Below the pieces are notes generated by a model. It searched no databases. It worked only from the letters and a program-made list of their open reading frames with translations, and had not been told where the DNA came from. Below are positions 1 to 64,000 of a DNA stretch of 64,000 nucleotides, piece by piece. The first letter of the stretch is position 1. The number at the start of each line of letters is the position of its first letter. A program made the translations under genes and the position numbers. The stretch comes from Halichondria panicea (Eukaryota > Porifera > Demospongiae > Suberitida > Halichondriidae): the NCBI RefSeq assembly GCF_963675165.1, contig NC_087393.1, forward strand, positions 3,477,502-3,541,501. Direction: 5' to 3'.

Positions 1-1590
1 GTGTAGAGGGCTGCAAACCAGCAGCAAAACTAGTCCGCTATTCATTTCTTCAACCAGTTAAAATACTTGGAAACTTTACGGTACTTGGCTAAAGTTAGAA
101 TAGCTTATTAAAATCATCACTCACAATTGCTGCTCAGTTTTATGTACAACAAAACTAGTTTTATGCTAGTCCACTGTATTGCTTGAATTATCACTAAAGC
201 AGACGAGACAAAGCATTTTCAAATTGAATTTCAATTGAAATTAAGGCTCTAGATAATAGTTGAACAATTTCTGATTGGATCAAACCAGAGGTTGGCATAT
301 TGATCACCATAGTTATTCAATCTGGGGCTGAAGGTATTTTCCATTTGGAGCAATAATCGAAACCAGTTTCCCTAAATTGGGCAATTAACAACCAACGGTT
401 TCCACCTATAAGCTGCAGTTAATTTCCACTTTCGAGTTGAAGTGTATAGTGGTGTATAGGTTTGTAGTGTACCGGTGTAGGTTTGTTGTAAGTTTCGATT
501 GGCTCCACCATGGATGTTCTAAGCAGATGTGTCTTGGCATCATTGTCTCAGCATTCACACACCCTGTGGTGTAGTCCACATGCAATTCATTATAATCTTG
601 TATTCAACTTGTTGAAGCAATTAAGATGACAATAATGTCACCATGCAGTGTGTAGATAGATATACATGTGTAGTGGTATACTATATTTTGAGGGTAGATT
701 GTTCTAAACTCAGGCTTTGGTAAGTGTATTCCGTTGTGTCTGACTGAGTGCATGTGAGTGTGTGAAAGTCTTGTTGGTCACTTCTTATGAGTCCTGCTAA
801 GTTAGCACTGAAGCTATTTTTGTGTGTTGTCGAGTAAGCTTATACGCATGCTAATAAATATGCTGCCGTATTAAATGTAGTCGTCCTGTTGCTTTTTATG
901 GGAGCGTTATACTGTAGCTTGCATAATTATTATATCCAGATGAGAAAACTAATAATTATTCTCTTCAACCTATTTTAATTTCAAACCACAAATTACAAGT
1001 TAGGGTATTTTTAGAATTGTGAGTGAATTGTGAGTATTTAATTTTTACGCATTGTGGTTAGACAATGACAGTGATCATGTACAATACAGACTATGTTCTA
1101 TATTTAGGGGTACATTAGCTGTACAGTCATGCATGCATCACATGGCAATGTACTAAATATTATACCACACTTACGTCACCACTAATTGATCTCATTGGTC
1201 AACAGCTGTATATATAGGATATATAAAATTATACAGCCCCATGCAGGCATGCACAGTTTTCAAGTTTTTTTCTAGTTTTTCCATTTGTTCAAGAAAGTAA
1301 GCAAAGAGAAAACAGCCATGCTTGACAGTACTAAGACTCAAAACGACGGCAGAAAGACGGAAGCTGCTCTCCAAGAAGATTCCATGGGTCCATGACCGTG
1401 GTTTAGATACATTTTATCCAAGCTCTTCTTGCAACTCCAGTAAGAGACGTCGAATGGTCAATGCTTGGACCAACGAAGCTCTTGAGCATCTGTAGGAGTC
1501 AACGTGTTGCTCAACTAGCTCTTTGACGGCTGCAAAATCCGGCATAGTCTTATGGTGAGCTTTTTATTTCAAAATGGCGATACAAAATAC
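1..1590. other. Non-coding stretch, no gene recognised
   Basis: I see no convincing coding exon, RNA gene or complete repeat here. The open frames are short and lack protein-like composition. The DNA is AT-rich and resembles the intergenic sequence elsewhere in the window. Confidence 0.5.
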
Positions 1591-1944
1591 CATGTGTTGG
1601 TGTCCCAAACTGGAAGGATAAATCGACTCGATGTGTTTTATCAACTCGATTTATCGACTTCTTCTGGTAAGGATCGACTCGATGTGCGAATCGAGATCGA
1701 TCTGATGGTAGGATTAGCCTCGATTCCAGGCTGCCCTCTAAACTAGCTTTGTTCTTCCCAGCGGCCTGGAATCGAGGCTAATCCTACCAATTCGCCATCG
1801 AGTTGATCCTTACCAAAGAAGTCGGTCGGACCTCCTCTGCTGCCAGATGAAGTCAATAAAATCGAGTTGATAAAACACATCGAGTTGATCCTACCAATAA
1901 AATCGAGTTGATACAACACATCGAGTCGAGGACACCAACACATG
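1591..1944. repeat. Long imperfect inverted repeat (hairpin element)
   Basis: The left end CATGTGTTGGTGTCC is matched by GGACACCAACACATG at the right end. Inside, segments reading ATCGACTCGATGTG, TCAACTCGAT and AGGATTAGCCTCGATTCCAG recur in inverted order around a centre near 1745-1765. The whole 354 bp could fold into a long interrupted hairpin. It resembles a foldback or MITE-type element. No clear flanking target duplication was found. A segment at about 1825-1845 (GTCGGTCGGACCTCCTCTG) resembles the end of the 9-bp-duplication element family found elsewhere in the window. Confidence 0.6.
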
Positions 1945-2710
1945 CTAGGGGAGTCCTTTTATAGTGCTGTGGTATAAGTCAGATATTCCACACCTACTCG
2001 GAGGATATGCACCCCATATATCCTCCTTTTAGGTGTGATATATCGTCTTGTACATAACTAAACTTACAGATTAGGAGCACACAATGATTGTATACAGCAA
2101 TCAATATGTTCTAATTTACATAGGATATTGTAGATCTATAGGCCAATTTCCTTTATCACGTCCTGCATTATACGTAAATCACAAAGATATTGTTTATTGA
2201 TCATAAGGAACGTTAACTGCTAAATTGAAAGTCATAATTAGTTAATCAATCACTAGCTAGTCTATATAATTATTACAAGCATACTAATGAGGTTTCTCAA
2301 GAGGTCGACTGACCTTAACTTTAGTGAGACCTCGTTTGATCACAACCATGCACTGGCAATGCCACATCTCTCTTTGACTTGAGAGAAACGTGGACATTAC
2401 ATACAGAGTATGTTGCTACACAGTAGTTTGACAGGTGTAATTCGTCAGAAGCTTATACGGTCATGTAATAGACAAATTTCTTGTTTGTCCTATCCAGAAC
2501 AGGCTATACTATATATTATATTGTTGCTAAAAATTGATGTTAGTTTGTTTTGTTACCGGGGCTGTGATTATACGATTAGTTTTTCATTATTAGGAAAGTG
2601 CTTTCATCCTCTTAAAATTTACCGTATTTGTTGCATTTTGAGTGGGCAGATCAAAGGAAACACTGTGCCACTATCTGCCATATGGCACAGGTCAAGCCTT
2701 GAACTGTGCC
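1945..2710. other. Intergenic stretch, no gene recognised
   Basis: There is an open frame at 2410-2739 (+), but its translation has no resemblance to the family of the downstream membrane protein and it ends in stops before that gene. I see no splice-compatible upstream exon for the downstream gene here. Confidence 0.4.
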
Positions 2711-2772
2711 ACTGGCATAGTATGGCTGAAGTTACCTAGATACTGGCATAGTATGGCTGAAGTTACCTAATA
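2711..2772 (+). repeat. 31-bp direct tandem duplication
   Basis: Two adjacent copies of a 31-bp unit beginning ACTGGCATAGTATGGCTGAA lie at 2711-2741 and 2742-2772. Each copy contributes an in-frame stop just upstream of the membrane-protein reading frame. The duplication therefore marks the 5' limit of the open frame. Confidence 0.85.
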
Positions 2773-2823
2773 TACTATTATACAATTGAAGAAAGAGAAT
2801 TTTTTGAGGGTCGTGATTGTTTC

Positions 2824-4956
2824 ATGACATATGGGGGGAATTTTAGCTATCCAATTGATCGAAGGAACCTAACATTTAGTTTCAACAACAATACAGCAGC
2901 GATTGCTGGATCAGCAATGTATGCCTCATCATTCCACTCTTGTTTCTATGCTTTTAGTGGTAAATTAAGAAAAGGACAAAAAATCCAAGAGTTTCTTAAT
3001 AAGATAGGCAACTTTTCCTTTGATGGAGTATATAATGTGTCTGACATACACAATTTTGTATTGTCTACAACCGGTCATGCTTTTCTTCCAACTAATCTAA
3101 AAACATTGTATGCTATCCCTGGAAAAAAAGTTGCTGTACCATTAACTTTGAAAGATGAGCTTAACCAGACAGTTCGTACTGAATTTTTTGTGAGAGTAGA
3201 TGGCAATCAAGTGTCTCTGAATGAAAGTCATTACACTATCAACAAAACTGTAACACTGTTTGGCAGTGAAAACCAAACGGGAAAATTAACAGTAACATCC
3301 ATTAGTCCTTACCGAAGAATCGAACATTTTTTTGATGTTCAGCTCCAGCCATGTCCTCCAGGCTATTACTCTCATGATGGTTCCTGCTCTTGTTCCTCTG
3401 AAAACAAGTTACAAGCTCTTCCTGGGATATCACAATGTAATCGAAACTTCACAGCACACCTGACAAATGGATATTGGGTTGGTTATCACAACCATAATAC
3501 TAGCACATTATACACAGGACCATGTCCTTTTCAATTCTGTACATCAACAATATCAGAGAAATCACTACCCCATTCAAATGCACAGCTATCACAATTTGTG
3601 TGTGAAAAAAATCGACAAGACACACTGTGTGGTCAATGTAAGGAAAACAGTTCAATATACTTTCATTCCTATAGCTTTCAATGTAAGGAAGACAAGCACT
3701 GCTCGTATGGTGTGATCTTTTTCTTAATATCCGAAATTCTACCAGTATTCATTTTAATCACATTTATCGTTGTCTTTGATGTGAGCTTTTCATCCGGTAG
3801 CAAAAATGGCTTCATATTTTTTAGCCAATGTATTCGTATTTTGCCATTAAATTGGTCAGAAATTGTTAAATTGAGAAAAGTATACCATTATTTCCAAACA
3901 GGCTACAGCATATTTTATGGTATATTTAATTTCGAAGTTTCTTCAGCGGAGGCGATGTCTTTCTGCCTCTTTAAGGGTGCCACTGTAATGGACGTTCTGG
4001 TTTTTAAGTACATCACTGCTGTCTTTGCTTTTACATTGGTCATACTTGTTACTGTTTGCATGAATCACTGCTCGTGCTGTAACAGATTGTGCAAGGCAAT
4101 GAAAAGACGGGTCTCAACAAATGTGTCTGTTTTGCATGGACTCTCTGCTTGCCTTGTTATTTGCTATACAGAATTAGTACGTGTATCCTTTTTTATATTA
4201 CGAAGAGCCAAACTAACAGGAGCTGAAGGTGTTCTTGGCCCTAAAGTGACGTTCTATGGTGGGCTGGAGTACTTAGGACCGGAGCATTTACGATTTGCAA
4301 TCCCTGCAATTTTCATTTTAGCAACAGTTGTTTCCTTTCCTTCCATTTTGCTCCTTGTCTACCCTTCTGGACTGAAGATCCTGGAGTTTTGTAAGCTGAG
4401 CGAGCATCGCTTTGTAATATTCACCCTTAGGTGCACTCGAATAAATAAACTATTGCCCATGTTTGACGTTTTTCAAGGTGGTTTCAAAGATAATTATCGT
4501 TCTTTTTCTGGACTATACTTCCTCTATCGTGTCGTTCTGTTATTGCCATATCTCTTTTACCAGAATATATTCGGGTATGTGATTCTACTGGAATTATTTC
4601 TTTTACTAATGCTTTACATTCATTGCATTTTCCAGCCCTACAAGCTGCGGAAGCACAACATTTTTGATAGTCTTCTTTTTGGCAATTTGGCTATGATAAA
4701 CGGACTGTCTATTTTGGTACTACAAACAGTACAAGACAGTCAAGCTACAACCTCAATTCAGGTTATACTGCATATTCAACTAGTACTTTTATACATTCCC
4801 ATCGTTGCAGTCATTGGAATGCTGCTCAAGAAATTGTTTGGATATGTAAAACGTTTGCTGAAGAAGTTAAACACAGATACTAGACTAGATCGAGTAGATC
4901 GAAGCAATTATGAATTCATCGAAGGTTTAGACGATAGAGATAGAACACTAAATTAA
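2824..4956 (+). CDS. Multipass membrane protein with a PMP-like N-terminal remnant; 5'-truncated or missing upstream exons
   Basis: This is a 710-residue open frame. Near the N terminus (residues 15-40) is a motif of the FxxNTAxxxGSAxY type, as in Chlamydia-polymorphic-membrane-protein-like repeats. A cysteine-rich extracellular part follows at about 170-290, with CPPGYY, CSCS, CGQC and several N-glycosylation sequons. About eight hydrophobic segments then run from roughly residue 295 to 690, ending in a short charged tail. The frame stays open upstream to a stop at 2758-2760, and the translated segment just before the ATG (ending GRDCF) still looks family-like. The ATG is therefore probably internal, and the usual repeat-rich N terminus is absent. 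Large families of such proteins exist in sponges and cnidarians; their function is not known to me. It could be a living gene whose upstream exons I cannot see, or a truncated copy. The downstream half shows no frame damage. Confidence 0.7.
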   Translation: MTYGGNFSYPIDRRNLTFSFNNNTAAIAGSAMYASSFHSCFYAFSGKLRKGQKIQEFLNKIGNFSFDGVYNVSDIHNFVLSTTGHAFLPTNLKTLYAIPGKKVAVPLTLKDELNQTVRTEFFVRVDGNQVSLNESHYTINKTVTLFGSENQTGKLTVTSISPYRRIEHFFDVQLQPCPPGYYSHDGSCSCSSENKLQALPGISQCNRNFTAHLTNGYWVGYHNHNTSTLYTGPCPFQFCTSTISEKSLPHSNAQLSQFVCEKNRQDTLCGQCKENSSIYFHSYSFQCKEDKHCSYGVIFFLISEILPVFILITFIVVFDVSFSSGSKNGFIFFSQCIRILPLNWSEIVKLRKVYHYFQTGYSIFYGIFNFEVSSAEAMSFCLFKGATVMDVLVFKYITAVFAFTLVILVTVCMNHCSCCNRLCKAMKRRVSTNVSVLHGLSACLVICYTELVRVSFFILRRAKLTGAEGVLGPKVTFYGGLEYLGPEHLRFAIPAIFILATVVSFPSILLLVYPSGLKILEFCKLSEHRFVIFTLRCTRINKLLPMFDVFQGGFKDNYRSFSGLYFLYRVVLLLPYLFYQNIFGYVILLELFLLLMLYIHCIFQPYKLRKHNIFDSLLFGNLAMINGLSILVLQTVQDSQATTSIQVILHIQLVLLYIPIVAVIGMLLKKLFGYVKRLLKKLNTDTRLDRVDRSNYEFIEGLDDRDRTLN

Positions 4957-5584
4957 GACTTGAGTTTTCAAAATAATATCACTATTTTTCACTAAATCGT
5001 TTTTGTAATTGTATACTATATCCAATACCAACAAGTTATAATTATATAGTAACTATTCCACAATTTTGTATATAGGTTATTACTCATGCAGAGGAATGTA
5101 CAGGGCAATAATAGTGCAGCATGAAGACATGACGTTATGTCCTAGTTCTGATAATTATAGCCTCGGTTATAATGAGATTTATTCATTCCGAAAAAGCTAA
5201 TTTAATACCGTAAATAACGAGAATATAGTTCCCTATAAAGGCAATACAACCTCCGGGCGGTGGGTGGTGCTTTAGGTATAAAGCACCACATCCTATGTAA
5301 TATCAATATCATATAGGCATGCATGTATACTGTACACACTCCTTTGATGTCTGACCACAACGAGCACTGTACACTTGTCACCGAGACGACTTCGGTCAAC
5401 GTAATTGTTGATGTTATATCACAACCAAAAACAAGTTTGTCAGCAAATTAAGTGGCTCATAATAGCAAGACTTAATCATGCACTGATGTGAGTGTTTTAA
5501 AAACAGCTTATTGTATCACTATTGGGATGTGTAGTTTCACACATTTTGTTTACTGATGACAATAGCCAATTGGAGTGCTATACT
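4957..5584. other. Intergenic, no gene recognised
   Basis: AT-rich non-coding sequence follows the membrane-protein stop. I see no coding exon, RNA gene or clear repeat ends. Confidence 0.4.
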
Positions 5585-5765
5585 GTAGAATGATTGTGGA
5601 GGATGATATAGCATTTAATGAAGCGTAGAATAATTGTGGAGGACGATATAGCACTTAATGAAGCGTAGAATAATTGTGGAGAGACGATATAGCACTTAAT
5701 GAAGCGTAGAATAATTGTGGAGGACGATATAACACTTTATGAAGTGTAAAAAAATGTGGAGGATC
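5585..5765. repeat. 40-41-bp minisatellite, about 4.5 units
   Basis: Units starting GTAGAATGATTGTGGAGGAT or close variants begin at 5585, 5625, 5665, 5706 and (partial) 5746. Spacing is 40, 40, 41 and 40 bp. A single related unit sits at about 10045-10070 in the paralogous segment, so the array expanded in this copy or shrank in the other. Confidence 0.85.
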
Positions 5766-5884
5766 CTCTGTTGATTAGAGCACCTTAGGGCAACTCAGCA
5801 GTTAATTCAGTACTGTACACACATTTTTCACATAAGTTCAATCTGCAGGTGCCCAAATTTACAGTGTTGTGCATACTTTTACAC

Positions 5885-5997
5885 CAGAGGAGGTACGACA
5901 GGCGCGGTGCAGCTCAAGCATTTAGCCTTTGATTGAGCAATAATTATCCTCCCACATTGTATGTTTTTGCTGTACCGCGCCTGTCGGACCTCCTCTG
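5885..5997. mobile_element. MITE with 9-bp target duplication (CAGAGGAGG family)
   Basis: This is a 113-bp element whose ends are inverted repeats: CAGAGGAGGTACGACAGGCG on the left against CGCCTGTCGGACCTCCTCTG on the right. It is flanked by an exact 9-bp duplication CTTTTACAC at 5876-5884 and 5998-6006. There is no coding capacity. A 9-bp duplication is typical of Mutator-like transposons, so a MULE-derived MITE is inferred. The paralogous segment near 10100-10180 lacks the insertion. Confidence 0.85.
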
Positions 5998-6112
5998 CTT
6001 TTACACATTCAGAGGCAAATCTTTGTAGCGTGTAGCTCAAGAATTTGTCCAGAGGAATGACAATTCTTAATTGGATGCTCTGACTTTTTCATTTCTTGAA
6101 AGTAGCTACCGT

Positions 6113-6760
6113 ATAGCTGGTAATTTCAGGGGGGTGGGAGAAAATATTTGTGGTTGGAGCTCTGACCACGAATATTTACCCACAAATGAATCTGCAGTGC
6201 AAGCATAGATAGAAGAGAAGAGGGATTGGTGACTCAAGTACCCTCTAGCGACATCCACTTTACATGCGATTTAATCGAGGCTGTGTCAATAAGATGGGCG
6301 TAGTCCGGCTAGCCAAGCTAATGGCCTATTTCTACACACAGTGCATAATATACATGTACCACAAGCAAATATGCTCAGTCAGTGCTGCAACTTACTATAA
6401 GGTCTAACCAGCCGCTTACACGTTTTAGCAATACAAGACTATAAATAGCAGCTGTACACTTATAACTTTACTGGAATGTCCCTTTTTACTGCATGTTATA
6501 AATTACTGAAAAAGATTATGTCTCGAGGAAACTTTCTTATTTTGAGCGAGTTACCCGGCAAAATAGCCTCGTTTATATAAGGCGTAACGCGGATAGTTTT
6601 TAAGGTTTTACTGCAGATTAAATGTAAAATGATAACGTAAACTGCTTCTGTTACCAATCCGTCTTACTCTTCTATATATGGTACAAGCAGCAAACACGAA
6701 AAAAATCCACTAAATATTGCTCAACCACGAATGTTTTTCCCCCCCGAATTACCGGCTATA
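6113..6760. mobile_element. Hairpin or MITE-like element, TAGCNGGTAATTT family
   Basis: Left end ATAGCTGGTAATTTCAGGGG pairs with the right end CCCCCGAATTACCGGCTATA across about 650 bp. TTGTGGTTGGAGC near the left is matched by GCTCAACCACGAA near the right. No protein is encoded. Shorter relatives lie at 14451-14616, 44720-44877 and 58205-58375. TA-type insertion is likely but not certain for this copy. Confidence 0.65.
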
Positions 6761-7117
6761 TGATTTCAATAAGAATCCTATATTATGGTTATGTATACCT
6801 GGCATTGCTGTATAAAATTGAACACCATGCACTCACACCAATATTTGCAAGCACCCCCATGCTCATGATTTGAATGCTTTCTAAGTTCCTACTACATGTA
6901 GTGAATCATGTTGGTCTTGAGAGGGTGCACTGGGCTGGGCCACTGGCACTTAGTATGCACACCGCAATAAACATCAAATGAGGAATTTCAAGTCATTAAC
7001 CAGCTATATACATTTTTGTAGCTATACAAGATACATACATAACTATAATTATTACTGTCTGTAGAACTAAAACTGTCATTATGGAGTTCACAAAACAAAT
7101 CATCACGAGATGTGTTT
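6761..7117. other. 3' flank of the first carbonic anhydrase
   Basis: Non-coding. It is paralogous to about 10260-10600, sharing the CACCAATATTTG, TATGTTGGTCTTGA and TCAAGTCATTAAC stretches. It probably includes the 3' UTR of the minus-strand gene. Confidence 0.5.
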
Positions 7118-7981
7118 TCAAAGAAGCAGAATCAACATCACCAGACCAACAAGGAGAGAGAGAACTGGCCTCACCACAGCCTGAGAGTTTGTCCTCACCA
7201 CACGACCAGCAATATCCTGTGGCAGCCTAAAGTTGGGGCCAAGTAACTGTCCAGTACTCTCGCACTGAATTTGTCGCAACTGCTCTAGATAGGCCCCAGG
7301 TACGGTGATCCTCTCCTTCATCACAAACCAGTTCACGATTTCGGAGCAGGGTGGACTAGTGAAGGAGCCTTCGTAAGTGAAGTAGTCTCGATTTGTTGGA
7401 AGAAGCTGGTCGATACGAAACCCTACGACTGAGCTCTCATTGGCGACAATTATTTTGGAGGCATTCAGCTGCAGCCAGGGACCGGTTAGTTCCATGTCTT
7501 CATCAACATCGGCTATCACCGCGATCACACCCAGATAATCTCCCACCATTTCGGTTTCGTTTTGCTTCCTCTGCACAAAGTGAATCTCGAGCTCTCCTGC
7601 ATCAGAGTCCACCTGATGCTCGGACCCCTCTCCCGTCTGGCTGCCCCAGTGAAAGTGGAACTGCAAGAAATCGTAGGTACCGAGATGATTCCTAGTCGTG
7701 GCCTGTGAGTTATCAGGGGTGAAACGCACGTTGATTCCCTCATTGGAGAAGGTCCCGTCGTACTCAATGTCAAACCCTGTCATCTCCAGAGGAATCAGGC
7801 TCTCGTCAAACTGGACGTCTGCAGTGATGATGTCTATAGGAGACTGTCGCATTGTGTTCCCTGTGACACATATATTAGGCCACTGGTCTTGCATAGAGTA
7901 GGACCACTCCTTTTCCAAGGCAAGAGCAGAGTTGAGCAAGAGTGCTATAATTGTTGCTGAAGAGAACGAAAAGGCAATCAT
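7118..7981 (-). CDS. Alpha-carbonic anhydrase, secreted and probably GPI-anchored (copy 1)
   Basis: A 287-residue intronless protein. It would hydrate CO2 to bicarbonate at the cell surface; in animals such enzymes serve pH control and mineral deposition. Residues 1-21 form a signal peptide (hydrophobic, ending SALA). The alpha-CA hallmarks are visible: QSPIDI near residue 47, FHFHWGS near 108 holding two zinc-ligand histidines, ELEIHF near 130 holding the third, and GSFTSPPCSE near 205. The C terminus is a hydrophobic stretch (VLSLLVGLVMLILLL) after a polar linker with no cytoplasmic tail, which suggests GPI attachment. The ATG at 7981 is preferred because the second copy starts at the matching ATG. 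It is nearly identical to the gene at 10601-11464. The lack of introns may reflect an old retroposition. Zinc ligands are intact, so activity is expected. Confidence 0.93.
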   Translation of the reverse strand: MIAFSFSSATIIALLLNSALALEKEWSYSMQDQWPNICVTGNTMRQSPIDIITADVQFDESLIPLEMTGFDIEYDGTFSNEGINVRFTPDNSQATTRNHLGTYDFLQFHFHWGSQTGEGSEHQVDSDAGELEIHFVQRKQNETEMVGDYLGVIAVIADVDEDMELTGPWLQLNASKIIVANESSVVGFRIDQLLPTNRDYFTYEGSFTSPPCSEIVNWFVMKERITVPGAYLEQLRQIQCESTGQLLGPNFRLPQDIAGRVVRTNSQAVVRPVLSLLVGLVMLILLL

Positions 7982-9243
7982 GATCTCCACTGTTGTACTG
8001 CTGTAAGTCTCACTAAATTCTGCACTATTTTTCAGTCAGCTAGCTAACTATAATAATGTTAGCTTGCTGATAATTATTCCCGAGAGTATACAGTCATCTA
8101 TTAAAGCAATACACAAATGCGCTGTTATCTGATACGACATACCATAGATTCCTTTAAAACACCCACATCTATACAATTACAACCACATACAACTGCACTC
8201 AAAACAGTGTGATTTCTGATTGTAGCCCGCCTACCTAGCTTCTCAGAAATTGATAACACTGCAGCAGAGGAGGTCAAAGGAGGTCCGACATGTGTGCACG
8301 AATCACTACAAATTCATGCATTGATGTCATTGCGATAACGTGATAACGTCCAGCTGGCCAAATGCATGCATGTCGAGTCTCTAAGAGGCGGTCAGAGGAG
8401 GTACAACATGCAGGATCATTAGGCTTGATTGAAAACTTTCCATTCACGTGTAGGCACTAGTATCATCATGATTAGCCTGCACATTCCTAATATGTAAAGA
8501 TCAGTCATCACCCCACCAGCGAAAAATTGCTACGATTGGCCGGGAAAAACTAACAGCGAAAAAAGTACATGTTAATTAATAACGGATTGGAGTTATGTTC
8601 TCGTCTGATTTCTTGTTTCCACGCTTTTTGGTGTTTCCCCCGGCCAATCATAGCAATGTTTTTCTAGTCGTATTTTAGCATCGATCCCAGGCCGAGTTTT
8701 CGCTTAAAGGGAAGGTACTATGAAAAAAATAAAACTTAATTTTTTCATGGTACCTTCCCTTATAACGGTTTAATAGGGGAACAACTTGGCCTGGTACTAT
8801 AGTTGTCTGCGAATGCGTCAGATTCTGACAAATGTATAATTATTCTCGTTCACTTATTCTCGTTCACTTTCGTGACATTTATATTCGTGTACTATCGTGT
8901 ACTAGCAGTCAGTATCCCGTTTAGAATCGATTGGAATGGCTCTTAGCTGAAGCTTTTATCTCTTAGAAAACATTCATTCTAAACAGAACAAGTGAAGAGG
9001 CTATAAAGCTTTGTCAAGCCAGATATTTTGTGTTGCTATCATTTTTGTTTGGCAAGATCTAGATCCACCATTGATATATCTTATGGTGGATCAAGTGAAG
9101 AGTGTGAGTTAGAGGACTTAGTGCTGCCATCATCAGCTTGAACAGAAGGGATTGAATGACAGTGACACCGTCACACTATAATACAAGGAATTTAATATGT
9201 ACATGCACGTATTATAGAATGTCTACTTCTCTGCACAGGAGCA
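7982..9243. other. 5' flank of carbonic anhydrase copy 1 and repeat-rich intergenic DNA
   Basis: The first part is shared with the second duplicate. Partial ends of the CAGAGGAGG element family occur near 8268 (AGAGGAGGTCAAAGGAGGTC) and 8395 (CAGAGGAGGTACAACATGC). An inverted repeat with arms AAGGGAAGGTACTATGAAAA and TTTTTCATGGTACCTTCCCTT lies at about 8707-8761. The pair GGCCGGGAAAAA and its counterpart lies around 8540-8660. I see no coding exon before 9244. Confidence 0.5.
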
Positions 9244-9323
9244 ATGGCTAATATCCAGCTATCCCCCAACAGTGCTCCTCTTCAAGACTTGGCTATACTA
9301 ACGGATGAGACGGACAATGTGAG
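9244..9323 (+). CDS. Possible isolated first coding exon, gene unidentified
   Basis: A good acceptor (TTCTCTGCACAG) precedes a short leader, an ATG and 26 codons reading MANIQLSPNSAP..., then a donor AG|GTAAGG in phase 2. The composition looks protein-like and both splice signals are strong. I could not link it to a downstream exon or recognise the family. A second candidate exon on the same strand is at about 13713-13858. It may be the 5' end of a gene with distant exons, or a decayed fragment. Confidence 0.3.
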
Positions 9324-10039
9324 GTAAGGGTTTAAACCCTCTTTTTGTCTTTGGTTTCTTTTTAATCTTGTCCTACTCATAGGGCTGACTGGAGTGTATC
9401 TGCTCATTGTGAGCGTTGTTTCTGGTAGCTCAGAGGCATCAAGAGTATCTACGTTTCTCAAGCAAAAGTTACGAATACTATCAATAGGGGCCTAGAATCG
9501 CTCAGAGAAATCCAGCAGCCTGCTAAACCCTTCTAAAATAATTTGAGGCATTCAATCATCCTGAATGCCCTGGGTCACTATAATCATGTTGCACTGCGTA
9601 CAACCGGTACTCCTTGCTTGGACTCCGCCCAACTAGTGAAGCACCTTCCTATGTGCACTCATATAGATACTAACAGGAGTACATAAAGAGGAGTATCCAA
9701 CTGTGGCAGTTGTAGTGTAAACCACGTTACGGTATGAGTACGTCACTCTCAGACCGCATTTTAAGTGGGTGTGTACGTGTATTGGTTAGTTAGTTAAAAA
9801 CGATATCAGCACACACACGTGCACGTGTCAATTTGTACCTCCAGCCCACATTCATGGCTAACAACTACAAGTGTTAGTGATGGTTCAGTCCTAGATGTAG
9901 AATGGAATGTGGCCACAAATACAATAAAATTTGACGCATGCGCAGACAACTAGATTCATTATAAAAGCGAAAAAAACTCGGCCTGGGATCGAGGCTAGTC
10001 ATAATTACACTGACCTCCTGGCATAGAAAAATGTGGGTA
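9324..10039. other. Non-coding stretch between the duplicated blocks
   Basis: I see no gene. Near 9960-10000 the segment ACTCGGCCTGGGATCGAGGC is related to the repeat whose palindromic copy is at 12301-12355. Confidence 0.4.
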
Positions 10040-12130
10040 GGAATAGCACTTTGTGAAGCGTAGAATAATTGTGGAGGTTGATTAGAGCACCTAGGGCAAC
10101 TCAGTAGTACACACATTTTTCTATTGATAAGCTTATTATGGATCTGCAGGACAAGTTTTTCAGTGCTGCTTTTACACATTCATAGGCAATCTTTGTAGCG
10201 GAATGACAATTCTTTTTCTTTTCTTGAAAGCAATACTGCATGAACCTGCCTAGCTATAAAGATATAGTATAAAATTGAGTATCACCCGTACCAATATTTG
10301 GCACCCCGGAATGATTTCTCAGTAAGTTCCAGTACTCCATGCAGTGAATTATGTTGGTCTTGAAAGGGTGCAACTGGCACTTATATATACAACATTTCAT
10401 ACACTGTATTCATACATAGTCAATAAACAATCTCTTTCTCTTAATGAGGAAAAAAGTCATTAACATCTATACTATCAAGTCATTAACATCTATACTATAG
10501 TCTATAATTTATTATAGCTAGCTATGAACAAAATACATATACACAACTGTCTAAACTGTCGTTATGGAGTCCACAAAACAAATCATCCCGAGATGTGTTT
10601 TCAAAGAAGCAGATTCAACAGCACCAGACCAATGAGGAGAGAGAGAACTGGCCTCACCGCAGCCTGAGAGTTTGTCCTCACCACACGACCAGCAATATCC
10701 TGTGGCAGCCTAAAGTTGGGGCTAAGTAACTGTCCAGTACTCTCGCATTGAATTTGTCGCAACTGCTCTAGATAGGCCCCAGGTACGGTGATCCTCTCCT
10801 TCATCACAAACCAGTTCACGATTTCGGAGCAGGGTGGACTGGTGAAGGAGCCTTCGTAAGTGAAGTAGTCTCGATTTGTTGGAAGAAGCTGGTCGATACG
10901 AAACCCTATGACTGAGCTCTCATTGGCAACAAATATTCTGGAGGCATTTAGCTGCAGCCAGGGACCAGTTAGTTCCATGTCTTCATCAACATCGGCTATC
11001 ACCGCGATCACACCCAGATAATCTCCTACCATTTCGGTTTCGTTTTGCTTCCTCTGCACAAAGTGAATCTCGAGCTCTCCTGCATCAGAGTCCACCTGAT
11101 GCTCGGACCCCTCTCCCGTCTGGCTGCCCCAGTGGAAATGGAACTGCAAGAAATCGTAGGTGCCGAGATGATTCCTAGTCGTGGCCTGTGAGTTATCAGG
11201 GGTGAAACGCACGTTGATTCCCTCATTGGAGAAGGTCCCGTCGTACTCAATGTCAAACCCTGTCATCTCCAGAGGGATCAGACTCTCGTCAAACTGGACG
11301 TCTGCAGTGATGATGTCTATAGGAGACTGTCGCATTGTGTTCCCTGTGACACATATATTAGGCCACTGGTCTTGCATAGAGTAGGACCACTCCTTTTCCA
11401 AGGCAAGAGCAGAGTTGAGCAGGAGTGCTATAATTGTTGCTGAAGAGAACGAAAAGGCAATCATGATCTCCGCTGTTCTACTGCTTTAAGTCTCACTAAA
11501 TTCTGCACTTTTTTCAGTCAGCTAGCTAACTATAATACTGTTAGCTTACTGTTCTTATTCTCTAGAGTACACTTATTCCCTAGAGTACAGTCATGTATAT
11601 ATAGTAAGCAATACACAGACGCGATGTTTGTTATCCGATACGACATACCATAGAAACGCGCTGTTTGTTGTGTCTGATACGACATACCTTTAAAACGCCC
11701 ACATCTGCACTCAAATAATTTCTGATTGTAGCCCGCCTACCTAGCCGTCATCCTAATCATAAAGCTGCTTCCAGACGACTTTAATTGAATTCCACTCGTC
11801 TACTCTTCTTTTAGTATCTCCAATTCATGTGGAGCTAGCTGAGTGGAATTTAATTAAAGTCCTCCGGAAGCAGTTTTATGATTGACCCAGACAATCCCAT
11901 TCTGCATGATGTCAACCCACACAGTTTACATATGTACTACAAATGTTTGTGACGTTCTCAAAAATTGATAACACTGCAGCAAAGAAGGTCAGAGGAGGTC
12001 CGACATGCGTGCACGAATCACTACAAGTTCAGTGCATTGATGTCCAGGCCAAATGCACACATGTCGAAGGTCAGAGGAGGTACAACATGTAGGCTTGATT
12101 GAGCACATTCCGTTCACGTGTAGGCCTAGG
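10040..12130. repeat. Segmental duplication, copy 2 (carries the second carbonic anhydrase)
   Basis: Paralogue of about 5620-8460 in the same orientation. It is shorter because it lacks the minisatellite expansion and the two inserted elements of copy 1. It has its own differences, such as an inverted repeat around 11762-11880 (arms CTTCCAGACGACTTTAATTG and its near complement) absent from copy 1. Confidence 0.8.
10601..11464 (-). CDS. Alpha-carbonic anhydrase, secreted and probably GPI-anchored (copy 2)
   Basis: A 287-residue tandem duplicate of the gene at 7118-7981, with only about a dozen amino-acid differences. Those I noted include KII to RIF near residue 180, V to I before GFRI, G to S in LLGPN, and changes in the C-terminal hydrophobic segment. 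Signal peptide, QSPIDI, FHFHWGS, ELEIHF and GSFTSPPCSE motifs are all kept, so the active-site zinc ligands are intact. It is intronless like its twin. Both are transcribed from the minus strand with a shared leader sequence, so they probably share regulation. The high identity points to a recent duplication or gene conversion. Confidence 0.93.
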   Translation of the reverse strand: MIAFSFSSATIIALLLNSALALEKEWSYSMQDQWPNICVTGNTMRQSPIDIITADVQFDESLIPLEMTGFDIEYDGTFSNEGINVRFTPDNSQATTRNHLGTYDFLQFHFHWGSQTGEGSEHQVDSDAGELEIHFVQRKQNETEMVGDYLGVIAVIADVDEDMELTGPWLQLNASRIFVANESSVIGFRIDQLLPTNRDYFTYEGSFTSPPCSEIVNWFVMKERITVPGAYLEQLRQIQCESTGQLLSPNFRLPQDIAGRVVRTNSQAAVRPVLSLLIGLVLLNLLL

Positions 12131-12300
12131 TTTATTAACCCTGAGTCAGCAGGTCTTTTAATGATCTGAATGTCCTACCACCTCCTCTGAGAGGATGTTG
12201 GAAGGATGAGATCAAATGTGCTAAGTCAGCGCTATTTTTGTGTTTAGTCAGCAGTTTAGTTGATCTCAAGAGCTAGAGATAAAGCAGTAAAGGATCACCT

Positions 12301-12355
12301 AGCCTCGAGACCAGGCCGATTAAAATACGTATTTAATCGGCCTGGTCTCAAGGCT
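12301..12355. mobile_element. 55-bp near-perfect palindrome with 11-bp flanking duplication
   Basis: AGCCTCGAGACCAGGCCGAT reads into TAAAATACGTATTTA and then the inverted arm ending CTGGTCTCAAGGCT. The palindrome is flanked by exact copies of AAGGATCACCT (12290-12300 and 12356-12366), which suggests insertion. A related element with a T-rich centre is at 43346-43421. It has no coding capacity. Confidence 0.75.
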
Positions 12356-13712
12356 AAGGATCACCTAGATGCTAGACTCCTGCTCTTGCACAATCCAGGA
12401 AGAGAAGCCTCATCTCTGTACGTAGATTCAGTAGTTTGGCTAAGAAAAACCTTATTAAATCAGAAGCAGATGCAGTGATCAATATTGTACAGCTTGCATG
12501 GAGTGAGGAAGAAGCAGATTTTCTTGATGGCCAGTAGCAAGAGTAGATAGATAAGATTAAGAGTGTTGAACTGCTATTTGCCTGCTCCTGTGTCATCACT
12601 TGCATGTAGCAGGAGTGCATGTATTCATGCTCTCATGCTTGTAGTTCTGTACTAATTCGTTATCGGTAAGCAACACTTCCCACTTTATAATCTATGCAAT
12701 GTCGGGGTGTGTCAGAGGTAGCCAGGTGGAGCTATAATGATTGTAGGTATAATGTAATGATCGAAATAGCTTATGAGCAGAACGCTTGAAAAAGGGCTTT
12801 CTGAGCTGTACGTAGAATGAAGCTGAAGTGTCCTCAGTACAATCACCAACACTGCATGACTTTCTGTGACAGTCTATTATTTGCCTAATAAAACCATGCA
12901 GTTACATGCTTGTAGTTACGTGTAGCGCGAAACTTTCAAGATACACTGTTTTCATGGGTTAGCAATCATGTTCCTATTGTCTGTTCTCCTTCACAGTGCA
13001 CTTGTTGAATAGTATTATGTATAGCGGGTTTTCGCGAAATAGCAACCTTTTGCAGCATGCATGTGATATTAATATAAATTCGTGGTTATAATGTTCGTGG
13101 TACAAACTGCAGCAAAAAATTAATTAATGTTCATCATGATGCTTTATGCTGCACCTGAGGTGCTTTCATTAATTTTGGCGATAATTTTACATTGTACGTG
13201 GTACATGTATAAGTTTTGTACTAAGCAGTTATTTAAACAAAAGGTTTTTTGGCACGTATCTTACGAGAGGTCCCTAACTCACCATAAAATCGTTTCTCTA
13301 TAAGTGCATATATAAGTGCTTCTAGATTACGATTGTTTGATCACACGCCAAAAATTAATGTGCTAGCCGACTTCCATGCTCATGCATACATACTATCAAG
13401 TGCTCCTTATAATACTATATCTAGCGGGTAATTTTTGTATGAACTACTCATTAAATATGTATAGCTCAGGTGACTATTGCGGTAGAATAATTTCGGAGTT
13501 TTAATTTTCGTATGATGCTCAATTTCCACCATACGAATAATTCGCTATTATTTTATACGGTTACGTACTGCATTTACTGTACAACACTCCTCTGTACTGT
13601 GCATGGTTGTGAAACATTCTACATGTCAGGCTTTAGCAATTCAGAGCTCTAGTATATATTTTATCATCTTGGCTGATGACCTTTAACACACACCCAAGTA
13701 GACCAAGTTCCC
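12356..13712. other. Intergenic; includes a paralogous empty site at 12541-12610
   Basis: No gene recognised. The segment reading AGAGTGTTGAACTGC then TATTTGCCTGCTCCTG is the reverse-orientation paralogue of the DNA flanking the element at 19895-20190, but without that element. The end of a TAGCGGGTAATTT-family repeat is visible near 13424-13440. Confidence 0.5.
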
Positions 13713-13858
13713 AGTGGCTGGACATCCAAGATAAAGCTTCTGGAGAAAGTGAATGAGCTCAACAAGCTAGCTACATCAAGTGCAGACAGGACATCGAGAC
13801 TCCTAATGCCGCAGGCACACCTGCAGCTGATCAGAGCAGCTCAGATGGGGACTCATGA
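13713..13858 (+). CDS. Possible coding exon or gene fragment, unidentified
   Basis: A frame reading ...WTSKIKLLEKVNELNKL... is open up to a donor-like GAG|GTAACA at 13859. It looks like a short charged helix. A competing frame also looks partly protein-like but contains stops, so a decayed gene fragment is equally possible. I do not recognise a family. Confidence 0.2.
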
Positions 13859-13859
13859 G

Positions 13860-15446
13860 GTAACACATGCACGCCGGGTAAAAGGTTGTTTTTCATTACT
13901 ATCAGCTATTCACTGCATGTACTATAGGAACCACTTCATTTTGGGATAACCACTTCATTTTGGGATAACCTAGTCATTCCCATTGAAGGAGAAAATCATA
14001 CATTTTGTTATGACATTATCAGATTTCTGGGGGGAAATTTCCAGGGTGCCCCCCCTCTGTATGAACCCTGGTACTAACCCATATAACCTTTCACTCCTGT
14101 AGACTGTGCACCTAGCTTTTTTGGCTTATTATGATAATGTAAATCTACAGCAACCACATTGTTAAAGATGTAACTCATATATTATATATACTTGACGCAG
14201 GGTTTTGTGGGAAAATTAGAGCTCATTAACCCTTCACCTGCCATCGACTCGACGCGTGCCCTGCACTGCGGACAGCACACAACATTTCTAAAATCGATGC
14301 ATGTACACAATGTAGTAAAGCGTAGTTTTCTCCCCTGTTTTGGAGCCCCCCCCTCGATTTTCAAAGGGGCACCGCTTGTATCGGAAGGTTGTTCCTTTAA
14401 TATCGGTCAAACATAATTACATGCTAACATCACTACGTATACTGCATGTATAGCCGGTAATTTTCGGGGGACAAAACATTCGTGGTTGAGCAATATTTAG
14501 TCACTTTGTGGATAATATTTTCGTGGTTGCTGCTTGTACTGCAGGTAAAGGTAGGCAAGGTCGCTTAACCAACAACGAAAACAACGAATATTTTGTCCCC
14601 CGAAAATTACCAGCTATACTGTATACTCTGGCTTTCTGGTCCTACATGCGCATAGTTTCAGCACAGCGTGGACAGCAATTTTTTGAAAATAGTCAGTTGT
14701 GCATGCGGCTGAAAATTTTATTCCACAAATGTTTTAGAGGCAATTTCGTGCCTCGAAAATTTCATACTATACGGTAATCAGGATTAATTTTCAAGTCAAA
14801 TGGTCCCAAAAGCAAATCTACTGCATTTACACATAGTGCAAGTGCATATAATCCCAGTGCATTATGCCATATAATGCAGTGCAATATATGCATGGTTGCT
14901 ATATGCGTGGTATAGTGATGCACATGTCATATACAGAGCATTTGATCTGCCCACTCACTGGGCAACAAGTTCTTGATTACAGTTCTTAATGTATACTTAT
15001 AGGTTTTACGGTACTATTATTCAGATACCCCTTTTCAATGGCAAATGGTTGTGATAAACATATACACTGTATTATAATACATCTATAAATATAAATAACG
15101 TGCAGAAATGGTGATAACTTTGAGCTAAGTGCTAACAATTCTTGAGAAAACTATAGGTCTAAATAACGTAGAAATGCATGGTGATAACTTTGTGCTAAGT
15201 GCTAACAATTCTTGAGAAAACTAAGAGTTTGGTAATTAATTAAGGCAACAACAATTTGAAGGGTGTGGTGTTACAGCATTGCATGATAGTAGAAAATTGA
15301 AAGTGCGGTGAGTATAATTAAGTGGCAAGGCATGAGTTCTAAAGTTCAGTGATACTGACATATATAATTATAACAGCTAGCTATTATAACAACAATTGAA
15401 CGTAGCTACACATTTATTTGTGCTGTCATGCATGATACTAACGTTC
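13860..15446. other. Intergenic repeats, no gene recognised
   Basis: Contains the hairpin element listed at 14451-14616 and a duplicated pair of about 65 bp (AACGT(G)(C)AGAAATG..GGTGATAACTTTG..GCTAAGTGCTAACAATTC) at roughly 15097-15156 and 15166-15222. I see no exon. Confidence 0.4.
14451..14616. mobile_element. Hairpin MITE, TAGCNGGTAATTTTCGGGGG family
   Basis: TAGCCGGTAATTTTCGGGGG on the left and CCCCCGAAAATTACCAGCTA on the right form near-perfect ends of a 166-bp element. ACAAAACATTCGTGG against AATATTTTGT extends the pairing inward. TA dinucleotides flank both ends, as expected for Tc1/mariner-type insertions. It is non-coding. Confidence 0.75.
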
Positions 15447-17736
15447 TCAGGTATGAAACACTGAGAGTGTATGAAGTCCGTCTCTCAACTGACCATAAGT
15501 TGCCGTCTCCCTGACTGCCCACTTACGCAGCATGATGAGTGCTTGTCTGGTTGGCTCTGCTCCTCTTGTCTCTCTCTCGATGCTCGCAATGTCTTCAGAA
15601 GTGAGGGAGAGGGGAAAAGCAAGACACAGCCAACGAGAGCCAATGATGGGAGCAAACGATTGGAGAATTTCCTCATCAGGACGGAGAGATGAATTGCTTT
15701 TGAGGAATTTCTCTTGTAGAGTCACGTCTATAATTGAGAAAGCGTAAACTTCATGATGTATGAATATATATACGCGCATGTACATGCATGGCTGTAATAT
15801 GATATCTTATAAACTAGGTAAATTTCTTACTTGATAATGTATGCTTGATGCAAGCCATATGAATTTTACGAATTGCCTTTCCGTCCTTTAACTTCTTAGC
15901 AATTTCTACAAATTGACTGTAAGTGGCTGTCGATTTTGATGGGTTGTCGACATCAATACTATTATTTTTCCACTTGAGTAGAGCAGCATAAAATTTGTTT
16001 TGGGAACTATGGAAGATTCTCGGATCTTTATCGATTTCGTTTATATCAGCATCACGGAGGCCCAGCACGTGCTTGTATTCTTCATATCCAACTATCTGAG
16101 TCGACAACTGGTGAAGAGCTTCATCGGAGCACTCTTGATTCAACTGTGCTGCAGTTGCTGTAGGCCACTTCTCCATCTGGGGTTCTGGTTTATAATAGTA
16201 AAATGAACTTAATTTGGCAATCAAGCCACATGTATAGGGAAATTAAGGGCCTGTACATTAAATCTAACCTCAAAATGCACATATCTGGAAAAATAGTTCT
16301 TGACGGACTCATACCTTGCAAAGCGACATCATCCACTTTCGGTGAGGTTTCATCATACGTTCGTAATGATCTTTTGTGACATTGTGAGGCTACAGGGTCT
16401 GTTTGTATATGTATACAATTTTACCACAGTATAAGTATATAGATACATATAGTGGAACATTGCATGGAGTTCCAGATACGGATCACGCTAACAAAAAATA
16501 AAGGAAAGTACAGTTGTCGCATTGGATGCCCTTTTGATTTGCCTTAACAGTCAGCTTTACCGCGTACCGTATCTCGGGTCTCGTGCGGCTACGCCTCGAG
16601 GCATAAAACTGCAAAATATAGGCGTACTAATGGAGTAGGGATCTTTGAATGGCGTTTTTTAATACCAGTAATGCATTCATAGCAACCAATTATAACTCAG
16701 TCATAGAATGAGGTTGCAGACTAAGCATATAGCATTGCGTATATAGGCATTTCTCTGCTCTATCATGCAGTATACGTATAGAGATCTCAGATCAAGCCAA
16801 GTGGTCCCTTTTCTCAGATTGCATCCCCAAACCATATGAAAGCTTTACGCCTTCACAGACCCGTGGGCCGTGGTGCTTTAAAAGATAAAGTTTGGGGCCG
16901 AGGAGGTAGGAATGCAAACAATTACATCTATTATCTTATCGAATCGCCGTAACCACGCTTAGGGAATTAGTTACCCTCTATAGTTTCGCGGTCCATAATT
17001 ATGTGAAAAGGGGAAAAGAAGAAGTTCTTTCCCCCCTTTTATGTACCATCAAACATGGTGATTGTCAGTACACACACCACACACGAAAGGATGATGATAA
17101 CTAATGATAAACCAACCACCCAAATCTAAGAATGCAAACACTGCAACCAAACACCAGCTCACATACTATATAGGTGGTATAGCTAAGTATAATGTTGCTA
17201 CGTACATGTCTGAAGAGATTGCAATGGCCTTCAAAGCAAACTAGCTAAAACTCGTAAACGAAGAGCTTATTTTGTAAATCCACAAATTGATATTCAAGAA
17301 AACGTAATAGAAGCCTATGTACTAGGGCATACGTATTCATATACGCAGGCGCCTCGCGGGAAGCTCAGATTGAAATTTATAATGAAGAAGGTAAATAATC
17401 ATATGACATTTTTGAAGAACATCAAATAATGTGGAAAAAGGATAAAATAAAGAGAATAGCTTGTAAGAATTGTTAGTTACGGGAAACATTACTAATGATT
17501 TTGTTCGGAGTGTATGAAAGTTGAAATGGATCGGCCATAAGAATTTTAGTTGTGATTATTTGTTTGTCGGTGGCACTTGTGATTGTGTCATCATTGGCTA
17601 TTTGCTTTATGATTGGCAAGAAAGCGATGAGAGTGTAGATGGTGTTTGGAGTGACGATGACGAGTTTAGCAGATAGTTGTTTCAGCTTGTTGACTTGTAC
17701 TAATTGTCCTGTTGGAGAAGTGTGATGTGTAGTCAC
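15447..17736 (-). CDS. Tandem Death-domain protein (4-exon model)
   Basis: Predicted exons on the minus strand are 17736-17481, 16389-16315, 16184-15831 and 15727-15447. All junctions have GT/AG and matching phase, giving about 321 residues. The third exon encodes a death-fold domain (ECSDEALHQL... LGLRDADINEI... ALLKWKNN...ATYSQFVEIAKKL). The last encodes a second, clearer Death domain (APIIGSRW, LSLTSEDIASIE, ALIMLRKWAVRETATYGQLRDGL). Such domains recruit partners in apoptosis and innate immune signalling. I see no kinase, caspase, NACHT or TIR domain, so an adaptor role is inferred. Exons 3 and 4 are firm. Exon 2 (SLRTYDETSPKVDDVALQ) is likely. Exon 1, low-complexity and threonine-rich, is tentative: it sits 1.1 kb away and only phase supports it. 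The gene lies 745 bp downstream of the ubiquitin-ZU5-CARD gene on the same strand, which suggests related functions. Confidence 0.7.
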
Positions 17737-18481
17737 GGTGCTACTGAGTAGAATTTATGAGCTGACCTTTGTTCATCCGACTAGCTGTGGCTCTTCGGTC
17801 TCTGTCCTGTTGTCTGTTTCTCTCTAGCTGCTCTGTAGAGAGAGCTGCACGCCGGTTTGCACTATGAGAGCGGGTGTTCATAGCTAGCTAGCTTGTACGG
17901 TACCTAGCTCGGTACAGTACGGGTACGGAATGGCCACGCCCTAGCACACCATTTTCTTCTTTATTGACTCGTACTGCCCCCCGGGGGAGCCCAACCCACA
18001 TCCGTTGCAGACATATATACAAATATATCTACATGGGCCAGAATCAGGTAGTACGATTATTCGCCTCGCTTCCCGCTCAGCAATTATAGAAGCTTTTACC
18101 AGGGGGCGTAGCAAGCACGTTTAGAGTGGTCAGGCCAACTTCTGGCTATAGGCAATCGGTAAAAAAACAAAAAACATCAATGGCCCAAATGATGAGCAAG
18201 ACCTAACTATTTCACTAATCGACGACATACACAAACACACTACCGTATATACCTTGCTTGTGCATGCGCAAATCGAGGCATATTGAGGACTATATTTATA
18301 CTGATTGAACTATATATAATAAGCGTACACATGCATGCATGCATAATTATGATTATACTTCATGCACTCAACACTATGCAAGGTGTTAAGTACGTTATAG
18401 GCTTCTGGACTATTATTCATGATTAATTTTGAAAAGTAAAGATCTATTAGCATAATATACAATTATCATAAGTTGTAGTAA
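17737..18481. other. Intergenic spacer between the two death-fold genes
   Basis: No coding exon seen. It presumably holds the promoter of the Death-domain gene and the 3' UTR of the fusion gene. A fragment TACCTTGCTTGTGCATGCGC near 18250 belongs to a repeat family that ends in GCGCATGCGCA and GAGGCATA motifs, seen also near 28090, 35765 and 38770. Confidence 0.4.
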
Positions 18482-21400
18482 TTATAAGTACGTGTTTCGC
18501 ACTGTATTCAGTATTTCCAGAATGTCTTCAGCCCATTCTTCAGACTCTAGAGCATTAATGAGCTCATAAAAGTGTCCATCACTAAATCCGATACGTTCTG
18601 CAATTACTCTCATAAGCTCATCAGCTATAGAAGCAGTACTACACTGAAGCAAGGCTTTGTGATTGCTGTAAGAAATGACTTTTTTGGCAAAATAGGTGAT
18701 CCCTGAGTTGTAATGGGTATATTAAATCTGGATTTCTTTGTAAATACTCGACGAGCTGAGGTGTAACACTTAAGATTGCTTTGTGCTCAGGGCTATTTGT
18801 ACCATACTTACTATCGTCCTCACGACGGGGTTGCTGCTCAGTGCCAGATGCTCTTGGTGATGGCTGACGATTTCTTCTGAGTGGCAAATACTTAGAGACC
18901 CACTTTGACACTTGTGAAAACATAGATTCTGTTGGCTGAGTCGTCATTTCTGTAGACAAATTCAATAAAATAATAGATGCATGCATGGGTCATGGTGTAT
19001 ATTGGGGTTAGTACCCAAAGGCAGTTGTACGAATTCTGAGGTATACACGTGACTATATTATTATGACAGCATCACAAATGAGAATTAAGACATTATTTTC
19101 TTTGATCTTGATTATTTTTGGACTCCTGCTGGCCAGCCAGAGTGGGTGTATATGGGATAATTTGTAACATTGTATTGTGTTGTGTGCATGTACGTTACCT
19201 GCAACAACAAGGTAGCAGCGTGGAGAGTCTAGACACAATGTCAATGTTCCTACTTGAGATTGGATCCTTTGTGGTTCAACTGGTGAGAAACTGAACACAG
19301 GTGCACTACGATTCGCCTCCCAGTGTGTGGGTATGCATGAAGCTTGCAATACTTGCATACTACCTCTGTTTTGCTGCTGGTAATTTGTTAAACAAACTTG
19401 TATTCCACGTATCAAGGAAGCATCAGTCATGACTACGTTTATCATATAAACACTACTACTAAGAGAGTAGCTGTGAGGGAAAATGAACGACGATTTTGAG
19501 GGATTGTAGACATTAACGCATATAGTGACTTGCTGGTCTTGCGGGATTGCTTCCAAAGAACTTATCTGGATACCCTCATCACTCCAGGTGGCCTCCCTTG
19601 TCACATTGTTTAGACATTTACTGTCTAGTCTATTGAGGTAGTCATCGTTACCTGCACAGCGAAACAAAAACTTACAATATACAGTAGATAAGAGTAAGAG
19701 TGTTAAACTGCTAAACTGCCTTAACATGCGTCATCACTGTCATTACTATTGAATTAATGAGTGGTCTGTGGTTTGTAGCACTGAACTACGCAATCACAGC
19801 ATGTGCGGTTTCTGGGAAGCATAATAACAAATTAGTACTGATTACTATCAAGTGTGTGATGATGCAGGAGCAGGCAAATGCTGTTACTAGCAGTCAGAGG
19901 AAGTACGACATCCGCCTGTCCTAAAGACCCACATTCCTTATTATATCCGGGTCAAAGTTCAATAGAACATCAACCGAAGTGATGCTTATAGCAACTCCAG
20001 GCATCCCTCCTGAAGATTCTGAAGCTGAAACGATGGTTGATTAAGCTATAGCTATAACCTAGATCAAACAGTGCACGAATCAGACTCTTGGCAGCTAAAA
20101 ATAGCGCAGTGCTTGTGTTTGGCAGGTAACACGCAATGAAATGTGAGTCTAAAACACTTCCTTTGACACGCAGATGTCGTACCTCCTCTGACTAGCAGTT
20201 CAACACTCTTACTCTTATCTACTCTTCATTCAATTAATTCAACATCGTGCAACTTACAAAGATGGAGTATTGGTGATTGTGGTAGATTGTAGGTGGATAT
20301 TATGTGTTCATCTTCAAGTATCTCGCATCGATCAGGAGCACAGTAAAACAGTTGTTGTCTACTTGGTTCGAGTCGTTGCTGACAAAACTTTTCAATCCAA
20401 GTTTTTAGGATACCCACTTTGTCATGTGGGTGGAATTGTACCTCATTTCTCAAGCCTGAAGAACTTTCAACGTATAGCTTTTTTAGCACCAATAAAGTAA
20501 TAGGAGTTTCATCACTTTCAATTTCAATTCCATATCTCTTTAACTGATACGTTTCATCCATTTCTTGGCCACTAAACATTAGTCTCTGCTCACTGGGAGG
20601 TGGGTTGCCAGAAACAGCAGCTGATATTCTTGCTTTTAAAGCCAGTACAACATCTTCTGGGTAAACATTTAATTCTATTCGTTCGCTGTTGTAATGTACA
20701 CATACAATTTTGGGACCACTTGTTTGTACAATATGCACTGTGATTTCGTTGTCTATACCACAATCTTGCAACTTTTCATCATTAGCAAGTATCTTCCCCT
20801 GAAAGATCATTACTTGAGTCTCAATTGGTAACTGATTTCGTTCAGCTTTATTGACCAAGTCTTTACATTCCAATACCTTGCTACTGGGCTTGACAGCAAT
20901 AGTCACTGATCGACCATCCGGCAAATGAGCATAGATCTGTATGTTTGTCTCTCCACATAATTTGTAAAGAAGGTGAAGTGTGCTCTCTTTTTGAATGTTA
21001 TAATCACTTAATGTTCGACCATCTTGAAGTTCTTTTCCAGCAAATATTAAACGCTGTAGATCAGGTGGGACACCTACTTTGTCTTGAATTTTGGATTTAA
21101 CATTCTCAATTGTGTCACTGGCTTCAACCTCGAGAGTGATGGATTGACCTAACAAAGTCTTAACAAATATTTGCATTCCTCCGCGGAGTCTAAGTTCTAG
21201 ATGAAGTGTGCTCTCTTTTTGAATGTTGTAATCGGACAATGTACAACCATCTTCAAGTTGTTTTCCAGCAAATATCAAGCGCTGCTGATCAGGTGGGACA
21301 CCTTCTTTGTTTTTAATTTTGGTCTTGACATTTTTGATTGTGTCACAGGCTTTAACGTTGAGAGTGATGGTTTTACCAGTCATGGTTTTAACAAATATTT

Positions 21401-21635
21401 GCATTCCTCCTCTAAGGCGAAGTTGCACATCCACAGTGCTTCCATGCTCCACGCCACAAGCACGGATAGTAGACTCATTTCGTAGACACTTGGATCTCGA
21501 AGTCAGAAAGAAGTGTTCAGGTGGGATACCTTCTTGATGATGGATCTTAGCTTTCACTGTCTCCACTAAATGGTCAGCATCCACATCAATTGGTATCACC
21601 CTACCAGAGGGTGTTCGATAAAATACTTGCGACAT
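18482..21635 (-). CDS. Fusion protein: six ubiquitin-like domains, ZU5-like domain and CARD-like domain
   Basis: Exons on the minus strand are 21635-20258, 19651-19199, 18949-18812 and 18702-18482. All junctions are GT-AG and phase 1, giving about 729 residues. Exon 1 encodes six ubiquitin-like units at about residues 1-77, 78-153, 154-229, 230-307, 308-387 and 388-459. Unit 2 is close to ubiquitin, keeps lysines matching K6, K11, K27, K29, K33, K48 and K63, and has changes such as E16N, R54C and V70E. Units 1 and 2 end in LRLRGG followed by Met, so they could be cut by deubiquitinases. Unit 3 ends in KLCGE and could not. Units 4-6 are divergent. Exon 2 (about residues 460-611) resembles a ZU5-like beta domain. 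The last exon carries a CARD-like helical region ending at TAA 18484-18482. A death-fold adaptor with built-in ubiquitin signals is inferred. One uncertainty is whether 18811-18703 is an intron or coding with a 1-bp shift. Confidence 0.75.
19895..20190. mobile_element. MITE with 9-bp target duplication, in intron 1 of the ubiquitin-fusion gene
   Basis: A 296-bp element with ends CAGAGGAAGTACGACATC and GATGTCGTACCTCCTCTG. It is flanked by exact ACTAGCAGT copies at 19886-19894 and 20191-20199. It is non-coding. A paralogous segment at 12541-12610 (opposite orientation) has the same flanks joined without the element. It belongs to the same family as 5885-5997, 30631-30782, 35347-35477 and 53491-53803. 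Confidence 0.9.
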
Positions 21636-21701
21636 AGTTGGGCGAGCGAAGTGCAGTGAGTCCCTAGCCCTAGGTCAAGAGTACTACTACCAAGCGCTAA
21701 G

Positions 21702-21835
21702 CGCAATTAAGGGCGTATACAGAGAGGCATGCAACTCGCCGCCCTATTCTCTCAGAATCATCCGACTTCGTATTTTTAGAACTGCCCACAAAAACGCCCA
21801 CGCGTAACCTTTGACCGCACAAGGTAAATCACATC
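21702..21835. mobile_element. Left-end fragment of a MITE immediately upstream of the ubiquitin-fusion gene
   Basis: AAGGGCGTATACAGAG, GGCATGCAACTC, AGAATCATCCGACTTCGTAT and GACC(G/A)CACAAGGTAAATCA match, in the same order, the left part of the element at 46520-47129. The right end is missing; decayed LINE sequence begins here instead. It lies within 70-200 bp of the start codon of the minus-strand gene, so it may form part of its promoter region. Confidence 0.65.
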
Positions 21836-22674
21836 TGTGCTACATAGGGATTTGTATAGGAGGATTTATATCCCGTTGCTATGTTGTTGCCAAGTGCAAT
21901 ATGAAGCATATTGCACTGCTGAAAAGTCATATTGCACTGCTGAAAAGTCATATTGCACTGACCACAAAACGCCCCTCTGGCATAATTAAGGGCAAAGTTT
22001 TGTACTTTTTCTATTTTGTGAGAATTTGTTTTTTGGTGTGGATCCCAAACAGGGGCAGCATATTCCAGTTTTGATCTCACAAGTGAGATGTAGAGTTGTC
22101 TTATTAAACATTCTAGTGACGAGTGGCCATATAGAACTGTCGGTACATTATATACCAACCTGCTTGCAGGCATTTCTGCACATTCCTTCTATATGTGTAC
22201 TTGTTTTGACCATGAGAGGTCATGAGAAATCCACACGCCAAGGTATACTTGTATATATAGTGGTCAACTTTAAGTAGGGGACGTCCACTGATATTGAGAC
22301 ACATGTTGGGAGGTGGCGGGCTGAATTTTCTTGATATAGTCATGTATTTACAGATAACTTCGACAAAATTATTGTAATCTATTCCTGAGGTAGCTTGCTA
22401 TCCAAGATATATCAGATGGGGATCTAAGTTCAAATTGATTAGCTTATATACTCATCAATATCGAGTGAGGAACATTGTTAAATGCCTTTTTGAAATCAAA
22501 AAAGACTGCACATACACTCTGACCATCTTCAAGAAGTTTGTGCCAATTGTGCACTGCCGTAAGCAGCGCACCTGTGGTGGATTTTCCTTTAGTGAAACCC
22601 CATTGTTTATTTGAGAGAAATTTGAGTTTCCATATATACCAAAAGTAGCTAAGAGCATCTACTATTGATACCAC
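21829..22674 (-). pseudogene. Decayed LINE reverse-transcriptase fragment
   Basis: Read on the minus strand, three frames in order give pieces of a non-LTR reverse transcriptase. They are GFTKGKSTTGALLTAVHNW followed by FFDFKKAFNNVPH (motif A region, 22674-22444), then YLGVWISHDLSWS (about 22260-22200), then LEYAAPVWDPHQ..KIEKVQ (22110-22000). The frames are interrupted by shifts and stops, and no endonuclease domain is seen. It is a dead partial copy, of the Jockey/CR1/RTE type in general appearance; the clade cannot be assigned from this much. Near its 3' end is a short tandem repeat of ATATTGCACTGCTGAAAAGTC at about 21907-21960. Confidence 0.85.
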
Positions 22675-22935
22675 CTATATATAGCGGGTAATTTTGTTCA
22701 AGGGTCTAATTTTATCTCGCAGTTTAGCCAGAAAATATTGGCCCTCAAAAAGTACATGTACCATTTAGTGTGTACAAGTTCTGGAAGCCATCATTGCTCA
22801 AGACTACACGTTGTTTGCATAGCAACATTGTATGGTGATTTTGTGGTAATGATAAGGAATTTAGGCTGTATTAGGATTTTATGTAAACAGCTGTATGGCA
22901 CGCCACAAGTGTTTGTAGTACTGTAAGTTGTGAAA
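22619..22935. repeat. Local duplication A, copy 1
   Basis: This stretch (TTTGAGTTTCCATA.., AAGAGCATCTAC..TTGATACCACC, CTCGCAGTTTAGCCAGAAAA, AAGTTCTGGAAGCCATCATT, TATGGCACG) is repeated in the same order at about 24068-24400. It begins inside the LINE remnant. Confidence 0.8.
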
Positions 22936-23690
22936 CCTTAGCCTCTACACAGGCTCTCCTTTTTCTGTTCTTTATCACAATCGTTCAATAAGATAAAATA
23001 CTGTATTATTCGTTCAATGAGATAAAATACGGTATTAATTGGAGGAATAAAGAAAGAAATAGACGTAAAGTTAGGAAAAAGGAGAGCCTGTATCGGGAAG
23101 TCGCGTGAGGGTAGAAGGGTGGTAGAAGGGTGAAAATGAGCGTGGGCATACTGAGCTAGAGATGTTGGACTGCCCACGCAGAGGTCTACGACTAATAAAA
23201 CTTTGCCTGCAGCAAGCTGGACATGGACTTGGAACTGGAAGTTTGCAAGCACTATAGCTAGCTATACCTTAGGCTTAGCTAGATGATCTACTAGTCTAGA
23301 TTGTGTGTTTAGATTCTATCACTATTACCTTTTCTTGTGTCTTTCTACATGCTATAGTAGAATAGCTTAGTCATCATTATCATATAGCAGGTAGCTACTG
23401 CCACCAGAGCTGGCCACGCTGGTTCTCTGATCTGACCTTGGTGGTTGTCTCAGTGCTAGTGCAGTACAGTACAGTCTTACTCTGAATGCGTGGGAGAATA
23501 CCTTACGTCACGATTGTGGGCTACATATCGCCCACGTTCATAAAAATCCTTGTGGATCACGCGATTTCCCAAACCAGGCCTTACTTTTTCTTAACTTTAC
23601 GCCCATTTCTTTCCTTGCTGCCTCACTATGTCTTGTTTATGGATGAACAGTGACAACAGCAAGAAAAAGTAAGGCCTGGGAACGAGGCTA
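22936..23690. repeat. Repeat-rich spacer with two inverted-repeat elements, no gene
   Basis: An inverted repeat with arms ACAGGCTCTCCTTTTTC (about 22949) and AAAAAGGAGAGCCTGT (about 23078) encloses about 145 bp. A second pair, CCAGGCCTTACTTTTTC (about 23572) and GAAAAAGTAAGGCCTGG (about 23663), is related to the CCTCGAGACCAGGCC palindrome family. No exon seen. Confidence 0.6.
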
Positions 23691-23945
23691 GTGAAACCTG
23701 GCACAGCTGCACGGGCTAGCTACACTATACTGTAACAGCTGTTTGCACAGACATTGGCAAAATACTGAATCATTCACTGCATTACCACAAACCTGCAAAC
23801 AAATAGTATAAATACATGTACATGCATGTATAGTATATACATGTAGTTATAAATAAAAAAGAGCAATGATGGCTTCTAGAACTAGACTATGGGAACTCAT
23901 AGAACAGTGGGGACCTACCAATTAACGCTTTATGCTGAGACTTGC
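23691..23945. repeat. Local duplication B, copy 1
   Basis: Sequence beginning GTGAAACCTGGCACAGCTGC and including AAACCTGCAAACAAATAGTA and GAGCAATGATGGCTTCTAGA is repeated with small deletions at about 24398-24592. Confidence 0.8.
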
Positions 23946-24067
23946 ATGCTGTTCAGCCTTCACAATGCTTTCCATAATGCAGTGGACAGATTAGTAGCTA
24001 CATGTGTGATACAGGTATATCTGCTGGTATATGTAAGCTAGTCCCAGCCCATTCTCCACTTCAAATC

Positions 24068-24592
24068 CATTTGAGTTTCCATACCACCAAGAGTAGTTAA
24101 GAGCATCTACCATTGATACCACCTTATAGCAGATAATTTTGTTCAAAGGTCTAATTTTATCTCGCAGTTTAGCCAGAAAATATTAGCCCTCAAAAAGTAC
24201 ATGTACCATTTTAGTATGTACAAGTTCTGGAAGCCATCATTGCTCAAGACTATATACATGTTGTTTGCATAGCAACATTGTATGGTGATTTTGTTAATGA
24301 TAAGGATTTTAGCCTGTATTATAGGATTTAGTACATGTATTTTGCTGTCTTTGCAAACAGCTGTATGGCACGGCACGCACAAGTGTTTGAAGTAAGTTGT
24401 GAAACCCCGGCACAGCTGCACAGCTAGCTACACTACAGCTGTTTGCACAGATACTAAAGCATTACCACAAACCTGCAAACAAATAGTATAAATACATGTA
24501 CATGCATGCATGTAGTATATAGAAAGAGCAATGATGGCTTCTAGAACTAGACTATGGGAACTCATAAACTACCAATTAACGCTTTATGCTGT
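24068..24592. repeat. Local duplications A and B, second copies in tandem
   Basis: 24068-24400 repeats 22619-22935 and 24398-24592 repeats 23691-23945. The two blocks that are about 750 bp apart in the first set are adjacent here. The paralogues differ by small indels. No gene recognised. Confidence 0.8.
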
Positions 24593-24923
24593 ATTAGGGA
24601 TTTAGTATTTTGCAAAGTCTATGCAAACAGCTGTAGATTTGGCAAATCTAATTATGTGGTTTCACACATCCTGCATGCCTACCATAAGACCTCGATTTAA
24701 GGCGACCCTCCAAATGTGCGACACCCAGGAGCTTTAGCAATTTTCTGACGTCTAAAAGTAGCGACAGCTGCGTTGATAATTATTTTTTGATGTTGCGTTC
24801 TAAATAGAGGTAAATGTAGCCACAAAATTTAGTGTCTCGAAAATAACCCGCCATACGGTATAATGCAACTTTTGTTTGATGCTCTCCATTAATAATATCC
24901 ACTACCTACTCTATTTATTTTAG

Positions 24924-25040
24924 GTTCAGCTTTTCTGCAATTCAAGAAGCAATCATCTGTTCAGCCTTGTCTTGATGTTGCCAATGGTGACGGACTAAAT
25001 TTCCGTGGCAACAGGCTTAGTGTCTCACTAGCAGTTTTGT
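24924..25040 (+). pseudogene. Orphan RRM exon resembling RBM28
   Basis: After a strong acceptor (CTATTTATTTTAG) the frame reads SAFLQFKKQSSVQPCLDVA, then GDGLNFRGNRLSVSLAV, and soon reaches a stop at about 25059. This matches the RNP1-to-strand-4 part of an RRM and in wording resembles RBM28 (GCAFAQF..., GGLKLDGRQLKVDLAV). RBM28 is a nucleolar ribosome-biogenesis protein. There is no convincing donor after LAV and no neighbouring exon of the same gene was found. It therefore looks like a stray or decayed exon. Family assignment is from memory of the motif only. Confidence 0.35.
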
Positions 25041-25059
25041 GTACACATCAATCCTAACC

Positions 25060-26779
25060 ATATAGTAGTTTTGAATCCACCCATCTTACATGTACGACAC
25101 TTTTGATAGTACTGAATCTATATCCGACTCATCTATCTCGTCCCTCCTATTATATACAACTCTCTACCAGACCCGATCATCACAGCCTACCCTCAAGCAC
25201 AAGTGGAGCATGCACACAGAACTGACTATAACTAGAGCACTAAAGTGCAAACCCTCGGCTGGTGACATGATAATAAAGAAACCAGAAGAGTGATGATGCA
25301 GTGCATGTAGCATATATGACTAGCACAGCAACTCAAGAGCAATAAAACTAAATCAGACTGGAGGCATGCTGAAACATTGAGTGGTACATGTCACATGAAA
25401 CATGTGCTGTGGACTGGGATCACAGCAAAGAAGCCTGGAGTCTTAGACTTAGAGAGGTATATATGGCTCCTGCCAGGCTGGAGTATATAGGATCCAGAGT
25501 CAGCCAACAACCAGTCACAATTTTAGCTTTCTACTATCAATTGTTCCAGGTACGGATCACTTCAGCTGCAACTACGTAATCAAAGCCACGTGTAGCTAGC
25601 TAGTGCCAACATGCAAGTTCAAGCTTCTTAGCTTTTGCTCGACAAAGAAGCTTTAACATCAAAATCTGCCACTATTTAAACCGAGATACTGTTTTGTGAA
25701 GGCTATACATGCTGTAAACGCACCGCTGTGGCATCCAGGTGAGTAGAAAATCCCATCACAAACAAACAAACAAACAGACAGACTACTATAACCCGTGGCC
25801 GCCCACGCGCCTCGGGTTAATAATTATTATAGAAGAGACCCTGAACAACAGTGATAGTGCTTATCTTTTGAGCTAACAAGTGGAGGACCGAAAATTAAGA
25901 TTCAGAACAATATTATTTTGTAATGTTGCATTGTGTTTTATTACAGCATAATTATACGGTAAAGATCGTTAATGACACAATATACAAATTTGTCTCGATA
26001 AAATGCTGCACACAGATTATTAGATCAATAATGGGAAAGGTTGTTAACTAGCAATTGCTTATGTGTATGTAAAGAACATTAATTTATGTATCATGTGGAA
26101 AAAATAATACTATAGGATGAGGTTAACTAGAATGTGAGGTTGCAATTGAATAAAGTAATTGATGGCGATAACTTTAGTCTTGGTTGTGAAAGTATGCTTC
26201 GTTTTTACAGTGGATCCATTATAACAACCACCTTAGCAACCACATGCTATATAACGGCCAAGAGCTCAGGTCCAGATTGAAACTACAATGACTTCAATGT
26301 AAAGCAACCCCTCTCAGGAGAGACCTGAGGTCATACTGAAGCTTTTTGGGGCCAAAGTTCAACATGGTGGGGAAAAGTTCCTACCAAAATACTTAGCAAT
26401 CCTGTACACGAAAATTGTTCTTTATATAGAATTATCTGCTATAACATGTAAAGATAAAAGGCGTGGCTCCCGGTAAGCAGTCATTCAAACACATGTAACG
26501 AATAAGTGCCTCGAAAATTACACGCTCTACGGTATTTGAAAGCGGCCTCTGATCAAGCGTATATGGTACACCACAGCTCTATAATTACAGATGCATGTAT
26601 CTTTGGTATAGATACAGGAATTTTGCCCAGTATATCTGGCGGCCATGCTCTACCTCTATTTCATATGTTAACTATAAAAAGCCATTATTATGGAAAAGAC
26701 TTACAATAATTATTTTCATCATAATTGCCATCTGATTCACATGAACATAACCCTACAAGTACTGTTGCTAAGTAACAAT
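25060..26779. other. Intergenic, no gene recognised
   Basis: Contains a short (ACAA)n tract at about 25759-25783 and fused fragments of two repeat families near 26503-26565 (GTGCCTCGAAAATTACACGC, then GCGGCCTCTGATCAAGCG). Short open frames here show no recognisable protein features. Confidence 0.4.
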
Positions 26780-29700
26780 TTAATTTACTTCGTGTTCTTC
26801 ATCTTCTGAGCTCTCTTCCTCTGAGGACGATGACTCATCATCCGTCTCCTCGAATGTATCCATGGGGATAGAGTAAAACCGAATCACTTGCTGTGTGTGT
26901 GGGATGGGGTCGATGGGGTCAATGGGTGTGGTGTGATAGTGGGTACATGTATATAATTATATACATTGCTTTAATTTTTGTGAAGTATGTATGACTTTTT
27001 ATAATATTTTCAGGATCTACAGTTAGAAGTCTTAACGTTATGTGACCTTTGAATCATCAAGGAACGGCATGTCATGACAATGAGGGTGGAGTGGGAAACC
27101 ATTAACGACAAACTGACTGCCACACATGAATACCTGATTGGGATCCTTGAGAATAAGAAGCTTTTTTGTGGGATCGTATGGCTGTTGGAAGCATATGTCA
27201 ATGATAGCTCTAAGGACCCCCCAAGCATTCCCCACGTCCAGTGAGGTCTGCTGAGCCAGTTCCAATGGCTTCACAGTCTGAATGCCCACAATATGGTGAG
27301 AATTGGAGTCTCTTGGATTTCTGCGAGCAACATACCTGCATGCGGAGTGAGGGTAATGTACATGTATATGTACGTCATGTGTAAGTGTGGAGATTGCAAA
27401 GTAGGTGACTGTGAGTAGCAATGAAGCTACTTCCAGTACAGTAGACTCTCGTTAATCCGGTCACCCTTGGAACCATGCAGCTTGGCCGGAATAGCGAGGT
27501 GGCTGTATCTCGGCTTAAAAACGACCTTACCTCGTATCTAATGACTACTTTTGCGGTTCTTGTCTCGAGGATAATGAAGGATAATGAATCATTCTGTTCT
27601 CTATTTAAGTGTAATACAATTTTATTTGCTAAACCACACCCAAAACGTCATATCCGGCCGTAATATACGTATAAAATTACATTGAAAACCTTGTTTGGGA
27701 CAGCCAGCACTGGCCGGTAAACGGAATAGCGAGTGGCCGTACTTCAGGGTGAGTTTTGTGCAGTAAACATATAGCTAGCATTCCGTGCCAAGCCAAATGG
27801 CCGGTATATCGAGGTGGCCGTACTTCAGAGAGCCGGAATAGCAAGAGTCTACTGTACTAGCACTTCAGGCTATATTAAAATGAATACATCGTGCCCATTT
27901 ACTAAGGAGCGGGAATGGTCGACCACGCTTGTTGCTAAAAAAGATACCAAACTTGAAAGTCTGTTACAGTAATTATAAGCTCAAGAAACAGTACGTGTGG
28001 CTTTACAGCTCTTTTTTCACTCTTGTAGCTAGCGTTCTAGTGCAGAGCTGATTATCAGATGGTGCTACACGAGTTTGAAAACATACCTGCTGCGCATGCG
28101 CAACCGAGGCATAATAACACAATATCCAGGACTTATAGTACTGACCTAGTGAGATTTACATACAACTAATGATGAATCACTCCACAGGGTTTCATTAATG
28201 CTTCTGCAGACAGCCACACACATTAAAAGCTTGTACAAATTTAAACGATTCTCCGAGATTATAAAGGATTGTTATCATGCCTTATGTACATGTATGCAGT
28301 GAATACATTTAATTTGCTCACCCGAACTTGATGAAGGACGACCCAGCCAGCAGGGAACTCATGGCCCACTTAGCAATCTTGAAGCTGTTGTTCTTCAGCT
28401 CTGTAGCAAACACAGCTCCTTTCTGTGACTCCAGCTTCATACGCCACTCTACACCACCACATTGCTGCGAGGGAGAGAGTATAATTATGCAATTGAGAGT
28501 AAAAAATGTTTGGATTAACCACGCTCACTCCAAAAAGGTGAAATTATTGAATTCAGTTGGGAAGAGAGATGCCCATACACAGACTGAATACAGCCTCACC
28601 TTTGGGTCCCACTCATTGAGTGCCTTGACATTGATGAATACTTTCTTCTGACCATGATAGGGCATTACGGCATCGTATTCACACCTAGCAACCAGTCCCA
28701 CTCCACCACCAAGGTCCCACTTCATGTACCTACAAGTATGACACATTGTACATGCAGGGCATGATAATAACCTATTGTAGAAACACCATAGCTGTATCAT
28801 GAATGTCATTATCCATTTGAATTCTATAGCGTTTTGAGAAATGAAATATCAAAATTCATTGAGTAAGCACTGTGTGTAGAAAGCATACATGTAGGTGGGA
28901 GGTAGAATTCATCACAGTCCAGGCCCTTTGTGGACACACAATTAATACTCCGCCCACCTATATCCCACTGAAGCAATCTGTTCTGGCTCGTCTCCAGCAA
29001 AAGGGTTGGGCTCATTGAGGTCAACTGTCCGTCCAGGGCCCTCCTGTGTGGGAGGGTAGGTTGTTTGTTTTTAACATATACTTTACGGCGGTGAGCAGTT
29101 CTTAAATCGTATATATACAGTATTTACTTGATTAAAAGCCCGGGCGTTTATTTCAGATCGAAGTCTTTAGAGAGGGCGTTTAATCCAAGAGGGCGTTTAT
29201 TGTTATGTCTCCTCCAAAACTCTTGCACAGCAGCAGCTATTGTGCTCTTCTTGGGCTGCTGTCTCAGCTTAAATCTGTTTCTCAGCTTAAATTTAAGTCA
29301 TAGGAGTGCCCTCTGTGTCGGTATCTCACTCTCTGCCATCGATGCATCGTAAAAAAGTATTTTTATTCTATGCTGCCACGCTTGCAACTGGTTCCACGTG
29401 CTATTTCAGCTCCACCCACAGTGCCACACCCCATACATGGGCGATTATTCAAGATGGGCGATTATTGACAAAGACAGAGCTTTTACCCTGGGCGTTTATT
29501 CAAGGAGGGCGTTTAATCAAGTAAATACGGTATGTACATATCTTTCTACCATTCAGACATTTCTCTGTCCACAAACCACTAGCAAATCAATTAATGCACT
29601 TCACTTCCTGTCCACACACATTCAAGCCACACCCCTCACCAGGAGAATCTGTTGTGAGAAGTTCTGGTTGATGTAGGTGGCCTCAATGGCGAGGTTATTT

Positions 29701-32700
29701 GGTAAGTTCATAGGGTTTTTCACATCCTCTACGTCTTGGGGGGGTTCTTTAGATGTCTCGCTCACGGTCAGTAGATCTGGGTGGAGTCATGTACACACAG
29801 GTACATGTACACACTGAAACAATATCTACTATATACTATACTACGAGAAAGGTCTATAGGGGAAAAAAGAGACACCATTACAGACTAAAATCATAATTAT
29901 TTATGATGATAATAATTATGAGAACACATTTTCATCTAGAATCGGGCGACCAAGCACGCAACAATAGGCACAAACATTCTTCCCTGCAACCCTTTCTATT
30001 CTTTTCATTAGGTCTTAACAGTGAACTTGTCCTACACAAAGTCACATTGTGACGTACATGTACATACACGTAACACTGTTATTACTGCAACAATAGAAAG
30101 AGAACTTTATGTGGTCTCTTCGAGGAAACAAACACCCTTGTTTACTAAAATAAGTTTTACTTCTTGTTAATTTGTAAAATACTAGTTATACGTAACCTAC
30201 CCCCAAAATGTCAGGCCATTAGGCATTCATTTGTAGGCATAATGATCCACCCCAAAAGTCGGTTAGCATGTTTTGCACGCATTGAGAGAGCTAGGGTTTT
30301 GGATCTCACCAAACTGAGAGTCGTCTCTTTTGTCGAAGAAGAGGTGTTGCCCTATCCGAGTGGCCACAATGTCCCAGGAATATTTGGAGCGAGAACAGGT
30401 CATTAGGGTCGAGAGAATAATGTCCGTTCCAAACACCTTTACATCAGCACACTCAGGACTCTTCACAAGCTGCGTGTGCGTGTGCGTGTGTGTGTGTAGT
30501 TAATAGCATGTTTAAATGAACTTAAATTTGGTGAGTTAGAGGCACGAACGATGTGGTTTACAACGATAGGCTAATTTTATTTGTATGTACAGTACGTTAA
30601 CCCCTTTATTATTATTTTGTGGGTATTACATAGAGGAGGTACGACATGCAAGAGCAATTAGACTTGATTTTCTAATTAAAATGACGCTTGATTAGCTGAC
30701 TCAGCATTAAAAAACCTAGGCCTACACGTGAACAAAATCTAATTAAAGTGCTCTAATTGCTCCTGCATGTAGTACCTTCTCTGGTATTACAGTTGCACGG
30801 TAAATTTAAATTTAAAGAGGAGTTCTAAATACACTTACAACATTATTTTATTAACAGCACACCTTCCTAATGATGGGGTCATCTGTTGTAGTCACTTTGT
30901 GGAAAATTCTGTTGTACGTCTGTAGTCGAGTGGGATTCCTCAGGGAAACACGTTTCTCCATACCGATGTCATAGCAACCAAGAGATCCACACAACCGCCT
31001 AAAAATTGTAAGTAAATGCGTGTACATGACATCATGACACCAGACTATTCTACTAGGCACACAGTATGCTGTAAGCTAGCCTACAATACAAACGTTTTGT
31101 TGGCAAAGACAAACGTATAGTATACATGTACAGGGTATGTAGCAGAGTAGGAAGGGGATTGTCCAAACTTACAGTTCAGTAGGCTCTTCTGGTTTTAGAT
31201 GGAGTTTCCCGAGTTGTGTAAAGTCGATCTCACTGACCACTGGCCAGTCGTGCTTCACACTGACTGAGGGTGCCCGAGGCTTGATCGGGACCTGCAAGTG
31301 TTGGAATCACTTCGTACATTCTCGTCCAATCAAAATTGAGGAAGGGTATTTTAAAGAAAATTAATAGGCTGGTAATAATATACTATTGTGCTTGCTCCAG
31401 TGCAAAATGACCAGACTTAGTGGACTTCCAGAAAAAAGGAAACGGCATAATCAAGACAATCAACCAAGTCCCAACTGATTACCTAGAAATTCACCCCTGA
31501 AGTAAGGACACCTCAATAAACCATACATGTACGTCCCAAAAGTGTCTAACTCACCTGATTCGACCTGTCATAGTGAGACCCTAGTCTCATAAACTTCTTA
31601 ATTCTTTTGTGCTGCTGCTGCCTCCAGCGATCTCTGTGGCAAAACAGTCAAACCATTCAGGGTTTCATAATTGTCTAAGGTGCAATTTGGAGGTTTTTGT
31701 ACTTAAAACTTTAGTCTATTTTTACTGTCTTTACCTCGCCTGAAAAAATGATCTCAAGTGTGTTCTAATGTCAGAACCTATTGCTTATGTTGCAAGGTTT
31801 AAATTTCAAAGGGTACGTATTATAATAATAATTGTATACAGTAGGCTCTCGTTAATCCGGTCACCCTTGGGACCATGCAGCTTGGCCGGAATAGCGAGGT
31901 TGCTGAATTTCGGGAAAAAGCCGCAGCTTAAAAATGACCTTTTCTACTGACTAATTTTGCGGTTTTCGTCTCGAGGATAATGAATCATTCTGTTCTCTAT
32001 TTAAGTTTCATGTATATCTATAATTATTCCTTCACTGTAAAACACCACAATTTGGTATGAGATCATTAATTTTTCATATATTGCCAGGGGGAAATCCCAG
32101 GGCACCCCCCTGTATATATCACATGACAACTTGCGATTGATTACCGTTCTTTCAGCTTCCCCTTGGCGATTTGCTGCTTCCCACCCATCCTTCGCTCCTC
32201 TCTCTTCTCACGATCACGACGAATCTTTTGCTGCAGTACGTGTCAACCAATGGACAAGTAATTCAGTGAGATCATTACAATGTACATACTAATAATTATT
32301 AGTACTTGTACCATGATGGCTCTGATACTCAGGGTACAAATGCCATGGGTACATTTTCTGCTGGTTTGGCTCTTTCGCAAAGAGTTTTTACTCGCAAAAC
32401 ATTCCAGTACTGGTAGGTAATACCAAGAGTAGATAAGAGTAATACTTATACTCAGTTGCTCATGATAATACGGAATATTATATACATATAGGTACATTTC
32501 ATTTTACAACTGGAATTGGAATTGCTATAGTTTGGGCTCAGACTAGATGACAGGGTATAATCAAATATTAATCATAACCCAGTGCAAATCATCACTGCCC
32601 AACAACACCATTGAAAGACGCTGCGTTGATTTGTGAGTGTAGTGTTTTGTGTGTGTGTAGGTGTGATGCGAACTATTACCCAAAATATAGGAGATTACTC

Positions 32701-34369
32701 TGCAGGCGGCCCTCGGGCATTATGTTGCTCCAGTGCAATATTTTGCATGTTGGACTCGTGCTGGGCGATAACTACCGTATATGCTTGATCAGGAGCCGCG
32801 GCTACTAAAAGTTTCATTTTACTGGAAGAGGAGGCAAGAGCGGCGTTTTTTAGCTCCAGCGAATTCAACAACCTTTAGTTTGTCAGCAAAAGTTATTTTC
32901 ACCTGCATTAACTCTGCCACGAGAAAGTCTTTGTGAAGCACTACCTGTACCTAGTAGCTACGTACATATAATAATTTCGTTTGGCTGCCACGCACAGAAA
33001 TACTAGAGTCAAAGTTCACTGCGGCTACTAAATGTTTCATTAAGCTAGCAAGGGCGGCTACTATTTGAGTGTGGCCTCTGATCGAGCATATACGGTAATA
33101 CTTGTTCTGTAAACCTATTTCGTATATTCCGTGTCACGTTAGCAATCTAGTTCTACATGTATAAGTGCTGGTGTCATATCAGTGAATTTTCTGATGCTCT
33201 CTTCCTACGCTCTCTCTTGTGCTGGAAAGCATGACCTGGTCCAAAATGACAAACAGCTCGAGGCAACGACAAAAGTACGTGGCTGTACTCTCTACCTTCT
33301 TTATCTTCATTATGCAGATTGCTCCACAAATTTACTGGCAGTTTTACTGAAAATGTTACTACACCATTGGCACATGTGTAAACAGTGTATACCAGGTCGT
33401 ATTTGAAGCTATAACTATAGTCAGGTGACTGTAAAGTAATGCAGCTCACATTTGTGACTGCTCACCTGATTGTACTTTGGTCTGCGATGAGAGGTGTTGG
33501 CCTTGACCTTGGCCGTGTCCACCAGTTGGAAGGAGGACTCATCCTCCTCGTGACGGTAGGCATATTGTTGCCCACCCTGCCCGTACGTGTTACCGTACTT
33601 ATCTGAGGGGTGGGTGTGGTTATTATAATTATAATTTTACATGAAGATCTACAATAATCCACATAATTATGGGCTATGTACATACACAGGTACGCAACAC
33701 TAATTAATAATGATAGGTTCCGAGTTATTGCTTGTGAATAAGCAAATTTTATTTCATTGTTACTGAACTAAGATTGTGTTCGCACAGATACTGTAGGCCT
33801 AATAAGGTTACACTTACTTTGGGCTCAGACTAGATGACAGGGTATAATCAAATATTAATCATAACCCAGTGCAAATCATCACTGCCCAACAACACCATTT
33901 TATGGGTCAGGTGGCATATACGGCACCGGATGTAATTTTGAAGGGGGAGGGGGTTCGGGTTAGCTTAGGGAAAATAACAAAAATTAGGGCATTTCCACAT
34001 CCGGTGCCGTATATGCCACCTGATTCCATTTTATATATGTGCGCATGTATAAGTTAATTATAACATACTTGCTGTTCGTCGGTCCTGGTACATACTTCCA
34101 GACCAATCTGCCACCTACACAATGTGAGTTAGTTATGGTAAGCAGCTGCTCATGATACAAAATGGCTAGATACTATCATAGTACTATTTTCAAGTGTGCT
34201 TCATATGAACCTTGCCCACTCTGTCTGCTTTGGAGAAGGGCTGGTAGGGAACATCTTTGAACTGCTCTGGGAGGTCACACGGGCCCCAGCCCGAGGGGTT
34301 CCCAGGCACAATGGGGAAGGAGAACTTGGGCTTGACTTCCTCACTGGTCATGGTATCGGTACCTTCCAT
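26780..34369 (-). CDS. EIF3D: Eukaryotic translation initiation factor 3 subunit D, complete 14-exon gene
   Basis: eIF3d is a subunit of the eIF3 complex; it binds the 40S ribosome and can bind the mRNA cap. Minus-strand exons are 34369-34211, 34114-34069, 33602-33466, 32230-32145, 31633-31555, 31291-31173, 30998-30863, 30469-30310, 29776-29640, 29043-28958, 28729-28600, 28464-28322, 27335-27134 and 26890-26780. All junctions keep phase with GT/AG, giving about 576 residues against about 548 in human. Diagnostic stretches are [114 protein letters not shown] and [18 protein letters not shown]. The tail is acidic ([11 protein letters not shown]) as in other species. The ATG at 34369 is chosen for its strong context (GCCGGCCATGG); an in-frame upstream ATG at 34423 exists. 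Introns carry several MITEs. Confidence 0.96.
27439..27854. mobile_element. TA-flanked inverted-repeat element in eIF3d intron 12
   Basis: Ends CAGTAGACTCTCGTTAATCC and CCGGAATAGCAAGAGTCTACTG are inverted repeats of a 416-bp element. Both ends are flanked by TA, and internal GGCCGGAATAGCGAG and GGCCGGTA motifs recur. The CAGT start and TA duplication fit a pogo/Tigger-type non-autonomous element. A truncated relative occurs at about 31842-31990. Confidence 0.8.
29121..29527. mobile_element. Inverted-repeat element (TATTTACTTGATTAAA ends) in eIF3d intron 9
   Basis: TATTTACTTGATTAAAAGCC at the left and GGCGTTTAATCAAGTAAATA at the right bound a 407-bp non-coding element with internal GGGCGTTTATT repeats. 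A second copy lies at 36588-36944. Confidence 0.8.
30473..30498. repeat. GT-rich microsatellite
   Basis: A run of CGTGTG/TGTG units lies just upstream (minus-strand sense) of eIF3d exon 8, within intron 7, next to the acceptor. On the transcribed strand it reads CACACACACGCACACGCACA and so acts as part of the pyrimidine-alternating tract. Confidence 0.8.
30631..30782. mobile_element. MITE with 9-bp target duplication in eIF3d intron 7
   Basis: A 152-bp element with ends TAGAGGAGGTACGACATGCA and TGCATGTAGTACCTTCT followed by CT. It is flanked by GGTATTACA at 30622-30630 and 30783-30791. Inner arms AAGAGCAATTAGAC and CTAATTGCTC extend the pairing. The first base differs from the family consensus (T for C). 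Confidence 0.8.
31842..31990. mobile_element. Truncated copy of the CAGTAGACTCTCGTTAATCC element in eIF3d intron 4
   Basis: The left end CAGTAGGCTCTCGTTAATCC and following TTGGCCGGAATAGCGAGGTT match the start of the element at 27439-27854. The match continues through GTCTCGAGGATAATGAATCA. No right end was found. Confidence 0.7.
32531..32612. repeat. 82-bp exact direct repeat, copy in eIF3d intron 3
   Basis: The segment starting TTTGGGCTCAGACTAGATGA and ending CCCAACAACACCATT is identical base for base to 33818-33899, about 1.3 kb away on the other side of exon 3. The perfect identity in intron DNA suggests a recent duplication or a young element. Confidence 0.9.
32775..33095. mobile_element. 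TA-flanked inverted-repeat element (CCGTATATGC ends) in eIF3d intron 3
   Basis: CCGTATATGCTTGATCAGGAG and the inverted CTGATCGAGCATATACGG bound 321 bp, each flanked by TA. Internal GGCTACTA and AGCGGC motifs repeat. A larger relative at 46399-47319 has been split by another insertion. Confidence 0.8.
33818..33899. repeat. 82-bp exact direct repeat, copy in eIF3d intron 2
   Basis: Identical to 32531-32612. This copy runs straight into the 9-bp target site of the element at 33904-34025. Confidence 0.9.
33904..34025. mobile_element. 122-bp MITE with 9-bp duplication in eIF3d intron 2
   Basis: Arms TCAGGTGGCATATACGGCAC and GTGCCGTATATGCCACCTGA are near-perfect inverted repeats. CCATTTTAT flanks both sides (33895-33903 and 34026-34034). 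The ends differ from the CAGAGGAGG family although the duplication length is the same. Confidence 0.8.
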
Positions 34370-35097
34370 GGCCGGCTCTCTGTATTTGAGTGTGGGCGGG
34401 TCCACGTGGTGGAAACTTCCCAATCAAGTTTGCACATGCGCAATATCACCCATGCACGTGGCTTCTTACCTGCCGGATCCTGCAGCTGCTCTACTAAAAG
34501 TTGAAAGTCAAAGTGCTGTACACTTGAAGCGCAAGCACAAATACACAAGGCAAGAATTAACTAGACTTACTCATCCAGCATGTTGTCTGACAATTAATTG
34601 TTAACCATGTATTAATTGTGATATAAGCAAAATAATGATGTCACAATAGATGTACATGCCTATGTAGGATCACCATATATAATAATATCCTCTACTAGCA
34701 TTAAACATGGTAGCAGAGGATATACAGGTTCATATCCTCCGAGTTTGAGTAGGTTGTGACCGCAGCGCTATAAATGGAAATGTTTCTCAGGAAATGCAAA
34801 ATACTTATTAAAACTTCTACTCGACCACGTACTGCGTGTGAAAAACCTTCCAAATCAGCATTGCGATCAAGTATTTTACCAATGCTAATTTAGTTTCGCA
34901 ATTTTATTGTTGCGAATTGATCAACCCTCGCAAAGTTCACATAATTATGTTCGATACTCGCAAAACATTCTAGTAATACGGTACGTGCTGTCCTTGAAGA
35001 TCATTCAAGCCATCAGATAGACTTCTGTTTCCCCTTTTCTATAATGACTGTGTGAGTTCATGGTCAAACAAAGCACCGCGGTCCGCGGGTGCTGAAT

Positions 35098-35778
35098 CTG
35101 CTGATGCCTCGGTGGAGATGCCAAAGCTACATAACATAACATAAAGCTACTACATAATTGCTTTTATACACACATTATAATTGTATATCATGATGAACAT
35201 TTTTATTTTGCTGCATGCAAACTCAAAGAGTGGGTAATGATTGACCATGGTTGTTGTTAAAAACGATCAATGCCAACAGTTCAAGTCTAAAATTAATGGC
35301 TGCATCAGCAGAGCCTTGCAGCTTTCTTCTGACTCTTGTAGCTACCCAGAGGAGGTACGACAGGCGCGCGCAGCTCAAGCAATTAGCTTTGATTGAGCAA
35401 TAATTATCCGCCCACGTCGTATGTTTTTACTGAGGTTAATTGTTTTGAGCTGCACCGTACCTGTCGAACCTCCTCTGGTAGCTACCAATAGCTAGTGTTC
35501 TAGTGCAAAGCTAACTACTAAGTAGAGTAGCAACACTCGGTGAACAAGTTTTGCTACGCACTCTTCAAAAGACTGCAATGGCATTCCAAGTAAACAAAAC
35601 TAGGCATAACTCGAGAACGAAGCATTATTTTGCAAATCCACGAATTAATCCATGAAAACATGACTAGAAGCCTATACTTACACTTCATTGATCCTTGAGC
35701 AGCTGTAGGCAGTCTACACACATGCACAGATACACAGACACACTTACCTATACCTCACTTGCGCATGCGCACCGAGGC
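35098..35778. repeat. Interspersed repeat copy (CTGATGCCTCGGTGGAGATG ... TGCGCATGCGCA family)
   Basis: The block starts with CTGATGCCTCGGTGGAGATG, continues through GAGTGGGTAATGATTGACCA and ends near CTTGCGCATGCGCACCGAGG. Related blocks are at 38160-38965 and 54384-54905, with partial pieces near 17200-17360, 27900-28100, 37040-37370 and 45385-45700. Non-coding. This copy is interrupted by the MITE at 35347-35477. Confidence 0.7.
35347..35477. mobile_element. MITE with 9-bp target duplication inside an older repeat
   Basis: A 131-bp element, CAGAGGAGGTACGACAGGCG to CGTACCTGTCGAACCTCCTCTG. It is flanked by exact GTAGCTACC copies at 35338-35346 and 35478-35486. The uninterrupted version of its target reads CTTGCAGCTACCGATAGCTA near 38630 in a sister repeat copy, so insertion into a pre-existing repeat is visible. 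Confidence 0.9.
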
Positions 35779-36170
35779 ATAATAAAATATCACCAAGCAA
35801 ACTAATATACATTGTACCTCTATTATACATTGTACCTCTATTATAGACTAATACTTGAACAAAGCAAAACATGATGAGAGGCATTAGCATAGCGCAGCTT
35901 GCATCATTCGCTATCAACAAGACGAAGATCTTTGGTTGGTTGTCACAGGCCGTAACACAATTACTCACATTATTTTCAATATATTTTCAATATACAAAAA
36001 TTAGCAAGGTCAAGGTAAGGTACATGTATCTATTGGATGGGTTGGGTGATTGCGCATGGCTTTAAATTACCCATAGTAATTGTACTACAAACGTGTAGTA
36101 AATGAGTGCTGCAAGTTGCACTGTGCTAATGCCTCTTGCCATGTTTTGCTTTCGCTCAAAACTATTATAG

Positions 36171-36370
36171 CAAGGGCGTATGAAAGAAGAGACGGCATGC
36201 AACTCCATTATCAGTACATATAGCTAGCAGAGTTCAAACGTGGGCGGAGGAATGTGTGCATTTGTATTAACTAAAAATAGAGACATTTCATGCACAGTCG
36301 TTTACATTCATCCGCCCACGTTTGAACTCTGCTCATTTGCTGTTGCATGCCCTCTCTTTTATACGCCCTT
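36171..36370. mobile_element. MITE, CAAGGGCGTAT ends, hAT-like 8-bp duplication
   Basis: CAAGGGCGTATGAAAGAAGA and CTCTCTTTTATACGCCCTT bound a 200-bp non-coding element. Inner arms GTTCAAACGTGGGCGGA and TCCGCCCACGTTTGAAC are perfect inverses. Flanks TATTATAG and GATTATAG match at 7 of 8 bases. Relatives are at 46520-47129 and 21702-21835. Confidence 0.8.
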
Positions 36371-36587
36371 GATTATAGTTATTAGTGTTGATTGCAAATT
36401 GTTGACCATGAATTGACAGTCATTATAGGAGAGGAAATCAGACGCCTATCTGATGGGTTGATGAATGATCTTCAAGGATAGAAGCAACTGCATGTAGTAG
36501 ATCTACAATGTAGAAGTTTAAGTATTTTGCACCTCCTGTCAATAAATAATTATACAAAAGAGATTCAGAGAAGTAGTTGTGTACCCT

Positions 36588-36944
36588 ATTTACTTGATTA
36601 AATGCCCAGGCGTTTATTTCATAGCACAGTCTGTAAAGGGGCGCTTATTCAAAACGCGCGTTTATTGTTATGTCTACAAACTCTTGCACAGCAGCAGTTA
36701 TTGTGCTCTTTTTAGCTGCTGCCACAGCTCTCAGCTTAAATTTGAAGTCGTAGGAGTAGTGTTTCTCCCTCTGTCGGTATCTTTCTCTCTGCCATCATAA
36801 ATATTATATTCTATGCTGCCATGCTTGGAACTGGTTCCACGTGCTAATTCAGCTCCACCCACAGTGCCACGCGCCATACATGAGCAGATGGGCGTTTATT
36901 GACAAAGACAAAGTTTTACCATGGGTGTTTGGCGTTTAATCAAC
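36588..36944. mobile_element. Second copy of the TATTTACTTGATTAAA element
   Basis: Starts TATTTACTTGATTAAATGCC and ends TTTGGCGTTTAATCAA. It shares internal TTGCACAGCAGCAG and CCACAGTGCCAC with 29121-29527. The right end is slightly degraded. Confidence 0.75.
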
Positions 36945-37750
36945 GGTATCTACAAGGTAGCATTGTAGTGTTTCGTGGCTACCAGGACCTCTTGAAAAGA
37001 AGAAGAAATTGTATTCTGTCTGGATCTCATACACGTGGAATTGAATGAGCATGCGCAGAAAAAGTGGTGTAGGCCGGCAGTAGCTCTTTTCTGACTCTTC
37101 AAAAAGCTAGCGCTTTAGTGCAAGGCTAACTCATAAGTTGAACAGATGATGCTACATAAAAGATTCTGAAGCGACTGCAACAGCCTTCACTATGAGCCAT
37201 AACTGAATTTATTTTGCTAATCCAAGAGAATGTGGCTAGAAGCCTATAGAAGCTGTTAGTTTTCGTCGCATTGCGAGCAGTTACAGCTGGAACACACACA
37301 CACACACAGTCACAGTCAGCTTTACTGTATCCCTCGTGCAGCTACACCTCGAGGCATAATTATGTCATAAACTAGACACTCCGAAATACTTAATCTCCAT
37401 GTTCTGTGTGGCTTTTTGCGTTGGGCTAGAAGGCTTGTACACTAGTCTGAAGTCTGAAAAGGCTCTTATCTACCTCACGGTGGTCCTACGGTCGAGTTGT
37501 CTTCACAAGCAGCAATTGGAAGAACCATAGACTTGCTATAGCCTGTACGGAACCACTCTCAGACATCCCGACGATACTACCCATAAAGGTAGATGAGAGC
37601 CTCTTTTGTCTTCAGACTAGTATGCAAGTTTTCTCGACCAGTAAGCTAAGCTGCTTCGCATAGATACATTTAGAAGCAGATGCTGGCCAGATCATGGGAG
37701 AATGAATAAGCGCATGCGCACTATCACCCAGCAATAGATAACAGACCGTA

Positions 37751-37962
37751 CCGTATTACTAGAATATTTTGCTGGTGAAAAACCTTTGCGAATGAGCCAA
37801 ATCAGCAGAAAAAAAATTTGCTATCTAACTATTGCGTTCTGGCAAGGATCGTGTGTATTTACTAGTAATAATTTAGGTTTTGCGGATTTTATTGTTGCAA
37901 ATTGATCGACCATCGCAAAGTTCGCAAATGTTTGATACTCGCAAAACATTCTAGTAATACGG
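37751..37962. mobile_element. TA-flanked inverted-repeat element, CCGTATTACTAGAATATTTTG ends
   Basis: CCGTATTACTAGAATATTTT pairs with AAACATTCTAGTAATACGG over 212 bp, with TA on both sides. It is non-coding. A full relative is at 59512-59721 and partial relatives are near 34830-34985 and 32370-32410. Confidence 0.8.
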
Positions 37963-38159
37963 TATGTTATATTAAAGAAAAATTGACCTAGAACGCCTGC
38001 CTGCATACATAATATGCAACTTCCCTGATTTGAGGATATTGCCTTCTGCAGTGGCATAGCCAGGATTAGGGAAGAGGGGGAGGGCCTATAGCTTGCTCGT
38101 GAAACACGCAAGCGCATAGTAATTGTTATATTGGTACAATGATAAGTGTGTACTTAATA

Positions 38160-38965
38160 TGCCTCTGTGCTCATGCGTAAACGAGGTATACTGTTTGTGT
38201 CTGTCGAGCGAGGTATTCTGTTTGTTTCTGTGTCACTGTCCGTGTGTGTAGACGGCTATATTATTTATAGCTGCTCAAAGTGCAAGTAAAAGCTTTATGT
38301 TTTCAATTTGCTTTGCTCTTGAGTTATACCTAGTTTTGCTTTCTTGGAATGCCGTTGCAGCCTTTTCAGAATAGTGCGTATATAGTAAAACTTGTCTACA
38401 ATGAAACCACCGCAGGTGCTGATGCCTCGGTGGAGATGACAAAGCTACATAACATAAAGCTACTATTTAAATAGTTTTTATATACATGATGAACATTTTT
38501 GCATTAATTGCATGCATGCAAACTCAAAGAGTGGGTAATGATCGACCATGATTGTTGTTAAAAACAATCGATGCCAAAAGTTCAAGTCTTTGGCTGCATC
38601 AGCAGAGCCTTGCAGCTCTCTTCTCACTCTTGCAGCTACCGATAGCTAGCGTTCTAGTGCAGAGCTAACTACTAAGTAGAGTAGTAACACTCGGTAAACA
38701 AGTTTGGCTACGTGCTCTTCTGAAAAGTCTGCAATAGCAGTAGCAATACTCATAATTATACCTCAGTGCGCATGCGCAAGCGAGGTATACGGTAGTGTTT
38801 GTGTGTGTGTCTGTGTAGACTGCTACAGCTGCTCATGATCAAGGATCAAATGAAGTGCAAGTAAGAGTTTCTATAGGCTTCTAGTCATGTTTTCTTGGAT
38901 TTTAATTCGTGGATTTGCAAAATAATGCTTCGTTCTCAAGTTATGCCTACTTGGTAGTTAGCTCT
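38160..38965. repeat. Interspersed repeat copies in opposite orientations
   Basis: Left part (about 38160-38400) and right part (about 38760-38965) are inverted relative to the end of the block at 35098-35778. The middle (about 38408-38760) is in the same orientation. GCGCATGCGCA and GAGGTATAC motifs occur at both junctions. The arrangement suggests one copy inserted beside or within another. Confidence 0.65.
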
Positions 38966-39257
38966 GCACTAGAACGCTAGCTATTGGTAGCTGCAAGAGT
39001 GAGAAAGGAACTGCAAAGCTGCTCCGTTTCAGATCATTAATGCCGTAATTATTGACTTTAAATATCTTGCCCGTGCTCACAAAGAAGGAGGAGCTAAAGA
39101 CCAAATTCCCACTTGCCTTAATTAAGAGGCAGTACATGCATACATACATGTATTTATTTCTGGTTTCTTCATTTAGTGATAGTCGTGTTTTGTGTGGGTA
39201 GTACATTACATTGTTCATGCAATTCAAGTTGATTACTTCTTGTTTTGTTTACAGGCC

Positions 39258-42200
39258 ATGGACAACCCCAGTCCAGTTCCTTCTCTGCACGGCAGTAGAT
39301 ACTATCTGCAAGACAACTATCATCCGTTTGGTCATTACCCAGCAAGGAATTTTCTTGAATACACTTCTCTAGAATCGACGTTTCCGTATGTTTTAGTTAC
39401 TGACTCCGACGACATGCATTCTCTCTTCTACACCATTTGGAAAAACTTCAATCCTGACTTTGACTCGATGGGAACCTTCGATGGACTTTATATTGTGCTC
39501 AATGACAGATCACCATCTATAGTCGCGAGAAGCATCCTATTTCTGTTTCTTTGTCTGAATCTGCCTGGTGATGCTACAGGTCGACATAAATGGCTGTGTG
39601 CAATGTGGAGCATCTGGTTTTGCCATGAGCTACTGCCTGATCACAAGCGCATACTCTTTGAAGCCCTAAAGACACTTTTGGATATTTCTGAGAACTGGAC
39701 CAGCAATGATAACCTACTGAATCAATTTGTAGAGTTTCCCTGCACTGAAACTCTTGTCGATATCAAGCAAGTATGGTCTTCGTGGTACACGGCCCAAGTA
39801 CCAGAGGCAACAAAGAAGCTAATGAAAGAACGGAGAAAGAGAGAATACGTTCCGCATGTTGGACAAGGAGAATTCGATCTGCCTTTTCTCGGCCTGTACA
39901 CGATCAGTGGGCGTTTGGCGCAGCATCTTAACGAGGGCAAACGAAAAGTAATGAGCAGTGAATACAAGGCCTACCATTTACAAGGAAATGTGTACGTTGA
40001 GAACTTGACTGAGGCAATTGTGCCGAAAAACACCACTGTCAATGTGACCATGTTTGAAAATAAAGGAGACTATAGGATATTCCCGGCTCGATCTCCATTC
40101 CGTTGTTTCCAACAAGTTCATATCTCCAGCGTGGACCAAATGCTGGAAGCAAGTATGAATGTGACTGATTTCAACAGAAAGCATGTCAGCAGCATTCCCA
40201 CAAAAGCTTTTAAATTGCAACCTCTTCTAGCCAACAGCTTTCAGCAATTCTCACTTTGGATATCTTGTACAGAAAGTATTCTTAGAAAACAGCAACAATT
40301 GATCACAATTGTATTCTCTTGCCAAGATGTCTTTGAACTGTTTCAGTCCGAATTTGACGGTGAAACATTCAATGTTATTTTTTCTCCACATGTTTTCGAT
40401 GAAGTTGCTCCTCTTGCGCTTGTCCTTGCTGCTAGCAAATTGTTGAACGAAGACGGTGGACTCTTTGTTTGTAATTCTTGTGAATGCCTGTGTGACGCTT
40501 CTTCTGTCGAAGAATACATTCGGCTTGCTTTCGGATTCTCATCTAAGTTTCTTCCTGTGATTTGCGGCATCAGATGCATCAACCATGAAGGAGAAGGCTA
40601 TTCAAGCATTGTTTCATCCGAGCATCTCTGTTTAGAGTCACAACCAGTCCCTGAGAACTCAGTGTTAGAGAGGAAACTGTTGATTTGGGAAAAAGCCAGT
40701 GGTACTCCTCTTATGATCAACTCCATATCTGACTGTCCTGAAATCGGTCAAGCTGTGTTAAAGTGTTTTCATAACTGCTGTTTAGCCGATCCCTCTGCCC
40801 AACCTCCTGTACCTATGCTTTGTACAGATACAGCCATTAACTTGTTACTAACATTTGCAACAAGGATCAAGCCTAACCCTGCTGCCTCACATGCATTCTG
40901 GTCCCAGCTATGCTCAGAATTGAAGAAAAGCCGAAACTTGAGAAGCTATCTGCCGTCAATTCAATCCCAAGCCCTTGTTAGTGGCCTTCATCTCCACCTC
41001 ACTGTTGACATTGCCACCTGTCCTTTGTGTTTGGGCATTCCCCTCTCTGGCTATCTGGGCCAATTCCAAATGAACGTCCCTGTCAAACAGCTGTCGATAT
41101 GCGAGCCCTTCTTTGTTGTTTACATTGGAAAATTTGAAGTCCCTGTACCTGCTGCAAAGCTGTCAACATTAGTGCACAAGAGTCACGTACATGTAATTGA
41201 TTGTGTTGTTGGCTCGGAAAATCTCCTGGTATTGAAAGTCAACTTCATAGCTCCTCTTGAGTTCATTCGCAATGGCTGCAGATTTATACTTATAGAGAAT
41301 GCTCGGTGCTCACTAAACATTTTTGAAGGCCATGTCAAGTCTCTACTGTATGGAAACCTACGTGACTGCCTCGTCAGTGGTCCTCTTATCCCAAGAGCTA
41401 AAGCTCCTATTCAACCAGTGTATTCCCAGCCTTGTTCTCTTGGTAGTATCATGCAGCACTCTTCAAACGGAGACTGCTTCGAAACAGTTATCTCTCTTGC
41501 TCATGACAAACCTGAGCTCCTGACAGCAGAACTGGAATTAAAGAGAACTTCAGAATCTCCATGTACTCGTATCAACGTAACTTGTGCCAACTACAGTGCG
41601 GTTATTCAGTACCCATTTCCAATTGTCTATGGCAAACTTAATTGTCAGCGTTCAAAGAAACACAAGACAGTCACGATAAAAGCACCACGCAGAGCTTACG
41701 ACTACAACGAGGGTGGCCAGCTGTTTTACGTCAATCCTGCAGATCACTTTTCTTTCCCACCTATTAAAGTCAGCTTGACTTTACTTGAGTTTTTTGGAAA
41801 CATACAGTGTTTCACGAAGTATTTGACGTACCGAAAAGAGCTAAAAGTTTCTAACATGCCTAAAGTGTTGCTTGAAGTCGAAAGGGCCTACAGGAAATTA
41901 TTGATCACCACCAATCGCTGTTTGTTCTCGATTGTGACCGATTGCTGTGGGGACTGTTTGAGTGTTGTGGAAATTGTGAACCGTGTGTTTGATGTCAACC
42001 GTAAAGTGCCAGCAATCTATCTGAGCTACATTATTGTTGATTCTCTCCGGGACGAAACCGCCTGTCAATTGGAAGCAGTGCTTGAAAAACTGGGCGAACA
42101 AGTTGAGGAAATTGTTCTTTCTCACGAAGCTTTCAAAGTTCTTCGGTCCTACTTTTTCAATGCTACTGCACACACGGTTTTTTCAATGTACTCTTCTGTT

Positions 42201-43037
42201 ATGGAAAACTGGGATCTTTTTGATCGATCTTTTCAGGCCGTTGTGTATCCGGTGTACCAAGATCCATGCCGTATACAGATGGGTCTTCACTGTGCATTAT
42301 GTAAGAAACCCCTAAAAGCAGACCACACTAATTGCAGCTCATGCTACTCTGTGTTCTACTGTAGCACCAAATGCAAAGTAATGAATCAGTGCGTTCACAA
42401 ACCCAATTGTAAGAAGTCCAAAATGGAATCAAACAAGAAATGTGAGCAACCCAAAAAAGAAGAATTTAGCACCAACTGTTGTGCTTACTGCCACAAAATT
42501 TCCCCTTCTCTTAAATCATGTGCCAAGTGTCACAAGGCCATGTACTGTGGTAAAGAGTGTCAAAAGGCTCATTGGACGAAGCATAAGCATCATTGTTCGA
42601 GCATTGCTGGCACAATCAAAGTTGAGACAGACATACCAAAATGTACTAATTGCAAGCAAGCTTCCAGCAACGTCAAGAAGTGCACAGGGTGTGAGAAGGT
42701 TTCCTACTGTAGCAAGGAGTGTCAAGCAAGTCACTGGAGCCAACACAAGCTGGAGTGCAAGAGAACTGCCTCTGTAGTCAGCAAATCTCTTGCCAGTTCG
42801 ATTGTAAAACAGCAGACAGAATCGGCAAAAACATTTCAGCCTCAATCGTCGTCAGGCACTTCTAAAAGTAAACCTACAGCGTCGAATGAAAAGTCCTCAG
42901 TGAAAAATGTGGAATGTGTATATTGCAGGGGAAAACCAACCAAACCTCAACGCTGTGCCAGGTGCCAGAAAGTGTTCTACTGTGGACTAGAGTGTCAAAG
43001 GGCTCATTGGAAAGAACACAAACTCACTTGCAAGTAA
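39258..43037 (+). CDS. Large intronless DUF4470-like and four-MYND-finger protein (copy 1)
   Basis: A 1,259-residue open frame. The ATG at 39258 (MDNPSPVPSLHG) directly follows an acceptor (TTGTTTACAG) and matches the start of the paralogue, so the in-frame ATG at 39192 is rejected. Residues about 1-110 look like DUF4470, with LHGSRYYLQDNY, FLEY, LFYTIWKNF and ARSILFLFLCL. The large middle (110-1020) has no domain I recognise. The C terminus holds four MYND-type zinc fingers at about residues 1013-1055, 1075-1115, 1130-1170 and 1215-1257; the last three have the full pattern C-x2-C ... YCxxEC ... HW..HK..C and the first is more divergent. MYND fingers bind proline-rich peptides in regulatory proteins. 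No SET domain is visible, so a methyltransferase role is not supported. Function unknown. The paralogue at 47940-52241 is in the same orientation. Confidence 0.88.
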   Translation: MDNPSPVPSLHGSRYYLQDNYHPFGHYPARNFLEYTSLESTFPYVLVTDSDDMHSLFYTIWKNFNPDFDSMGTFDGLYIVLNDRSPSIVARSILFLFLCLNLPGDATGRHKWLCAMWSIWFCHELLPDHKRILFEALKTLLDISENWTSNDNLLNQFVEFPCTETLVDIKQVWSSWYTAQVPEATKKLMKERRKREYVPHVGQGEFDLPFLGLYTISGRLAQHLNEGKRKVMSSEYKAYHLQGNVYVENLTEAIVPKNTTVNVTMFENKGDYRIFPARSPFRCFQQVHISSVDQMLEASMNVTDFNRKHVSSIPTKAFKLQPLLANSFQQFSLWISCTESILRKQQQLITIVFSCQDVFELFQSEFDGETFNVIFSPHVFDEVAPLALVLAASKLLNEDGGLFVCNSCECLCDASSVEEYIRLAFGFSSKFLPVICGIRCINHEGEGYSSIVSSEHLCLESQPVPENSVLERKLLIWEKASGTPLMINSISDCPEIGQAVLKCFHNCCLADPSAQPPVPMLCTDTAINLLLTFATRIKPNPAASHAFWSQLCSELKKSRNLRSYLPSIQSQALVSGLHLHLTVDIATCPLCLGIPLSGYLGQFQMNVPVKQLSICEPFFVVYIGKFEVPVPAAKLSTLVHKSHVHVIDCVVGSENLLVLKVNFIAPLEFIRNGCRFILIENARCSLNIFEGHVKSLLYGNLRDCLVSGPLIPRAKAPIQPVYSQPCSLGSIMQHSSNGDCFETVISLAHDKPELLTAELELKRTSESPCTRINVTCANYSAVIQYPFPIVYGKLNCQRSKKHKTVTIKAPRRAYDYNEGGQLFYVNPADHFSFPPIKVSLTLLEFFGNIQCFTKYLTYRKELKVSNMPKVLLEVERAYRKLLITTNRCLFSIVTDCCGDCLSVVEIVNRVFDVNRKVPAIYLSYIIVDSLRDETACQLEAVLEKLGEQVEEIVLSHEAFKVLRSYFFNATAHTVFSMYSSVMENWDLFDRSFQAVVYPVYQDPCRIQMGLHCALCKKPLKADHTNCSSCYSVFYCSTKCKVMNQCVHKPNCKKSKMESNKKCEQPKKEEFSTNCCAYCHKISPSLKSCAKCHKAMYCGKECQKAHWTKHKHHCSSIAGTIKVETDIPKCTNCKQASSNVKKCTGCEKVSYCSKECQASHWSQHKLECKRTASVVSKSLASSIVKQQTESAKTFQPQSSSGTSKSKPTASNEKSSVKNVECVYCRGKPTKPQRCARCQKVFYCGLECQRAHWKEHKLTCK

Positions 43038-43345
43038 TAGATTCTCTGACATATTTACTCAATAATTATTATTATTTATGTATAATTCGCAATCATTTAT
43101 TCCAATATCATTTATTCCAATAACTCGCATTGTCATTGCCTCAATTATTTATTCCACTGCAATCTGTAATTCTCATTATTGCCTCAACTTGATACATGTA
43201 CTATCGTTGCCTCGATTATTTATTATCTAAATCATCATTGCCTCAATTATTGCTCATTTATTTACTCAGCCATGTATGTACTTCTCTATTAATAATTATT
43301 TACTGCACATAGGTAACATTAATTTTTGATCCTAGTCTATCAGAT

Positions 43346-43421
43346 TAGCCTCGAGACCAGGCCGATTAAAATTTAATTTTTTTTTTTTTTTAATGGGACT
43401 GCGCCTGGATTCGAGGCTAAG
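43346..43421. mobile_element. Short palindromic element with T-rich centre
   Basis: TAGCCTCGAGACCAGGCCGA and the partial inverse CGCCTGGATTCGAGGCTA surround a (T)n tract. ATCAGAT flanks both sides (43339-43345 and 43422-43428). Related to the palindrome at 12301-12355. Confidence 0.65.
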
Positions 43422-43465
43422 ATCAGATATAAAAAGAGGTTGAGTCACACCCACTTAGTATATAG

Positions 43466-44190
43466 AGTTATGCAGATCCGCCCACTTCCGGCCAAAAGTA
43501 TCTAAAACTCATTAATTAGGGGGCGTGGTTACATACGTCCGCCATTTTGAGTGGCGAAAAGCACAGGTGGCAAGCTGTAGCAATGTTATTTGCAAAAGTT
43601 TGCAGCTCTACTATGGCTGAGTGTGATGCAGGGAGAGTCTCCAACTACTTTCAAGAACTAAAATAGGGTGCTATATAAAGCTATCATGTCAAGAAAAGGA
43701 GCATAAACAACAAGACAATGGATAAACCATGCAAACCAATTGACTGAATTGTAGATTTATAGAGCTGCACACACATGAAAATGTTTGTCTATTGCACTGA
43801 TTTCTGTTTCCATATCATGTTTATGTTCAGTATCTCTGGAGAGAGAGGGTCTTGACTCTTTCTGCCTGTGATAGATCGAGTGAATAACAAAACGGTAGTT
43901 TTGAAACTTTTGTGCTCCCCATTCTTTATCTTGACTGCAGCTACCCATCAACTATGGCGTTTTAGATATAGAAGAAAGCAATACAATGATAGTCTTGATC
44001 CTTTAGAGTGTCTGATTGCATTACCAACAGTGTAGCAGCTCTAACCGGAGCTCAACTTTTAGCATTTAGCCTACGTATCAAGGTACGTTTTGCCACTCAA
44101 AATGGCGGACATATGTAACCACGCCCCTTTTCCAAGAGTTTTTATGTGGCCACACCCTTTTGGGCCGGAAGTGGGCAGATCTGCATAATC
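43466..44190. mobile_element. 725-bp inverted-repeat element
   Basis: Left arm TATGCAGATCCGCCCACTTCCGG and the right arm CCGGAAGTGGGCAGATCTGCATA are near-perfect inverses. A second inner pair, GGGGCGTGGTTACATACGTC against ATATGTAACCACGCCCC and CGCCATTTTGAGTGGC against GCCACTCAAAATGGCG, extends them. The centre holds no convincing protein. Confidence 0.8.
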
Positions 44191-44719
44191 TATACTTCGA
44201 GGGGCGAGGTTTTTTCCACATGTGACAGATCACCAATTCGGCCTAAGACAATCTAGTCTGTGATCCATAAAGTTGGAAAGTAAGTAGAATATTACACGTA
44301 CACAGTGCTTAATACATCTCTGTATACCTTAATTTGTAATAAGAAGCCATAATTTCGCTAGATATATAAATTATGTATGTGTACCGTCTTTCGTCTAATT
44401 ATACAGCACCACCCTATAATAAAAGCGTTTGTTTTACTTCAATTGAGTGCCAAGTTTTATTGCTGATGCGTAGGTAAATTAAAAAAGAAAAGATAACGCA
44501 GCCTTAAATCGAGTATATCGAGGCTAGCCGGCTATAGTAAACTATATGATAGCCTAGCGGCTTGTGGAAACAGCAACAGTACTCTACGTTCTATTGATAA
44601 GCGCCACCCTAATATAATTATAAGCACAAAACTATAAAACTTCTATATTTGTGTGCCATTGGAAAATCATTATTAATTTTGTGGCGCTAAAAAATAAAGA
44701 AGGACGGTATCTGTGCTTG

Positions 44720-44877
44720 TAGCGGGTAATTTCCGGGGGTCAGAAAACTTTAAAGCAATATTTAGTAATATTATGGTGGCTGCGTATACTGCAGGGTAAG
44801 GTGGTCAAAATTTGTGGGTAAAATATTCGTGCTGAGGGATTCAATCTCAAGTTTTGTCCCCCCGAAAATTACCCCCT
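44720..44877. mobile_element. Hairpin MITE, TAGCGGGTAATTTCCGGGGG family
   Basis: TAGCGGGTAATTTCCGGGGG at the left and CCCCCCGAAAATTACCCCCTA at the right bound 158 bp. It matches the elements at 14451-14616 and 6113-6760. Confidence 0.7.
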
Positions 44878-46398
44878 ACAGTGTACTCTCCGAATAGTGG
44901 TACCAAAGCCTTCATTCGAATATCCTTTGTTCTTTAAAGAGGTATTTTATATGTACCGTAAAGTAACAGTATCTCTCATATAAAAGTTCTCGTTCCGCAT
45001 GTAGGGTATCCCTCATAAAAGCGTACCGTTCAAAGGCGATAAACGGCCACATAGAAACCGTTCAGAAGCGTTGGGCCAGCTAAAACGGCACTGAAATTAC
45101 CCGTTTTCATTCCGTAACAACGATAGCACGTATATGCACCAGTAGCATGACGATTATTACGCTCGGTATACGGTTGCTAGCTAGCTGGCTACAGTGTTCA
45201 AGAAATCAAACTGGTGAACTGTTATACTAATAAAAATCCACAGACAGCTACAGAGCCTCTAAGAATTAAGTGAGGTCAAGCGAGCTAGTTAGTAACTAGC
45301 TCGCTTAACCTCACTTATTCTTTACTGACATTCAACCTAAAAATTTTATACTATGTTTAATGTACATGACATTATACGATTGTGTATAATTATGCCTCGA
45401 GGTGTAGCCGCACAAGGGATACGGTAAAGCTGACTGTGTGTGTGTGTCTGTGTCTGTGTCTGTCTGTTCCAGCTGTAACTGCTCAACAGTTGCAATGCAA
45501 CGAAACAGCTTCTATAAGGCTTCTAGCCATGTTCTTTTGGATTTTGATTCATGGATTAAGCTTCTTTCTCGAGTTATGGCCAGTTTGACTCACATTAATA
45601 GCTGTTGCAGTCTCTTCAGAATCTTTCATAGCATCATCTGTTCGCACAAACTTTCTATTGAGTTAGTCTTGCACTAAAGCACTAGCTTTTTGTTAGCTAC
45701 AAGAGTCAGAAATAATCTGTTAAAACAGCTAGCTATAGTAGCCATTTCTGAACTTGATCTCTTTGGACACACACCCTTTAATTATTCCTGTGGATGTAAT
45801 GCGCATGCGCGCTCATCCCCCACATGTTAGAGAATCATTTGCATAATCAACTTACTTCTTTTTCTTGGGCACAGCTTGTTTATAATGGAAGTGTGCAACG
45901 AATATATTCCCAACTTGGGGTCTGTATCATAGCAACTGGGTAGGGTTTAACTACCATAAACTCCCGCATTCCTCATAAACTCCCTTGCCTTGAGGACGCA
46001 GATGGGTGGGGCTCACTGCTTGGACATTGACAAGTTAGTGCGTAGCTTAGTACTGGCTACAAGCTATACGCACAAGCTTTTTGTTCGTTTTCAATAGTTT
46101 TTGAGACTGTTAGCTAGTTGTATCCAAGGTGATCAAGGTAGCTTAGGTAGCAAGTACTTTTCATTGAAGTGGGTATAATTATAACACTTATTGTCCACTA
46201 CATTCGAATTTATGGCAAACGTAAACCATCCTTGGCCTCGGGGCTTCGCCTTCGTCCTCGGAGGTTTACTGTTATAAATTCTGATGTAATGGACAATAAG
46301 TACGTATAACGTGTACTGTTGATTTGCTACTGCCAACTTTCATAGTGAATGCAAGAAGTTGTACAGTCTCTCCATAGCTTTTATGTGTTCCTGGATTA

Positions 46399-47319
46399 CC
46401 GTATATGCTCGATTAGAGGCCGCTCTCAAATAGTAGCCTCAGTGAACTTTGACTCGAGCATTTCTGCACGTGGCAGCCAAAAAAATTATTAATACTAGCA
46501 GCTAGCTACTAGGTACAGGCAAGGGCGTATACAGAGAAGAGGGCATGCAACTCACCCTATTCTCAGAATCATCCGACTTCGTATTGAGCTATTTTTAGAA
46601 CTGCCCACAAAAACTCCCACATGTAACGTTTGACCACACAAGGTAAATCAAGGTCTTTTGTATATCTGCAGCTAGCTAGCTCAATTGCAGCATAGTAGAA
46701 CTAGTTACTCAGCAGCAGTATGGCTCGCACTAGCAGTGTAAAAGGCAATATCCAAACCATCCAACAGTTGCAACGCCAAGAAGATGAAACCTAAGTACAA
46801 TAAACCTGTCTTCCTGAGTCTCTGGTACTTCTTAACAATACTCCCAGCACTAATAACTTCCCGCTCGAAGGGATTGTCTTGGACCTGGCTGAATTAGGAC
46901 TGGTCATGACACCTCTCTAAATAATACTGTACTGTTTAGCTAGCTAGCTAGCTAGCAAAGGCAGCTCTGATGTACACGCCCATAATTATAACTCCGTAAA
47001 TAACGCCGCCCACTTGTTCACGTCCGTATACAGGATTCTATTTTTAGTATATCCGGCCTCTGATACGAAGTCGGATGAGTACGTGCGGTACATAGTGAGT
47101 TGCATGCCCTCTTTTCTGTATACGCCCTCGGTACAGGTACGTAGCAGCTTGTTAGTGCTTCACAAACTTTCTCATGGCAGAGTTCAAGTTTTATGGAAAA
47201 GGTTTGAATTAGCTGGAGCTAATAAACGCCGCTCTTGAACAGTGGCCTCTCTCGAATTGTAGCCTCCTCTTCCAGCAAAATGTAGCCGCGGCTCCTGATC
47301 AAGCATATATATATATGGT
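46399..47319. mobile_element. CCGTATATGC-end element split by a nested MITE
   Basis: Starts CCGTATATGCTCGATTAGAG and ends GCTCCTGATCAAGCATATAT. The two halves contain GCGGC, GGCTACTA-type and ATAGTAGCCTC motifs like those of 32775-33095. Removing the nested insert at 46520-47129 and one target copy brings the halves to about the length of that relative. Confidence 0.75.
46520..47129. mobile_element. Nested MITE with 8-bp target duplication
   Basis: Ends CAAGGGCGTATACAGAGAAG and CTTTTCTGTATACGCCCTC, with GGGCATGCAACTCA and TGAGTTGCATGCCC inside. Exact GGTACAGG copies flank it at 46512-46519 and 47130-47137. An 8-bp duplication fits hAT-type insertion. It sits inside the older element at 46399-47319. 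Confidence 0.88.
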
Positions 47320-47939
47320 ACACCAGTCACCAGGACATTTTAGCTAGCTTTGTATAATTATACAGAATAAATAAAACGTATTACTAACTCAACAAAATTA
47401 TATTCCGTAGAACAATAATTATACGTAATTAAGATGTGTTTATGAATAATACGCTACCAGTTTTGCGTTTTTCTGGCTCCGTTCAAACGTAACGCAGCGG
47501 AAATTTTTATAGGGCTACTGTAGGGCACTCGAAGTAGAAATTTAGTTTCAGCTCCTCCTTCCTTGTATATATTGATTCGGGCAGGGGAGGGGTAGAGGAC
47601 ATTTTGACGTCATGTTTCATCATGAAATTGGCTTTAGAACAAGCTCACATTACAACTTGAGCATGAGATCTTGCAAGCACGTACATGGCATTTTATGTTA
47701 TATGCATGTGCAGAAGGCAATACCCTTAAATCAGGGAGGTTGACAATAATTATGCTAGCGGGAAGCAGAGCTGAAACTATGTTTATTCCATGTAAATACC
47801 GGACATATTCACAATCTAGCCCAGATAGAATATTCTGTCAGTAGTTTACTCTATACAACATTGTACTTCAACTTACAAATAGCACCACAATTTGAATGGC
47901 TACACCATTTAATTTTTCCATGACTCTACAGGTAGGCTG

Positions 47940-50900
47940 ATGGACAACCCCCCTCTCGTTCCCCCTCTGCATGGGACACGCTACTTGTACGAAGACAGCT
48001 TCAAGTACTACTTCCCGTATGGCAATGTTCCTGCAGTAAACTTTCTCGAATGCGTGCCCTGGGAAATCAAAAGCCCTGATATTTTGGTGCTTGCCTGTGG
48101 AGACTTGCGTTCTGTTTTCTACACTATTTGGAAGAACTTCAACGGAGGTTTTGAACAGACATTTGAAAGCACGAATTTTACGATTCACGACGTGTCGGCC
48201 GCTGTTTCAGCGAGGAATATCCTCTTCCTGTATCTCTGCATCAAGATTCCTAAAGACAGTGCTAGTCGTAAAAAATGGCTATGTGCATTTTGGAGCATCT
48301 GGTTCTGCCACGAGCTACTACCTGACCACGAGCAAACCTTGCATGAGGCTTTGAAGACCCTTCTAGAATATTCCAAGAACTGGTCTAGCCCCGACAACCC
48401 TCTGTCTTCGTTTGTACAATTCTACAACCCTAAAACCCTCACTGACATCAAAGAATTTTGGTCCATGTGGTGCCACGAGAAGGTCATGGCATCAGTTAGA
48501 GCGATGAGGGCTGCCAGACAGGTTGAAATGAGCAAGCTACAAGGAAAAACAGAGGGTGAAGCATCTCTTGGATTGTTTGATCTCACTGGCATGTTGGGCT
48601 CAAATCTTAACAAACCGCAAACTATACGACTGAGAAACGAGTACAAAGCCTATCTCGACTCTGGAAATGCGTATGCTGAAGAACTAACTGAAGAGCCACA
48701 AAAGAAGAGAAAAGTGAATCCCACATTTATCGAGAAGCGTGGAGAATATGGCATGTATTACATTCAATGCCCCTACCGTTGTTTTCATCAAGTGTACATC
48801 ACTAATATCAAGAAAATGCTTAGAGCAGGCATGCATGTTACCGATTCCGACAGGAAATACATCGAAGTCAGTGTAGAAGCCTATGAGGAACAACCTCTTC
48901 TTGCCAACAGCTTTCAACAATTCGCATTGTGGGTGTGTAGTACAGCTGATACGTTTCGATGTCGACAAAAGAAAGTTTCGTTCAACTTTGTTTGCTGCAT
49001 AGATCCCATTTCTTTCTGCTACCTCAATAGTAACAAGTTCAACATGGTGTTTGCCTTCACCATCATTGACCTGTGTGCTCCTCCAGCACTAGTCTTAGCT
49101 GGCGTCAGACTTCTCCAAAATGGTGGTCGTTTTGTGTGTGGGTCCGTTCTTCATCTAGACCTTGCTAAAACTATCCAAGAGTTTATTATGGAGTCCTTCG
49201 GGTTCTCCTCCAAGTTTCTACCTGTGATTTGTGGCATCAGGTGTGTGAACCACGAGGGGGAAGGTTATTCCAGTATTGTTTCAAGCGAACACCTTTGCCT
49301 CGAAACAGCAGACACAGACGCAAGACAATCCTCGATGCGTGAGAAGCTAATTTACTGGGAAAAAGTGGACATGTCACCCCCGCTTGTGATCAACTCTATG
49401 TTCGATTGTCCGAAGTTATGTGCTGCACTCGTAAACTGCTTTTACGTCTGCTGTACTCCACTCTTAACACATCATCCTGTCGGAAAAACGGTGTTAAACA
49501 ATCTCTGTACTGATACAGCCATTCAGATCCTCCACTCATTTGCTGTTAGACTCGAGCCAAGCGTCATTAGCTCACATGAGTTTTGGGAGCCATTTGTTGA
49601 AGAAGTGAAAAAGAACAAACAAATGCAAGCCTTCTATGCAACGATTCAAATCCAAGCCCTTGTCACTGGGATTCATCTACACTTCACTCTGGACAAGTCT
49701 AACTGCCCCACTTGTTTGGACAAGCCCATCTCCAGCTACGCTGGGCTGCTTCGTATGGAAGTGCCCATAGAGAAGATATCTGATCGCCATCCCCTTTATT
49801 CAATTTTCGTCACCCAGGAGAAACTCAAATCACCTGAGGGACTGTGTGCCAATGCAAACATGTCTTTTTTGGTGGCCTTTACCGAGTCTTTGTACCGACT
49901 TTCCGCTCATCACTTGGACTGCACATCAGGAACTATTCTTGGAAATATTTTGCAACTCAGTTGTCTAGTTCCTCTCGAATTTGTTGAAAAGGACTACTCG
50001 TTTTCGCTCAACGAATTCACCAGGCATAAAGACACAAAAGGTCAGGTTTATACTTGGCCGAACCTGATGATTGTACATGGTAAACTCAGAGATTACCTTG
50101 TCAGAGATCAAGTCATTCCAAAAGGAAAACTTTCTTCACAATATGTTGCCCCCGAGCCCTACTCTCTCGGTACTGTAATCAAAAATGTTGGAAACGGAGA
50201 TCTTTTTGAAACAACTCTCAGTCTAGCTGAGGGCAAACCAGAATTACTGACAACAAAACTGGATATCCAGAAAGTCTCTAACACTCAAGTGAAAACTGTG
50301 TGTGGAGACAGCAGTTCAGTGATCAAATACCCTTATCCTGTGTATTTCAATAAGATGAATTTACAACGTTCCAAGAAATCGAAAACTCTCGTAATTAAAG
50401 CTCAACGTAGGTGCTACAATTACGATGACGAAGGACAGATTTTTCACGTTAACCCTGAAGACCATTTCTCTCTCCCTCCAGTGATTGTTGATCCTGTCAC
50501 CCTGGAACTCTTCATGAGAATGCAGTATGCTTCCAAAGAGATCATGTTCAAGACAAATGCACAACATGGTAAGGGTGTGTGTCGACTAACGCTAAGTGTT
50601 GAACAGATGGTCAGGCAAATGCTTACGACAAACGATACCATCTACGTTATGCTCTCCTTAGAGAGTGAGCAACTTTGGGGTATTGTGGAGGTTCTCAACA
50701 GGGTTGTTGACGTCAACAGAAAAGTACCCGCTGTTCATGTGAGCTACCTTTTCCTTGACGAATTTCCTGGACAAGTTTCGGATGTTGTACAAAAAGCAGT
50801 GTATGTGGGGGCGTATCAACAAGGAATTAAAGCTGTCAAACTGCAGTTTCTACAAGAGCATTTCCAGTATGTAAAAGAAGTATTTCTCAGCTTCTCAAAA

Positions 50901-52241
50901 AACACTCTTCAGTCCTCACTTTCGAAGTCTTCAGTTGTGCCCACTCTTGAGCTTAAGCAGTCTGTCAGTCAAGCGGTTGTGTATCCTCTATATGAAGACC
51001 CAGGCCGAGCGGTAAAAGATCTCCAATGCCCCATGTGTCGAGGAGCTTTGAAGGTGGAAACTATGCAGAGATGTGCCTGTGAGGAGGTGGGATACTGTAG
51101 CGTTGTGTGTAAGGAGCGCCATTTCCAAGAGCATATTCAAGAATGCAAGTTGTTAAAATATGCAACGGGTAAATCTAAGGCTACTAAATCTGAGGCTACT
51201 AAATCTGAGGCTACTAGTCAAAAACAGATTGTTGAAGATAAAGAACGTTGTGCATATTGTTGGAAGAGTACTCCCTCTCTCAAATCGTGTGCTAAGTGCC
51301 GCAAGATTATGTACTGTGGTCGAGAGTGTCAAAAAAGTCACTGGAAAACACACAAAAACGATTGTATCGTTACCAGCGACGCAGATAAGAAAAGCAAACC
51401 AAAATGCAATAGCTGTGAGAAAGAGATAACTGATGAACTAACTAAGTGTATAGGATGTGAGAGTATGTCCTATTGCAGTATAAAATGCCAGACATACCAC
51501 TGGAGACAACACAAGCTCAAGTGTAAGGGCTCTTCTGGAGTCAAGGAGACTGGTAAACCCAGCGAAGGCAAAGGCTCTTCTAAGCCCGGTGGAATCAAGG
51601 GCACTAGTAATCTCAGCGAAGGCAAAGGCTCTTCTAAGCCCGGTGGAATCAAGGGCACTGGTAATCTCAGCGAAGGCACAGACTCTTCTAAACCCAGCAA
51701 AATCAAGGGCACTGGTACACCTAGCGAAGGCACATGCTCTTCTAAACCCAGTGAAGTCAGTGGTGCCACTAAACCTAGCAGTACCGCTAAAACCAGCGAA
51801 ATCAAGGACTCTTCTAAACCAAGTGAAGTCAAGGGCATTGCTAAACCAGAGTGCTCTTCTAACGTGAGCAAAGCTACTGCCAGCCCAGGTACCAACTCAA
51901 AGCAACAAAAAAAAGGAAAGATGAAAATTAAATCTGGACAGCAAACCTCAAGCACCAAGAAATATCTCGATTCAAAGCAAAAGCAGAATGAAGACCCTAC
52001 TTCTCAACCTGAATCTTTGTCTTCGAGCCCAGACACACTCGATACTACTGCCAGTGAGAGGACAACTGAAAAGGAGAAGGCCAAGGCCAAGACTGGAGTG
52101 AGTATGCGATGTGCGTACTGTGAAAAGAAGCCGACTAAGCCTCAGCGTTGTGCCAGGTGCCAGAAGGTGTTCTACTGTGGACATGAGTGTCAAAGGTCTC
52201 ACTGGAAAGAACACAAGCCAATTTGCAAGTCGATTAACTAA
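47940..52241 (+). CDS. Large intronless DUF4470-like and four-MYND-finger protein (copy 2)
   Basis: A 1,433-residue paralogue of the gene at 39258-43037, colinear along its length. It shares MDNPP(L/S), LHGTRY, FYTIWKNF, KKWLCAFWSIWFCHELLPDH, FGFSSKFLPVICGIRC, GEGYSSIVSSEHLCLE and VNRKVPA. The start ATG lies 8 bp after an acceptor. The N-terminal 110 residues are DUF4470-like. Four MYND fingers lie at about residues 1028-1065, 1098-1135, 1148-1187 and 1390-1428. Between fingers 3 and 4 is an insertion of about 200 residues made of degenerate repeats of about 18-20 residues (GSSKPGGIKGT.NLSEGK type), rich in Ser, Lys, Gly and Pro and likely disordered; it explains most of the length difference. 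A short KSEATKSEAT repeat precedes finger 2. The final finger is nearly identical between paralogues. Function unknown; a protein-binding scaffold is inferred. Confidence 0.88.
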   Translation: MDNPPLVPPLHGTRYLYEDSFKYYFPYGNVPAVNFLECVPWEIKSPDILVLACGDLRSVFYTIWKNFNGGFEQTFESTNFTIHDVSAAVSARNILFLYLCIKIPKDSASRKKWLCAFWSIWFCHELLPDHEQTLHEALKTLLEYSKNWSSPDNPLSSFVQFYNPKTLTDIKEFWSMWCHEKVMASVRAMRAARQVEMSKLQGKTEGEASLGLFDLTGMLGSNLNKPQTIRLRNEYKAYLDSGNAYAEELTEEPQKKRKVNPTFIEKRGEYGMYYIQCPYRCFHQVYITNIKKMLRAGMHVTDSDRKYIEVSVEAYEEQPLLANSFQQFALWVCSTADTFRCRQKKVSFNFVCCIDPISFCYLNSNKFNMVFAFTIIDLCAPPALVLAGVRLLQNGGRFVCGSVLHLDLAKTIQEFIMESFGFSSKFLPVICGIRCVNHEGEGYSSIVSSEHLCLETADTDARQSSMREKLIYWEKVDMSPPLVINSMFDCPKLCAALVNCFYVCCTPLLTHHPVGKTVLNNLCTDTAIQILHSFAVRLEPSVISSHEFWEPFVEEVKKNKQMQAFYATIQIQALVTGIHLHFTLDKSNCPTCLDKPISSYAGLLRMEVPIEKISDRHPLYSIFVTQEKLKSPEGLCANANMSFLVAFTESLYRLSAHHLDCTSGTILGNILQLSCLVPLEFVEKDYSFSLNEFTRHKDTKGQVYTWPNLMIVHGKLRDYLVRDQVIPKGKLSSQYVAPEPYSLGTVIKNVGNGDLFETTLSLAEGKPELLTTKLDIQKVSNTQVKTVCGDSSSVIKYPYPVYFNKMNLQRSKKSKTLVIKAQRRCYNYDDEGQIFHVNPEDHFSLPPVIVDPVTLELFMRMQYASKEIMFKTNAQHGKGVCRLTLSVEQMVRQMLTTNDTIYVMLSLESEQLWGIVEVLNRVVDVNRKVPAVHVSYLFLDEFPGQVSDVVQKAVYVGAYQQGIKAVKLQFLQEHFQYVKEVFLSFSKNTLQSSLSKSSVVPTLELKQSVSQAVVYPLYEDPGRAVKDLQCPMCRGALKVETMQRCACEEVGYCSVVCKERHFQEHIQECKLLKYATGKSKATKSEATKSEATSQKQIVEDKERCAYCWKSTPSLKSCAKCRKIMYCGRECQKSHWKTHKNDCIVTSDADKKSKPKCNSCEKEITDELTKCIGCESMSYCSIKCQTYHWRQHKLKCKGSSGVKETGKPSEGKGSSKPGGIKGTSNLSEGKGSSKPGGIKGTGNLSEGTDSSKPSKIKGTGTPSEGTCSSKPSEVSGATKPSSTAKTSEIKDSSKPSEVKGIAKPECSSNVSKATASPGTNSKQQKKGKMKIKSGQQTSSTKKYLDSKQKQNEDPTSQPESLSSSPDTLDTTASERTTEKEKAKAKTGVSMRCAYCEKKPTKPQRCARCQKVFYCGHECQRSHWKEHKPICKSIN
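51540..51840 (+). repeat. Coding minisatellite in the second MYND gene
   Basis: Units of about 54-60 bp, encoding variants of GSSKPGGIKGTGNLSEG, are repeated about five times. The clearest pair begins at about 51568 and 51622 with AAAGGCTCTTCTAAGCCCGG. The reading frame is kept throughout. Confidence 0.85.
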
Positions 52242-52882
52242 TGTGCTATGTATAACTCACTGAACTTTTGTTACCTTAGCTATAATTATTACGTAGTTTT
52301 ATTCACACTTATTATGGTTATTGTATAGTTCTTTCTTGCTTTGATTTGATGAACACACTATTATAGCGGCATGCATGTATATAATTATGTTGCTATTATT
52401 GATCAAACACAATCGCTTATGCTTGCATGGTTAATTCTAATGTACATGCATGTGTAAGATACCCCCCCCCCCCCCCCTCCTCCCTAGAAGAAATTACACA
52501 TAATATGCAAAGCAACCCAAAAACCCACATGCATGCACCTACAAAAATATTTTCTGGTGGGCATGCCTCCAGACTCCCCTTATATATAATCGGCAGCACT
52601 CTCCACATGAATTATTTCCTACTTCAAAATCCTTTTATTATGACACCCCCCCCCCCCCCGAGTTTATATAACATAGAACTATCACATGATCACCTGTAGG
52701 TTTCATAACAGGTAAACCAAAACAGTTTTTTTTAATACTGTGTATGCATGTCCTTCAGATAATGTAGGATATACACAATAGGTGTCCCCCTCCCTCACAA
52801 AAATTAACAATAATTATAAAGATTCAAACATGTAATGATAATAATGGCAGCATTATTGTGATAGGATCGAGTCATTTTTAAT
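52242..52882. other. Convergent 3' spacer between the MYND gene and GID4, with two poly-C tracts
   Basis: Holds the 3' UTRs of the two converging genes. C runs occur at about 52461-52477 and 52645-52658. No gene recognised. Confidence 0.5.
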
Positions 52883-55423
52883 TTAATGAAACTGAAAGAC
52901 GGAGACAGTCTCTTCAGGTATATGTTGGAGAGAGATACTTTGATACCTGCAAGCGTGTGTTTAAAATAGAGAAGTTAACTTATTAACAACACCAACAGCA
53001 TAATAATAATTTGTAACACAAAGGTTTCAGATAATCTAGAGAGTCATGTAGAATGTTTGGGTACATAATTTATTGGAAATACTAACACGGTACACATTGT
53101 TAAGAATAAGCTAGTGTAATGATCATTGCATACATGGACTCTAACATTGGCCCAAGGACAACCATACACAGTGTGTGCATGAACTTTCTCACCATTCTGA
53201 CGACTTGTGATAATAATATCCGTCAATGGTTCCTTTTGAGGACTGAAAGCAGATGTAGTAAAAACCAGAGAAAGAAGCTCCACTGATGTCTTTGATATTG
53301 TGATCAGGCACAAGAAAATGTTCCTGTATGCATAATTATGTACGGTTGATTACAGTGGAACCTCTAAATAACGGACATGGTATTGATCTATAAATCCGTC
53401 CTTAAAATTTAGTTTCCTACATGCATAATTAGAGAAAAAGTAATTCTCTAATGGATGTACACTGGCCCCTCGTGTCCAGAGGTTACACTGCAGAGGAGGT
53501 ACGGCATGCAGGAGCAATTAGCAATTAGCAATTAGCAATTAGGGTTAATTGACAATTAACTATTACATAACGAACGCATGCTGTGATTATTATCGAGTCA
53601 GCAAATAATTATGTGTAGCTAAAAGTATGTGATGCTCAGTGCAGTCGGACCTTATGCCTGAGAACTAACAGGCTAGCTACATAGAAGTATCTTGCCTGTT
53701 GTTTTTATTTTAAACGCTGAGTTTTACACAAATATTTGTTGATTCAGCAGCACGTTGATTGTGATTGTATGTACCAATTGCTCCTGCATGCCGTACTTCT
53801 CTGGTTACACTGTACACAACTATTGTGCTACATGTATGAATCGCTACTATATTGTGGTCTATACATGCATGTAAGAAGCAGGGCCAGCATTCAACACAAA
53901 AAAGCAAAAAAGGTGTTTAGCATCTACATGTACATGTACATAATACATTGTGAAGCAGTGCTTATTAATAATTTCCTGTGATAATGGATAACAGAAATGA
54001 TTAATATGAGTACATGTAGTCAACTCCGGAAATTCAAATTGGATTAACACAACAGTAGTGTAACCAGGCACATATAATTATACAAAAATCATGAGTGTGT
54101 GTACATGTAGAATTACATACCTTCCAGCGCATGAACACAGAGTTAGTCTCCTCCAGTTGGGAGTAGGAAAAATCATCAGAATTGAACGTTTTTATGAAGG
54201 GTCCAAAGGCAGGGAACTTGCTCCAGTGTTTCCGGTCTACATCCTCGTGGGCGTCCCACTTACGAGTGAGGAACGGGTATCGTGCACTAATGATCTCGCC
54301 CTCAAAGAATGTTGTGAGTGTGGGGTACTCCTGTGTTGGTGTGGAAAATACATGCCATTAAAAAGCCACAGTAAATGAAAGCACTGCAGGTGCTGATGCG
54401 TCGCCTCGGTGGATGTGCAAAACTGCTGTTCATAAAGCTACTAGATATAGATAGCTAATTACATACATAATAATTATGATTACCATGATGCACAATTCTG
54501 CATGCAGGCATAATCACGAGGAAACTCAGAGTGAGGAAACTCAGAGTGAGAAATGATCGACCATGATTGGTGCTTAAACAAATTGGTGCTAAAAAGAATG
54601 CCAAAGTCAAAGTCGAAAATTAATGGCTGCTATACACAGTGCAAAGCTTTTTTCTCACCTTGCAGCTACTAATAGCTAGTGTTAATACAGAGCTAACTAC
54701 TAGGACTAGAAAGATTTTGCTACGCACGAGTCTGAACAGTCTGCAATGGCCTGTAAAGTAAGCAAAACTAGCATAATTCGACAACGAAGCGCAGATCCAC
54801 AAATTGAAATCCAAGAAAACAAGCGCTTGCACTTAATTTGATCAGTGAGAGCTAGCAGCTGTAACAGTCTACACACACACACAAAATACTACTATAGTAT
54901 ACTTTGCTGCGCATAAGGTTCAGATTATAACGACGACAGTTTCAGTACCTGGGTCACAAGCTAGCACACATAACTAAAAATAGTGTTACGCCAGAACAGA
55001 CAACTCAAAGTGCCCACAACACTTACCTCTGTGAGACCCTGGATCTTCAAATAACCGCATACAGTAGAATTCTTGTAATCTACATGCTGTGGAGAGAAAA
55101 GTACACATCACCATCTGGCCTTCAGTGAGTGTAAACACGAGTTATTAATGTCGGCAGTAGATCTACAGCTATAACTAGCGACTCGTGAATGTATCTCTAG
55201 GGGACTGTATAAGTTAGGAAGGCATGGTTTGAATTTTGAGTGGTACAATAAATAATGCTTAGCTAACCTTGAAGTTGACTTCAACATGGTATTTGTTTCC
55301 TTTGCTCTGCTGGTGTCCAGTGAACCTGCTCCCACTGTGCAGGGCGGTGGTGGGGAAACCAGACTGAGGCCCTGCCCCATCACAGCTCGTTACAGGGTCA
55401 CCAGTCCCACCCAATATACCTGG
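52883..55423 (-). CDS. GID4: GID4 homologue, substrate receptor of the GID/CTLH ubiquitin ligase
   Basis: GID4 (yeast Vid24) recognises proteins with N-terminal proline degrons for the CTLH E3 complex. Minus-strand exons are 55423-55268, 55086-55027, 54330-54121, 53323-53193 and 52946-52883. All junctions are in phase with GT/AG, giving about 206 residues. Key stretches match the family: [112 protein letters not shown] and [11 protein letters not shown]. The human protein has a longer N terminus; here the ATG at 55423 is chosen, with an in-frame alternative at 55465. The beta-barrel core appears complete. Intron 3 contains a MITE (53491-53803) and intron 2 a repeat (54384-54905). It is head to head with GTPBP1. 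Confidence 0.95.
53491..53803. mobile_element. MITE with 9-bp target duplication in GID4 intron 3
   Basis: A 313-bp element, CAGAGGAGGTACGGCATGCA to TGCATGCCGTACTTCTCTG. It is flanked by exact GTTACACTG at 53482-53490 and 53804-53812. A short array of CAATTAG units lies near the left end (about 53515-53545). It is non-coding. Confidence 0.9.
54384..54905. repeat. Interspersed repeat copy in GID4 intron 2
   Basis: Starts near GCAGGTGCTGATGCGTCGCC and shares the AATGATCGACCATGATTG and TAGCTAGTGTTAATACAGAGC segments with 35098-35778 and 38408-38760. A GAGGAAACTCAGAGT unit is locally duplicated at about 54519-54548. Confidence 0.7.
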
Positions 55424-56485
55424 CATTCTGAGTGGCCTATAAATGGTTTGGTGAGGTATATGCACATAGCTCTCGACATAGTTAGCTAGCTAGTCTACAA
55501 CATTAACACACAACATTTTTAACAGGTACATGCATTTCAATAGCTATATTAATCTTACATGTGCCTCTTACTCTTTAAATAAGAACTCTAGTCTTACCCT
55601 CTTTAAATAAGAACTCTAGGCCCTAGTCTTACCCTCTTTGTTTTTCTTGATGTATAGTCTAGGCCGATCTACGTCCACAGTAGATATCTACACACGTACA
55701 CGTATACACAAACCTTAACCACATGGCTTTTTTTAGAAAAAAACTGCTAACAATGCAAATGGGTGGAGCTAGGTAGACCTTTGACCCATTGACCTTTAAC
55801 CTTCCAAAATGATGCTCCAAAGAATATTGAGTGTGCATGGTGCAATCGCTTTGGCTTTCAAAAGATGATGAAATCTTTAGGTATGTTGTGTATTCAGTGC
55901 TCTAACATACAGCTATGTACACACTAAGCTCCAAAAGGATATGAATTTCCTTTTGAAGTGAATTCAATACTAGTATATTCAATAGCCTGGTATTGTATGT
56001 TCGTATTGTTTTGAGCAGTGACAATGGCAACATAGCCTAGAGGTTGTGCAATACCCTTCCGTCTATAAGTACCTCCTCCATTATGTTTAGCTGCATTCTC
56101 TCTCTATGAACAGTCAGTAGATACATAGTACAGTACAGCATTTGTACAGTTCCAGGATGACTAGAACATAGACCTAGATACTGTAGCTACTTGGTGTGAT
56201 GGTCTTAATTCATCAGTTTATCATGGACGACTGGTTAAATTGACGGCAAATATGAACTAACATTTCTACTACAAAATGATCAACCCCATACCATGTAAGA
56301 TTTAGTGATTGTACATGTGTACCATTGTATCATTATTACAGTCATGTTTATGTTAATGTATGGTAGCTTAATTATATCCCAATTTGCATTCCGTGCAGAA
56401 CGTCTCAAAGCTCTGCACAGACCAGATAGAATTACCCCAAGAACATTGCACTGATTATCCCTAATCCCTGAAAAAATCACCCGAA
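55424..56485. promoter_or_regulatory. Shared upstream region of GID4 (-) and GTPBP1 (+)
   Basis: The two start codons face away from each other across 1,062 bp with no intervening exon recognised. This must hold both promoters and any 5' UTR exons. No core promoter motif can be assigned with confidence. A 22-bp tandem-like repeat around CTCTTTAAATAAGAACTCTA occurs at about 55572 and 55601. Confidence 0.5.
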
Positions 56486-59400
56486 ATGGCTGGTGCACCA
56501 ATAGTACAGATACCCTCCAATGAAGATTGTATTCACATCACTATGGAGACAGCACAAGTAAACTCTACCCCTCCCACCCTCAAGAAAGTGGGAATGCCAA
56601 ATGGCATCATCATGGATACCCCAGAAACCTTTGATATATTTTGTTCTGTTCCCGTCAATGGAATTGATGGACCTACCAAAAACCCCAAGGTATTTTTTGC
56701 TTCAGTTACATATACGTAGTTGGCTGTGCTTGTGTGACAACCTGTACTGGTGTAGTGTGTAACAATGGTACATGCACGTAGTAACTGCCACAGGGTGATT
56801 ATGGTAGATTACCGGACAAAATTCTTATCTATGCAAGTAGTTACAGACTTCGCCTGCTTTCACATCATTCACATTGTATATACAATACGTGCTTACAACA
56901 GTTAACCACCACGCACACATCCCACACTCATACAGTTTCAGTTTGTAGCTCCCACTGCTGAAGAGTTTGATCTCCTTCAGAGACAGATGAAGGCCAGATT
57001 ATCTGAGGGACAGGGAGAGACTATCTTTGAGATTGGCCTTGGAGGTACTTTTGTACTTGTACTACTGCACGCATTTTGCAGTCAATTCACATCTTAGGGT
57101 TTTAACAGTAACTCTAAATGTGCCTACTGTACAATAATTAGGATACGTATTGAATGCATGGGGCAGTGGTGCTGCTCACTCACTTAAAAACTACTTATCA
57201 CCGACTGTTGCATACAGTGTGTACTTATGTGCATGTACAGGTACACAGTTCACCCCCAAACCCCTCTCAGGTGGCTGTTCGTCTGGTGGTCTCTCCCCCG
57301 ACGAATTAGAGGCCTCACTGGCCACCCTCCAGAGTCTGGCGGTCACTATTGATGCAGACACCTCAATCCTCCGTAGGAAACCAGCCGAGGGTGGGATGGT
57401 TGCTGAGTGCCTTGTGAGGAGGCGAGTGGAAGAGGACGACTTCCTGGAAGTCAGGTAGGGAGTGTTAATAGCTGCTTTCACTCTCTAGCTTGTCTCTATA
57501 CACTGTACATGCTCATGTAACTACTACGTGTATGTCCAGCACAACTTTTTCACTATTGAGTCTTGACTGTTCCATGACTAAATTCAAAAACTTGCAGTTG
57601 TACATGTAGTACCCAAATTATAATTGTTTCCATATGGGCCTGCACATTTACTGAGCAACTTTACAACACTAGAAGAATGTTACGATTGAACAAACACAGT
57701 GACACTGTCACTACACACTCCACATTGTACATGTAAGTAACACAATGCAGGGTTAAATTGTTCCATGCACGTACATACAGTGAAACCCCTTAAGGGAACA
57801 AAGTTTTGGTTATTAGAAGTGGCCTTGTTGAGGAGTGTTTTGTCCATTTGCATGGGATCTGGATACTTGGCCTTCATATCGAAGGGTGACTGAAGATGTG
57901 TACATGTACATGTATATGTACCTATTGTTCATTCCTAATAGGGTGGCCGTAGTTGGGAATGTGGATGCCGGTAAGAGTACCCTCCTAGGAGTGCTCACAC
58001 ACGGGGACCTCGATAATGGGCGTGGTGTTGCTAGGCAACGGCTGTTCCGGCACAAGCATGAGATGGAGACAGGTCGAACATCAAGTGTGAGCAATGACAT
58101 CCTGGGGTTCGACAAGGATGGCAGGGTCATCAACAAGTCGGATGGGCATGGTGAGGGCTGCATGGAGCTCGCTTTATTCTCTACACAAACTTACATTGTA
58201 CCATATAGCGAGTTATTTTCGAGGCACTAACATTTTTGCGGTTTTCGCGGATTGACCTCGAACCTCGAAAATGTAGTGCCTCGAAAAAGACCTCTACTGT
58301 AAGGGTATGGTTATTTGAACCTCTATCCTCGAAAAAAAATCCACGAAAATTTAGTGCCTCAAAAATAACCCGCTATACGGTATACATGTACATAATTATA
58401 TGAGATTTGTCTGTTCAAGGTGATACCTACATTTTTGCATGTACGTGTATTGTGCTCCTGATTGTACATGTAGGCTCATCTAAGAGCCCCTAGTACATGT
58501 GTACGTACGTACCTAGTTTTGAGAATATGTAGTCCTCAAATAGTCAGATTAGGAACTATAATCATTATTCCACAACTACAGGAGTGCTAGACTGGCTGAA
58601 TATCTGTCGAGCATCTTCAAAGGTCATCACTTTCATCGATCTTGCTGGCCATGAAAAGTACCTCAAGACCACCATTTTTGGCATGACTGGGCATGCTCCA
58701 GACTTCTGTATGCTCATGGTGGGTGCCAATGCTGGCGTCATTGGAATGACAAAAGGTGAGTTTACTGTAAACATTACAAGCTACATGTACATAATTATAT
58801 TCCGGTAAATATTTTATTTTGTGTACGTACTACGCATTTTATAGTACTACATCGCACATGTGTATAATTTGAAAGATTTCTTGGAGGTAATGATGTGTAC
58901 GTGTGCTAGTACATTTAAATACAATCTCTTCCTTTATACAGAACATCTTGGTCTGGCCCTTGCCCTCAGTGTCCCTGTGTTTGTGGTGGTGACAAAGATT
59001 GACATGTGCCCCCCAAACGTGCTCCAAGAGACAATGAAGCTCCTGATGAGGGTCCTTAAATCTCCTGGCTGTCGGAAGATCCCCGTCCTCGTCCAGTCCC
59101 AAGATGATGTCATCACATCCGCCACCAACTTCACCTCTGAGAGGTATGCAAGGCATTTGTGAGATCATGTCTCTTGGACGTGCACGTATTTTACTTACGT
59201 AGTGTAGTTGATTTCACTGTACATATTTAGTTCTGTACACAAGGCTTGGAGCTGTTTGTACAACAAGCATTTGAGCAATGCCTTGTAAGTACATATCCTA
59301 CCAGTAAGTTCATACATGTATGTGGCATAATTATTAACCCGAGGCCATGCTGCGGCCAGCGGGTTATAGTAGTCGTTTGGTTTGTTTGTTTGTGTGTGAC

Positions 59401-62400
59401 ATGTGAGTCTACTCACCTGAATGCCATAGCACTGCGTTTACAGCATGGATAGCCTCCACAACAAGTTATTAGTTTGCTGATTTTAGGCTAAGAAGCTTGA
59501 ACTTGCACGTACTATATTACTAGAATATTTTGCTGGTGAACAACCTTGAGCCAAGTCAGCAGAAAAACTACCTTTTGCGATCAACTATTGTGTTATGGCA
59601 AAGGATTGTGTGTATTTACCAGTGCTAATTAAGGTTTTGTGATTTTATTGTTGCAAAGTGATCAACACTCGCAAAGTTCGCATATTATGTTTGACACTCG
59701 CAAAACATTCTAGTAATGCGGTGCGTTGGCTGCATGGCTAGCTACGTAGCTACGTGCTGCATGCGGCCTTTATTCGAGGCAATTACGATTGTGGTTTATT
59801 GTTTTGGAAGTGCTTCTTTGCTGACTGTGGATCCAAGCATCAGGACTCCAGGAAAGGAACCATACTTCTAAGACTCCAGGCTTCTTTGCTGTGATCCTAG
59901 CCCACAGTGCATGTTTATGTACCACTAAAATTATGTTTCTGCACCCCTCCAGTCTGGTTTAGTTTTATTGCTCCTGAGCTGCTGCTCAATCATACTGTAT
60001 ATTACTCCTTGGGTTTCTATAGATCTTTATCATGTCACCAGCGAGGGTTTGCACTTTAGTGCTCTAGTTAGCAGGCAAAAATTTGCAGAACACATATATG
60101 GATCTTACAGTTTACTATGCGTAGTTGGGAGGATTGTTTGCTATAATAATGTATGTACCGTATATCTTCTAATTTATCGGACACTTCTAATTACCCCGGA
60201 CACTCTTTTGGGCAATTTTCGCTGTTCTAATACAACGGACACTCCAGTGCTTTAATATTACATTCGTTCTAAATATCCGGACAATATCTTGAATAGACTG
60301 CAAGTAAGACTTAGAGTGCTGCAGTTAGATAGCTTTGAGTATCTAGTTTTAGATAGCTAGTGCAACTATTCAGTCGCACACTGTTCTATTAAACTTAGCT
60401 AGCTCGCATGCAGCTGCTTGCTTGTTCTAATTATTCCGGACACTTCGCATGATCTGTTCCAATTATACCTGGACAATTTCCAAAATAATTATTTTTTGCT
60501 GTCCGATAAATTAGAAGATATACGGTATATATTATAGTGTTAATATGATTGCTTGGTTCTACAGGATCTGCCCTATTTTCCAAGTGTCCAATGTGACAGG
60601 TGAGAACCTGGACCTGCTCAGGTCCTTCCTCAACCTGCTCTCAGGGAGAATGTCCGGGCAAGAGGACAAACCACCCGAGTTCCAGATAGACGAGACCTAC
60701 TCTGTGCCTGTAAGTGTGTGTGTTCACAGTAAATGCTTGTATTCGTACATGTATATTGAACCAATTTCACAACAAGACACAGTCTATGCTACTGTTGTAT
60801 TCTATACAATGAAATCAGCTGTACTTGAATGTTACCTCCCCCCCCAGGGAGTTGGCACTGTAGTGTCAGGAACGTGCATGCAGGGGGTGATCCGGTTCAA
60901 TGATACTCTCCTACTGGGCCCCACCAGTCTGGGGGAGTTCGTACCAGTCACTATACGAGGCATTCAAAGGAAGAGGCTCCCTGTTCAGATGGTGAAGGGT
61001 GGGCAAACCGCCTCCTTTGCACTCAAGAAGGTGAGCCTGGGTGAAATACAAGTTGCCTACTAACAATTAGTCAATGTGCCGTTTTTACGTGTACAATTTG
61101 TACAGGCAGCGAAAATTCTTAAAGCAGAGCAGGTGTGCATGCAACATTAAGTGCATTCACTGATTGCACACCATCATATCCTGTCAATTCCCACACAATC
61201 TTACAGATGAAAAGGAGCCAGGTGCGCAAGGGGATGGTTATGGTGGACCCTCATGTGAACCCCATGGCTTGCTGGGAATTCAAGGGAGAAATCCTAGTCC
61301 TCCATCACCCCACCACCATCTCGCCAAAGTACCAAGCAATGGGTGAGTTACTGTCTGTCTCTCATACATGTGAATACTTTAATGTGCATGTGACACTGAG
61401 CTGAAATGAAAATGTACACAATCATGCATGTGCACTCTATAATTAATTTCTTGTCCCTGGCATAATAATATTATTGTATGTTCATGTACTTGTCCTACTA
61501 CAGTCCACTCTGGGAGTACGAGGCAAACAGCCTCCATTTTGAGCATGGACCGAGAGCTCTTGCGTACGGGAGACAAAGCCACCTGCTTGTTTCGGTTCAT
61601 CAAGTATCCGGAGTACCTACGTCCTGATACGAGAATGGTGTTCAGGGAGGGGAGGACCAAGGCTGTGGGAAGCATCACCACCATCATACCTCACATACCT
61701 GGTGAGCAGAGTACAGTGTAACCCTTTTATAACGGACACCTTTGATAAACAAGGTTTTAGCCCTTTTACAGATGTGGCTATTGTGTTAAGGGGTTGTTTT
61801 TCTACATAAACTGTTCATTTGGTGCGTCTGGCCTTTATATAATAGTTGGCCTTTCTTCAAAGGTGGCCGTTAATGGGTAGAATGATACCAAACAGTGCTA
61901 TCTCCAGCCACTCCAATAAGCCCATTGAATGAGCTGTGCATTCGCTCCCATTCACCAATGCATGGCTTTAGCAGCGGTATATTCATTTGGTCGTATGCAC
62001 CATTTAGAATAGAGTGTACGAGCGTTATAAAATACATTCATTTGAGAGCTGGGATACTTGTGTGCATAAGAACATTCTAGCTACCCTTTGTTGCTTTAAC
62101 ACTGATTATAGTTGGAACGTCTAATACAAGTGTGCTAAATACATGTACATTTACTAGAATGCCTGATCTACATGTACATGTATACAGATAATTATATCAA
62201 AGAAACATAGGCCTAAGTGTACACTGTAAAAATGTATTCATAGAGAGAGGGATTGGCAAAGGAAGTGGTACACGTCATGCTTCTACATTGAAGTCTACGT
62301 GGCCTGAAGCCATCCCAAGCATGCTATCCATGTTTCGCTCTGAAACTCCCACGAAACCCGGGAAACCTATTGTATCCAATGCATGCTTCTCAAAGACCCC

Positions 62401-63005
62401 TCCAACACTTAACCTAGTGCCCCCTGATGGTGAGTAGCATTTGGAAGAGAAGAAAAATGATTGTCTGTCGTGAAGTAGCTAGAGGTACACAGAATACCTG
62501 TATACCTATAGTACCTATGATATAGCTAAGGCTGTGTAAGTAAGTAGTGTTCTGTGTCCCGAATGGCCATAAGCGATTGGCAGCAGAACTGCTCGTGGAC
62601 GTTTTACAGACAGAAAAATTGAATTAAATTCCCACGTTAGAAGTAAGCCTCGATTAAAACTGTGGGAAACACGGATCGGAACTCGAGGTCGCTTCCGTTG
62701 CCTCTACTGTATCTATTGTATCTATGGTGTATTTAAATGCTTGCATGCTTCATAATTCTTTTGTAATTCTTTTGTTGAGGCTGCTTATAGGCATGTGTCG
62801 TACGTGTTTTTAATTCATTGGTTATTTTTTAGGTACCCCCATTCCTGGTCTGCGTCAGAAGCCTCACATTCACCACCACAGACACGCCCACTCTGTACAT
62901 GGGGGGCGGGGAAAAGGCCGAAGAGGGAAACGAAAAACAGGACTGCCTGGCAGTATAGATAGAAGCACAGCCTCTGTTGGTGTGTCTAACACAACACAAA
63001 CATGA
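56486..63005 (+). CDS. GTPBP1: GTP-binding protein 1 (translational GTPase), complete 12-exon gene
   Basis: GTPBP1 is a cytoplasmic elongation-factor-like GTPase linked to tRNA delivery and mRNA turnover. Exons are 56486-56689, 56936-57044, 57241-57454, 57942-58150, 58582-58755, 58942-59143, 60565-60709, 60848-61030, 61207-61342, 61504-61701, 62244-62429 and 62833-63005. All junctions are in phase, giving about 710 residues (human about 669). Seen directly: G1 GNVDAGKST, switch region [15 protein letters not shown]3 DLAGHEK, G4 TKID, the [20 protein letters not shown] segment, and beta-barrel domains ([65 protein letters not shown]). The C terminus is basic ([11 protein letters not shown]), which favours GTPBP1 over GTPBP2, though the ancestral split was not tested. 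Exon 2 may start at 56942 instead (AG repeats; same phase). Confidence 0.95.
58205..58375. mobile_element. Hairpin MITE in GTPBP1 intron 4
   Basis: TAGCGAGTTATTTTCGAGGC on the left and GCCTCAAAAATAACCCGCTA on the right are near-perfect inverses, flanked by TA. Internal CTCGAAAA motifs recur. Non-coding. Confidence 0.75.
59512..59721. mobile_element. TATTACTAGAATATTTTG-end element in GTPBP1 intron 6
   Basis: Left TATTACTAGAATATTTTGCT and right GCAAAACATTCTAGTAATGC are inverted, as in 37751-37962, whose interior it shares (TTGTGTGTATTTAC, ATTTTATTGTTGCAAA). Confidence 0.75.
60158..60525. mobile_element. TA-flanked inverted-repeat element in GTPBP1 intron 6
   Basis: CCGTATATCTTCTAATTTAT and ATAAATTAGAAGATATACGG are perfect inverted ends of a 368-bp element, with TA at both sides. 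Internal repeats of CGGACA occur. Non-coding. Confidence 0.85.
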
Positions 63006-63647
63006 TAGTTTTGTTTTTGACAAATTTGCAGGAACTATATAATTATGGTATAGCTGTAGTTCACTTCAAACTTTCATTAGTTACCCTATATAATTATATA
63101 CCCCTCGTGCATTTTTTGTGTTTTATATTTTATATACACGATAATGAAACATTATTTAACCCTTTAACCTGCCTTTGACTCGTTATTGTAAATTATTGTT
63201 AGAAAAATATAACCGGTTTTCTATATATCATTTCAGCATTTATAAATTTGCGTATACGTACGTATAATTATACAACTTAGTTTCATAAAACAATTTTTAT
63301 ATGTATAGGCATGTAAATGAACACAATTCATACAGCGGGAGTTCATTAAAGTCTGTAATAAGAAAAACAAATTAACAGATGTAAATTTAAGCAGTTCGGT
63401 AAAGCTTAATTATAAGAGTATTATAATATAAACAAAAATTATTTGCTAGTGAAATCCGGCCAGTTCAAGGTACTATCTGCCCACTAAACAAACAAAAACC
63501 AATATCCACATTGGAGGGCATAATAATTAAACCCAACCAATGCTACTAGTAAGTCACAAAAAATAACATAATTATATAATTATAGTAAGAATGAGCATAA
63601 CAGTTATAACTAAGTTATACAGCGTAATGGTGCATGTGCGTAAAGTT
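63006..63647. other. Convergent 3' spacer after GTPBP1
   Basis: AT-rich, with the 3' UTR of GTPBP1 on the left and that of the minus-strand partial gene on the right. No exon or repeat recognised. Confidence 0.5.
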
Positions 63648-63999
63648 TTAATCGACATCAGATACGGAATCGGTACTCTCGGAAACAGACTCCTGAGCAC
63701 CAGAGGATACGGCTTCTCGGTTCGGTGTGTAGTCGACAGCTGCCAATAAAAACGGACGCCAGTCGGACACCGACTTCTCCCGAATCGAAGCAATCTTTGA
63801 TGACGACCCTACCGAAATATTTCCTTTCAAAAATTGAGAAGTATCACCCACGCCAGGTTTCTGTGATTCCGAGATAGATTCCGGCTCAGTCATGTGACTA
63901 GATACCACACCCATTTCATGAGAATGCTTGTCACCATGGCCTTCGTCAGATCCAGAGTTCTGAGAAAGACAAACCCCAGATGAGCTTGAGAAGGAGCTC
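63648..63999 (-). CDS. C-terminal part of an unidentified serine-rich acidic protein (cut by window edge)
   Basis: On the minus strand a frame stays open from the window edge to the stop at 63648-63650, about 116 residues. It is rich in Ser, Glu and Asp, with a run of serines near the edge, NSGSDEGHGDKHSHE, a more ordered patch (SDWRPFLLAAVDYTP) and an acidic end (SVSESTDSVSDVD). An acceptor-like TTTGTCTTTCTCAG at about 63962 means the last exon may begin there (AACTCTGGATCTGAC) rather than running to the edge. The tail looks disordered. I do not recognise the family. Confidence 0.55.
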   Translation of the reverse strand, partial: SSFSSSSGVCLSQNSGSDEGHGDKHSHEMGVVSSHMTEPESISESQKPGVGDTSQFLKGNISVGSSSKIASIREKSVSDWRPFLLAAVDYTPNREAVSSGAQESVSESTDSVSDVD

Positions 64000-64000
64000 C

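Follow-up and report, generated by a model that had tools for sequence, protein, structure and literature searches.

The window analysed in this study, a stretch of 64,000 nucleotides from the sponge Halichondria panicea, contains on its minus strand a gene in which an array of six ubiquitin-like units is joined to a predicted ZU5-fold domain and a CARD-type death-fold region. The fusion is real and is one member of a small gene family: the 131 Mb genome contains at least six copies of the exon that encodes the predicted ZU5 fold, exon 2 (the window copy and loci L007, L008, L009, L010 and L011), a lower bound since the searches scored best candidates, and all six have a ubiquitin-array frame just upstream on the same strand. 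The reading that we prefer, at a probability of roughly 45%, is that the array serves as an encoded, pre-attached ubiquitin scaffold on a CARD or Death domain adaptor, with the ZU5 domain as a brake and the number of central units tuning valency. This reading draws on sequence comparison and predicted structures. The features of the window gene, in window positions, are as follows.

Exon 1, 20258..21635, minus strand: ATG at 21635, six ubiquitin-like units, ends in T before a GTAAGT donor (phase 1)
Unit 1, 21405..21632, minus strand: diverged, 29/76 identical to the genome's own ubiquitin; ends RLRGG before Met
Unit 2, 21177..21404, minus strand: near ubiquitin, 66/76; K48 and K63 kept; ends RLRGG before Met
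Unit 3, 20949..21176, minus strand: near ubiquitin, 62/76; ends KLCGE, without GG
Units 4-6, 20259..20942, minus strand: diverged C-terminal trio (about 20942-20718, 20717-20484 and 20483-20259); no GG ends
Intron 1, 19652..20257, minus strand: about 0.6 kb long; this intron measures about 54-85 bases in the other five loci
Inverted-repeat element in intron 1, 19676-20230: arms 19676-19713 and 20193-20230
Exon 2, 19199..19651, minus strand: predicted ZU5-fold domain, symmetrical phase 1-1 exon
Exon 3, 18482..18949, minus strand: linker of about 50 aa, then a CARD-type death-fold region homologous to the intact exons of L007 and L008
Frame break, 18688..18700, minus strand: one-base length difference from two intact paralogues, inside the CARD

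The first-pass annotation of this DNA had described six consecutive ubiquitin-like units in an exon of about 1.38 kb that is spliced in phase to a ZU5-like and then a death-fold exon, and both points held at the level of sequence. Exon 1 is 1,378 bases long with its donor at 20258; PF00240 matched it in six stretches (E 3.7e-99, 325 bits against a cut-off of 25.4), and an iterated profile also delimited six units. Read from the sequence, junctions 20258/19651 and 19199/18949 carry GT...AG signals and join in phase, and the joined frame (exon 1, 19651-19199 and from 18949 onward) runs for 713 aa to a stop at 18639. The array donor (T followed by GT[A/G]AG) and the phase-1 end of exon 2 (G followed by GT) share phase and context in all six copies. 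When the window DNA was compared with its two closest copies, the aligned blocks began and ended close to the exon boundaries, except that the block over exon 3 of L008 ran further into intron 2, which measures about 74-282 bases in four copies. The element in intron 1 of the window copy consists of 38-base inverted repeats, 89% complementary, plus an inner 29-base pair. Upstream of exon 1, at about 22444-22674 on the minus strand, a piece resembling a reverse transcriptase (FDFKKAFNNVPH) was noted by eye. The additional junction to a fourth exon that had been proposed was not found, and exon 3 is a single exon in the two intact paralogues. A hidden intron within the window CARD was likewise rejected, as a hand-tried GTAAGT near 18810 with an acceptor gave the wrong phase and both L007 and L008 read the region as one exon.

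The copies of exon 2 differ widely in their distance from the window copy: L007 and L008, both on C5, share 82% and 79% protein identity with it, compared to 36% for L009 and 29% for both L010 and L011. The array frames upstream of the six copies measure 482, 487, 621, 895, 620 and 653 aa between stops and hold 6-12 ubiquitin-like units. The proposed order of ubiquitin array, ZU5 and CARD is best supported by L007 and L008, which are open throughout, with frames of 763 and 913 aa uninterrupted by stops; by sequence and predicted structure, only these two and the window copy are counted here as ubiquitin-ZU5-CARD genes. In L009, a Death domain scores above the Pfam cut-off (25.3 bits), and the same is true of L011 (25.0 bits), where the place of the exon in the gene was inferred from order. 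Two further loci, L014 and L016, have ubiquitin-like arrays before Death-like exons and lack a ZU5 exon. The Death-like exon of L016 matched Pfam Death below the cut-off (E 0.0017) and that of L014 gave no Pfam match, while in pairwise tests both resembled the Death domain of L009 (E 3e-20 and 1e-18). Nine diverged ubiquitin-like units were seen in the fetched part of L012 (G000 C2:8055500-8061500), in which no ZU5 or death-fold exon was recognised by eye. L015 and L017, which by eye have other partners, were set aside, and the unit table omits L013, in which more than one frame is needed to read the array.

The suggestion that exon 2 is ZU5-like stood at the level of predicted fold, whereas plain profiles gave nothing. 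Pfam ZU5 (PF00791) had no match in the exon 2 copies scanned (window, L007, L009, L010 and L011), none of 27 genome-wide Pfam ZU5 matches fell at the six exon 2 places, and the sole weak Pfam match of exon 2 was to Peptidase_M1 (E 0.013, below cut-off). A PDB sequence search with the exon 2 alignment returned nothing meaningful, and pattern searches of viral and of prokaryote collections, with 95 and 75 matches, yielded no confirmed relative. The structure predicted from the six paralogues (mean pLDDT 89.9) had ankyrin, ankyrin-B ZU5-ZU5-UPA-DD and UNC5b at Foldseek ranks 1-3 (E 0.011-0.016). In a second structure aligner, rows 1-8 were ankyrin ZU5 entries (Z 8.8-10.1, rmsd 2.7-3.5 over 122-130 residues), followed by the rat NLRP1 FIIND in row 9 (Z 8.2) and then by GAIN-domain receptors. 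These top rows exceed the range of Z 7-8 that the aligner states as typical for models with no clear match, and as modelled exon 2 is a ZU5 fold; UNC5b itself reached Z 6.6, below unrelated glycoside hydrolases at up to 7.2. No UPA domain was detected in Pfam scans of the window and paralogue exons, and in the three CARD copies a linker of about 50 aa separates ZU5 from CARD. The position of a possible autocleavage site was mapped indirectly. In the portion of PMC3210808 that covers this site, CARD8 F296 is equated with UNC5b L677. UNC5b 683 aligns with model residue 150, which would place the site near residue 144 if the alignment is gapless. At about residue 144 the six copies read RCY, NCY or GVY, and SFS (5/6) or KFS (1/6) occurs at residues 120-122, on an earlier strand. 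The sequences lean towards the absence of an SF/S motif for autocleavage beside the final strand of ZU5.

Exon 3 likely encodes a death fold, and the model leans towards a CARD rather than a Death domain. The structure was tested on the intact exon 3 of L008, not on the broken window copy, and the alignment used for the CARD model (A6) included rows from L010 and L011 and two window pieces. The predicted structure has six helices (pLDDT 76); rows 1-12 of the structural comparison were CARD entries (Z 9.7-10.9), with Apaf-1/caspase-9 CARD entries at Z 10.9, the first Death domain row at Z 9.5 and a designed protein at 9.4, and the best Foldseek match was the ARC CARD (E 0.27). The aligner warns that helical bundles below about Z 13 may simply share a common arrangement. 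By sequence, Pfam CARD remained sub-threshold in L007 and L008 (12.6 and 12.4 bits against a cut-off of 23.9; E 0.14 and 0.17) and did not match the exon 3 pieces of the window, and a PDB search with the aligned exon 3 sequences of L007 and L008 returned no meaningful match. The earlier description of this region as CARD-like is thus backed by the L008 model (Z up to 10.9) but not by Pfam, and the frame in the window copy is broken. Profile searches of exons 2-4 had been put forward as a check on the annotation, which a lack of ZU5 or death-fold matches would refute; plain profiles failed for exons 2 and 3, also in the paralogues scanned, whereas structure comparison gave both ZU5 and death folds. 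The terminal helical domains of L010 and L011 are not counted as CARDs, since the independent comparison was weak (probability 0.5%, E 0.12, for L010) and Pfam CARD was negative. A comparison of L010 with alignment A5 was set aside as circular, L010 being one of its rows.

In the window copy, the upstream frame stops at 18639 within the CARD, the other half of the domain lies in another frame, from 18688 to 18485/18482, and no open frame passes through the CARD. Judging from this sequence, the CARD made from the window copy is probably truncated, or the copy is turning into a pseudogene. It is a serious possibility, somewhat short of even odds, that the window copy is a decaying and functionless duplicate in a family that functions elsewhere. 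The one-base frame break and the inverted-repeat insertion in intron 1 point in this direction. In addition, downstream of L007 (G000 C5:5321873-5325230) there are three CARD-exon copies with in-frame stops (64-72% identity) plus two short pieces; these are a row of decayed duplicates and show that such copies do decay. Against a functionless window copy, its exons 1 and 2 are open, with dN/dS relative to both close paralogues of 0.31-0.39 for ZU5 and 0.36-0.40 for unit 1. Furthermore, a truncated CARD could still act, and the frame break could be an assembly or allelic difference.

Several other frames were observed in the window. Downstream of the CARD exon, two Death-domain-like frames lie at 15447-15806 and 15814-16242 on the minus strand, the first scoring 29.6 bits, above the Pfam cut-off, and the second 15.5 bits, below it; they probably belong to another gene. 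Near-identical carbonic anhydrase frames at 7118-8035 and 10601-11485, also on the minus strand (Pfam E 9.4e-52 and 8.8e-52), probably represent a recent tandem duplication. The plus-strand frames at 39183-43037 and 47913-52241 (1,284 and 1,442 aa) encode a pair of related proteins, and both contain DUF4470 together with four stretches of MYND. A test for silicatein, as a sponge marker, covered six loci among 31 matches, and the motifs in these six were of the cathepsin-L type.

The array had been described as a built-in ubiquitin chain, which is true of part of it. Two of the six window units are near ubiquitin and two of the five unit junctions read RLRGG-M; the other units are diverged, with units 4, 5 and 6 retaining 22, 22 and 18 of 76 residues. 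L008 is more canonical, its units 3-5 matching the genome's ubiquitin at 70, 72 and 71 of 76 positions, and these three units and window unit 2 share A19 and T28 with that ubiquitin. M1-linked (linear) ubiquitin chains are made by LUBAC; the arrays resemble them in the GG-Met bond, present as RLRGG-M at 2/5 window junctions and 3/7 L008 junctions, and differ from them in being encoded by a gene, fixed in length and altered at most junctions. Between the window, L007 and L008 there is a one-to-one correspondence of unit 1 and of the last three units, which for the last three extends to L009; in L010 and L011 only the second-last unit shows clear correspondence. The variable part consists of the ubiquitin-like central units, of which there are two in the window, two in L007, four in L008 and nine in L009. 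K29 and K48 are kept in window units 1-3, many units of the family lack K48 or K63, and most have lost part of the L8-I44-V70 surface. The arrays also recall polyubiquitin precursor genes of the UBI4/UBC type, with tandem units in one exon and some RLRGG-M junctions. However, they do not belong to that class, in which near-identical units each end in RGG: the window units are diverged, mostly without GG, and spliced to ZU5 and death-fold exons. The six ZU5 genes have 48 units in all, with RGG at the end of 8 and GG at the end of 10, and in none of the six does the last unit end in GG. Because of these last units, and because so few units end in RGG, the array is expected to stay on the adaptor, and the sequences suggest that the two are kept joined. 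An ordinary deubiquitinase could split some arrays, although the unit ends imply that, even with every RGG site cut, the adaptor would keep at least four units in all six genes.

By the Nei-Gojobori method, applied with no significance test, dN/dS was 0.13-0.26 between neighbouring central units of L008, 0.31-0.47 for ZU5 across three pairs and 0.36-0.55 for unit 1. Third-last units gave 0.46-0.64, second-last units 0.33-0.52 and last units 0.73-1.01. For L007 against L008, the whole CARD exon gave 0.98 and the CARD core 1.21, and the two window exon 3 pieces gave 0.63-1.05. From these values, the central units and ZU5 look constrained, while the last unit and the CARD show no such sign, a pattern that fits either relaxation or diversification.

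If the array acts as a scaffold, ubiquitin-binding proteins would find several surfaces of the ubiquitin type on it; such recruitment of binding partners is inferred. The missing GG of the last unit would keep the array on the adaptor, as deubiquitinases need GG, and the CARD or Death domain would join or seed a death-fold assembly. The ZU5 domain would restrain the CARD or Death domain, in the way that parts of PMC3210808 and PMC8081665 describe for ZU5 in UNC5b and NLRP1/CARD8. Variation in central unit number, from two in the window through four in L008 to nine in L009, would tune valency. In favour of the scaffold, we count the six exon 2 copies behind arrays, the shared phases, the open L007 and L008 frames, the predicted ZU5 and CARD folds, the low dN/dS in ZU5 and the L008 central units, the last unit without GG, the RGG ends in only 8/48 units, the Death domain of L009 and the related arrays beside Death-like exons in L014 and L016. 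Counted against it are the RLRGG-M junctions that deubiquitinases could cut (two in the window and three in L008), the high dN/dS of the last unit and CARD, the broken CARD frame of the window, the partial loss of the L8-I44-V70 surface, the absence of a Pfam ZU5 match, the sub-threshold Pfam CARD scores, and a Z for UNC5b that falls below a glycoside hydrolase. A search for OTULIN gave no match anywhere, controls included, and one for CC2-LZ (readers of the NEMO/optineurin type) gave 14 partial matches, all below the cut-off.

There are other potential explanations for such arrays. It is conceivable, though unlikely, that the uncleavable N-terminal units form a degron that keeps the adaptor scarce, or under control by proteasome load, through ubiquitin-fusion degradation (UFD). 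Sections of PMC8605321 and PMC8122580 describe degradation of uncleavable N-terminal ubiquitin fusions by the UFD pathway via K29 and K48, the residues kept in window units 1-3. CARD8 offers a parallel: according to a portion of PMC9213247, it is kept under control by the proteasome, which removes the N-terminal part that includes ZU5. However, a degron would seem to need fewer than six to twelve units, many units are far from ubiquitin and lack K48 or K63, and the release step of CARD8 is missing, as there is no UPA domain and no placed autocleavage site. A processed precursor is less probable still: deubiquitinases would cut at RLRGG-M, which the window and L008 do carry (2/5 and 3/7 junctions), releasing ubiquitin or its variants and leaving the last units with ZU5 and CARD as the real product, much as part of PMC8122580 describes deubiquitinase processing of ordinary polyubiquitin and ribosomal fusions. 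The unit ends speak against this (RGG in 8/48, GG in 0/6 last units, at least four units retained), and canonical polyubiquitin genes are already present on C10. Finally, it is highly improbable that exon 1 is a separate single-exon polyubiquitin-like gene that simply adjoins a ZU5-CARD gene: its unspliced frame does continue to a stop at 20226, but array, donor context, ZU5 exon and phase are kept together at 6/6 loci found, and the close paralogues are similar to the window copy from around the ATG as far as the donor, and again from the acceptor of exon 2 onward.

These proteins can be compared with several known systems. The first-pass annotation knew of no described protein that joins a ubiquitin array to ZU5 and CARD. 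No ubiquitin-ZU5-CARD/Death protein was found in the literature searched, which was open-access, with most subscription journals outside it; the claim is qualified by passages of PMC8195603, which report that polyubiquitin is fused to TRADD-N proteins of the DEDD2 clade and that, in separate fusions, FIIND and UPA-ZU5 are joined to members of this clade. The likeness lies in polyubiquitin on an animal apoptosis or immune adaptor, which in Halichondria carries ZU5 and CARD or Death instead. With E allowed up to 10, TRADD-N was matched neither in the exons of the window copy nor in the Pfam-scanned paralogue exons, a search in which HMMER filters drop most weak matches. The C-termini of CARD8 and NLRP1, a FIIND (ZU5-UPA) followed by a CARD, share the order ZU5 then CARD, and the rat NLRP1 FIIND is the row 9 match of exon 2; here, there is no UPA and no SF/S at the indirectly mapped site, and the array replaces the disordered (CARD8) or NLR N-terminus. 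UNC5b, PIDD and ankyrin (ZU5-UPA-Death) are alike in their ZU5 fold and, for L009 and by order probably L011, in the Death domain, but no UPA was found here and the array stands in contrast to a receptor, LRR or ankyrin-repeat protein. In another sponge, Dysidea avara, a figure legend of PMC12909245 lists ubiquitin (UBQ) among NLR architectures and the text mentions NACHT-Zu5; these are NACHT/LRR receptors, and the sections of that paper that cover them describe no ubiquitin array. Polyubiquitin on a cell-death adaptor is therefore already in print, while no version was found in the literature searched that has ZU5-CARD or ZU5-Death behind a dedicated and in part uncleavable array.

These genes add ZU5-CARD and ZU5-Death adaptors to the one printed case of a polyubiquitin death adaptor that was found, as reported in passages of PMC8195603. 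A broader proposal, which we regard as rather doubtful, is that an animal lineage has made the ubiquitin chain a gene-encoded signalling platform of fixed length: the chain would be translated together with the death-fold adaptor, where otherwise an E3 ligase would build a linear chain on it, its exit site would be destroyed, and unit duplication (two to nine central units) would set the valency of CARD and Death adaptors. The family provides naturally varied chains for comparison, with 6-12 units and with intact or altered surfaces. If the array is a scaffold, it would constitute a natural test of whether a ubiquitin chain can signal by its presence beside a death-fold adaptor, without conjugating enzymes.
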